NCBI RefSeq assembly: GCF_000337675.1
Contig: NZ_AOIB01000040.1
Location: 1-39,945 of the forward strand
Origin: Natronococcus amylolyticus DSM 10524
GTDB taxonomy: Archaea > Halobacteriota > Halobacteria > Halobacteriales > Natrialbaceae
Direction: 5' to 3'
DNA length: 39,945 nt
The notes under the pieces are model-generated. The model searched no databases and had not been told where the DNA came from. It saw only the letters and a program-made list of their open reading frames with translations. A program made the translations under genes and the position numbers. Shown here in pieces: positions 1-39,945 of this stretch; the first letter of the stretch is position 1, and every line of letters starts with the position of its first letter.

Positions 1-130
1 CGAGGCCGACGCGGACGGCGAGTTTAATCGCGACCCGAACCGCGAGGATCGCAACCAAGACGAGGACGAGTACGGCCAGCGCGAGGAGGATCCCCGTGCT
101 GGATGTGAGTGGATCGAGCATACGTTTCAT
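1..130 (-). CDS. Partial membrane protein, N-terminus only
   Basis: The minus strand opens at an ATG at 130 (a second in-frame ATG lies at 121) and reads about 43 codons without a stop to the window edge. The start MKRMLDP is followed by a strongly hydrophobic stretch of Leu, Val, Ala and Ile from about residue 13 to 40, with two Arg and one Lys in its second half, as in an N-terminal membrane anchor. The rest of the gene lies outside the window, so the family cannot be named. It is divergent from the ribonucleotide reductase gene. It could also be a chance hydrophobic frame, but the codon use fits the host. Confidence 0.5.
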   Translation of the reverse strand, partial: MKRMLDPLTSSTGILLALAVLVLVLVAILAVRVAIKLAVRVGL

Positions 131-519
131 CCCGCACGGCAACTATGTAGTCTTTCTGGATATTCTGAAAGACACTGCAGTAGAACAGTATCTGTTCCGT
201 ACAACTCGAGGCGTGGATGAGCGCTCTCATCGTCCGCAAATTTACTTTCAGTCTCCTCTGAAAATCATTAAGTCCGTTGCCGTACTACTCTCTGGCAAGC
301 GCGAAGAGAGCCGTTTCGCCCTCGCAACACAGCCCCCGATTGAGTACAGGACCAGCTACGCAACCATGGTTGTACTATTACAATACGAATGGAAGAATAC
401 CACTACAATTATGAGGCGCCGATGAATACCGATTCTTCGCTACAAATGACCCACGCCAGGACCCGGACCCGCGACGGAATCCGCACGCGTCGGCGGGCTA
501 CCCCCGAGGTGACCCGCGC
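131..519. other. Intergenic region between divergent genes
   Basis: This 389-base gap is less GC-rich than the genes around it and should hold promoters in both directions. Two short perfect inverted repeats are visible: TTTCAG/CTGAAA at 246-251 and 258-263, and TTGTA/TACAA at 370-374 and 379-383. Either could be a regulator site, but that is only inference. The open frame across 96-425 on the plus strand has no recognisable protein character. Confidence 0.5.
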
Positions 520-3500
520 ATGAGCGAATCCGACCTCTCCGCGGAGGAGCTCACCCTCCCGATCAAGCGCACCGAGGGCGACACCCTCGAGGAGCGTCTA
601 ACCGCAAACGCCTACGACAACATTCTCCCCGCCCGATACCTCCGCAAGGACGCCGACGGCGAACTCGTCGAGCGCCAGGAGGACCTGTTCGACCGCGTCG
701 GCAAGAACATCGCGCTCGCGGAGGCGGTCTTCGAAGCCGAGAAACGCGACCTCGAGATTACGGTCACGCCCGACCAGCTCAAACCTGACCACCCGCGGCG
801 GGACGAACTCGCCGCCGAGGTCTTCGGGGCGGGCACCACGGCGGACGACGACAGCGAGGCCGCGCTCTCTATCTACAACGTCAACAAGTTCGCCTACGAC
901 ACCGTCGTCCCCGAGCTGCCCGAGGAGGTCCGAGCCCACGTCGAGGACGTCGCCGAGGAGTTCCAGGAGATGATGGCGAACCTCGACTTCATGCCGAACT
1001 CGCCGACCCTGATGAACGCGGGCGACGAGCTCCAGCAGCTCTCGGCGTGTTTCGTCGACTCCCCCGACGACGACATTGACGACATCCACCAGACCGCGAA
1101 AGAGGCCGCCCAGGTCTTCCAGAGCGGCGGCGGCATGGGGTACGCCTTCTGGCGCCTGCGGCCCTACGGCGACGCGGTCGGCTCGACTGGAGGTATCGCC
1201 AGTGGCCCGATCACGTTCATGCGCACCTACGACCAGATGTGCGAGACGATCGCCCAGGGTGGCGCACGACGGGGCGCCCAGATGGGCGTCATGCGGGTCT
1301 CCCATCCGGACGTCATCCAGTTCATCCACGCCAAGAACAAGGACGTCTCCCTGGCCGAGACGCTGCGCCTGAACGACCCCGACGACTACACGCACACCTC
1401 CTTCCAGGCAGCCCTGGAGGAGGCCCGCGAGCTCATCGACGACGAGGGCCGAGTTCCGAAACACCTTCGCAACGCCGTCGAGGGCCACCTCTCGAACTTC
1501 AACATCTCCGTCGGCGTCACCGACGACTTCATGGAGGCCCTGCAGAACGGCGAGGAGTTCACGTTCACCAATCCCCGTACTGAGGAGCCTCACATCGCGA
1601 CCGCGGAGACGAAGGAGCTCTACGAGATGTTCGGCCTCGGCGAGTACGTCGAGGTCGGCGAGGAGCTGTCGATTCCCGCCGAAGAGCTGTGGGACGACAT
1701 CGTCGAAGGCGCCCACGAGAACGGCGAACCCGGCGTGATCTACCTCGAGCGAGTGAACAAGGAACACTCCTTCGACGTCGAGAAACACCCCGACCACCGC
1801 ATCCTCGCGACGAACCCCTGTGGCGAACAGCCCCTCGAGGAGTACGAGGCCTGTAACCTCGGCCACATCAACCTCTCGACGCTCGCCGATCTCGAGGCAC
1901 CCGACTGGCGTGTCTGGTACGACGAGCACGGCGACGAGTACGACGACCTCGAGGCGGCCGTCGAAGCCTTCCTCGAGGAGGCCGTCGACTTCGAGGAGTT
2001 CGACCGTCGCATCGAGATGGGGACGCGCTTCCTCGAGAACGTCGTCACCATGTCGGACTTCCCGGTCGAGAAGATCGAGCAGAAGGTCCGGGAGATGCGC
2101 AAGATCGGGCTGGGCATCATGGGTCTGGCGCAGCTGTACATTCAGCTGGGCATGGAGTACGGCAGCGAGACCTCGAACGAGGTCGCCCGCCAGCTGATGA
2201 CCCACATCAACCACACCTCGAAGTGGACCTCCCACGAACTCGCCGAGCAGCGAGGCAGCTTCGAGGAGTGGACCGAATCCAAGTACGCGGACCCGACCGA
2301 GTACCGCGAGTGGTTCGAACACCAGACCGGCGAGGACGCCGACGACTGGGCCGACGGGTTCCCGATTCGCAACCACAACACGACGACCATCGCGCCGACC
2401 GGCACCACGAGCATGGTGGGCAACACCACCGGCGGCTGCGAGCCGATCTACAACGTCGCCTACTACAAGAACGTCTCCGACGACGTCCAGGGCGACGAGA
2501 TGTTAGTCGAGTTCGACGACTACTTCCTCCGGGTGCTCGAGGACAACGGCATCGACGTCGACGCCGTCAAGGAGGAGGCCCAGGAGCAGATGGCCACCAA
2601 CCAGTTCAACGGTGTCGAGGGGCTCTCGACGGTGCCCGATGCGATCGGCGAGCTGTTCGTCACGACCGGCGACCTCTCGGCGAAGGCACACGCGGGCGTG
2701 CAGGTTGCCTGCCAGGCCGGCGTCGACTCCGCCATCTCGAAGACGGTTAACGCGCCCAGCGACTCCACGCTCGAGGACGCCAAGGACGTCTTCGAGTACA
2801 TCTACGAGCACGGCGGCAAGGGCGTCACCTACTACCGCGACGGCACGCGCTCGAAGCAGGTGCTGACCACGCGTGCGGACAACGCCGACTTCGCCGACGA
2901 GACCGAAGCCGCCGAGACCCTCGTCGAGCAGATCGACGAGATCTTCGGCGGCCTCGAGGCGTTCCTCGAAAGCGAGGACGTCCAGGAGATCCTCGAGGAC
3001 GACGTCGGTTCGCTGGTCGACGAGGCGGACGACCGCGAGCCCGTCCAGGTCGACTTCACCGAGAAGCGCGAGCGACCCGACGCGCTCCACGGCGTCAGCC
3101 AGCGCATCGACACTGGCTACGGGAAGGTCTACGTCACGATCAACGAGGACCCCGAGACGGGCCAGCCGTTCGAGCTGTTCGCGAACATCGGCCACTCGGG
3201 CGGGTTCACGAACTCCTTTACCGAGGCGCTGGCGAAGGTCATCTCGACCTCGCTTCGCTCGGGCGTCGACCCCGAAGAGATCGTCGACGAACTCTGTGGC
3301 ACCCGAAGTCCCAAAGTGGCCTGGGACAAGGGCGAGCAGATCCAGTCGATCCCCGACGCTATCGGCACCGCGATGCGTCGCTACCTCGAGGAGGAGATCG
3401 ACAAGCCGTACCCGACACAGCAGACCTTGGAGGACGCAGCCGATGCGGACGCGGATGTCGTCGACGGACCGAAAACCGACGGCGGCGCCGCCGCCGCGAA

Positions 3501-3642
3501 CGCGGCGAGCGATGACGACGACGCGATTCAGGATCTCATCGACGCCGGCGAGTCCCCCGAGTGTCCCGAGTGTGGCTCGCTGTCGCTGTACTACTCCGAA
3601 GGCTGCAAGACCTGCGAGTCCTGTGGCTGGAGCGAGTGCTGA
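520..3642 (+). CDS. nrdJ: Adenosylcobalamin-dependent (class II) ribonucleotide reductase
   Basis: This enzyme reduces ribonucleotides to deoxyribonucleotides with vitamin B12 as radical source, in the cytoplasm. The 1040-residue product carries the class II signature. C434 in NPCGEQ fits the thiyl-radical cysteine, with N432 and E436 of the N-C-E catalytic set. C177 (in LSACFVDSP) and C445 (in EACNLGH) fit the redox pair, because the C434-C445 spacing of 11 matches the family. PTGTTSMVGNTTGG, about 110 residues further on, is the substrate phosphate-binding region. Around residues 860-960 lies a TSCPD-type domain (GKVYVTINED, SGGFTNSF). The C-terminus ends in a Cys-rich ribbon (CPECG, CKTCESCGW) that may shuttle electrons to the active site. 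The ATG at 520 gives the usual MSESDLSAEELTLP start of haloarchaeal copies. Confidence 0.97.
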   Translation: MSESDLSAEELTLPIKRTEGDTLEERLTANAYDNILPARYLRKDADGELVERQEDLFDRVGKNIALAEAVFEAEKRDLEITVTPDQLKPDHPRRDELAAEVFGAGTTADDDSEAALSIYNVNKFAYDTVVPELPEEVRAHVEDVAEEFQEMMANLDFMPNSPTLMNAGDELQQLSACFVDSPDDDIDDIHQTAKEAAQVFQSGGGMGYAFWRLRPYGDAVGSTGGIASGPITFMRTYDQMCETIAQGGARRGAQMGVMRVSHPDVIQFIHAKNKDVSLAETLRLNDPDDYTHTSFQAALEEARELIDDEGRVPKHLRNAVEGHLSNFNISVGVTDDFMEALQNGEEFTFTNPRTEEPHIATAETKELYEMFGLGEYVEVGEELSIPAEELWDDIVEGAHENGEPGVIYLERVNKEHSFDVEKHPDHRILATNPCGEQPLEEYEACNLGHINLSTLADLEAPDWRVWYDEHGDEYDDLEAAVEAFLEEAVDFEEFDRRIEMGTRFLENVVTMSDFPVEKIEQKVREMRKIGLGIMGLAQLYIQLGMEYGSETSNEVARQLMTHINHTSKWTSHELAEQRGSFEEWTESKYADPTEYREWFEHQTGEDADDWADGFPIRNHNTTTIAPTGTTSMVGNTTGGCEPIYNVAYYKNVSDDVQGDEMLVEFDDYFLRVLEDNGIDVDAVKEEAQEQMATNQFNGVEGLSTVPDAIGELFVTTGDLSAKAHAGVQVACQAGVDSAISKTVNAPSDSTLEDAKDVFEYIYEHGGKGVTYYRDGTRSKQVLTTRADNADFADETEAAETLVEQIDEIFGGLEAFLESEDVQEILEDDVGSLVDEADDREPVQVDFTEKRERPDALHGVSQRIDTGYGKVYVTINEDPETGQPFELFANIGHSGGFTNSFTEALAKVISTSLRSGVDPEEIVDELCGTRSPKVAWDKGEQIQSIPDAIGTAMRRYLEEEIDKPYPTQQTLEDAADADADVVDGPKTDGGAAAANAASDDDDAIQDLIDAGESPECPECGSLSLYYSEGCKTCESCGWSEC

Positions 3643-3661
3643 CGGTCGGTAGCTGAGCGCG

Positions 3662-3680
3662 GTCGCCGTTTCGACTTTTT
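3662..3680 (+). terminator. Possible T-run terminator after nrdJ
   Basis: A short GTCG/CGAC hairpin (3662-3665 with 3672-3675) is followed directly by five T at 3676-3680, about 20 bases after the nrdJ stop. The stem is only four pairs, so the T-run is the main support. Confidence 0.35.
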
Positions 3681-3757
3681 GCAAGCCGAGCGAACCGAAC
3701 CTGCGTACCATCATGTTCAGGTGATACCATTTTCATCGTGGCGTGCGAACGTTCAGC

Positions 3758-4075
3758 ATGCGAACGACGCGATCGCTCGTCCTCGAGGTCGACACCGACG
3801 AGGTACTGCTCGGCGAACCCGTGACGGTTCGCGTTCGGGACCGACTGCAGAACCCGATCGAGGGCGTCACCGTCTCCAGCCGACGCAAGGCCGTCCGAAC
3901 CGACGAGACGGGACGCTGTCAGCTCACCTTCCATGCGCCCGGGCTGTGGTCGCTCACGGCGACCAAGTCCAGTGAGGGGGAACTCACGTATCGGCCGGCG
4001 ACGGCGCTCATCCGCGCCGTTACGAGGCCGGCGATGGCACAGCGGGTGCGCCGGATCGCCGCCTGCTCCGAGTGA
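3758..4075 (+). CDS. Small Ig-fold / carboxypeptidase-regulatory-like domain protein
   Basis: The 105-residue product has the pattern of a single beta-sandwich domain of the kind called carboxypeptidase-regulatory-like or bacterial Ig-like. The marks are VLLGEPVTVRVRD, then NPIEGVTV, then a DETGRCQLTFHAPG turn, then GLWSLTATKS. No signal peptide or membrane segment is visible, so it probably acts in the cytoplasm; partner and role are unknown. The start at 3758 gives MRTTRSLVLEV; a GTG five codons upstream is the alternative. The last third (RPAMAQRVRRIAACSE) is basic, which is unusual for this host. It sits between nrdJ and a zinc-finger gene in the same direction. Confidence 0.75.
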   Translation: MRTTRSLVLEVDTDEVLLGEPVTVRVRDRLQNPIEGVTVSSRRKAVRTDETGRCQLTFHAPGLWSLTATKSSEGELTYRPATALIRAVTRPAMAQRVRRIAACSE

Positions 4076-4113
4076 GCGGGAGCTACTTGAGGGAGTCGAA
4101 CCAACGAGCCAGT

Positions 4114-4266
4114 ATGAGCGACGACGCCGGGAGTTCGGAGCCGACGAGCGGAGCCACGGGTGCCCCCACCTGTCCGCACTGCGAGGCGCCGATGTTCAAG
4201 CGCCACTGCAAGTACGTCTGTCCCCAACACGGCGTCGTCATCGACTGTAGCGATCCGTTTCGATAG
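4114..4266 (+). CDS. HVO_2523-like zinc finger protein
   Basis: The product is 50 residues. It has a compact Cys/His cluster, CPHC...RHCKYVCPQHG...DCSD, that matches the very short haloarchaeal zinc-finger proteins typified by HVO_2523, where Cys and His residues hold one zinc. Its partner or target is not known. The start at 4114 gives MSDDAGSSEPTSG, an acidic, Ser-rich lead typical of the host. An upstream in-frame start at 4072 would add 14 residues of unlikely sequence and overlap the previous gene. The motif is strong; the function remains open. Confidence 0.82.
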   Translation: MSDDAGSSEPTSGATGAPTCPHCEAPMFKRHCKYVCPQHGVVIDCSDPFR

Positions 4267-4353
4267 TCCATCGCAGCCACTTCGGTAGCACCTCCGGACT
4301 CCTGCGTACGCTCGAGGTGAAGGAGACTATCCGAAACGCGCCTCAACACAACG

Positions 4354-4359
4354 TTTATT
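4354..4359 (+). promoter_or_regulatory. TATA element for the gene at 4385
   Basis: TTTATT lies 26-31 bases before the ATG at 4385, the normal spacing for a leaderless haloarchaeal transcript. Confidence 0.6.
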
Positions 4360-4384
4360 CGCTCCGGCAGGCCAGTGTTCGGCG

Positions 4385-4768
4385 ATGAACGGCGACGAGC
4401 GTGCGGTCGATCCGACCGACGACCGCGTCGAACTCGGGCTGGCGCTGCTCGAGCGACTCGAGCACGAATCGCTGCCCCTACCGGACGTCGTCGACCGGAT
4501 CGAGACCGTCACTACGGACCCGACGGTCGCCCGGACGATCCTCGACGAGGCCGAACTTCGCGGGATCATCGAGCGAGAGGACGGGATCGTCCGACCGAAG
4601 AGCCGCCAGTACGTGCGGTTCGATCGGGACGTGATCACGAAGGAAGGGGAGTTCTCCTGTCGGCGCTGTGGCTCGGGGCTCTCGACGGGCTACTTCATTG
4701 ACCTCGAGGGCGGCGAGCTCGGTCCGTACGGCTCCTCCTGTATTCGGAAGGTAACGGGTCGGGAGTAG
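4385..4768 (+). CDS. DUF5830 family protein
   Basis: The 127-residue product matches the haloarchaeal DUF5830 family as I know it. The N-terminal two thirds are helical and resemble a winged-helix module (LGLALLERLEHESLPLPDVV, then TVARTILDEAELRGIIERED). The C-terminus is a zinc-ribbon-like part with CRRCGSGLSTGYFI and a later GPYGSSCIRK, giving three Cys in total. This suggests nucleic-acid binding, but no target is known. It has its own TATA element and runs toward the PH-like gene on the other strand, leaving four bases between their stops. Confidence 0.82.
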   Translation: MNGDERAVDPTDDRVELGLALLERLEHESLPLPDVVDRIETVTTDPTVARTILDEAELRGIIEREDGIVRPKSRQYVRFDRDVITKEGEFSCRRCGSGLSTGYFIDLEGGELGPYGSSCIRKVTGRE

Positions 4769-4772
4769 TCAG

Positions 4773-5753
4773 CTACCGTCCCTGACGAAGTTCGTCGATG
4801 AGTCGCTCGATCGTCTGCTGTTGGGCCTCGAGGCGTTCGTTCTGGCGCTCGATGGCGTCCTCGAGAGCCTCGAGTCGCTCGAGGACCTCCTGGCTCGCCG
4901 CATCGTCGCCGTCGGAGCCGGTGGAGTCGGCGACTGCCGCCCGCGCGACGTTCTGGGTGGCGTCGGCCGTCGCGCCGTCGGCGGTTCCGGCCATCGGCGG
5001 TCGCGACTCGACCGCGGCCCGCTGGCCGTCGGCTCGCGCCGGCTCCGAACGGACGGCCCGCCTCGACCGGGAGGGCCGTTCGGTCGGCTCTTCGCCACGT
5101 TCCTGGGACTCCGCGAGCGGGTCCGGTTCCTCGGGGACGGGTTCCGACGTGCGCTCGTAGTAGTCGACCAGCGCCCGCTTGAGTCGCTCGCGGAGGTCGT
5201 CGGCCGCGTCGTTGGGCGCCTTGATCCGCTGGGGGCGCCCGTCGACCTCGAGAACGATACGGGTCGCGACGTCGCCCTCCTCGAACGAGAGGTTCGTCAC
5301 GTCCCGGAAGTGATAGGCCTCGTACCCCTCGTCCCAGACCGCCGTGCCGACGTGTTCGATCAGCCGCCGCTCGGTCAGGATCAGGGTGAGCTCGCTGAAC
5401 CGGTAGACCTCGATGAGCGACTCGTCGGGGTCGATAACGTCGTTGGCTCGCAACACGCCCGCCAGCACCGGTCGGAGAACGTCGTCGGTCTTGCTCGCGG
5501 GAACAGTGACCTCGGCAGTGCCGGACAGGGGGTACTCGAGGACGAGCGACGTCTTTCGGCGCCCCTCCGAGACGGTGAGCCGGTTTGCGTCGTAGGTGAG
5601 TTCCTCGGTCGACTCGTCGGTTAGCAACCCCTCCGCGCGGTAGACGATACTGCTCGAGTCCGCGACGAAGAGCTCGTCGTCACCGCCGAGCGAGACCCGT
5701 GTCTGGACCTCCTCGTCGCCGAGATCGGATCGAACGATGACGGGAACGGTCAT
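4773..5753 (-). CDS. Haloarchaeal PH-like domain protein with C-terminal coiled coil (DUF7115-like)
   Basis: The 326-residue product has an N-terminal globular part (about 1-200) with two copies of a short beta-rich unit. One is around DELFVADSSSIVYRAEGLL and the other around LTLILTERRLIEHVG followed by YEAYHFRDVTNLSFE, as in bacterial PH-type domains. I associate this with DUF7115, from memory. Residues about 205-285 are acidic, low-complexity and likely disordered. The last 40 residues (VLERLEALEDAIERQNERLE and on) form a clear coiled coil, so the protein probably oligomerises. No membrane segment is seen and no function is established. The ATG at 5753 is the only good start. Confidence 0.75.
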   Translation of the reverse strand: MTVPVIVRSDLGDEEVQTRVSLGGDDELFVADSSSIVYRAEGLLTDESTEELTYDANRLTVSEGRRKTSLVLEYPLSGTAEVTVPASKTDDVLRPVLAGVLRANDVIDPDESLIEVYRFSELTLILTERRLIEHVGTAVWDEGYEAYHFRDVTNLSFEEGDVATRIVLEVDGRPQRIKAPNDAADDLRERLKRALVDYYERTSEPVPEEPDPLAESQERGEEPTERPSRSRRAVRSEPARADGQRAAVESRPPMAGTADGATADATQNVARAAVADSTGSDGDDAASQEVLERLEALEDAIERQNERLEAQQQTIERLIDELRQGR

Positions 5754-5854
5754 ATCCGGCGTTGGGTAGATTCGGTGATAAATGCGTGGGTTCTGCTTGC
5801 ACGGCCGACGCGAAAGGGAAGGTTAAAGAAACAGACCGCACTACTCGAAAACGA

Positions 5855-6007
5855 GCCCGGGTGGCTTAGCTGGACATAGCGCCGCACTCATAGGGTTCAG
5901 AGATTCGGTGCGGTTCCGCCTTGGAAGCCTCCGTGTCCCTCCAGAGGACTGCCGAGCCTCGAACCTGGGACATGCGGAGATCGAGGGTTCGGAGCCCTCC
6001 CCGGGCA
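5855..6007 (+). tRNA. Elongator tRNA-Met(CAU) with intron
   Basis: The cloverleaf is complete. The acceptor stem GCCCGGG (5855-5861) pairs with CCCGGGC (6000-6006), with discriminator A at 6007. The D arm is 5864-5880. The anticodon stem CCGCA (5882-5886) pairs with TGCGG (5973-5977), and anticodon CAT is at 5889-5891. The variable loop is AGATC, and the T arm GAGGG/CCCTC is at 5983-5987 and 5995-5999. CCA is not encoded. An intron after position 37 interrupts the gene. Haloarchaeal elongator tRNA-Met is known to carry an intron, which with the CAU anticodon separates it from the initiator tRNA. Confidence 0.95.
5893..5971 (+). other. tRNA intron with canonical bulge-helix-bulge
   Basis: The 79-base intron is bounded by a textbook junction. 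CTCA (5887-5890) pairs with TGGG (5966-5969) as the central four-pair helix. Three-base bulges TAG (5891-5893) and ACA (5970-5972) flank it, and each is cut after its second base. GGTTC (5894-5898) pairs with GAACC (5961-5965) on the intron side. The archaeal tRNA splicing endonuclease recognises this shape. No C/D box motifs were seen inside. Confidence 0.92.
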
Positions 6008-6064
6008 CTTCCATTCTACGCGAGTCACGAACGGAGTGAGTGACGAGTCTGAACGGAAGTGCCC
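6003..6064. repeat. Inverted repeat starting in the tRNA 3' end
   Basis: GGGCACTTCC (6003-6012), which includes the last five tRNA bases, is the exact reverse complement of GGAAGTGCCC (6055-6064). It could act as a terminator-like hairpin for the tRNA or be a rearrangement scar. Confidence 0.6.
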
Positions 6065-6121
6065 AAAGGAGCGGCGAACCCGGTGGTCTTCATGAGCGAG
6101 TGTTACGAGCGAACGAAGGCT

Positions 6122-6142
6122 CGAGAGAGCGGAGCTCTCTCG
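6122..6142. repeat. Perfect inverted repeat beside the att-like repeat
   Basis: CGAGAGAGC (6122-6130) and GCTCTCTCG (6134-6142) are perfect 9-base arms around GGA. They end two bases before the second copy of the tRNA 3' end. Confidence 0.6.
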
Positions 6143-6144
6143 TA

Positions 6145-6163
6145 GGTTCGGAGCCCTCCCCGG
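6145..6163 (+). repeat. Partial copy of tRNA-Met 3' end (att-like)
   Basis: Nineteen bases here repeat tRNA positions 5986-6004 exactly (T loop, 3' T stem and most of the acceptor stem), 159 bases downstream. Duplicated tRNA 3' ends are the usual trace of integrase-mediated insertion. No integrase gene is intact nearby, so this would be a scar or one end of an old element. Confidence 0.6.
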
Positions 6164-6332
6164 ACGATCATCAAATTTTTTACATTCCCACGTAAAACAC
6201 CCGTTGAGACGGATGTCTACTAATATCGCTCGAGTTCCAGTAGTAATAATTCTATAGCAGATGGCAATTTGGAGCGTCCTCGAGCGGCAACAACGGGGGT
6301 GGTAACATGACGACGATGGCCAACAACCACGA

Positions 6333-6506
6333 TTGCGGCCCGACGTCGAGAACTTCGAGCGTGTTCCCGAAGGAGCCATCTACGCGACTGTTGATAGGGA
6401 GGATCTGACCGCCGACGAGCCGTTTTGGCCGATCGTAATGTCCGAGGACGGTTCGGAAGACATCTTCGGTTATCGCGGCCTGAAAATCGGCGAGTCCCTA
6501 GAGGAC
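6333..6506 (+). pseudogene. C-terminal fragment of a succinylglutamate desuccinylase/aspartoacylase-type protein
   Basis: In this frame a block reads RPDVENFERVPEGAIYATVD, then ADEPFWPIVMSEDG, then EDIFGYRGLKIGESLED. This is the pattern of the C-terminal beta domain of haloarchaeal succinylglutamate desuccinylase/aspartoacylase (M14-like zinc acylase) proteins. The zinc-binding N-terminal part is absent. The frame is closed by a TAA at 6303-6305, and after about 6506 the sequence loses its resemblance. There is no start codon with promoter. It is therefore a remnant, probably cut by the event that left the tRNA repeat. The family call is from memory of the motif. Confidence 0.5.
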
Positions 6507-6990
6507 GGGAAAGGGACGTGGATCCGGGAACGACAACCGCGAAATTCAGAGCGGGGCCAGCGAATCGATGGAAAGCGCATCGAAACAGCACGGGAGGCCA
6601 GCGATCGAAACGGCGTATCGTTCAATGTACGTACAACGTCTCCGTTTCCACGGGTTGTGGGTCAGGCCGCGGCGACAGGTAGGTTATCGGTCGGCAGTGG
6701 CGGAATCATCTCGCGTGATCGTCGCAGCTCACGGTCGCTCGCTCGCCGAGACGACGCCCATCGACTCGTGTGGCAGCGTTCGTTACGTTCCTTCTCTCGC
6801 CGGTACTTGCGGAGGAGCGAAGCGTCCTCAGGGAGCATCGGATCTGAGTCCTCCACGAGCCGAACCCCGTCGCGAACCGTCTGCTCGTAGTGTTCTGTTG
6901 GCACGAGGAGACTACGGAACGAACTACGGGAAGGTTTTTTCAGTTGCAGTATAACGATTCAGAACAGTACTACTAACTGATTAGTGAGTG

Positions 6991-7000
6991 TTTTTATATT
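6991..7000 (+). promoter_or_regulatory. TATA element upstream of the lipoprotein gene
   Basis: TTTTTATATT is the strongest TATA-like element of this stretch. A start of transcription near 7025 would leave a leader of about 170 bases before the ATG at 7198. A 31-codon frame (7106-7201) in that leader overlaps the lipoprotein start as ATGA, which could couple translation, but its peptide looks random. Confidence 0.45.
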
Positions 7001-7197
7001 CTCTTAGTGCGGGACGTACACCGTAGTTCCCTAAGGGTTCGAATTCGGACACAGCGCAAGGAACTGATACCGACGATCGAACACCGAGGGTCCACGGAGA
7101 ATATCATGAGAGCCAACACAATCGACACGGAACGCGGACCGGCAGTCGATCCGAGGGGGAACAAAACAGCGAGCCAGACAATGGTGGTGGCTTCGAG

Positions 7198-7956
7198 ATG
7201 ACCAACGAACCGCTAGCCCGCCGACGGGTTCTGCGGGTGGCAGGCGTTGCCGGAATCGTCGCCGTCGCCGGGTGTGCGGGCGGCGACACCGACGACGGTG
7301 ACGAATCGGATGATACCGGGGACGACGCGAACGGCCCGGACGACGCCACGGACGACGAAGACGACGCAGATGACGCTGAAGTCGAAGACGACGACGACGC
7401 GGACGACGAAGGCGAGGGGGAAGGAGACGCACGGTTCGGCGAGACGGTCCAGATGGCCGACGACTACGCCTACGAGGCGGAAATGGAGGTGGAAGGCGAA
7501 CGGGTCGAATGGATCGGGCGCGTCCACGGCGAGGACAGTTACATGCGACTGGAGGGCGACGAGGGGACGAGGGAGTCGTACGTGATCGGCGACGAGACCT
7601 ACTGGGTCGAGGGCGACGAGTGTTTCCTGATGGGTCCGGGCGAAGCTATCCAGGAGGACCCCGAAGCAGAGGACCTGGAGGATCCCGATTTCGAGGACGA
7701 AACCACCGAACACGCGGAACTGGAACCGGCCGGAACGGACGAGATCGACGGAGAACAGATGTACATTTTCGAACTCCTCGCTGCAGAGGACGGGGCGGTC
7801 GACGAGGACACGACCTACTACGTCAGCGTTGACACGGGGTACATCCGCCGGATCGAATTCGAGGAGGGCACGATGGATTTCCACTCCTGGGGAGCGGTCG
7901 ATCCGATCGAACCGCCGGAGATGGAGTGTATGGAGATCGGTGGGATGAGCGACTAA
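7198..7956 (+). CDS. Tat-exported lipoprotein of unknown function
   Basis: The N-terminus has a twin-arginine signal (ARRRVLRVAG) and a hydrophobic stretch ending in a lipobox VAGC, with C26 as the lipidated residue, so the protein is anchored outside the cell membrane. Residues about 27-80 are almost only Asp, Glu, Gly and Ala, a flexible acidic linker. The rest (about 85-252) is beta-rich and recalls LolA/LppX-type lipoproteins (YAYEAEMEVEGERVEWIGRV, YVIGDETYWVEGDECF, TYYVSVDTGYIRRIEF). This fold call is inference. Two late Cys (C142 region and near the end) could form a disulfide. It stands alone, between gene remnants and an AT-rich nuclease gene. Confidence 0.85.
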   Translation: MTNEPLARRRVLRVAGVAGIVAVAGCAGGDTDDGDESDDTGDDANGPDDATDDEDDADDAEVEDDDDADDEGEGEGDARFGETVQMADDYAYEAEMEVEGERVEWIGRVHGEDSYMRLEGDEGTRESYVIGDETYWVEGDECFLMGPGEAIQEDPEAEDLEDPDFEDETTEHAELEPAGTDEIDGEQMYIFELLAAEDGAVDEDTTYYVSVDTGYIRRIEFEEGTMDFHSWGAVDPIEPPEMECMEIGGMSD

Positions 7957-8030
7957 GCGGGCGTGACGACGCGTCCACGAGCCATTGATAGCGATTAAGG
8001 AAATTGTTTACCGATAGGTGTAGTGAACCG

Positions 8031-8053
8031 CCTCGGAGTCAAGCCCCAAGGCA
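8031..8053. repeat. Hairpin resembling an IS200/IS605-type right end
   Basis: GCCTCGG (8031-8037) pairs with CCAAGGC (8047-8053), with one mismatch, around AGTCAAGCC. Haloarchaeal IS1341/IS605-type elements often end after tnpB with a CCTCGGGGTCAAGCCCCGAGG-like hairpin, and the flanking CACTCGGCCT also fits. No transposase remains, so this would be a decayed end. Confidence 0.35.
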
Positions 8054-8209
8054 CTCGGCCTGCTCCGCCTGTAGAGTTCGAGTTCAGTATCGAAACACAG
8101 ATGTCAAAATACGATGCTCAACGAAAGGTAGCATCATATAAGAAACTGCAAATTATAATTCAAATTGTGTTATGATGAATTGATGTTCAGTTGTACACCT
8201 ATATTGAAG

Positions 8210-8216
8210 TATATCC
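8210..8216 (+). promoter_or_regulatory. TATA element for the nuclease-like gene
   Basis: TATATCC lies 22-28 bases before the ATG at 8238. Further upstream a perfect 6-base inverted repeat, GATGCT (8113-8118) and AGCATC (8130-8135), could be a regulator site. Confidence 0.5.
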
Positions 8217-8237
8217 AACAATAACCAATCGAAGTAG

Positions 8238-9878
8238 ATGAAGCTATACGAGTTGATTGATCGAAACTGGAATAGCTACGAACGGAAACGATTTATTAAC
8301 GATAGTACTAAATCCAAAACTGATAATTTCAATCCAGAGGAATTCAAGCATAACGGGTTTTCTGATAGAGAGCTGTATCTAAAAGAATACGTTCCAGCAC
8401 TCGCCGCTGAAGAGCGCCTCAGACAAGAACTCAACAACTTCACTCCCCCGAGACTCAGCGAAATCAATAATTCTCCATACCAAGCCCTCGTCATCCGGTA
8501 TGGTATTCTCAGACAACTCATCCAGCAGCCTGAGTACAACATGGAAAAGGCAGAGTTGATAGACGCTGTTCAAAATTGGCAACGGGACCTCATTCAGTCC
8601 TATGACGAGGACTCATTTTCCGAAACTGATGATCTCCTTCACCTTGCACAAGCTGCTGTCGATTATGAGAACCAAATCGACGATTCTGAACTCCATATGG
8701 TGTTCAGTTATTTCGAAATTCATAACAACGCAACTGATAGCAAGCATGAATACTACACTTGGCTTGATTTCTTCCAGCGACTGTCTGCACTTGACCGGTT
8801 TCCAAAAGTAACGCGATCGGACAGCCCTGAACACGCCCATGATACTATTGAGAAAGGAGTTTGGTCACTCCAGGAGCAAGCACTCATCTATGAGGTTGGG
8901 GATCCAGATTACGATGAACTCGTCGGAATTCCTGAAGATTATGCTGACAAAATCCGAGACTGGTTGTACTACGAAATGTCCGACGAGAACTATCGCCAGA
9001 TGCTCAGGACTCTCAATGTTTTCGACCGTCAGTCGATTCTGATTGAGGCTCGCGAGGAATTCGATATCAGAGGGAAAAACTACGGCAAAAATGAGAATCG
9101 CCGGGAGAATATTATTCAGGCGAGTATCTATCCGAGTGAGTTACTGAGGGAAGTAGTTCCGAAGGATGATCTCAAAGATATCGTCGATCAGTATGGCCTC
9201 GATGCACATAAACTGAAGACAGACGAAATGGTTTCTGCAATCATTGAGTACTTTGAGTTGTCTCAAAACTCGGTTGAGGGTGAGGACGAGAAGATTGATT
9301 TGTATTTAAATTCGTATGAAGATATTGCAGATGGTGCCGTTACTGAGGTTCCTCCGCAGCTTCAGGATCTCATCGATGCCGACGATCTTTCAGAAAAGCT
9401 GGATATACTTTTTGAGGATGCAACTGGGGAAATTTTCCGAGAAGTATTCAATCTTGAGGAGACAAATCAACTGGGACAACAGGCGACTGGCGTGGTTGCA
9501 GATGGTGAGATTGAACAGGACAGCCAGTGGCTTCTCTGGGATAATAAACGTCGCCGCCAAAAGTTTGCTCTAGGAAGCGATACTCGGAGTAAGATTAAGA
9601 ACTATATTGATACGAAAGGTCAGCAACACAATGTAGAGTGGTTCCTCATTATTGCCCCTGAGTTTACAGACAAAGCACCATCGAACGCATTACAATTAGA
9701 AATGCAAGTTGGAACTGATATCCGGTTAGTGAGGGCAGAGGATTTGAAAGCGTTAGCCGAACTCTGGCAAGAAAAGTATGCAACAGAGGGTCGAAAATTA
9801 CCATTATCTGTCTTCACTGGATCGAAAATATTCGAAGTGGAGACTGCAGCTATTTCACTGGAAAACCAGTTCGCATAG
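8238..9878 (+). CDS. Solitary AT-rich PD-(D/E)XK nuclease-like protein with SAP-like domain
   Basis: I do not recognise the whole 546-residue protein. Its C-terminal part (about 380-525) reads as a restriction-endonuclease-fold domain. EIFREVF is followed by VADG (D422), then a hydrophobic strand WLLWDNK with D435 and K437 as a D-x-K pair, then RSKIKNYID, then WFLIIAPEF, then GTDIRLVRAEDLKALAELW. That is the order seen in PD-(D/E)XK enzymes of the FokI cleavage-domain type. Residues 300-340 (SELLREVVPKDDLKDIVDQY and on) resemble a SAP DNA-binding motif. The N-terminal half is helical and unassigned. The gene is far less GC-rich than the window (Asn, Lys, Ile and Tyr codons with A/T ends), which indicates transfer. 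No methyltransferase or partner lies next to it. Confidence 0.7.
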   Translation: MKLYELIDRNWNSYERKRFINDSTKSKTDNFNPEEFKHNGFSDRELYLKEYVPALAAEERLRQELNNFTPPRLSEINNSPYQALVIRYGILRQLIQQPEYNMEKAELIDAVQNWQRDLIQSYDEDSFSETDDLLHLAQAAVDYENQIDDSELHMVFSYFEIHNNATDSKHEYYTWLDFFQRLSALDRFPKVTRSDSPEHAHDTIEKGVWSLQEQALIYEVGDPDYDELVGIPEDYADKIRDWLYYEMSDENYRQMLRTLNVFDRQSILIEAREEFDIRGKNYGKNENRRENIIQASIYPSELLREVVPKDDLKDIVDQYGLDAHKLKTDEMVSAIIEYFELSQNSVEGEDEKIDLYLNSYEDIADGAVTEVPPQLQDLIDADDLSEKLDILFEDATGEIFREVFNLEETNQLGQQATGVVADGEIEQDSQWLLWDNKRRRQKFALGSDTRSKIKNYIDTKGQQHNVEWFLIIAPEFTDKAPSNALQLEMQVGTDIRLVRAEDLKALAELWQEKYATEGRKLPLSVFTGSKIFEVETAAISLENQFA

Positions 9879-10411
9879 CCCCTCGGTAATATTAGAACGT
9901 ATCACAGTACTCAATCCCCTGTACACCCTCCTATCACAGCTAACATTCGGAATTACGAGCAACGCCTTTAATTCATCGTACAAACCCGAACGGTATAACC
10001 GTTGGTACTCGAGCCCTCGACCGTACTTCTTGCCGCCCCACCCCTGTCTCGGGAAGCCGAAACCGAGCAGTCACTCCGGCGATTCACAACGACTCTCCTC
10101 GAGCATCGGACGTTCTGATTTCTGGCCCCAGCGGTGTCAGAACTGACTGTCGCGCCTCGATGTGACCGACGACCACTGCCTCGGTTAGAGTTCCCTCGAG
10201 CCCGAGCGCTATGGCGTTACTGAGCTCCCGGACATCTTCGATCGACGGGCGCAGCAAGGGTTGACACGATGAGATCGTGACGCGAGGGCAGCTGCCCTGC
10301 TACCATGAGCTACGGTGTCGACTTTCGGTGAACGACCGACGAAGCCGGCTGCCCACTACGGGCAATGCACCGATCAGAACCACCAAGACCGGGTGTACCC
10401 TGAGGTACTAT
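9879..10411. other. Intergenic region, possible decayed sequence
   Basis: The first 120 bases stay AT-rich, then host-like composition returns near 10000, which may mark the right edge of the accessory stretch. A perfect inverted repeat AACGGT/ACCGTT sits at 9989-9994 and 9998-10003. On the minus strand a frame ending at 10084 reads about 60 codons (including SIEDVRELSNAIALGLEG) but has no good start and is best seen as a possible remnant. Confidence 0.45.
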
Positions 10412-10642
10412 ATGGAACTCGGTCGCGTTCTCAGCCTATTCGTGGCGATGCTGGCACTCGCGTACGGCCTCTCGGTCGCGGCCACGAACTGGCTCGCAGC
10501 AGCGTGTTTGATCCAGTTTTCGATACTGACGGCGGCCGAACACGACTCGGCGCGCGTCCAGTCACTGCTCGAGGGTCACGAGGCGGCGTTCGCGTCGGTG
10601 AAAATGGCACTCCTTCTCGCTGGCTTGCTCCTTCTGTGGTGA
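10412..10642 (+). CDS. Small two-helix membrane protein
   Basis: The 76-residue product has two hydrophobic segments, about residues 5-30 (VLSLFVAMLALAYGLSVA) and 60-76 (SVKMALLLAGLLLLW). A short polar, acidic loop (HDSARVQSLLEGHEAAF) joins them. It ends immediately after the second segment. The start at 10412 is chosen because it begins just before the first helix; the open frame extends further upstream but with unlikely sequence. Family and role are unknown. Confidence 0.6.
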   Translation: MELGRVLSLFVAMLALAYGLSVAATNWLAAACLIQFSILTAAEHDSARVQSLLEGHEAAFASVKMALLLAGLLLLW

Positions 10643-11203
10643 CCGACGCTTCGACTCCCCCAGTTTACTACCGAAAGAGCCACCCTCACGGCACTATCCG
10701 GTGGCGAATCTGCACGTGTTGAACGAGGAGGAGAGCGTCGTATCAGCTACTCAGAGTTTTAGTAGAGCTACCGCTCCGCTTCTAAAGCGGTATCGCTCTC
10801 GGGGTTCGTGCAGTGTTCCTCGAGATCGAGAAGCTCGGTGCAATCGAGTAACAAAGCTTATGCCGGAACCCTCTGCATTATTTTCTGCAGGGAGCGTGTG
10901 ACAACGAAGGGTACAGCCGATTCAATTCGGCTCGCTGTTTTCCCCGAAGGATCTGTTCTACAGCGGTAGCTCGTGATCTCTCTGTAGGATCGAGAACATG
11001 AGATGAGGATAGCCTCAAGATAACTGCAGAGGTTGTCCGTACCATCTGTGGAGGGAGACAACGGTTGTGGACAGCAACAAGGTCGTTAGATTTCAACTCC
11101 TACCGTCTGTTTCAACTTTCCAGAAATCAAAGTCCTACTATCGGACCTCCGTCTTTTCATCATATTCGGCAACTCTATCACCTATCTGTTTCCAGTAATT
11201 TTC
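10643..11203. other. Non-coding stretch with several hairpins
   Basis: No convincing gene is seen in 561 bases. Three structures stand out. A hairpin at 10764-10799 has a 7-pair stem TACCGCT/AGCGGTA, a 2-base bulge and 5 more pairs AGAGC/GCTCT. A competing hairpin just upstream forms from AGCTACT (10745-10751) and AGTAG..GCT (10761-10769). A 6-pair hairpin AGCCGA/TCGGCT (10915-10920 and 10927-10932) is followed shortly by a run of four T (10937-10940), as in a terminator. Together they could be a small RNA or a long regulated leader; the K+ channel gene starts 260 bases later. Confidence 0.45.
10915..10940 (+). terminator. Terminator-like hairpin with T-run
   Basis: AGCCGA and TCGGCT form perfect 6-base arms around TTCAAT, and four T follow four bases later. 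It would end transcripts entering from the small membrane protein gene or from a small RNA. Confidence 0.4.
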
Positions 11204-12022
11204 ATGGGTTATCGCGAGACACGTGGATGGATCCACGGACTCTTCAAAGTCGGTGCTGGTGGGCGCACTGGAGGGTACGTGGACTACTTCATCATGGTGT
11301 TGATCGTTTTGAACGTTATCGCGGTCATGCTCGAGACAGTGGACTCGGTGTATGCCTCGTATGCGTCCGAGTTCTTCTGGTTCGAGGCGATTTCGGTCTT
11401 GATCTTCTCGGTAGAGTACATCAGCCGGTTATGGGCTGCAACGGAACACGCCGACTATCAACATCCGGTATGGGGGCGGCTGCGGTATGCTATTTCACCG
11501 TATATGGTAATCGATCTACTAGCGATTGTGCCGTTTTTCTTCGGCGCAATTCTCGATCTCCGCTTTCTCCGTGCGCTGCGCTTGCTTCGGTTCCTTCGGC
11601 TGTTCAAGCTCGCGCGGTATTCCGATTCGATCACGCTGTTCGTGCAAGTACTCCGTCTCAAACGGGAGGAGCTGGTGATTACCTCCGTTGTTGGAGCCCT
11701 CATCCTGTTGATGTCCTCGAGTCTAATGTACTTCGCCGAGCGTGGCGCACAGCCAGAAGAGTTCTCATCGATACCCGCATCGCTCTGGTGGGGTGTGATT
11801 ACGCTCACGACGGTCGGCTATGGAGACGTAACACCGGTAACGATGGGCGGTCAAGCACTTGGCGCAGTGATCGCAGTCACCGGCATTGGTTTGTTCGCAT
11901 TGCCTGCGTCCATCCTTGCCTCCGGCTTTATCGAGGCTGCTCGCGGAAAGATCGATCGCTGCCCACACTGCGGAGAGGAAATCCTGGAGGAGGATCTCGA
12001 GCATATCATCGAATCCGACTGA
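11204..12022 (+). CDS. Voltage-gated potassium channel (Kv type)
   Basis: This is a six-helix ion channel subunit of the KvAP kind, expected to form a tetramer in the cell membrane. S1-S3 cover about residues 25-115. S4, about 117-140, carries regularly spaced Arg in LRFLRALRLLRFLRLFKLAR, the voltage sensor. The pore has the K+ filter TTVGYGD at residues 202-208 between S5 and S6. The cytoplasmic tail ends with a CPHCGEEILEEDLEH motif that could bind metal with two Cys and one or two His, an addition lacking in minimal channels. The ATG at 11204 gives MGYRETRGW; no good TATA is seen close by. Confidence 0.93.
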   Translation: MGYRETRGWIHGLFKVGAGGRTGGYVDYFIMVLIVLNVIAVMLETVDSVYASYASEFFWFEAISVLIFSVEYISRLWAATEHADYQHPVWGRLRYAISPYMVIDLLAIVPFFFGAILDLRFLRALRLLRFLRLFKLARYSDSITLFVQVLRLKREELVITSVVGALILLMSSSLMYFAERGAQPEEFSSIPASLWWGVITLTTVGYGDVTPVTMGGQALGAVIAVTGIGLFALPASILASGFIEAARGKIDRCPHCGEEILEEDLEHIIESD

Positions 12023-12368
12023 CGAGCGCGAGGTGAATTTCCGCCGTACCAGGAAGTTTGTGAGCGAGTCTCTATTCGGTAGACCCGTTCGTCGCCTGCT
12101 ATCGGACTCGAGAAAGCGGTAGGTAAACGGGTTTCCACATAGCCTCGAGCCGACGGTCGACACCGTTCCGAGCGACCGCAAACCACAAAACAGATATCCG
12201 GCCGGCGGAACCGTCCACCTGGTCGGGGCTGCACGGCGTGTACGGTGACGCTCGTTCCGACCCTCCTGTTTACGTCCAAATCGAGTACTATCGGGTAGTT
12301 CCGCTCGAGGAAACGATTCGAGAAGTCGTGACTCGAGCGAACTGAGAGCGACCGCGAGAAGGGACCGA
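12023..12368. other. Intergenic, nothing recognised
   Basis: This 346-base gap lies between the channel gene and the short minus-strand ORF, so the two transcripts converge. No long open frame with host codon use, no strong hairpin and no TATA-like promoter were found. Confidence 0.5.
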
Positions 12369-12473
12369 TTACTCGTCGTCGTCTCGGCCGCGGTTCCAGA
12401 CGTTCGTCACGGACTCGCCGGCGGGCGGCGTGTGACTGACGTCTTTCATGGTCTGGGTGGTGTGTTCTGACAT
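12369..12473 (-). CDS. Short conserved-looking 34-residue protein
   Basis: The minus strand reads from ATG at 12473 to TAA at 12369. The product is MSEHTTQTMKDVSHTPPAGE followed by SVTNVWNRGRDDDE. The polar, host-like composition, GC-ending codons and an AT-rich upstream stretch with TATA-like elements (TATACTTAC about 20-28 bases before the ATG) argue that it is real. It has no hydrophobic or metal-binding part. It is followed by convergent non-coding DNA and preceded by the HalOD1 gene on the same strand. I know no function. Confidence 0.6.
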   Translation of the reverse strand: MSEHTTQTMKDVSHTPPAGESVTNVWNRGRDDDE

Positions 12474-12595
12474 GGTATCGGCTCTTTCGATCGAGTAAGT
12501 ATAGCTCTTCCGGGAGTCGAATAATTACAATATAATGTGTTTATACACCATAGTACGCTGTACCACCCACATCTGAAGTGTCGGGAACTGTGAGC

Positions 12596-12895
12596 TTACG
12601 CGGTCGTAATTCGGATCTCGCCGTCGGCCGTAACGGTGACCAAACAGTCGCTGTACTCGAAGGTTACCGAGCCGCCGGTTCGGAGGCCGTCGGCTCGCGG
12701 CTCGAACAGTCGCTCGAGTGCGTCGGCGTTGACGGCGTAGTGTAGCGGCTCGAGCTCCGTCGCGTCGGTCCCGCGGTAGGTCGCGACCGCCTCGGCGATC
12801 GTGACGCTGAGCGGGCTGGTGTCGAGTCGGTCGTACTGGACGACGTAGCAGTCGTTTGTCGATTCGGAGAGCGGTTGCGGTGTCGTTTCAGTCAT
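12596..12895 (-). CDS. HalOD1 output domain protein
   Basis: The 99-residue product is a stand-alone HalOD1 domain, a haloarchaeal module often placed as output of signalling proteins. The pattern is typical: YDRLDTSPLSVTIAEAVATY, then ELEPLHYAVNADALERLFEP, then GGSVTFEYSDCLVTVTADGE, ending in IRI. No sensor or DNA-binding part is present. It lies 94 bases downstream of the large PAS/GAF/HTH regulator on the same strand, so a joint role in signalling is possible but only inferred. Confidence 0.85.
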   Translation of the reverse strand: MTETTPQPLSESTNDCYVVQYDRLDTSPLSVTIAEAVATYRGTDATELEPLHYAVNADALERLFEPRADGLRTGGSVTFEYSDCLVTVTADGEIRITTA

Positions 12896-12989
12896 GGTAC
12901 CCCACTGTGAGTCGTCGACTCTTCTCGACTGGGAGCAAAGAGTCTGCTCGTTAACCGTGTAACGACGGCTGACCGGCGGGGTTAACTGA

Positions 12990-15900
12990 TTAACCGTCGA
13001 TCGTCACGCCCTCGAACAGTGTCGCGAAGAGCTTCCGTTCGGCGGAGCGGACGTGTTTGTGAAACGCCGGCGGAGAGATCGAAAGCGAGTCCGCGACTGC
13101 CTCGCCCGTCGTCTGCCGGGGCCACTCGAAGAATCCGCTGTGGTACGCCGTTCGAACGACCTCCTGCTGTCGAGCCGTGAGCTGGTCGAGCAACGCCTTC
13201 CGCGCCGGCCCCCCCAGCGAGGCACCGTCCCCGGACGGCCGATCACGGCGAGCGACCATCGATACCGAGAGGCCGCGACGGGTGATACCGGACAGCACCG
13301 TCCGAAGCTCGAGCCCGGCCGGGAGGTCGACGACCGCCCGGTGGCCCGAGTCGTCGCTGACGAGTTCCCGCAGCGTGGCGCCGTGGTCGGCGACGATCCT
13401 GCCGAGAAACGGCCCCGTTACCCGGAGCTGAACGAGCGTCTGTTGGTCCGAGTCGGTGAGCACGACCGGGTCGTCGATCCCGTCGACGGATGCGTCGATG
13501 TCCGCGCCGTCGATCGGGGGCTCGAGGGAGACGAACGCGAGCGCGCTGCCGTCGTCCTGCAGCGTCGCGCCCTCGAACGCGACGCGACGGTCGAGTCGAT
13601 CCGCGAACCGACACAGCGGCGACTCTGCCTCGAGCTCGAGTTCGACCTCCGTAACGCGCTCTTCGAGCAGTGCGTTCTTTCGCTTGATGGCGTCGATCGT
13701 GTACGCGATGCTGTCGCCGAGATCCGCAAGCACCGACCCGAACGGGTCGTCGAGGGCGTTCGGGTCGTCGCCGTACGCCGAGAGGACGCCGTAGAGGTGC
13801 CCGTCGTAGACGAGCGGGACCGAGATCACCGACTGAAAGCTCCTCGAGAGCGCGTCGGTTCGCCACGTTCCGTCCCCAACGCTGTCGGCGACGTTGTCGA
13901 CGGCGACCGGACGGCGGGTTCGGACGGCTCGGCCGGCCGGCTCCGCGGCGGAGTCGTCGACGGCGGTCGCCGTGACCGCCTCGAGATAGCCCCGGTCGAG
14001 CCCGGCATGACTCCGCGGTCTGATCCGGCTGCCGCTCGGATCGGGCTCGCCGATCCAGGCGAACGAGCAGTGCTCGGTCTCGGCGAGTGTGGTACAGATG
14101 CCGCGCTCGATGGCCTCGCGGGAATCGGCCCGCAGCAGGTGTTCCTCGATATCCTGGCGGATCTGCTTCGACTCGTTTACCCGCTCGAGGTACCGGTTCT
14201 GTTGCTTCAGCTCCCGTTCGTTCTCGTGGAGCCGGCGGGTGCGGCCGATCCGGTCGAGCGCCGCCTTTGCCGTGGTCGCGAACAGCTTCACCAGCTCGAC
14301 GGTGTCCTCGTCGTACTGATCGGTGGCGGTCGACACCGCGGCAAAGACCCCGTGTTCGCCGAGGGGAATGTAGAGGCCGCTCCTGACGTTCGTCGACTCG
14401 TCGTAGACCCGTTCCGACTCTCGAACGTCCTCGAAGACCGACGGCGTGCCGGTGGCGAACGTCTCCCACGTGATTCCCTCGCCGGGCCCGAAGCGCGGTG
14501 GCGTCCCGATCGCTCGCTCGAGATCGCTCGAGTACGCGGCTGGCTCGAGCTCGTTGCGCTGTTCGTCGAACCGGAAGACGATGCTGTCGAGATCGAGTAC
14601 GTCGTCGGCGACGGCGACGATGTACTCGCAGGCGTCGTCCTTCGAGTCGACGGTCAGTAAGTGGCTGGTCGCCTCGTGAAGGGTGCTCAACGCCTCCCGG
14701 TACTGCACGCGTTCTGTCACGTCGATCGCAACGCCGATCACCCGTGTGACATCGCCGTCCTCGACGATCGGCCGGTACCACGAGTCGAAGACCCGATCGA
14801 GGATCTGACGCTGGCCGTGGACGGACTCGCCCTCGAGGGCCGCGCGGGCGTCGGCGCGGATCGCGGGATACTCCTCGAAGAGTTCGAAGAACGAGTCGCC
14901 GACGGCGTCGGTCGCCTCGAAGCCGATGTTCTCGAGCCCCCTCCCTTCCGAGAGCGTGACCGTTCCCTCGGCGTCGATGACGTAATGGATGACCGGCGCG
15001 TTCTCGACGACCATCCGCAGCCGTTCGGTCCGCTCGGCCAGTTCCTGCTCGCGTTCGATCCGATCGGTGATGTCCCTGAAGTACACCGAGAGTCCGGTTT
15101 CGGACGGATAGGCGTGGATTTCCATCCAGATGTCGAGGGATTCGGAGTACCGTTCCCACAAGACCCGCTCCTGGTGCTCCATCGCGTCGGCAAATCGATC
15201 GAACAGCTCCGAGCGGAACCCGTGGGGGAACAGCTCCCGAACGTCCGCACCGAGCAGTTCCGATCGCGGCCGGCCCAGTAGCTCCTCGGCCCGACCGTTG
15301 ACGTAGGTGAATCGCCAGTCCGTATCGAGCGCGTAGAAGGCGTCGCTGACCCGTTCGAACGACTCGGAGAGCTCCCGTTCGAGAGGGCGGGAACGGGTGA
15401 CGTCCCGTATCGACGCGACCACGCCGCCGACGACGGGATCCTCGAGGCGGTTCGTCAGAACTGCCTCGTGAACGCGCCAGCCGTCCTCGCCGCGATAGCG
15501 ATAGGTGACGGTTCGCGTTTCGCCCGGCGGATCGGTCCGGACAGTGTCGAGGGAGTCGTCGACGGCTGCCCTATCCTCGGGATGAATCCCCTCGAACAGC
15601 CGGGCGCTCCCGAACTCGGACGGCTCGAGGCCGGTGACGCGCTCGATTCCGGGGCCGGTGTAGGTGAGTCGTCCCGACGGGTCGAAGACGAGCAACAGGT
15701 CCGACGAACACTCGAGCAGCGATCGGTGCCACGCCTCCCCCTGGTCGGTTGGCACCTGGTCCGGCGAGTCCGGCGCCACCAGTCGGAGCCGGCGCTCGAG
15801 CAGCGCCGACCGCTCGCTCGTTCGTGAATCAATGACGTCGGTCGCACCGTCGGCGAGCACCCCCTCGACGTCGGCCTCGAGGACGTCGTCGGCGACGTAG

Positions 15901-16127
15901 ACGACGGGGTGTCGGCCGTCGATCTCCCGAACGGCGGTTCGATCGTTCGTCAGGACGCAGTCGACGGTGTCGGGTCGCTCTGGCGCGCGGTGGGGACCGT
16001 CCCCGGTGACCGTCCGAAACCCGTCCCGATCCTCGAGAGTTGTCGTCACCGTCTCGGCCCAGGGCTCGGTGCCGACGACGAGCACGCGGACCGGTCTCGC
16101 CCCGTCGACCTCGAGTCCGGCATCCAT
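12990..16127 (-). CDS. Bat-type PAS/GAF sensor with HTH_10 DNA-binding domain
   Basis: This is a large one-component regulator like the bacterio-opsin activator. Domains in order, with approximate residues: a degenerate receiver-like N-terminus (1-115, VRVLVVGTEPW); three PAS domains (130-250, 250-370, 375-490; for example LLECSSDLLLVFDPSGRLTY); two GAF domains (495-650 and 675-830); a bacterio-opsin-activator-specific domain (830-985); and an HTH_10 domain at the end (LTARQQEVVRTAYHSGFFEW). No histidine kinase domain is present, so it senses and binds DNA itself. I choose the ATG at 16127 because a TATA element lies at 16151-16156; the longer frame to 16172 would run through that promoter. 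Confidence 0.9.
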   Translation of the reverse strand: MDAGLEVDGARPVRVLVVGTEPWAETVTTTLEDRDGFRTVTGDGPHRAPERPDTVDCVLTNDRTAVREIDGRHPVVYVADDVLEADVEGVLADGATDVIDSRTSERSALLERRLRLVAPDSPDQVPTDQGEAWHRSLLECSSDLLLVFDPSGRLTYTGPGIERVTGLEPSEFGSARLFEGIHPEDRAAVDDSLDTVRTDPPGETRTVTYRYRGEDGWRVHEAVLTNRLEDPVVGGVVASIRDVTRSRPLERELSESFERVSDAFYALDTDWRFTYVNGRAEELLGRPRSELLGADVRELFPHGFRSELFDRFADAMEHQERVLWERYSESLDIWMEIHAYPSETGLSVYFRDITDRIEREQELAERTERLRMVVENAPVIHYVIDAEGTVTLSEGRGLENIGFEATDAVGDSFFELFEEYPAIRADARAALEGESVHGQRQILDRVFDSWYRPIVEDGDVTRVIGVAIDVTERVQYREALSTLHEATSHLLTVDSKDDACEYIVAVADDVLDLDSIVFRFDEQRNELEPAAYSSDLERAIGTPPRFGPGEGITWETFATGTPSVFEDVRESERVYDESTNVRSGLYIPLGEHGVFAAVSTATDQYDEDTVELVKLFATTAKAALDRIGRTRRLHENERELKQQNRYLERVNESKQIRQDIEEHLLRADSREAIERGICTTLAETEHCSFAWIGEPDPSGSRIRPRSHAGLDRGYLEAVTATAVDDSAAEPAGRAVRTRRPVAVDNVADSVGDGTWRTDALSRSFQSVISVPLVYDGHLYGVLSAYGDDPNALDDPFGSVLADLGDSIAYTIDAIKRKNALLEERVTEVELELEAESPLCRFADRLDRRVAFEGATLQDDGSALAFVSLEPPIDGADIDASVDGIDDPVVLTDSDQQTLVQLRVTGPFLGRIVADHGATLRELVSDDSGHRAVVDLPAGLELRTVLSGITRRGLSVSMVARRDRPSGDGASLGGPARKALLDQLTARQQEVVRTAYHSGFFEWPRQTTGEAVADSLSISPPAFHKHVRSAERKLFATLFEGVTIDG

Positions 16128-16150
16128 ACCCTCGCTGGGGTCGGCGCGGA

Positions 16151-16156
16151 TAAAAA
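16151..16156 (-). promoter_or_regulatory. TATA element of the Bat-type gene
   Basis: On the minus strand TTTTTA lies 24-29 bases before the ATG at 16127, which supports the shorter protein start. Confidence 0.55.
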
Positions 16157-16217
16157 CGTCGCGACGGTTCAACCGGAAGGGGGCAGCGGGTTCGTCTACG
16201 AAACGGGCGGAGACGAC

Positions 16218-17885
16218 TCAGTAGCCGATCGGCGTTCCGTCCTTGCGCGGCTCGGTCGCGCCCGAAAGCGTCTCACCACGTCGCCGAACGGCCTGTGCGC
16301 CGCCAAACATTACGGGCGGGAGGACGCCGACGTCGTGGCCCTTGCGGGCGAGCTTCGCGGCGCCGGGCAGCCGTTCCTCGATCCCCAGACTGCCGTCCTC
16401 GCGGTAGCGCCAGCGCGGGCGATCGAGGGCCTCCTGGAGATCCATCCCGTAGTCGACGAGATTCGAGAGTACCTGGACGTGGCCCTGGGGCTGCATGTAG
16501 CCACCCATGACGCCGAAGGCGAGCCAGTCGTCCTCGTCGAGCTTCGCGACGGCGGGGACCAGCGTGTGGAAGGGACGCTTGCCCGGCTCGAGGCTGTTGG
16601 GGTGGTCGGGGTCGAGCGAGAACGACGCCCCGCGGTTCTGGAGCGCGATCCCGGTGTCGCCAGCGACCAGCCCGCTGCCGAAGCCGGCGAAGCGGGAGTT
16701 GATGTACGAGACGAGGTTCCCCTCTTCGTCGCCGACCGTGAGCAGGACGGTGTCGGCGTCCTCGGCCGCCTTCGTCGGGACCCCCACTTCGGGATTCTGG
16801 ATCGGCGCATCGCCGATCGCCGCGGCGCGCTCGCGGGCGTACTCCTTGGCGGCCAGCGGCGGGGCCTCCTCGAACTCGGGATCCGTAATGTAGTGGTGGC
16901 CGTCGACGAACGCGAGCTTCATCGCCTCCGCGAAGGCGTGGACGCGTTCGGGCGAGTCGTAGTCGTGCTCGCCCGCGCCGATCTCTTCGGCGATGTTCAG
17001 CGCCTCGAGGGCGACCAGTCCCTGGTTGTTCGGCGGGAGCTCGTACACCTCGGTTCCGTTGTAGGTTGTGCTGACGGGCTCGACGAACTCCGGCGAGAAC
17101 TCCGCGAGGTCCTCGTGGGTCATGAAACCGCCCGCGGACTGGATCTCCTCGACGATCTCGTCGGCGATCTCGCCCTCGTAGAAGGCGTCGGCGCCCTCCT
17201 CGGCGATCTGCTGCAGGGAGTCGCCCAGTCGCGGCAGCGTGACCGTCTGGCCGACGTCGGGGGCCTCGCCATCGAAGAGGTACGCCTCGCGGGCGTGCTC
17301 GTCGGTGAAGAGCTCCTCGGCGCCCCCCCAGTGGCCGGCGATGATCGGCGAGACGGGGTACCCCTCCGTCGCGTAGTGAATCGCGGGCTCGAGCGCCTCC
17401 GCGAGCGAGAGCGTTCCCAACTCCTCGACGGTGGCCTCCCACCCGCGGGCCGTCCCGGGAACGGTCACGGCGTGGGGACCCAGAAACGGCATCTCGAGGT
17501 CGTCACCGCCGGCGTCACCGTCGACGGCGTACCCACGGGATTCGGGGTAGTACTCCGAGATATCGTCGGCATCCTCGAGGGCACCTCGGACGTTCTCGAT
17601 CGTCGCCTCGGCGGGGGCGGGGCCACAGGAACGCATCGCGCCGACCTCGCCGTCGGCGGTGCGATACAGTGCGAAGACGTCCCCGCCCAGTCCCGTCGAG
17701 GTCGGCTCGACGACGTTGAGTGCGGCCGCGGTCGCGACCGCGGCGTCGAAGGCGTTGCCGCCCTCTCGGAGGATCGACAGGCCCGCCTCCGAGGCGAGGG
17801 GCTGGCTGGTCGCGACCATCCCGCGGCTGGCGTAGGCCGTCGAGCGTCTCGAGTCGAATCGGTCCGGATCGACGTCGGTATCCAT
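16218..17885 (-). CDS. ggt: Gamma-glutamyltransferase family protein
   Basis: This N-terminal nucleophile hydrolase breaks or transfers gamma-glutamyl bonds and matures by self-cleavage. The 555-residue product starts RFDSRRSTAYASRGMVATSQ and has GGNAFDAAVATAAALNVVEP and STGLGGDVFALY, hallmarks of the family. The catalytic Thr is T379 in DADTVLLTVGDEEGN. It stands ten residues before the conserved Gly of GN, as in the E. coli enzyme, and would become the N-terminus of the small subunit. PGKRPFHTLVP and GVMGGYMQPQGHVQ follow. No signal peptide is visible, so it is probably cytoplasmic. Haloarchaea use gamma-glutamylcysteine as thiol, a possible substrate. An ATG at 17909 would add eight residues. 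Confidence 0.93.
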   Translation of the reverse strand: MDTDVDPDRFDSRRSTAYASRGMVATSQPLASEAGLSILREGGNAFDAAVATAAALNVVEPTSTGLGGDVFALYRTADGEVGAMRSCGPAPAEATIENVRGALEDADDISEYYPESRGYAVDGDAGGDDLEMPFLGPHAVTVPGTARGWEATVEELGTLSLAEALEPAIHYATEGYPVSPIIAGHWGGAEELFTDEHAREAYLFDGEAPDVGQTVTLPRLGDSLQQIAEEGADAFYEGEIADEIVEEIQSAGGFMTHEDLAEFSPEFVEPVSTTYNGTEVYELPPNNQGLVALEALNIAEEIGAGEHDYDSPERVHAFAEAMKLAFVDGHHYITDPEFEEAPPLAAKEYARERAAAIGDAPIQNPEVGVPTKAAEDADTVLLTVGDEEGNLVSYINSRFAGFGSGLVAGDTGIALQNRGASFSLDPDHPNSLEPGKRPFHTLVPAVAKLDEDDWLAFGVMGGYMQPQGHVQVLSNLVDYGMDLQEALDRPRWRYREDGSLGIEERLPGAAKLARKGHDVGVLPPVMFGGAQAVRRRGETLSGATEPRKDGTPIGY

Positions 17886-17955
17886 CGATCGTATGGGTGT
17901 GGTCCCCATGCAAAACGCTGGTGGTCCCGGATGCGTCGCCCGCGGGTTGCCAGCA

Positions 17956-19014
17956 CTACTCGAGCGCGAGCGGTTCGTGAACGGCTCGGTAGCCGTCGTC
18001 CGATTCCAGGGTGTCGATCCCGCTGACTTCCCGAAAGCGGATTTCGCGTTCCATCTTCGTCATCACGGGCGTCTCGTAGTGGACGGCGTCGTAGGACGGC
18101 TCCTCGCCCTCGGCTCGACGCCCCTCGACGAACTCGCGGTGGCGCTCGAGGCGTCGTCGCCCGATCGTCCGTGAGAGCGCTGACGCGCTTTCGACCCGGT
18201 CTGCGAAGACCTCGCGGAAGGCCTCCTCGAGCTCGTAGCCGATCGAGTTGCGGCCGGCACACAGCGCCGCCAGCGAGGTCGTCCCGGTACCCCAGAACGG
18301 ATCGAGGACGGTGTCGCCGTACGCCGAATACATACAGATCAGTCGGTAGGGAATCTCGAGGGGGTACGCCGCCGACCGCGCCCGGAGCTCCTCGTGGTCG
18401 TCCTCGAGAGCCTGGAGCTCGCCGCGGACGTCGGTCCAGACGTCGGTGAACCAGCGGTTTCGCTCCTCCCAGAAGTACGCGGCCTCGTACCGGCGGTCGG
18501 CGCCGGGTTCGAACGAACGGCTGTCGTCGCCGTTGCGAAAGATCAGCACGTACTCGTGTTCGAGCGTGACGTAGGCGTTGGGCGGGATCATCCCGCTGCC
18601 CATGAACTTGGCCGCACTGTTTGCCGGCTTGCGCCAGAGTACGTCCGGCAGCGGATCGAACCCGCGGGATTCGAACGCCTCGAGCACGCGGGCGTGGTTG
18701 GGGTACACCCGAAAGCTGCCGTCGACCGTTCGGGTCGCGTCCCCGACGTTGATACAGGCGATGCCGCCGTCGACGAGGACGCGTTCGAGCTCGTCCCAGA
18801 CGGGCTCGAGCTGGGCGTGCATCGCGTCGAAGGCGGCTCGGCCGTCGCCGTCCTGGAGGGCGTCGCCGATCGACGGGTCGAGTTCGGCGAACAGCTCGTC
18901 CCACATCTCGATCATCGGGTACGGCGGGGACGTGACGACGAGTTCGACGGAGTCGTCGTCTACCTGCGAGAGCTCGCGAGCGTCGCCGACGACGACGCGG
19001 TGAGTCGTCTCCAT
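17956..19014 (-). CDS. Orphan beta-class N4-cytosine DNA methyltransferase (CTAG-type candidate)
   Basis: The 352-residue product has the amino-methyltransferase motif TSPPYP at residues 28-33 and the SAM-binding motif DPFWGTGTT at 238-246. That order (IV before I) defines the beta class. SPPY is the form usual for N4-cytosine methylation. The sequence after it (MIEMWDELFAELDPSIGDAL) resembles haloarchaeal orphan methyltransferases of the Zim group (HVO_0794), reported to modify CTAG, and M.MthZI. No restriction endonuclease gene adjoins it, so a housekeeping or regulatory mark is likely. The target call is from memory of the family, not proven by sequence. The ATG at 19014 gives METTHRVVVGDARE. 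Confidence 0.88.
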   Translation of the reverse strand: METTHRVVVGDARELSQVDDDSVELVVTSPPYPMIEMWDELFAELDPSIGDALQDGDGRAAFDAMHAQLEPVWDELERVLVDGGIACINVGDATRTVDGSFRVYPNHARVLEAFESRGFDPLPDVLWRKPANSAAKFMGSGMIPPNAYVTLEHEYVLIFRNGDDSRSFEPGADRRYEAAYFWEERNRWFTDVWTDVRGELQALEDDHEELRARSAAYPLEIPYRLICMYSAYGDTVLDPFWGTGTTSLAALCAGRNSIGYELEEAFREVFADRVESASALSRTIGRRRLERHREFVEGRRAEGEEPSYDAVHYETPVMTKMEREIRFREVSGIDTLESDDGYRAVHEPLALE

Positions 19015-19105
19015 CGACTGGAGTGTGTCGGCGTCGCCCCCTTAGCTCCTTCGTCGGACGGCGTCGCTATCGGGAGCGAAAACGGTGAAGAAAGCGGTGT
19101 GGGAT

Positions 19106-19693
19106 CTACTCCTCGGAGTCGTCGGTCTCGGCCTCGAGCTCCTCGTCCTCGTCGACACCCTCGAACTCGTCCTCCTCATCGGCGTCGATCTCGGTCGCCG
19201 GCTCGAACTCCTCGATCGGCTCCCACTCCTCGTCGGCGTCGCCGCCGAAGCGCCGGCGCAGAACGGCGAGACCGACGAGCAGGCCGACGGCCAGCAGCAG
19301 TCGACCGAGTATACCCGACGAGCCGCCGTCCTCGACGTCGGCTTCGGTTTCGGTCTCGGCCTCGGCTGCTTCGGCCTCGGCTTCCTCGGACTCGCTCTCG
19401 GCGTCCTCGTCCTCGTCGCCGCCCGTCACGTCGTCGATGATCTCGGGCTCCTCGACGTCCTCGAGGGAGACGTCCTCGAGGTCGGTCGACTCTCGGCCCG
19501 CGAGGTAGCCGAGCGCGGCGCCGACGCCGACCAGCGCACCCGCGATCGGCAGGTTGCGCGAGCCGCCGGTGTCGCCCTCGGACTCCTCGACGGCCTCGAG
19601 GATCGAGTCTCGCATCGAGGAGTCGAGTCCCTGCTCGACCAGTTCCTTGACGACGAGTTCCGACATCGTCCTATCAGATTCGGTCTCTTCCAT
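19106..19693 (-). CDS. Two-helix acidic membrane protein
   Basis: The 195-residue product starts METESD-like (MEETESDRTMSELVV). It has an N-terminal helical part, then a hydrophobic segment at about 49-65 (LPIAGALVGVGAALGYLAG), a long Glu/Asp/Ala-rich linker, a second hydrophobic segment (ILGRLLLAVGLLVGLAVL) followed by basic RRR, and a very acidic tail. Both ends probably lie on the same side of the membrane. Homologues are common in haloarchaea; the function is unknown. The open frame extends far upstream, but the ATG at 19693 follows an AT-rich promoter region and gives a sensible start. Confidence 0.7.
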   Translation of the reverse strand: MEETESDRTMSELVVKELVEQGLDSSMRDSILEAVEESEGDTGGSRNLPIAGALVGVGAALGYLAGRESTDLEDVSLEDVEEPEIIDDVTGGDEDEDAESESEEAEAEAAEAETETEADVEDGGSSGILGRLLLAVGLLVGLAVLRRRFGGDADEEWEPIEEFEPATEIDADEEDEFEGVDEDEELEAETDDSEE

Positions 19694-19900
19694 ACACCGG
19701 GTAACTACATCACGATACATAGGTTTATCCAACGAATCGACGTATCGTGCAGGAGAGTAACGGACCACAAGGAGTAGAATTCGCCGGCTATTCGAGAAGA
19801 GTGTCGAACACGTTCGGCCCAGTAAACGGGGACAGTAACAGTCCACCGAAACCGAAAATAACGATCGCATAACGAAACGGATGCCGTCGAACGGTGGTGT

Positions 19901-20545
19901 ATGAGCGTGCTCCGACAGCCGGACGTCCTCGGACGAACGAGACGTCAGCACGTCCTCGGTGCGACCGCCGCCCTCTCGGCCGGGGCAGTCGAGGCCGTCT
20001 CGGTCGGCGTCTGGTTCGTCCTCGCGGTCGGTTCGCGGACGGCGACGACGGCGCTAATCGGAGTCGTTGTGCTGGTCGGCGGAGCGCTCCTGCGGGCACG
20101 GGTCGTCGCCGCCGTCGTCGGCAGCCGGCGGCTCCGCCGCGGACCGCGGTGGCTCGGACTCTCGCTCGTGGCGACCGCCGGCTGGATCTGCTGGTTGTTG
20201 CTCGCCGAAACCGTCGGTTCGCCGGTAGGGCCGATCGTCGCGACGGCGCTTCTGGGCGCGGTCCTCTCCGCGCAGTTTGCCCTCGAGCAGGCGGCGTGTC
20301 GATCCCGTTCGGCCGACCCCGACCGACTGGCCGCGGTCGTTCCGGGCCTCCTGCTCGCGATCGGTGCGGGACTCCTGCTCTGGTCTGCCCAGGTTCCTGA
20401 CTGGGCGATCGACTCGCCGCCGCTTCCGCTCGGCGTCGCGACGGTCGTCGTTCGAATCGAGCCCCTCCAGCTCGGCCTGCTCGGGTTCGGCGTTCTCGCA
20501 ATCTGTGCCCACCAGCGACGGTTTCAGCGACTTCTCGAGGCGTGA
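19901..20545 (+). CDS. Multi-pass membrane protein of unknown function
   Basis: The 214-residue product has about six hydrophobic segments, including VGVWFVLAVGSRTATTALIG, LGLSLVATAGWICWLLLAET, VGPIVATALLGAVLSAQFAL and LAAVVPGLLLAIGAGLLLWS. Short loops carry Arg (RARVVAAVVGSRRLRRGPRW), consistent with a positive-inside rule. No transporter or enzyme motif is visible. It is divergent from the acidic membrane protein gene and lies 88 bases before a universal-stress-like gene in the same direction; a shared transcript is possible. Confidence 0.7.
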   Translation: MSVLRQPDVLGRTRRQHVLGATAALSAGAVEAVSVGVWFVLAVGSRTATTALIGVVVLVGGALLRARVVAAVVGSRRLRRGPRWLGLSLVATAGWICWLLLAETVGSPVGPIVATALLGAVLSAQFALEQAACRSRSADPDRLAAVVPGLLLAIGAGLLLWSAQVPDWAIDSPPLPLGVATVVVRIEPLQLGLLGFGVLAICAHQRRFQRLLEA

Positions 20546-20633
20546 GTGGGGTACGCTTATTCTGCGCGAGGACCCACCGTCGAGTGAAGCGGGTTCGAAG
20601 ACGGTCGATCGCGCCCCTTCCGGAACGAAACCG

Positions 20634-21662
20634 ATGATAGAGACAACACCGTCCGTCGTCGTCGCCGTTGGGACCGGCGTCGTCCTCGCCACAGTCATCG
20701 GCTACTGGGTGCTGTCCCGGCGGCACGGCCGCGGCCGCAGTCGCGAGTCGACGGCCGAATCGTCGTCCGACGGCGACGCCGACGGCAGCTCGAGTGGCCT
20801 TCCGTTTCCCGAACGAGCCGAGACGAGCGAGGACAGGACAATCGACCCGAGGATACTGCTTCCGGTAGACGGCGACGACGACCACGTGCTTCGACTTGTG
20901 ACCGTCGCGTGCGCGCTCAGACACCGATACGGGAACGAGCCGCTTACCCTCCTGTCGACCGGTAGTGAGGGAGGCAGCGACGAGGGCGAACGCGACCGAC
21001 CGTCGATTACCGATCGGATCGCCGAGCGCGGGATCGCGGCGCACACTGCAATCAGAACCGAATCGGTCGAGACCGGCGACCTCACCGCGGAGATCGTGCG
21101 AGCCCCACCGGAGCTAAACACCGATCTGCTGGTGACCAAGTGGGACCTCGGGGCTAACGAAGCGACGGGCGGTGAGACGGCCAACGAGGTCGTTGCCAAA
21201 ACACCGATGCCGATCTACCTGTTCCGACTCGCTCGCCAGCCGTCGGAGCTCACCCGACTCCGGCTGGTGATCCCCCAACACGTCGACCACCACGGGGGGT
21301 TCTACGAGGCCGTCTACAACCTCAAGCAGCTGTCGGCGCGGCTCGAGCTTCCGGTCACGGTGTACGTCTTCGAACGGAACGTCGATCACTACCGGACGCT
21401 CTTCGATCTCGTCGAGATCGACGTCCGCGCCGAGTTCCGGTCGGTCGGTTCGTGGGACGAGCTGGAATCGACCCTCGAAACGCGCGCCGATTCTGCGGAC
21501 CTGCTCGTGACGCTCGCGGTTCGGGAAGACGAGATCGGCTGGGATCCGGAGCTTCGGGCGGTCGCCAATCGGTTCGAAAGGGTCCCGCCGCGATCGGTCG
21601 GACTGTGTTTCCTCCGGGCGGACGAGCCGGAGTACGAGGATCGGTTCCTGCGAACGAGCTGA
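20634..21662 (+). CDS. Membrane-anchored protein with universal-stress-like domains
   Basis: The 342-residue product starts with one membrane segment (about 6-26, VVVAVGTGVVLATVIGYWVL) followed by basic RRHGRGRSR and a Ser/Asp-rich linker. The remainder reads as two alpha/beta units of the universal-stress/HUP type. The first begins near RILLPVDGDDDHVLRLVTVA, with DLLVTKWDLG as a strand. The second begins near LRLVIPQHVDHHGGFYEAVY, with LPVTVYVFERN. Similar modules form the cytoplasmic tails of haloarchaeal cation antiporters, but here no transporter part is fused. The ATPase-type GxxGx9GS loop is not clear. The start at 20634 is taken because it opens directly before the anchor. Confidence 0.7.
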   Translation: MIETTPSVVVAVGTGVVLATVIGYWVLSRRHGRGRSRESTAESSSDGDADGSSSGLPFPERAETSEDRTIDPRILLPVDGDDDHVLRLVTVACALRHRYGNEPLTLLSTGSEGGSDEGERDRPSITDRIAERGIAAHTAIRTESVETGDLTAEIVRAPPELNTDLLVTKWDLGANEATGGETANEVVAKTPMPIYLFRLARQPSELTRLRLVIPQHVDHHGGFYEAVYNLKQLSARLELPVTVYVFERNVDHYRTLFDLVEIDVRAEFRSVGSWDELESTLETRADSADLLVTLAVREDEIGWDPELRAVANRFERVPPRSVGLCFLRADEPEYEDRFLRTS

Positions 21663-21732
21663 CAACGACGAAGTGGGTGTCGCCCCGACATGGGATCGAA
21701 CGGTAGAAAAGTCGGGGTCGACTCGAGCGCGT

Positions 21733-22641
21733 ATGGAGGTTCTCGGTCGGCTGCTGGCAATGCTCGCGGTGTTGCTGGTCGGGACCGGGCTTCGGTCCTC
21801 GGGCGCGTTGAACGCCGCCAGAACCGCACGACTCAACACGACGGCCTACTACGTCGCTCTCCCGGCGCTGGTGTTCGTCGCGACCTACGACCAGTCGATC
21901 GGCGACCTGCTCTCGGTGGAGCTGTTCGTGGGATCGCTCGTCGTGCTCTTCGCGACGGGAGCCATCGCCTGGGTCACCTACCGGAACCGACTCTCGACCG
22001 ACCGACAGAGCGTCGCGATCATTCAGTCGTACCACTCGAACCTCGGCTACCTCGGGGTCCCGCTCGTCGCCGCGACGTTCGACGCGCAGGTCACCGCTAT
22101 CGCGAGCGTGATTTTGGGATTCGTCACCCTCGTCCAGCTTCCGCTGACGATCGTCGTGCTCAGCGCGTTCGGGGCAGCCGAGGCTGCGATCGGCCGGGAG
22201 CTCCGAAACCTCGCGACGAACCCCGTGTTGCTCGCGCTGGTCGCCGGCCTCGCGGTGGGTTCGGTCGGCGTGACGTTTCCCGGAGGTGTCGTCGTCGGCC
22301 TCGACGCACTCGGATCGCTCGCGCTCCCGCTGGCGCTACTGTGCGTCGGCGCCGCCCTGCAGATCGACGCCGACGCCGTCGACCTCGAGGCCGTCGGCTC
22401 GGTCGTCGCGCTGAAGCTGTGCTGTATGCCGCTGCTCGCGTGGGCGGTGTTCTCGCTGCTCGCCGTCGACGGCGCCACCTTCACCGCGGGCGTCGTGATG
22501 CTCGGGATGCCGACCGCCGTGTCGACGTACGTCTACGCGAACGAACTCGGCGGCGACGCCGAGTTCGCCTCGCTGAACGTCTTCGCGACAACGGTCGCCT
22601 CCGTGGCCAGCCTGTTCGTGCTCATCACGCTGGTTGGCTAG
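21733..22641 (+). CDS. AEC family transporter
   Basis: The 302-residue product has about ten hydrophobic segments in two similar halves and fits the auxin-efflux-carrier family, secondary exporters of organic acids or small organics. Typical signs are LNTTAYYVALPALVFVATYD in the first half, SYHSNLGYLGVPLVAATF after it, and ALPLALLCVGAALQID and VVMLGMPTAVSTYVYANELG in the second half. The substrate cannot be read from sequence. The ATG at 21733 puts the first helix at the N-terminus; the frame is open 60 bases further upstream but reads as non-membrane sequence. Confidence 0.88.
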   Translation: MEVLGRLLAMLAVLLVGTGLRSSGALNAARTARLNTTAYYVALPALVFVATYDQSIGDLLSVELFVGSLVVLFATGAIAWVTYRNRLSTDRQSVAIIQSYHSNLGYLGVPLVAATFDAQVTAIASVILGFVTLVQLPLTIVVLSAFGAAEAAIGRELRNLATNPVLLALVAGLAVGSVGVTFPGGVVVGLDALGSLALPLALLCVGAALQIDADAVDLEAVGSVVALKLCCMPLLAWAVFSLLAVDGATFTAGVVMLGMPTAVSTYVYANELGGDAEFASLNVFATTVASVASLFVLITLVG

Positions 22642-22704
22642 TGTGGGCGCTCGAGTCCGCTTGCTTCCGCTCGAGGTGGGACGGGGCCTCACGCCGGCTC
22701 TCGC

Positions 22705-23520
22705 TCAGAGAGGGTCCGGCACCTCTCCTTCCTCGGCCAGGGTCGGGCTCGAGAGGACGACGTTGACCACCGCCCCGAGGAGGATCAGGATCCCGGCGAA
22801 GTAGAGCCAGGTGACGAAGAGGATGACCGCGCCGACCGCGCCGTAAGCCGCGTACTGGGCGGCGTTGGCGGCGTAGATCTGGAACCCGACCTGCAGGATC
22901 GTCCAGCCGATGGCGGCGACGACGGTTCCGGGCAGGATCTCCCGAACTGTAACCGAGATCGGCGGCAGAACGTAGTAGATCGGCAGGAAGACCAGAAACA
23001 GGCCCGCAAGCAGCGTGATCCAGCTCGCGAGACCCGCCAGTGGGATCACGTCGGCGGCGATCCCCAGCATCGCCCCGATAACGAGCATCAGTACGATCGC
23101 CCCGGTCCCGGCCAGGATCACGGTAAACCCGTCTCGCACCTCGTCGAGGAACGTGCTCTCCTCGACCTCGTCGTAAACCATGTCGAACGCTCGGCTGAGC
23201 CCGCGAAACACCTTGAGCGCACCCCAGGAGGCGATCGCGAGCGCGACGATCGTCGCCTGGCTGCGCCCCGACTCCGTCGCCAGCGCCTCCGCGACCAGGT
23301 CCTCGCCGGCTGGCGGGAGGAAGTCCCCTGTAACCAGCACCAGCCGCTCGGCGGCGTCCTCGCCGCCGAACAACGAGCCGACGACCAGGGCGAGCAGAAC
23401 CATCGGGATCAACGAGACGAACGCGTAGTAGGCGAAGCCGGCCGCGAGAAACGTGATCTCTCGGTCCTGTGCGGTGCGGTAGATCGAGAGCAAGATCCTC
23501 GAGAGCCGCGTCGTATTCAT
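22705..23520 (-). CDS. YihY/UPF0761 (BrkB-like) membrane protein
   Basis: The 271-residue product belongs to the YihY family, once called ribonuclease BN and now seen as an inner-membrane protein of unclear role. The N-terminus ITFLAAGFAYYAFVSLIPMV is the family signature. It is followed by ATIVALAIASWGALKVFRGL, then a pair of helices (VILAGTGAIVLMLVIGAMLG), and near the end YAAYGAVGAVILFVTWLYFA. About six membrane segments are predicted by eye. It converges with the AEC transporter gene (63 bases apart). Confidence 0.9.
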   Translation of the reverse strand: MNTTRLSRILLSIYRTAQDREITFLAAGFAYYAFVSLIPMVLLALVVGSLFGGEDAAERLVLVTGDFLPPAGEDLVAEALATESGRSQATIVALAIASWGALKVFRGLSRAFDMVYDEVEESTFLDEVRDGFTVILAGTGAIVLMLVIGAMLGIAADVIPLAGLASWITLLAGLFLVFLPIYYVLPPISVTVREILPGTVVAAIGWTILQVGFQIYAANAAQYAAYGAVGAVILFVTWLYFAGILILLGAVVNVVLSSPTLAEEGEVPDPL

Positions 23521-23612
23521 GTATCCGTCTTTTGAACGGGAGCGCCAAGAGTGTAGGACCTGCTGTGGGCATCAAAACGGGCGGGAGTCCACGACAGAGG
23601 GCGTGGAAGTGG

Positions 23613-24380
23613 TTACCACTCGTGACAGAAGTTGTGCGTCGCGAACACCTGGCCGTCGTCGGCGACGTAGACGCCGACGCCGCCGCGGTCCCAGCCGTAG
23701 GGGACGTTCTCCTCGAGGATCGCCTCGCGGTGGTCAGTGGAGTTCATCCACTGGTTGACCAGGCCCTCGGCGAGTCCCTCCGCGGTCTGGTGTTCGACGG
23801 TGCCGTCGTCGCCCGACTGTTCGACCGGTCTGTCGACCCAGGTCATCGCGATGTTCTCGCCGTACCCCTGGCAGTAGTCCTCGACGTCGCTGAACCGGTC
23901 GTAGGGCTGGTCGCCGTCGGGGTTCGTATGCGAGAAGTACTCCCGCTCGGCCATATCCCCGCTGTGGGCTCGCGAGACTGAGGCGACGGTGCCGTCCCAC
24001 TCGATCGACTCGAGGTCGTGTTCGGCCCGCCGGTCGTTGACCTCGGCGTGGACGAAGTCCTCGACGTCGTCGGAGACGACGGTCTCGACGTCGGTCTCGT
24101 AGCTCGATTCGTTCGGGTCGTTCGGGTCCGTCGTTTCGGGATCACGTTCGTCCGTCGGCGGCGGCTCCGAACTCGGCGAGGGCTGCGTTCCAACCTCGAT
24201 CTCGTCGACGTCGTCGAACTGTTCGAGGTCGTCGACGAGCGCCGGCCCGTACGCGGCGCCGGCCAGCACGATCGCACCGAGCAGCGCCGCGACGACGGCG
24301 AACCTGACCAGTCCGCGCAGCAGCCCTCGGTCGGTCTCTCCTTGCTCCGCGGTCGGACTCGCGGAGCGGCGGTTTCCCAT
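23613..24380 (-). CDS. Membrane-anchored CAP (SCP/PR1) domain protein
   Basis: The 255-residue product has an N-terminal anchor at about 24-47 (LVRFAVVAALLGAIVLAGAA), a long Pro/Asp/Glu-rich linker, and a CAP domain from about residue 105 to the end. The CAP signs are in order: VHAEVNDRRAEHDLESIEWD, SRAHSGDMAEREYFSHTNPD, GYGENIAMTW, GLVNQWMNSTDHREAIL, and VGVYVADDGQVFATHNFCHE. The metal-site His and Glu of the family appear conserved. It would face the outside of the cell; CAP proteins have varied and often unknown functions there. Confidence 0.9.
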   Translation of the reverse strand: MGNRRSASPTAEQGETDRGLLRGLVRFAVVAALLGAIVLAGAAYGPALVDDLEQFDDVDEIEVGTQPSPSSEPPPTDERDPETTDPNDPNESSYETDVETVVSDDVEDFVHAEVNDRRAEHDLESIEWDGTVASVSRAHSGDMAEREYFSHTNPDGDQPYDRFSDVEDYCQGYGENIAMTWVDRPVEQSGDDGTVEHQTAEGLAEGLVNQWMNSTDHREAILEENVPYGWDRGGVGVYVADDGQVFATHNFCHEW

Positions 24381-24443
24381 CGTTCCACTTCAAGTGGTAG
24401 GGAACCAAGAGCTTCGCGGTTGCACATACCCTGTAGGTGGTAC

Positions 24444-24746
24444 CTACTCCGAGCCGAACAGCGTCTCGTGGAAGGCGATCACGAGCCCCGGCACGACCGC
24501 CATGAAGAGGTGTTCCTCGAGCGGGATGCCGGCGACGTCGATCCCGGTCCGAAGCTTGATGTCGAAGACGCCGACGGCGAGGGTGTAGCGATCCCAGACG
24601 TAGGCGATCGGGTACAGCGCGAGGATCGTCGCGCCCGCCCGCCGGAGTGCGTTCGCGCGACGGAGCAGGAGGAACGCAATCGCGCCCCAGAACAGCTCGG
24701 TCGCGAGATACGTGTATCGGCCGAAGACGCTGATATCGGGTGCCAT
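24444..24746 (-). CDS. Single-copy lycopene cyclase domain membrane protein
   Basis: The 100-residue product is one lycopene-cyclase-type domain with about three membrane segments (TELFWGAIAFLLLRRANALR, ATILALYPIAYVWDRYTL, MAVVPGLVIAFHETLFG). The motif GIPLEEHLFM corresponds to the conserved P-x-E-E of CrtYe/CrtYf-type cyclases. Haloarchaeal CrtY normally holds two such domains in about 240 residues, so this one is half-size. It might pair with itself or with another half, or have a different carotenoid role. No other carotenoid gene is in the window. Confidence 0.85.
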   Translation of the reverse strand: MAPDISVFGRYTYLATELFWGAIAFLLLRRANALRRAGATILALYPIAYVWDRYTLAVGVFDIKLRTGIDVAGIPLEEHLFMAVVPGLVIAFHETLFGSE

Positions 24747-24814
24747 GGGCCGAGTACGGAGGGTGGGTCAAAGAATGGTGGCCATGATCCCAGCCGGCAG
24801 CACCGTGCAGTACG

Positions 24815-24821
24815 TTAAATA
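24815..24821 (+). promoter_or_regulatory. TATA element for the CBS protein gene
   Basis: TTAAATA lies 29-35 bases before the ATG at 24850, in a typical haloarchaeal core promoter position. Confidence 0.6.
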
Positions 24822-24849
24822 CGCCGGCGTGAGTAGGACGACCTGAACG

Positions 24850-26007
24850 ATGAATATCGCTGATATCGCGACGAAGGAGTTTATCGAAGTCGACGTTGGC
24901 ACGCGGATGGGTAAGGTCCGTTCGACGTTCGAGGACGGCAACCCGAAGGGGATCATCGTCACTAACGACGGGGAGTACGAGGGCGTCCTCAGCGAGCGCG
25001 AGGTCCTCCAGTCTCACGTCGAGGACGACGCGAAGGTCGCGGCACTGATCAAACCGAGCCGAAACTCGCCGGCACCGAAGATCGACCGCCAGGAAGACGT
25101 CCGGGAGACCGCCCGGATGCTCATCGAGAGCAACTCGAAGGTCGCACCCGTCTTCGAGAACGAGGAGCTGTGGGGCGTCATTACCGACGACGCGATCCTG
25201 GAGGCGGTCCTCGAGAACCTCGACGCGCTCACCGTCGACGACATCTACACCTCCGACCCCGTAACGCTCCAGGAGAAAGACGGCATCGGCAAGGCGATCA
25301 ACCACCTGCGGGAACACAGCGTCTCGCGGCTGCCGATCCTGAACGAGAACGGCTTCCTGACGGGCGTCGTCACGACCCACGACATCGCCGACTTCGTCAT
25401 CCGGGAGAACAACAAGACGACGGTCGGCGACCGCGTCGGCGACACCGACCGGATGCTCGACGTTCCGATCTACGACATCATGAACAGTCCCGTCCGGACG
25501 ACCTCCCTCGACAAAACCGCGAAGGAGGCCGTCGAGACCATGCTCGACGACGACTACGCGGGCCTGATGGTCACCCCGGAGGACGACGACCGCGTCGTCA
25601 TCGGTGTCATCACTAAGACCGACGTGCTGCGGGCGCTCACCTTCACCGAGGAGGAGCACATGGACGTCCAGATCACCAACATCTCGATGCTCGATACGAT
25701 CACCCGCGAGGGGATCACCGAGAGCATCCAGGACGTCGCCGACAAGTACGCCGACATGCAGGTGATGCACGCCCACGTCCGGTTCTCCGAGCACAAGGAG
25801 AAGCTCCGGGGGACTCCCCTGGTGCAGTGTCAGATCCGCCTGCGGACCAACAAGGGGCAGGTCGCCGGCACCGGCGAGGGGTACGGCGCCGAGAACGGCT
25901 TCCGCGTCGCGCTCGATAAGCTCGAGCGGAACGTCCTCGAGCTGAAGGGCGTTACCAACGACGAGGAGTACCGCGGCCAGCTGCTGCGGAAGCTCAACGA
26001 GCTGTAG
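24850..26007 (+). CDS. Four-CBS protein with C-terminal ribosome-hibernation-like domain
   Basis: The 385-residue product opens with four CBS motifs as two Bateman modules, roughly residues 5-118 and 125-270. Repeated signs are GIIVTNDGEYEGVLSEREVL, GVITDDAILEAVLENLDALT, NGFLTGVVTTHDIADFV and GLMVTPEDDDRVVIGVITKT. CBS pairs usually bind adenosine nucleotides. Residues about 275-380 (TESIQDVADKYADMQVMHAH, then LVQCQIRLRTNKGQVAGTGE, then GFRVALDKLERNVLE) show the beta-alpha-beta-beta-beta-alpha pattern of HPF/RaiA (S30AE) proteins that bind the small ribosomal subunit. A role linking energy charge to ribosome dormancy is therefore inferred. The CBS call is firm; the tail call is moderate. Confidence 0.85.
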   Translation: MNIADIATKEFIEVDVGTRMGKVRSTFEDGNPKGIIVTNDGEYEGVLSEREVLQSHVEDDAKVAALIKPSRNSPAPKIDRQEDVRETARMLIESNSKVAPVFENEELWGVITDDAILEAVLENLDALTVDDIYTSDPVTLQEKDGIGKAINHLREHSVSRLPILNENGFLTGVVTTHDIADFVIRENNKTTVGDRVGDTDRMLDVPIYDIMNSPVRTTSLDKTAKEAVETMLDDDYAGLMVTPEDDDRVVIGVITKTDVLRALTFTEEEHMDVQITNISMLDTITREGITESIQDVADKYADMQVMHAHVRFSEHKEKLRGTPLVQCQIRLRTNKGQVAGTGEGYGAENGFRVALDKLERNVLELKGVTNDEEYRGQLLRKLNEL

Positions 26008-26251
26008 GAACTGATTTCGACGCACCGTTTCCGATCACGCGTCTAACGATACACTCACCATCGGCAAGCGGAATGTCGCGGTGCAAGCGACGAGCGTTCC
26101 GGTAGTTGGCAGTACAGTTTTGTCATTCGGTTCCGGCGCCGACTCCGAGTTAGCCGGTTCGTTACGTAGAGGGCGCAAACTGAACGTCGGAGGGTGGTAA
26201 AGAAACCTGTAATTCACGGTTCTCAACCGCCTCAGACGCCACACAGTAGAG
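26008..26251. other. Intergenic between CBS gene and HEPN gene
   Basis: The composition is less GC-rich than the core genes, continuing through the toxin-antitoxin pair. No gene, tRNA or strong hairpin was recognised. Two CTAG sites, rare in this window, lie close by (26251 and 26338 areas). Confidence 0.4.
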
Positions 26252-26770
26252 CTAGGGCTCGGTTTCGTGGCGCTCCCCGCAGTTACATCGGGAATGTGCA
26301 TCGGCGAACTCGACGGCGTACGAATGAACTTCTTCAGCTAGCTCGTGCATCCCAACTGCCAGATCTCGACCGGGTCGATCGATATCGTAATAGATCCGGG
26401 CACGATGTTCCGATCGGAACGCATCGATCCGGGCAGGCACACCCGTATCGGAGAACACCCCGCGACTCTCGATGTCCGCGAACACTTGCTCGTGCTTTCG
26501 GAAATCGGACGATTCAACTGCAGTCTGATCCACCAAGTAGAACTGGAACGACCGTTCGATCGCGTTGAACGACAGTTCGACGATACTGACGTAGTTGTTC
26601 GTCCCGCTGCGTAACTGACGGCACGTCCCGAGCATCGCACACGCTTTCCCCAGCTGTACGTCAGCATCCGTTTGCTGCCACGACAGCGAGTCTTGAACGA
26701 GGCCTGTCTCTTCGTCGGCTAACAACGATTCGACGTGCTCGACAGCGTCAACGACGTCTTCAAGTCCCAT
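26252..26770 (-). CDS. HEPN-domain protein, likely toxin of a HEPN/MNT pair
   Basis: The 172-residue product has the all-helical pattern of a HEPN domain. SIVELSFNAIERSFQFYLVD is the typical central helix. A later segment has Arg-rich FRSEHRARIYYDID and RDLAVGMH, the latter fitting the R-x6-H limit of the catalytic HEPN motif, although the better-aligned R-x-Y-Y form may lack the His. It ends with HSRCNCGERHE, a Cys/His tail. The ATG at 26770 overlaps the end of the nucleotidyltransferase gene by 11 bases, so the two are translated together. In known HEPN/MNT systems the MNT protein neutralises the HEPN RNase by adding AMP. Confidence 0.8.
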   Translation of the reverse strand: MGLEDVVDAVEHVESLLADEETGLVQDSLSWQQTDADVQLGKACAMLGTCRQLRSGTNNYVSIVELSFNAIERSFQFYLVDQTAVESSDFRKHEQVFADIESRGVFSDTGVPARIDAFRSEHRARIYYDIDRPGRDLAVGMHELAEEVHSYAVEFADAHSRCNCGERHETEP

Positions 26771-27449
26771 CCGCAAGCACCTCCCGTTTCACCGCGTCGA
26801 GAACCGGGGTGTCGTGAAGTGTGATCCCTTCTACGAGTACGTCACGGATTCGGTCGTGTGTTACTGCTGAGTCACGTGTCTCGACCACAATGTGTGGTTC
26901 GAATCGATCTCCATCGAACCGTTCCGACGTGATCTCTTCCTCGATGTCGTGAGCCGCTCGTTGCGCCGCCATTCGGCCATCGTCGACGACAACGAATACG
27001 TCGATATCGCTCGCTCGGTCGGCATCGCCGCGAGCGACACTCCCGAACACCACGATCGCTGCACGATCACCGATACGGTCTACAAGCCGATTCCGAACAG
27101 TTCGCACTGGGTCGTGGAACTCGGATTGCGGAATCGTGGTAATCGGATCATCACTGTGAACGAATCTATCCGGGTTGATCCGTACGCCATTTGACCTGCC
27201 GTCGCGATCAACGTGAATAATACCGAGGGCTTCAAGCGAGAGAACGGCGGCGTTCACGTTCGACATTCCTCTTCCCGTCAGTCGGTGGAGTTCACGGTTC
27301 GAGAAGGTCATATCCGGATTATCGGCGAGTACGTGGAGGATGTCAGTCGCCGCGCGATGTCGAAACGCCTCGCGCTCACCGAGCGGAATCGGAAGACGAA
27401 CGTATGATCCCTCACATCCATCCGGTGACTGAACCTCTTCACGGTTCAT
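26760..27449 (-). CDS. HTH-fused MNT nucleotidyltransferase, likely antitoxin
   Basis: The 229-residue product starts MNREEVQSPDG at 27449. Residues about 25-90 form a winged helix (ATDILHVLADNPDMTFSNRE, then HRLTGRG, then VLSLEALGIIHVDRDGR) that could bind its own promoter. The nucleotidyltransferase motif is intact: G136-S137, ten residues, then D148-x-D150 in FGSVARGDADRASDIDVFVV. A longer frame upstream (ATG at 27497) is possible. A palindrome TGCGT-A-ACGCA lies 93 bases before the start. The pair sits in a stretch of lower GC than its neighbours, as expected for a mobile defence or maintenance module. Confidence 0.85.
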   Translation of the reverse strand: MNREEVQSPDGCEGSYVRLPIPLGEREAFRHRAATDILHVLADNPDMTFSNRELHRLTGRGMSNVNAAVLSLEALGIIHVDRDGRSNGVRINPDRFVHSDDPITTIPQSEFHDPVRTVRNRLVDRIGDRAAIVVFGSVARGDADRASDIDVFVVVDDGRMAAQRAAHDIEEEITSERFDGDRFEPHIVVETRDSAVTHDRIRDVLVEGITLHDTPVLDAVKREVLADGT

Positions 27450-27541
27450 GAACTGCAGTACGGTTCGATCTCTGGTAAGTGTTCCGTTCACGAGCATACT
27501 ACTGGTACGCTCTTCGAGCCGGTACTCGGTCGATGATACTG

Positions 27542-27552
27542 TGCGTAACGCA
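27542..27552. promoter_or_regulatory. Palindrome upstream of the MNT/HEPN pair
   Basis: TGCGT and ACGCA form perfect 5-base arms around one A. The position, in front of an operon whose first protein has a winged helix, fits an autoregulatory operator. This is inference. Confidence 0.35.
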
Positions 27553-27645
27553 AGTTTCACGACGAACTCGACCAGTGAAACCGTGCTACTGCGCTGTTCC
27601 GTCGGTGACCGACAATCTTTTTCGATGACACGAACGACTGATCGT

Positions 27646-28119
27646 ATGTCAACCAAACGACGTTCGCTGATGATTCCGAGTCTCGTCTACCTCGGTGCTG
27701 CGGTGCTGGTCGGAATCCCGGCGATGGCGGCTTCGATGACGGTGCTGAGTTTCGTCGTCGGCCGCGTCCTCGAGCTCGCCGGCATTCACCAGCTCCCTCC
27801 GGTCGGCGGCCTGCTGTTAGTCGTGGCGTCGATAGCGATCGGACTCCAGATTGCTGTCGAGATCGCCGCCGTCCAGCTGGGCGGCCTCGAGGCGCTCGAG
27901 CGGGGGTCGCCCCGCGTCGCGCTCGTTCGGTACGCGCTGTTCACGGCGTTTGCGTTCGCCGCGCTTGCAGCCGCGACGTGGGCGGGGCTGTCGGCAGCGC
28001 TGGGCGGATTCGGCTGGGGTGTCGTCGCGCTCGGGCTCCTGGTCGGGGGTGCCGGAGTCGTCGTCCTCTACAGGGGTTCGCGCGTCCTCGTGGCTGGATT
28101 CCGTCGCAGTCGTGCCTGA
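27646..28119 (+). CDS. Four-helix membrane protein of unknown function
   Basis: The 157-residue product has four hydrophobic segments: LVYLGAAVLVGIPAMAASMT, VGGLLLVVASIAIGLQIAVE, YALFTAFAFAALAAATWAGL and GWGVVALGLLVGGAGVVVLY. It ends in a basic tail with GFRRSRA. No family motif is recognised. The start MSTKRRS at 27646 is preferred; MTRTTDR at 27628 is an in-frame alternative. It is divergent from the toxin-antitoxin pair and convergent with radB. Confidence 0.65.
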   Translation: MSTKRRSLMIPSLVYLGAAVLVGIPAMAASMTVLSFVVGRVLELAGIHQLPPVGGLLLVVASIAIGLQIAVEIAAVQLGGLEALERGSPRVALVRYALFTAFAFAALAAATWAGLSAALGGFGWGVVALGLLVGGAGVVVLYRGSRVLVAGFRRSRA

Positions 28120-28212
28120 CGCTGACTGAGGGGGTTCGCGGTCCCGGACCGATATCTCCTCGAGCGGCGGGCCGAGACCGGACACGGGAGCGCTCGCCGG
28201 CCCCCGGAGCGT

Positions 28213-28923
28213 TCAACGAAATCCGTCGCCGTCCCCGCCCTCGAGGCCCGTCTCCGTGATTCGGAACTGGACCGAATCGCCGACGGCCTTCGAGCGATGT
28301 TTCTCGAGGGTCGCCCGGCGGTTGCCACCGCGAAAGCGCTCGATCCGGAGCACGGTGCCCGTCCAGTGCTCCAAGGTGTTGCCCCCGAGCGGGCGGGTTC
28401 GATCGCTGTCGGGATCGGAGAAGACCTGATTCGTGAGTACGACCGCCAGGTCGTGTTTGCGCGCCAGCGAGAGCAGGTGAGTGATCTGGCGGGCGACCCC
28501 ACGAAGCGCCTCGCCGTCGTCGCCTTCGCCGGTTCGCTCGAGGCGGTAGAAGCCGGTCGCGCTGTCCAGGACGATCAGCGAGGCGCGGTCGGCGAACTCC
28601 TCGGCGTCCCGGACGGCCTCCTCCTGTTGTTCGAAGTCGAGCGCCTCCTCGACGACAATCCGGGAGGCGACGCGTTCGACGTCCTCGGCTTCGTCGACCC
28701 TCGCGGAGAGCAACTGCTCGAAGCGGTCGATCGAGAGCCCCTCGGTGTCGATGTAAACGGCCGTCTCGCCCGCGACAGCGGTCTCGACCGCGGCCGACAG
28801 CGCGAGGTTCGTCTTGCCGGCGGCCGGCGGTCCGTACAGCTGCGTGACGGTCCCGCGCTCGAACCCGTTGCCCAGCAGCTCGTCGATCGGCCCACAACCG
28901 GTCGGAATCGGCTCGTCGTTCAC
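28213..28923 (-). CDS. radB: DNA repair and recombination protein RadB
   Basis: RadB is a RadA paralogue that aids homologous recombination in archaea. The 236-residue product begins with GTG at 28923 (NDEPIPTGCGPIDELLGNG), the usual RadB start without the N-terminal helix-hairpin-helix domain of RadA. Walker A is GPPAAGKT at residues 31-38 and Walker B is LIVLD at 116-120. LAVVLTNQVFSDPDSDRTRP and LGGNTLEHWTGTVLRIER match the L2 and late core motifs. A GC-poor TTTTT near 28950 lies just upstream. The longer frame to 29013 would overlap the divergent promoter and is rejected. Confidence 0.93.
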   Translation of the reverse strand: MNDEPIPTGCGPIDELLGNGFERGTVTQLYGPPAAGKTNLALSAAVETAVAGETAVYIDTEGLSIDRFEQLLSARVDEAEDVERVASRIVVEEALDFEQQEEAVRDAEEFADRASLIVLDSATGFYRLERTGEGDDGEALRGVARQITHLLSLARKHDLAVVLTNQVFSDPDSDRTRPLGGNTLEHWTGTVLRIERFRGGNRRATLEKHRSKAVGDSVQFRITETGLEGGDGDGFR

Positions 28924-28992
28924 GGGCGATATTGCTCGCCACCGCGCAAAAACCTCCTGAAATCCGCCCCGGTCGGCGGTGGTTCGCGTACG

Positions 28993-28998
28993 TTTATT
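28993..28998 (+). promoter_or_regulatory. TATA element for the RuvC-like gene
   Basis: TTTATT lies 24-29 bases before the GTG at 29022, supporting that start and a leaderless transcript. Confidence 0.55.
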
Positions 28999-29021
28999 CG
29001 AATCGGCCTCCAAGGGAGAGC

Positions 29022-29774
29022 GTGATCGTCGTCGCCACGTCAGACTTCGAGGTGTACCACGGCGTCGTCAACGAGCTGCGCGAGCGCGGCGCCGCGTTCA
29101 CGACCGTCGAACCCGACGAGCCGCTGCCGGAGGGAACGACCGTCGTCGTCACCGGCGCCGACTACGCCGAGACGTTCCCGAACGTGAAGACGGTCGTCGC
29201 AGACCCGGACGCACCTCGTCGGGCGGTCGACCAGGCGTTGACGACCGCCCGCGGCGAGGGCGGTCGAACGATCGTCGGCGTCGACCCCGGACGGAAACCC
29301 GGCATCGCCGTGCTGGCGGGCGAGATGGTCGTCGCCGCGTTCCAGGTTCCCCTCTCCGACGCCGTCGACGCCATTCAGCGGGAGGTCGCCGAGGCCGCCT
29401 CACCCGTCGTTCGGATCGGCGACGGCGCTCGGCTCCAGAGTTCGACGCTGATCAACGACCTCGAGGACGTCCGCGTCGAACTCGTCGACGAGACGGGAAC
29501 CACACCCTACCTCGGTACCGGCGCGCGCGGAATGGGCGACGTGCTCGCGGCCGTGAACATCGCCCGTCTCGAGGGTGAGCCGGTCGAGCGCCGCGAGATC
29601 GAACCGACCGCGGGCGAGCTGCAGATGATCAAGGATCGGGCCCGCGAGCATAGCGAGACGAACCGAGCGATCGACGAGGTGTTGGCCCGGCGAGTTGCTG
29701 CGGGCGAACTGACGATCGAAGAGGCACTGATCCAACATCGGGACGACGAGACGACCGACGACCCCGACTCCTGA
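29022..29774 (+). CDS. RuvC/RNase H-fold-like conserved archaeal protein
   Basis: The 250-residue product starts with GTG (VIVVATSDFEVYHGVVNEL). After a small alpha/beta lead (1-75) comes TIVGVDPGRKPGIAVLAGEM, with D88-P89-G90. This is the form of the first catalytic strand of RuvC/YqgF-type RNase H-fold proteins. Acidic residues later (NDLEDVRVELVDETGTTPYL, then GDVLAAVNIARLEGEP) could complete a metal site. The C-terminus is helical and charged. Its divergent position from radB, 98 bases apart, suggests a role near recombination, but no activity is known to me. Confidence 0.7.
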   Translation: MIVVATSDFEVYHGVVNELRERGAAFTTVEPDEPLPEGTTVVVTGADYAETFPNVKTVVADPDAPRRAVDQALTTARGEGGRTIVGVDPGRKPGIAVLAGEMVVAAFQVPLSDAVDAIQREVAEAASPVVRIGDGARLQSSTLINDLEDVRVELVDETGTTPYLGTGARGMGDVLAAVNIARLEGEPVERREIEPTAGELQMIKDRAREHSETNRAIDEVLARRVAAGELTIEEALIQHRDDETTDDPDS

Positions 29775-29897
29775 GCCGGCGTTCAGCCCGAAGCCGCGGG
29801 CAAACGGACTCGAACCAGTGATCATTTTCCCTCGCTACTAGATACTCAAGTTATACTGTAATTTCAAAATTCCACAAAGGACATATAGTTGGAAAAT

Positions 29898-31130
29898 ATG
29901 AAAGTCTGTATGGGTGAATGGAATAGACGATCGGTGATGGTCTCGAGTGCAGCGCTCGCAACCGGAACCGCCCTCGCAGCAGTCGGAACGAGTAGCGCGA
30001 ACGAATCCCCCGACGCCCCCGTAACCCCCGACCAATCCGAACCGAAGGGCTGGTCCTCACACGGTGGGACGATCGGAAACTGTCGACACGTCCCCTCGAG
30101 CGACGGGATCGGACGACCCGACGCGATCGCCTGGCAGTACGAACATAGCGGTCCGGCTTCGGTCGTCGAGGGTGCCGTCTTCCTGCAGACCGACGGTGAG
30201 ATCCACTCGCTGGACGCCGCGGACGGCAGCCTCCGATGGACGGCCGACGCGATCGAGGCGTCCGGAACCCCGGCGATCGCCGACGACAACGTCTACATCG
30301 CGGGCGAAGGGGTCGCGTCGCTCGAGGCCGAAACCGGCGAGGTTCGCTGGAGCGAGGGGTTCGACGACGCCGAGTCGGTCTCCTCGCCCGTCGTCGCCTT
30401 CGAAACGGTTTACGTGAGCGTCGAGGGAACTCTTCGCGCGTACGACACAGCAGACGGATCGCTCCGCTGGGAGCACGAAACAGTCGACGTCGAGACCGAG
30501 GCCGTCGAGGGTGCCTACGGATTTCACTCGAGGAACGGAACGGTGGCCGTCGCCGACGGAACGGTCTGGGCGCTGCTCGATAAGCGACGAAGTGAGTCCG
30601 GCGCGAGTGCGGACGGGCTCGCGGCGCTCGATCCGACGACGGGCGAGGTCCTGTGGACGGATCAGCTGGAATCGGGCCGTACCGCGAGCGGGCTGGCGGC
30701 CACCGAAGACGCCCTGTTCGTCGAAACCCCCACCGAGGAGGGAGTCGACGTCTTCGACGTCGGCTCACGAGAGGTCGTCGAGACCGTCAGCGACGCCTTC
30801 GACAGCGCGGCCGTCGGCGACACGGCGGTCACTCACGGCCGATACACGCTCTCGAGCACCGGTGCAGAGGCGCCGTGGAACGATCGGGAGACCCACGCCT
30901 ACGGCAAGCCGACGATCGTCGGCGACCTCGTGGTCGTCGCCCACAGCCGTCGCGGGCGGTCCTCGCCCGACGAACTCGTCGGCTTCGATCTCGAGGACGG
31001 GAGCGAGCGCTGGACGTTCGCGTTCGACGAGGCCCACTGGAGCGACGGGTTCCCAATCGACGCCGTCGTCGACGGGGAAACGATCTACGTCGACAGAGAC
31101 GGGAAGTTTACTGCCGTTCGGTCGTCGTAG
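29898..31130 (+). CDS. Tat-exported PQQ-like beta-propeller protein
   Basis: The 410-residue product begins with a twin-arginine signal (NRRSVMVSSAALATGTALAA, then VGTSSA), so it is exported folded. The body is a series of beta-propeller blades of the PQQ/WD40-like kind with repeated D-x-x-D/T-G-x-x-x-W signs: SLDAADGSLRWTADAIEASG, LEAETGEVRWSEGFDDAE, AYDTADGSLRWEHETVDVE, LDPTTGEVLWTDQL and FDLEDGSERWTFAFDE. No PQQ ligand residues or cytochrome part are seen, so binding or scaffolding is as likely as catalysis. The start could also be the ATG at 29910; a TATA-like GTTATACT lies near 29850. Confidence 0.88.
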   Translation: MKVCMGEWNRRSVMVSSAALATGTALAAVGTSSANESPDAPVTPDQSEPKGWSSHGGTIGNCRHVPSSDGIGRPDAIAWQYEHSGPASVVEGAVFLQTDGEIHSLDAADGSLRWTADAIEASGTPAIADDNVYIAGEGVASLEAETGEVRWSEGFDDAESVSSPVVAFETVYVSVEGTLRAYDTADGSLRWEHETVDVETEAVEGAYGFHSRNGTVAVADGTVWALLDKRRSESGASADGLAALDPTTGEVLWTDQLESGRTASGLAATEDALFVETPTEEGVDVFDVGSREVVETVSDAFDSAAVGDTAVTHGRYTLSSTGAEAPWNDRETHAYGKPTIVGDLVVVAHSRRGRSSPDELVGFDLEDGSERWTFAFDEAHWSDGFPIDAVVDGETIYVDRDGKFTAVRSS

Positions 31131-31211
31131 TCGCTCGCGACTCTGAGCCGAGAGTGGTCTCACAGCGACGAAAGGGACGTACTTCTATCCCGTGCCGTCG
31201 TAGGTGACTGT

Positions 31212-32069
31212 ATGTACGGAGCCGCGCCCGATCGCACCGCCGAACTCGCACTGTTGCTCGAGGTCGCGGGGACGCCCAAACCGGGCAACGTCGATCGCCA
31301 CCGCGACCTCGAGGACCTGCGGTTCGAACACTTCCTCGCGGGAGCCGTCGGCGCCCGCGACGGGCTCGAACTGGCCGCCAACGGCGCAGCTGTCGGTCCC
31401 GCCTTCGAGCGGGCCGTCGAGGGAATGGCCGTCCAGGAGGGGGGCAACACCCAGTTCGGCGCACTGCTATTGCTCGTCCCGCTCGTGCGGGCGGCCCGCG
31501 ATGACCTCTCCCAGCCCGTCGTCGAGGGCGTCCTCGAGGGGACGACCGTCGCCGACGCGGCCGCGTTCTACCGGTCGTTCGAACACGTCGACGTCTTCGT
31601 CGCCGACCCGCCCGAGGGGATGGCCCCGCTCGACGTTCGACGCGGCGCGGCGGCGATTCCGACCCTCGAGGAGCGCGGGCTCACGCTGCTGGACGTGATG
31701 GACCGTAGCGTTCCCGGCGACGACGTCGCCCGCGAGTGGGTCACCGGGTTCGAACGCTCCTTCGCGGCAGCCGAACGGCTTGCCGCGGCCGAGGGATCGA
31801 TCCTCGAGCGAACCGCCGCGGTCTTTCTCTCCCTGCTCGCGGAGCGACCCGACACGCTCGTCGCGAACCGCAGCGGCGAGGCCGTCGCGGCCGAGGTGAC
31901 CGAGCGAGCGGCTGCCCTGGTCGAGCGCAACGCGCTCGAGACCGATCGCGAGACGGTCGAGGCGTTCGCTGACGAACTCGTCGACAGCGGGATCAACCCG
32001 GGGACGACGGCCGATCTGACCGCCGCCGGACTGTTCATCGCCCTCGAGCACGAAACGGTGACACTGTGA
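31212..32069 (+). CDS. Triphosphoribosyl-dephospho-CoA synthase (CitG)-like protein
   Basis: The 285-residue product fits the CitG/MdcB fold family, enzymes that move an adenosyl or ribosyl group onto a triphosphate-bearing cofactor. Signs are TPKPGNVDRHRDLEDLRFEH at the start, QEGGNTQFGALLLLVPLVRA in the middle, and DSGINPGTTADLTAAGLFIA near the end. Haloarchaea lack the citrate-lyase system that bacterial CitG serves, so the true substrate is open. Its stop overlaps the GTG start of the DUF447 gene by four bases, which points to one operon and a joint task, perhaps in cofactor synthesis. Confidence 0.88.
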   Translation: MYGAAPDRTAELALLLEVAGTPKPGNVDRHRDLEDLRFEHFLAGAVGARDGLELAANGAAVGPAFERAVEGMAVQEGGNTQFGALLLLVPLVRAARDDLSQPVVEGVLEGTTVADAAAFYRSFEHVDVFVADPPEGMAPLDVRRGAAAIPTLEERGLTLLDVMDRSVPGDDVAREWVTGFERSFAAAERLAAAEGSILERTAAVFLSLLAERPDTLVANRSGEAVAAEVTERAAALVERNALETDRETVEAFADELVDSGINPGTTADLTAAGLFIALEHETVTL

Positions 32070-32707
32070 CCGAGCACTCGGACCGAGTCGCGAATGCGAG
32101 TACGAACGCAAGCGTCGATCCCGACACCGTCGAGTGGCCCGTCTCGCTTGCAGGCGTCACGGAGTCGATCGTGACGACACTCGGGCCGAACGACCGGTGG
32201 AACGCGGCTCCGCTCGGGCTGTTCGCCGGCGACGGCGACGAGAACGACGATCCCGTCACCGCGAAAACGTGGGGGAACACCCGCACGCGACGGAACTTCC
32301 ACCGACAGGGCGAGGGGTACGTCCAGTTCACCGTCGACCCCGTCGCGTTCGCCGACGCCGCGCTCTCGATCAGCGAGTTCGACGAGCCGATCCTCGAGTC
32401 GGCCAACGCCTGGGTACGCGTCGCGGTCGAGCAGGTCGACTCGGGAACCGAAGGGGAAACCGAGTGGGAGGAGTGGACGCTTCGGCCCCTCGAAGCCAAC
32501 GTCGTCGCGGAGACGGTGCCGACGATCGATCGCGGGTTCGGCGCCGTGATCGAGGCGACCGTCGCCGCCTCACGTCTGGGCGTGCCGGCGTACGACCAGG
32601 ACGCGCTCCGAGAGCGACTGGAGTACTACGCCTCGGTCGTCGATCGCGCCGGGAGCGAGCGAGAACGCGAGGCGCTCGAGCGCGTGCGCGACCACGCCGA
32701 GTGGTGA
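32066..32707 (+). CDS. DUF447 family protein
   Basis: The 213-residue product starts with GTG overlapping the previous stop. It matches the archaeal DUF447 family: WPVSLAGVTESIVTTLGPND and RWNAAPLGLFAG, then TAKTWGNTRTRRNFHRQGEG, then FTVDPVAFADAAL. It ends with a helical part VPTIDRGFGAVIEATVAASR and LEYYASVVDRAGSERERE. The first half resembles a flavin-reductase-like split barrel, so flavin binding is plausible. Proteins of this family often accompany CitG-like genes in archaeal genomes and have been tied to pterin or flavin cofactor metabolism; this is recalled, not shown here. Confidence 0.87.
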   Translation: MTEHSDRVANASTNASVDPDTVEWPVSLAGVTESIVTTLGPNDRWNAAPLGLFAGDGDENDDPVTAKTWGNTRTRRNFHRQGEGYVQFTVDPVAFADAALSISEFDEPILESANAWVRVAVEQVDSGTEGETEWEEWTLRPLEANVVAETVPTIDRGFGAVIEATVAASRLGVPAYDQDALRERLEYYASVVDRAGSEREREALERVRDHAEW

Positions 32708-32766
32708 CGACGCCTCCGAGTGTCATCCCTCGCGACACACCCGCCGTGTCGCCGAAGAACGAATGG

Positions 32767-32772
32767 CTTTAG
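32767..32772 (+). promoter_or_regulatory. TATA element for S17e
   Basis: CTTTAG lies 25-30 bases before the ATG at 32797, within a GGCTTTAGGG context common to strong haloarchaeal genes. Confidence 0.5.
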
Positions 32773-32796
32773 GGCGCGCTCGGGAAACCCATCTGT

Positions 32797-32988
32797 ATGG
32801 CAATCAAACCGGCCTACGTCAAGAAGACCGGGAACCTCCTGCTGGAGCGGTACCCGGAGGCGTTCACGACCGACTTCGAACAGAACAAAGACAGCGTCAC
32901 GAAGCTGACGAACGTCGAGTCCAAGGGCGTTCGCAACCGCATCGCCGGCTACGTCACGCGAAAGAAAGGCGCCGAAGTCCCGGCATAA
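32797..32988 (+). CDS. rps17e: 30S ribosomal protein S17e
   Basis: The 63-residue product is a full-length archaeal S17e, a small-subunit protein shared with eukaryotes and absent from bacteria. MAIKPAYVKKTGNLLLERYP and VTKLTNVESKGVRNRIAGYV are diagnostic. It is basic relative to its neighbours, as expected for rRNA contact. It has its own promoter and is followed by the aspartate-semialdehyde dehydrogenase gene after one opposite-strand gene, a linkage common in haloarchaea. Confidence 0.97.
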   Translation: MAIKPAYVKKTGNLLLERYPEAFTTDFEQNKDSVTKLTNVESKGVRNRIAGYVTRKKGAEVPA

Positions 32989-33076
32989 CTCGAGTTCTTC
33001 CCCGGAAAATCCGAAACCGAGAGTCGATAGCGTCGCGTCGGCCGGTCGAAGAGATAGGGCCGATTCGGTGATCGGT

Positions 33077-33346
33077 TCAGTGGCCGTGGTCGTCGCCGTA
33101 GCCCGAGTCCATGTAGGCCGCGGCGACGAACGCGACGATCCCGAAGAAGAGCCCGAACAGGAGGCCGACCATTCCGGTGACGATCGAGAGCTCTCCGGCG
33201 AGCGGGAGACTCATCTCCTGATATCCCATCACGCCGAGGACGATTCCGAGCACTACGGCGAGCACTGCGACGACCGTCGCGCCGATGCTGAACCGGGTCT
33301 CGAACAGGCCGCCGATGCCGGCCGTCGAGTTCGTCACTGTGACCAC
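33077..33346 (-). CDS. Small two-helix membrane protein
   Basis: The 89-residue product starts with GTG at 33346. It has two hydrophobic segments, about 21-42 (IGATVVAVLAVVLGIVLGVM) and 53-78 (LSIVTGMVGLLFGLFFGIVA), separated by a short loop. It ends in SGYGDDHGH, a His/Asp tail that might bind metal. It lies between S17e and asd on the opposite strand. No family function is known to me. Confidence 0.72.
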   Translation of the reverse strand: MVTVTNSTAGIGGLFETRFSIGATVVAVLAVVLGIVLGVMGYQEMSLPLAGELSIVTGMVGLLFGLFFGIVAFVAAAYMDSGYGDDHGH

Positions 33347-33545
33347 CTCGAGCGGAGGATGTGAGACGCTGCCGTTGCGGTACCTGGGTCGCGTCGGCGT
33401 TGGTAGTACTGCATCAGTCGATATGACCGACTCCGTTTTCTTAATCTCTTCTATACGGCCGTCTACGAGCCGACAGCCTCCGACGGACGGCAGCAGTCGC
33501 GGAAATCCAAACCGTTTTGCGGATACGACCCCGAGAGTCGGGAAA

Positions 33546-34580
33546 ATGGCAGTACGAGTTGGCGTACTCGGCGCGACCGGAGCCGTCGGACAGCGATTGA
33601 TTCAACTTCTCGATCCCCATCCTGACTTCGAGATCGCCGCCCTCACGGCGAGCGACTCGAGTGCCGGGAAGAGCTATCGGCAGGCCGCAAAGTGGCGCGT
33701 CGAGGGTCCCATCCCCGACGACGTCGCCGAGACGACCGTCTCGGCGACCGATCCCGACGAGGTGCCCGACGACGTCGACCTGCTGTTCTCGTCGCTCCCC
33801 TCGAGCGTCGGGAGCGAGGTCGAGCCCGCGTTCTGCGAGGCGGGGTACGTCATGTCCTCGAACTCTTCGAACGCGCGGATGGCCGACGACGTTCCGCTCG
33901 TGATCCCGGAGGTCAACGCCGACCACCTCGACCTGCTCGAGGTCCAGCGCGACGAACGTGGCTGGGACGGCGCAATGGTCAAAAATCCCAACTGCTCGAC
34001 GATCACCTTCGTCCCCACCCTCGCGGCGCTCGCCGACTACGGCCTCGAGAAGGTCCACGTCGCGACTCTGCAGGCCGTCTCCGGTGCGGGGTACGACGGC
34101 GTCTCCTCGATGGAGATCATCGACAACGCGATCCCCTATATCGGCAGCGAGGAGGACAAACTCGAGACCGAGTCCCGCAAGCTGCTCGGCGAGTTCGACG
34201 GCGCCGAACTCAGCCACGACGGCGTCGAGGTCGCCGCCTCCTGTAACCGCATTCCGACGATCGACGGCCACCTCGAGAACGTCTGGGTCGAAACGGACGA
34301 GGACCTCTCACCCGAGGACGCGGCCGACGCAATGGCTTCGTATCCCTCGCTCGAGCTTCGCTCCTCGCCCGACCAACTCATCCACGTCTTCGACGAGCCC
34401 GACCGCCCACAACCCCGCCTCGACCGTTCGCTTGGCGACGGGATGGCCGTCGCCGCGGGCGGGCTCCGCGAGTCGTCGTTCGGCCTGCAGTACAACTGCC
34501 TCGCGCACAACACGATCCGCGGCGCCGCGGGCGCGAGTGTATTGAACGGCGAACTGCTGCTCGAGAACGGTTACCTGTAG
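33546..34580 (+). CDS. asd: Aspartate-semialdehyde dehydrogenase
   Basis: This enzyme reduces aspartyl phosphate with NADPH, the step leading to Lys, Thr, Met and Ile. The 344-residue product has the nucleotide-binding GVLGATGAVGQRLIQLLDPH at the start, DLLFSSLPSSVGSEVEPAFC and YVMSSNSSNARM, then the catalytic cysteine C150 in NPNCSTI. It continues with AVSGAGYDGVSSMEIIDNAI and RIPTIDGHLENVWVE with the general-base His. It is the archaeal/fungal-type ASADH. The ATG at 33546 directly precedes the Rossmann strand; the open frame further upstream is not protein-like. Confidence 0.96.
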   Translation: MAVRVGVLGATGAVGQRLIQLLDPHPDFEIAALTASDSSAGKSYRQAAKWRVEGPIPDDVAETTVSATDPDEVPDDVDLLFSSLPSSVGSEVEPAFCEAGYVMSSNSSNARMADDVPLVIPEVNADHLDLLEVQRDERGWDGAMVKNPNCSTITFVPTLAALADYGLEKVHVATLQAVSGAGYDGVSSMEIIDNAIPYIGSEEDKLETESRKLLGEFDGAELSHDGVEVAASCNRIPTIDGHLENVWVETDEDLSPEDAADAMASYPSLELRSSPDQLIHVFDEPDRPQPRLDRSLGDGMAVAAGGLRESSFGLQYNCLAHNTIRGAAGASVLNGELLLENGYL

Positions 34581-34709
34581 TCGCAGTCGTCAATCGACGT
34601 TCCCGTTTCACCCTGTGGCCGCTATTCGTATCCGTCGTGCCGAACTCTCGCCGGCGACTGTCCGGTATCAAAACTCCGACGAGATCCCCACCACAGTTTG
34701 GCGCGGGGC

Positions 34710-34716
34710 AAAAATA
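34710..34716 (+). promoter_or_regulatory. TATA-like element for the DUF7344 gene at 34739
   Basis: AAAAATA lies 23-29 bases before the ATG at 34739, right after the GCGCGGGGC stretch. Spacing fits a leaderless transcript. Confidence 0.45.
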
Positions 34717-34738
34717 GGGCCGACCCCAACGACGGACG

Positions 34739-35125
34739 ATGCTTCTCGCCATCTCCGATCCGGAGTCGTTGACCGCTCCGTCGGCCGAAGCCGCCGACGA
34801 GACGAGTGCGACGTTCGACCTCCTCGCGAACCGGCGCCGGCGTCTCGTCCTCCGGCGCCTCGCGGAATCCGACGCGCCGGTTTCGGTAGACGACCTCGTA
34901 GATCACGTGGTACTTGCGGAGGACGGCTCCGAAAGCAGGTCGGTCGCCAGCGTCGGCGACGCAGTTATCGGAACGCGTCGCCGCGTTCGGCTCTCGCTTC
35001 ACCACGTTCACCTTCCGAAACTGGCCGAGGCCAACGTGGTCGACGTCGACTCGGGTTCGCACGCCGTCTCTCTCGGTGAAAACGGATCCGGGCTTCTGGG
35101 TCGGCTGACCCGAATCGACGAGTAG
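34739..35125 (+). CDS. DUF7344-type winged-helix regulator
   Basis: The 128-residue product carries the haloarchaeal DUF7344 pattern: TFDLLANRRRRLVLRRLAES, then VSVDDLVDHVVLAED, then RVRLSLHHVHLPKLAEANVV and DVDSGSHAVSLGENG. This is a winged helix-turn-helix with Arg-rich recognition parts, so it probably binds DNA as a small transcription regulator. Its targets cannot be read. It is convergent with the universal stress protein gene. A second member of this family lies at 39301-39717. Confidence 0.85.
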   Translation: MLLAISDPESLTAPSAEAADETSATFDLLANRRRRLVLRRLAESDAPVSVDDLVDHVVLAEDGSESRSVASVGDAVIGTRRRVRLSLHHVHLPKLAEANVVDVDSGSHAVSLGENGSGLLGRLTRIDE

Positions 35126-35138
35126 GCGCCGTCGACGG

Positions 35139-35570
35139 TCAGGGTTCCGTCTGTGGGAGGGCAACGACCGGGACGGACGCCTCCTTGACCAGCCGTCTCG
35201 CCACGTTGCCCGTGAGAAACTCCGCGAGCCGGTTGCCCTCTCGAGCGTTGAACACGACGGCGTCGGCTTGCTCCTCGCGGGCAGCCTCGAAAATCCGCTC
35301 GACGACGTCGGTTCCGTACAGTACCTCCGTCTCGACCGCGGCGGGGGATTCGTCGAGGACGCCCCTGATCCGCTCGAAGATGTCGCCGGCGTGATCCTTG
35401 CGCTGTTCCATCGGTGCCTTGTCGATCCCGCCACCCGATTTCTCGATGACGTTGACGGCGATCACTGTGCTCGACGGCTCGAGGTGCCCCTGCAGCGCCC
35501 GAGCGGTCCGTTCGCCGTCGTCCGGATCCGCCGCGGGGACGATCACGGTCCCGTCGAACGTCAGCGTCAT
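35139..35570 (-). CDS. Universal stress protein (UspA family)
   Basis: The 143-residue product is a single UspA domain with the usual order: TFDGTVIVPAADPDDGERTA, STVIAVNVIEKSGGGIDKAP with a charged middle helix, VETEVLYGTDVVERIFEAAR, ADAVVFNAREGNRLAEFLTG and a final strand VPVVALPQ. The ATP-binding loop G-x2-G-x9-G-S/T is degenerate (GNRLAEFLTGNVA), so nucleotide binding is uncertain. The ATG at 35570 opens right at the first strand; a longer upstream frame is not used. Confidence 0.88.
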   Translation of the reverse strand: MTLTFDGTVIVPAADPDDGERTARALQGHLEPSSTVIAVNVIEKSGGGIDKAPMEQRKDHAGDIFERIRGVLDESPAAVETEVLYGTDVVERIFEAAREEQADAVVFNAREGNRLAEFLTGNVARRLVKEASVPVVALPQTEP

Positions 35571-35721
35571 CTTTCTGTCCTCCGTTTCGGTCGACCCGTG
35601 GTGAATCGAATCGGCCGCGCCGGTCGAACGAGCGTGCTCAATGCCATACTCGACGGTCGGTGTCCGCGAGTCAAAAAGGTATAGTCGGAACTCGCGAGCC
35701 TCGACCGTGATCGGCGCCCGC

Positions 35722-36690
35722 TTAGGGAACGACCTGGTTCCGGAGTTCGTCGTCGCCGTCGTCGAACCGGCGAACGTTCTCCGCGACGATATCGGCCAGC
35801 CGATCGTAGTACTGGGGCGTCTGCCCGGCGTTGTGGGGCGTGATCTGGACGTTCCCGACGTTCCACAACGGGTGGTCCTCCGGCAGCGGCTCCGGGTCGG
35901 TGACGTCGAGGGAGGCACCACGGATCCAGCTCGAACGCAGCGCCTCGAGCAAGGCATCGGTGTCGATCACCGGTCCTCGGGCGACGTTGACGATCACGGC
36001 CCCGGGATCGAGCGTGATCATGACCTCGCGGTCGATCAACCCCCGCGTGAGGTCGGTGAGCGGACAGGCGAGCACGAGGTAGTCGGTCCGGGCGAGCGCG
36101 TCCTCGAACGGCTCGTCGTCGAAACCGACGACCTCGTCGGTGGGGCCACCCTTCTCCGGGCTGTAGCGGACGCCGATCGTCTCGACGTCGAACGGCTCGA
36201 GGCGCTCGGCGGTCGCCCGTCCGATCGCGCCCAGGCCGACGATGGTGACCGTCGACCCCTGGAGCTCGTGGGCCTGGTAGTGGCGCCACTCCCGACGGCG
36301 TTGCCTGCGCTCGGCGACGTGGAACCGGCGGGTGAAGTGCAAGATCGCACCGAGGACGTGTTCGCCCATGTTCGGCCCGTGGACGCCCGAGGCGTTGGTC
36401 ACCCTGACGCCGCGTTCTCGGAGTCGGTCGAGTGGCAGATGGCCGGTCCCCGCGTAGGCGCAGGCGAACACCTCGAGGTTCGAGGCGGCCTCGAGCAACT
36501 CCTCCTCGAGGGTCATCCCGGTGACGAAGCGGGCGTCCTCGATCAGCTCGCGCTCGGCGGTCGGCGTGCGGGCGAGTTCGACGGTTCGGTCGGGAAGCCG
36601 ATCCCGGAGCGTCTCGGCGTACCGTTCGATCGGCGTTCCGTGAGTTCCCTTACGAAGGACGAGCAGATCCGTCTCGTCGGTAGCGGGCAT
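35722..36690 (-). CDS. D-2-hydroxyacid dehydrogenase
   Basis: This NAD(P)-dependent enzyme reduces 2-keto acids to D-2-hydroxy acids. The 322-residue product has the coenzyme motif TVTIVGLGAIGRATAERLEP (GxGxxG) and the catalytic set in order: Arg in VIVNVARGPVIDTDALLEAL, Glu in DVTDPEPLPEDHPLWNVGNV, and His in ITPHNAG. VNPGMGE-like HGPNMGEHVLGAILHFTRRF is the usual linker helix. Haloarchaeal homologues such as that of Haloferax mediterranei are known. The ATG at 36690 (MPATDETDLL) is preferred to an in-frame start nine codons upstream. Confidence 0.93.
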   Translation of the reverse strand: MPATDETDLLVLRKGTHGTPIERYAETLRDRLPDRTVELARTPTAERELIEDARFVTGMTLEEELLEAASNLEVFACAYAGTGHLPLDRLRERGVRVTNASGVHGPNMGEHVLGAILHFTRRFHVAERRQRRREWRHYQAHELQGSTVTIVGLGAIGRATAERLEPFDVETIGVRYSPEKGGPTDEVVGFDDEPFEDALARTDYLVLACPLTDLTRGLIDREVMITLDPGAVIVNVARGPVIDTDALLEALRSSWIRGASLDVTDPEPLPEDHPLWNVGNVQITPHNAGQTPQYYDRLADIVAENVRRFDDGDDELRNQVVP

Positions 36691-36773
36691 ATCCGGTGCC
36701 TCGAGCGGTGTCCCCAAAAGCGTTCAGTTCGCGGGGAGTACCGCCGCCGGTGATCGATCCGAACTTCAGACAG

Positions 36774-36780
36774 TTTAATA
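36774..36780 (+). promoter_or_regulatory. TATA element for the FAD oxidoreductase gene
   Basis: TTTAATA lies 25-31 bases before the ATG at 36805, a near-ideal haloarchaeal core promoter. Confidence 0.65.
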
Positions 36781-36804
36781 CGGCCCGTCCAGTCCCAACG
36801 AAGT

Positions 36805-38190
36805 ATGGAACGCGTTGACGTCGCGATCGTCGGCGGCGGCCCCGCAGGCGCCTGTGCGGCGGAGCGAGCTGCCGCACACGGCGCCGAGACGGTGCTGTTC
36901 GAACAGGGTGTCCCGCGGGAGGACCGTGACGAACTCGGCCCGGACTCGACCGACGCGGCCGGTATGCTCGACTACTGGATCGACATCATGGACTTCGACT
37001 ATCGGGAGATTCCCGACGACGTCATCCACCAGGAACTCGAGGCCACCGAATTCGTCGGGCCGTCGAACCGGCTCGAACTGACAACGACGGGGATGGAGGC
37101 CGACTACCCGAGGTTCGGCTACACCTTCCACCGTGCCCGGATGGACGACTGGCTCCACGAACGCGCCGCGAACGCCGGCGCCGACCTCCGGGTCGGAACC
37201 GGTGTCAAATCCCTCGAGACCGATCTGCGCGCCTCGAGTCCGAAGGGGCCGACCCACACGTTGACCCTGTCGGACGGCGACCAACTCGAGGCACAGTACG
37301 TCGTCCTCGCGGACGGCCCGCAGCGCCGGATTACCCTCGACGCGCTGGATCAGTTTACCCCGCCCGGGCGGAGCGTCTCGGACCACCTCTCGCCGCCGGA
37401 GGCGAACCACATCGCCTACCAGGAGTACCGGGAGTTTCCCCCCGAACTGTTCGAGGAGGATCGACTCAAGTTCTGGTGGGGGTACATGCCGGGCGAGACC
37501 GCCTATCCGTGGGTGTTCCCAAACGACGGTACCGTCGCCCGAGTCGGCCTGACGATGCCGATCGGGATGACCCTCGAGGACGTTTCTGATCCCGCTTCCT
37601 ATGCGTTGCTGGAGCCGGCCGACGACCAGCTTCCGTCGGGAGCCGAGTACATCCGTCGACTGCTCGAACAGGAGTACGGCGACGAGTACGACATCGAGGA
37701 GGACATCCCGATCGTCGAGGATCGCGGAAAATCGAGGGGGACGGAGACGTACCCGATCTCCTCGACGCGACCGATCGACTCGCCGGTCGGCGCGAACATC
37801 GCCGTCGCCGGTGGCGCGATGGGCACCACGTCGGCGTTCCACGAGGGCGGCTACCACGTCGCCGTGCGGACGGGCAAGATCGCCGGACGTCTCGCCGCGA
37901 CCGACTCGCTCGAGAACTACAACGAGGTCTGGAAACGTGCCATCGGCGACGAGATCATTCGTAACGTCGCCTTCGCCGACATCGTCGCCGAGTACGAGCC
38001 CGACGACTGGGACCAGGCGTTCGAAGTCATCAACGGGATGCAGGGCTCCGGCACGGATACGGCGATCCTCGAGCAGACCTACTCCGCCGGTATCGGCGCG
38101 ACGAGGCTGCTCGCGGCCTACAAGAAACGCAAGTTCTCCTACCGCGACGGACGGTACGTCCAGCTCTCCGAGGACGAGTACTTCTACTGA
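36805..38190 (+). CDS. Geranylgeranyl reductase family FAD-dependent oxidoreductase
   Basis: The 461-residue product begins with the FAD-binding motif VDVAIVGGGPAGACAAERAA and VLFEQG. It has a second FAD contact near YVVLADGPQRRI and the late motif GANIAVAGGAMGTTSAFHEG. YPRFGYTFHRARMDDWLHE and WWGYMPGETAYPWVFPNDG are typical of geranylgeranyl reductases, which saturate isoprenoid chains of archaeal lipids or quinones. Whether this paralogue acts on phospholipids, menaquinone or another isoprenoid cannot be told. It is longer than the about 400-residue core enzymes, with an extended C-terminal helix and DGRYVQLSEDEYFY end. Confidence 0.88.
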   Translation: MERVDVAIVGGGPAGACAAERAAAHGAETVLFEQGVPREDRDELGPDSTDAAGMLDYWIDIMDFDYREIPDDVIHQELEATEFVGPSNRLELTTTGMEADYPRFGYTFHRARMDDWLHERAANAGADLRVGTGVKSLETDLRASSPKGPTHTLTLSDGDQLEAQYVVLADGPQRRITLDALDQFTPPGRSVSDHLSPPEANHIAYQEYREFPPELFEEDRLKFWWGYMPGETAYPWVFPNDGTVARVGLTMPIGMTLEDVSDPASYALLEPADDQLPSGAEYIRRLLEQEYGDEYDIEEDIPIVEDRGKSRGTETYPISSTRPIDSPVGANIAVAGGAMGTTSAFHEGGYHVAVRTGKIAGRLAATDSLENYNEVWKRAIGDEIIRNVAFADIVAEYEPDDWDQAFEVINGMQGSGTDTAILEQTYSAGIGATRLLAAYKKRKFSYRDGRYVQLSEDEYFY

Positions 38191-38380
38191 GCGGCGATCG
38201 ACTCCTCGTGTCGGTCCCGGCGACGAGCGACCGATGATCGGTCCGCTGCACTCGAGGACGGAACCGTCCGTACGGGCTGCCGTTCCCGGTTTCCGATCCA
38301 ACCGCGTTCCGTTCGTGACTGTCCAGGAACTGTCCTCCAGCAGCCGTATCAGGTGTCGAGACCGACGGTAACGAGGGAGC

Positions 38381-38887
38381 GACCCGCGCCAGTTCCTCTC
38401 AGCGGGCCAGTCGTCGATGCCCGTCGACAGCAATGGCGTCCCGTTCTCCGGCGGCCACGTGGTCGCCTCAGGAAACCTCGCGGGCGACCTCTACGCGAAC
38501 GTGATGGCCGAGGGGACCGGGCGCACCCTCGCCACCCGTCTCTACGAGTACACCGACGACCCCGGGATGCAGGACATGCTCTCGTATCTCATCGCGCGCG
38601 ACACGATGCACCAGAACCAGTGGCTCGCCGCCCTCGAGTCGCTCGAGGACCCGGTTCCAGTTCCGGCGAGTTTCCCGCAGGAAGAGGAAAACCAGGAGGT
38701 CAACTACTCGTTCATGTCGACCAGGCGGGACCCACAGTCGGATCCGGAAGCACCGTGGACGCAGGGGGCTGTCCCGGATAGCAAGGGCGAGTTCTCCTAC
38801 CTCGCCGAACAGCCGGGCGACGGATCCGGAATCCCGCCGGAACCGGATCCGAGTACGTACAACATTCCAGAGGAGGAAGACGGGTAA
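38381..38887 (+). pseudogene. 5'-truncated manganese catalase
   Basis: The frame reads DPRQFLSAGQSS and then MPVDSNGVPFSGGHVVASGN, followed by NVMAEGTGRTLATRLYEYTD, MLSYLIARDTMHQNQW, PASFPQEEENQEVNYSFMST and WTQGAVPDSKGEFSY, all diagnostic for Mn catalase. A full enzyme has about 280 residues. Here homology begins at 38381 behind an in-frame TAA (38369-38371), so the N-terminal half with three of the five metal ligands is missing. Counted from the internal ATG at 38417, E32 and H65 keep the 33-residue spacing of the remaining two ligands. It cannot hold the dimanganese site alone. The 156-codon remainder is intact, so decay may be recent. Confidence 0.88.
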
Positions 38888-38954
38888 CCGCTCTCGATAC
38901 ACCTGTCTCAAAACCGAGCTATCCAGCGCCTGCCAGCAGGAGTCGCAAACAAGA

Positions 38955-38961
38955 CTTAAAC
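38955..38961 (+). promoter_or_regulatory. Promoter of the candidate RNA gene
   Basis: CTTAAAC lies about 27-33 bases before the predicted RNA start at 38988. The TTAAA form is common before stable RNA genes in haloarchaea. No protein start follows in a suitable place. Confidence 0.55.
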
Positions 38962-38987
38962 GCTCCAGCGACCTAGCAGAAATACGT

Positions 38988-39150
38988 GCCTTTAGTCCCC
39001 GTCCGAGCGAACCCATTCGGGTGCGATGACAGTACGGCGAACCCGGGCACGTAACATCTCGACCGTGACGGATTCCCGTCACGTCTGGGGACCGAGTCCC
39101 CCGCCCGGCACGAGGGTTAGCCAGCCGACGCGGCACGCCGCCACGGAATG
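38988..39150 (+). ncRNA. Candidate structured RNA with three-way junction
   Basis: The region has no open frame but folds by eye into a compact shape. An outer stem forms from GGC.AAC (39036-39042) and GTT.GCC (39116-39122) with one G-A mismatch. It continues, past a bulge of seven bases on the 3' side, as CCGGGC (39043-39048) with GCCCGG (39103-39108). Inside sit two perfect hairpins: CGTGACGG/CCGTCACG (39064-39071 and 39076-39083, loop ATTC) and GGGGAC/GTCCCC (39087-39092 and 39096-39101, loop CGA). A small ACCC/GGGT hairpin with another ATTC loop is at 39011-39022, and GCGG/CCGC follows at 39131-39142. It is not SRP RNA, RNase P RNA, tRNA or 5S rRNA as far as I can tell. Ends are approximate. 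Confidence 0.6.
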
Positions 39151-39300
39151 ACGCTGGACGTTAGTGTTCCGGGCGACAACTCAGTTTTCTCGAGCGACTG
39201 CGCCGACCAGTGCCGATCGCCGAGCGCACTCGAGATCGATCGAAACGGTTCGGATCGGACTCGTCGTGTTCGGCGATCGCGTCACTCCGAGTCACCGTCG

Positions 39301-39717
39301 TCACTCGCTCGGAGTCGGTGATCCTTCCGTTAGCGGTTCCGCGTAGAGGACCGAATCGAGGGGTTCCTCGTCGGGAACCGGTCCGTCGTCGAGCGTGCGC
39401 ACCCGCCTAATCTCATCGCGCATCGACTCGAACGTCGCCGTGCTCGTAACGTCCCCGCTTCGGCGATCGTACTCGAGGAGTCCGTGTTCGGTGAGTCGGG
39501 GGAGGTGATGGTGTATCAGCGATGTCCTCACACGATGGCGCTCCGCTTCGCTTACCGCGTCCGGCGGACACTCCTGTTCCCAGGCGGTAATTTGACGGCT
39601 CAACTGCTCAATCGACGTGTGCTGGTTTTGCAAAAAGTAACAGGCGGTGTACCGACATCGGGAGCGCGACAACAGTTCAAAAACGGAGGCAACGTCGTGG
39701 TTCGGTGAGTTCGACAT
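39301..39717 (-). CDS. DUF7344-type winged-helix regulator
   Basis: The 138-residue product begins MSNSPNHDVASVFELLSRSR. It follows the DUF7344 winged-helix pattern: CRYTACYFLQNQHTSIEQLS, then WEQECPPDAVSEAERHRVRT, then SLIHHHLPRLTEHGLLEYDR and GDVTSTATFES. The HHHLP segment with following Leu-Thr-Glu-His-Gly is the usual recognition and wing part. It probably binds DNA. An alternative TTG start at 39759 would add 14 residues. The opposite strand begins the edge gene with the palindromic promoter 113 bases away, so it might be a regulator of that gene, which is speculation. Confidence 0.85.
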   Translation of the reverse strand: MSNSPNHDVASVFELLSRSRCRYTACYFLQNQHTSIEQLSRQITAWEQECPPDAVSEAERHRVRTSLIHHHLPRLTEHGLLEYDRRSGDVTSTATFESMRDEIRRVRTLDDGPVPDEEPLDSVLYAEPLTEGSPTPSE

Positions 39718-39829
39718 ATGTACGACTATCTCACCACTCTCGCATAAGAACGGGTCCAAACATGTTTGATGATCTGATGGGTGTTGAATACTTGCTATGC
39801 TCTACAGAGAGGTTTCTGTCGCGTAGGGG

Positions 39830-39837
39830 TATAAATA
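39830..39837 (+). promoter_or_regulatory. Strong TATA box of the edge gene
   Basis: TATAAATA is the best consensus TATA box in the window. Transcription would start near 39858-39862, inside the palindrome that follows. Confidence 0.7.
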
Positions 39838-39841
39838 CGGA

Positions 39842-39871
39842 AAGCCCACACAGCGATTGCTGTGCGGGCTT
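39842..39871. repeat. Palindrome between TATA box and start codon
   Basis: AAGCCCACACAGC (39842-39854) and GCTGTGCGGGCTT (39859-39871) are 13-base arms with one mismatch around GATT. They begin four bases after the TATA box and straddle the expected transcription start. As DNA this fits a repressor operator; as RNA only its 3' half would be transcribed from the predicted start. Confidence 0.75.
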
Positions 39872-39878
39872 AGTGGGT

Positions 39879-39945
39879 ATGAGTATGAGTGGTGGCGGCG
39901 AATCGGATTTCCCAGAGGGTCTCCCACTCCAGTACTCCCCGAAAC
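39879..39945 (+). CDS. Partial gene at window edge
   Basis: From the ATG at 39879 the frame reads MSMSGGGESDFPEGLPLQYS and continues open to the edge (22 codons). A second ATG at 39885 is in frame. The consensus TATA box and the palindrome in front support a real gene, strongly expressed or tightly controlled. The visible residues do not identify a family. It could also be the start of a non-coding transcript. Confidence 0.45.
   Translation, partial: MSMSGGGESDFPEGLPLQYSPK

Follow-up and report, generated by a model that had tools for sequence, protein, structure and literature searches.

The window (the whole stretch of DNA analysed, 39,945 nucleotides of Natronococcus amylolyticus DSM 10524) ends at an rRNA operon, where the assembly breaks. 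Its last letters (39890-39945, minus strand) belong to a 5S rRNA gene, of which they cover the 3' part, and they almost match the 5S sequence from a same-genus genome. The RNA gene described here lies about 0.7 kb from this operon in convergent orientation. A DUF7344 gene (39301-39759, minus strand) stands between the RNA gene and the 5S gene; a second DUF7344 protein is encoded elsewhere in the window (34739-35125, plus strand). On the other side is a Mn-catalase frame (38417-38887, plus strand) that matches only positions 119-265 of the 284 in the PF05067 profile, with the N-terminal part missing, and is probably a pseudogene remnant. The preliminary description of this DNA had placed the stretch downstream of a broken catalase gene, and the frame is indeed truncated.

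A DNA search recovered the locus in 53 of 61 genomes, its own included. Two blocks of near-100% identity (38983-39056 and 39102-39178) stand out in an alignment of 30 members of the family. Between them runs a linker whose length ranges from 2 to 95 nt among relatives and whose columns are mostly 30–60% conserved. The RNA accordingly extends over approximately 38983-39178, as a first hairpin (HP1, 38983-39056 with its box), a variable linker and a second hairpin (HP2, 39102-39178 with its box). The features, in order along the plus strand, are as follows.

38951-38961, plus strand: BRE/TATA-like element (AAGACTTAAAC), conserved in 30 relatives
38974-38975, plus strand: TA, candidate -10 'WW' element, 93/97% conserved
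38983-39053, plus strand: HP1, first H/ACA hairpin, with covariation (10/20 pairs, 50 sequences)
38983-38990/39046-39053 and 38998-39003/39032-39039, plus strand: lower and upper stems of HP1
38995-38997, plus strand: HP1 5' pocket GUC, invariant; pairs with GAC 3' of the target
39005-39029, plus strand: HP1 K-turn with apical stem-loop, conserved; predicted L7Ae site
39040-39044, plus strand: HP1 3' pocket AACCC, near-invariant; pairs with GGGUU 5' of the target
39054-39056, plus strand: HP1 ACA box, ACA/ATA among relatives
39057-39101, plus strand: variable linker with two small hairpins (39065-39082, 39087-39101)
39102-39175, plus strand: HP2, second H/ACA hairpin, with covariation (9/20 pairs, 50 sequences)
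39102-39111/39164-39175 and 39121-39126/39152-39157, plus strand: lower and upper stems of HP2
39112-39119, plus strand: HP2 5' pocket GAGGGUUA; pairs with UGACCCUC of 23S helix 69
39127-39151, plus strand: HP2 K-turn with apical stem-loop, AUGA invariant and GA nearly so
39160-39165, plus strand: HP2 3' pocket GUUA(GU), invariant
39176-39178, plus strand: HP2 ACA box, ACA/ATA in most relatives

Both hairpins possess the parts by which H/ACA RNAs are recognised: a lower stem, an internal pocket, an upper stem, a K-turn and a 3' ANA box. The archaeal H/ACA K-turn is defined by two G-C pairs, a 3-nt bulge and two sheared G-A pairs (PMC7991803). In HP1, GA at 39005-39006 lies opposite GA at 39028-39029, the bulge is GAU (39025-39027) and the G-C pairs are G39007-C39024 and C39008-G39023; in HP2, GA at 39127-39128 lies opposite GA at 39150-39151 (AUGA, 39148-39151), with a bulge of 3 or 4 nt. 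The first and third A of both ANA boxes are kept in most relatives, the middle base being C or T, and in a few HP2 copies the box is displaced by one base (e.g. GTACAT). The distance from pocket to ANA box is 14 nt in HP1 (39040-39053) and, for two registers of HP2 described below, 16 nt (39160-39175) and 14 nt (39162-39175), so that both hairpins fit the published ruler of 14–16 nt (PMC7991803, PMC4652768). HP1 of one genus (L161, 3201-3277; L162, 3349-3425) has a divergent upper K-turn region (CCGAGG--CCCG...CGGGACGATGA), despite which its pockets and lower stem are unchanged.

Covariance models built for the two hairpins matched the window at 38981-39058 (model R1, HP1, 104.7 bits) and 39100-39180 (model R2, HP2, 109.1 bits), and among 194 sampled genomes of the class they found HP1 in 191 and HP2 in 192. 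The two were adjacent in all 14 named loci tested, and the genera in which the RNA was found include Natronococcus, Natronorubrum, Halovivax, Haloplanus, Halolamina, Natronomonas, Salinibaculum and Salinarchaeum. As a rule there is one copy per genome; one genome (G220) carries two (C1:1714773-1714853 and 3469976-3470056), while nearly all others have a single one. Over 50 class-wide sequences, aligned by fitting to the covariance models, standard pairs occupied 98.2% of the cells in HP1 and 96.4% in HP2. Each hairpin has 20 pairs, of which 10 in HP1 and 9 in HP2 had changed in a compensatory way, and none of 500 shuffles attained the covariation score of either hairpin. Unfitted alignments of 30 sequences pointed in the same direction with fewer changes (4 pairs in each hairpin). 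Outside the stems, the positions that stay constant are those of the K-turn (GA facing AUGA), of the pocket on either strand and of the ANA box at the 3' end.

The same alignments bear on the strand and on coding potential. G-U pairs filled 98 cells and A-C mismatches 8, which places the RNA on the plus strand; an RNA on the minus strand was ruled out by these counts. Open frames do overlap the region mechanically, for example one of 222 aa on the minus strand (38468-39136) and one of 41 aa (39026-39151), so the conservation might be read as that of DNA or of a protein-coding remnant. Given that the changes track base pairing, again with 98 G-U against 8 A-C cells, and that the length of the linker varies irrespective of frame, we assign this reading a practically negligible probability.

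The fold differs from the one first proposed, in which an outer stem (39036-39048 with 39103-39122) enclosed two perfect hairpins in a three-way junction of an undescribed RNA. The complementary segments are there: self-complementarity of the stretch is strong, hairpins are present at 39065-39082 (a central run of 7 bp, loop ATTC) and at 39087-39101 (6 bp, loop CGA), a second ATTC loop is indeed found, and in this species' own sequence the linker folds stably into its hairpins (z −3.39 for 39057-39101), although they are not conserved elsewhere. However, the outer stem resolves into two short helices, one of 6 bp (CCGGGC/GCCCGG) and one of 5 bp (AACCC/GGGTT), which pair the 3' arm of HP1 with the 5' arm of HP2, i.e. 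halves of the real hairpins, and its formation excludes both of the conserved, covarying structures. The junction is also absent from the predicted minimum-energy fold, which is a row of hairpins. The two "perfect" hairpins fall in the linker, the least conserved part of the RNA; they are missing or different in most relatives, and in 30 of these only 84/210 and 96/180 of their cells pair, whereas every cell of the true basal stems does (240/240 and 210/210). The boundaries given for the stretch (38955-39150) end inside HP2, and this interval folds barely better than chance (z −1.46). For 38981-39180 the value improves to −2.70, a stability equalled by 1 of 200 shuffles, because HP2 is then complete. 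We therefore consider an undescribed RNA built on the three-way junction extremely improbable, in favour of the two-hairpin H/ACA architecture.

Upstream of HP1, AA-N3-TTAAA (38951-38960) stands out from variable surroundings in the 30 relatives, with AA kept at 97/90% and TT at 97/100%. CTTAAAC occurs at 38955-38961, as had been noticed. This element and the TA at 38974-38975 match the TATA box and the "-10 WW" element known from haloarchaeal promoters (PMC4983044), and from their position we infer that transcription would start near 38984, close to the 38988 suggested earlier. Conservation, covariation and the TATA-like box thus uphold the central proposal of the preliminary description, a structured RNA with its own promoter.

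Possible targets of the pockets were sought in rRNA. Since no full 23S gene was found in the host assembly, the complete operon of a same-genus relative (L031) was used, and all 797 uridines of its 5S, 16S and 23S rRNA were scored against each pocket. The uridine ranked first of the 797 for HP1 was 23S U2619 (GGGUU[U]A-GAC), and that for HP2 was 23S U1954 (GUAAC[U]A-UGACCCUC). Their sequence context identifies them as the counterparts of Psi2621 and Psi1956 in H. marismortui, for which no more than three pseudouridines are listed in all (PMC2584109). HP2 can also adopt a second register, derived by hand from the sequence, in which UAGU pairs with ACUA and GAGGGU with ACCCUC, placing the equivalent of 1958 at 14 nt from the ACA. 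The invariant 3' pocket would then serve both sites, with GUUA used for the 1956 equivalent (from the scan) and UAGU for the 1958 equivalent (from sequence), and GAGGGUU of the 5' pocket is near-invariant. The helix 69 target was identical, with no variation, in the 19 of 24 genomes in which the pattern was found.

The pairing score alone is not significant, as an equal site was obtained with 50 of 200 shuffled pockets for HP1 and 22 of 200 for HP2, and the pocket edges were chosen after the fold had been drawn, with the known targets in view. The target case draws its weight from the identity of the top-ranked uridines and from pocket bases that do not vary. Together with the pairing of HP1, which consists of 3 + 7 contiguous pairs (only 3 of them in the 5' pocket), the frequency of equal scores could favour an H/ACA-like RNA with a single working guide hairpin, the other being a scaffold or a guide for another RNA. 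GUC and AACCC of HP1 are nevertheless near-invariant across the class, the site that scores best coincides exactly with a known pseudouridine, and the Haloferax motifs are counted among those fully validated, with Blaby et al. 2011 cited for the experiments (PMC4652768). This makes the one-guide reading very unlikely, and we proceed with two working guide hairpins.

In the mechanism that we propose for these two guide hairpins, the K-turn in the upper stem of each would bind L7Ae, and the lower stem with the 3' ANA box would bind Cbf5 (together with Nop10 and Gar1). The unpaired pocket would pair with the 23S rRNA sequences that flank the target uridine, which Cbf5 would isomerise to pseudouridine. 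HP1 (GUC + AACCC) is predicted to act close to the peptidyl transferase centre, on the counterpart of uridine 2621 in H. marismortui, and HP2 on two uridines of helix 69, the 1956 equivalent (GAGGGUUA + GUUA) and, in its second register, the 1958 equivalent (GAGGGU + UAGU). The same genome encodes Cbf5, Nop10 and L7Ae, all detected above the cut-off, while Gar1 scored just under it (26.1 versus 29.3 bits, E 2.4e-5).

The proximity to the rRNA operon recurs in relatives. Based on Rfam matches, 5S or 23S genes lie within 1.5 kb of the guide gene in 9 of 20 loci of the family (L006, L008, L010, L013, L015, L017, L018, L022 and L024), with several of the others cut by contig ends; among 20 loci of other haloarchaeal families, no such linkage was seen within flanks of approximately 3 kb. 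Linkage to the rRNA operon is a feature of part of the Natrialbaceae. In its convergent orientation it could serve to coordinate the supply of guide with that of rRNA, and the rapidly changing linker between the hairpins could be a processing or spacing element, although we regard these ideas as speculative and unlikely to hold.

We conclude that the stretch is almost certainly the gene of the known haloarchaeal two-hairpin box H/ACA guide sRNA, on the plus strand. The evidence from the present analysis consists of anatomy, conservation, covariation, strand, pairing potential and the presence of the protein genes; expression, and the guiding of 23S modifications, would be expected from what has been published on the orthologue. 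That the RNA of H. volcanii, named sR-h45, is an orthologue is itself suggested by architecture, targets and class-wide presence.

Rfam gave no match to the RNA in the window at the gathering score and only chance matches at E values up to 10 (mir-m107-1; a hammerhead at 14 bits), and in 41 related loci it returned nothing except rRNA and tRNA. Release 15 appears to be without a model that recognises the two-hairpin H/ACA RNA, and it is for want of a matching family that the RNA looked unknown. A match to a known family, which the preliminary description had named as refuting its proposal, comes from the literature (PMC2584109, PMC4652768), although not from Rfam. "Undescribed" does not apply; among guide RNAs the preliminary description had excluded those of the C/D type only and left H/ACA guides unconsidered. 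The RNA class is already described, and what was proposed as new is a conserved guide RNA with a housekeeping role. Given the gap in Rfam and its presence in nearly all of the haloarchaea sampled, the RNA is likely to be missed again and again by automated annotation. The main use of the present results is in annotation, for which the 50-sequence covariation alignments would suffice to seed an Rfam family.

Two H/ACA hairpins, HP1 and HP2, were predicted in H. volcanii and other halobacteria by Grosjean et al. 2008 (PMC2584109), "separated by a long spacer", with HP1 directed to Psi2621 and HP2 to both Psi1956 and Psi1958 via alternative structures. The Haloferax motifs Hvo1 and Hvo2 are listed with identical targets (2621; 1956/1958), and the fold of Hvo1 is given as "10/5/9" (PMC4652768), which HP1 here matches with its 5-nt 3' pocket and 9-bp lower stem. 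The RNA of the window is like these haloarchaeal RNAs in having two H/ACA hairpins and a long spacer, and in its three 23S targets, 2621 and, through alternative registers, 1956 and 1958. The comparison with them showed no functional difference; what is genus-specific here is the spacer, in its sequence and in its two small hairpins, and in Natrialbaceae the gene often stands beside the rRNA operon. A further counterpart is the Pyrococcus RNA Pf7/Pab40, of which, by the published description (PMC2584109), stem III is the homologue of HP2 and stem II that of HP1. The Pyrococcus RNA has three adjacent hairpins, whereas the RNA described here has two with a linker between them.
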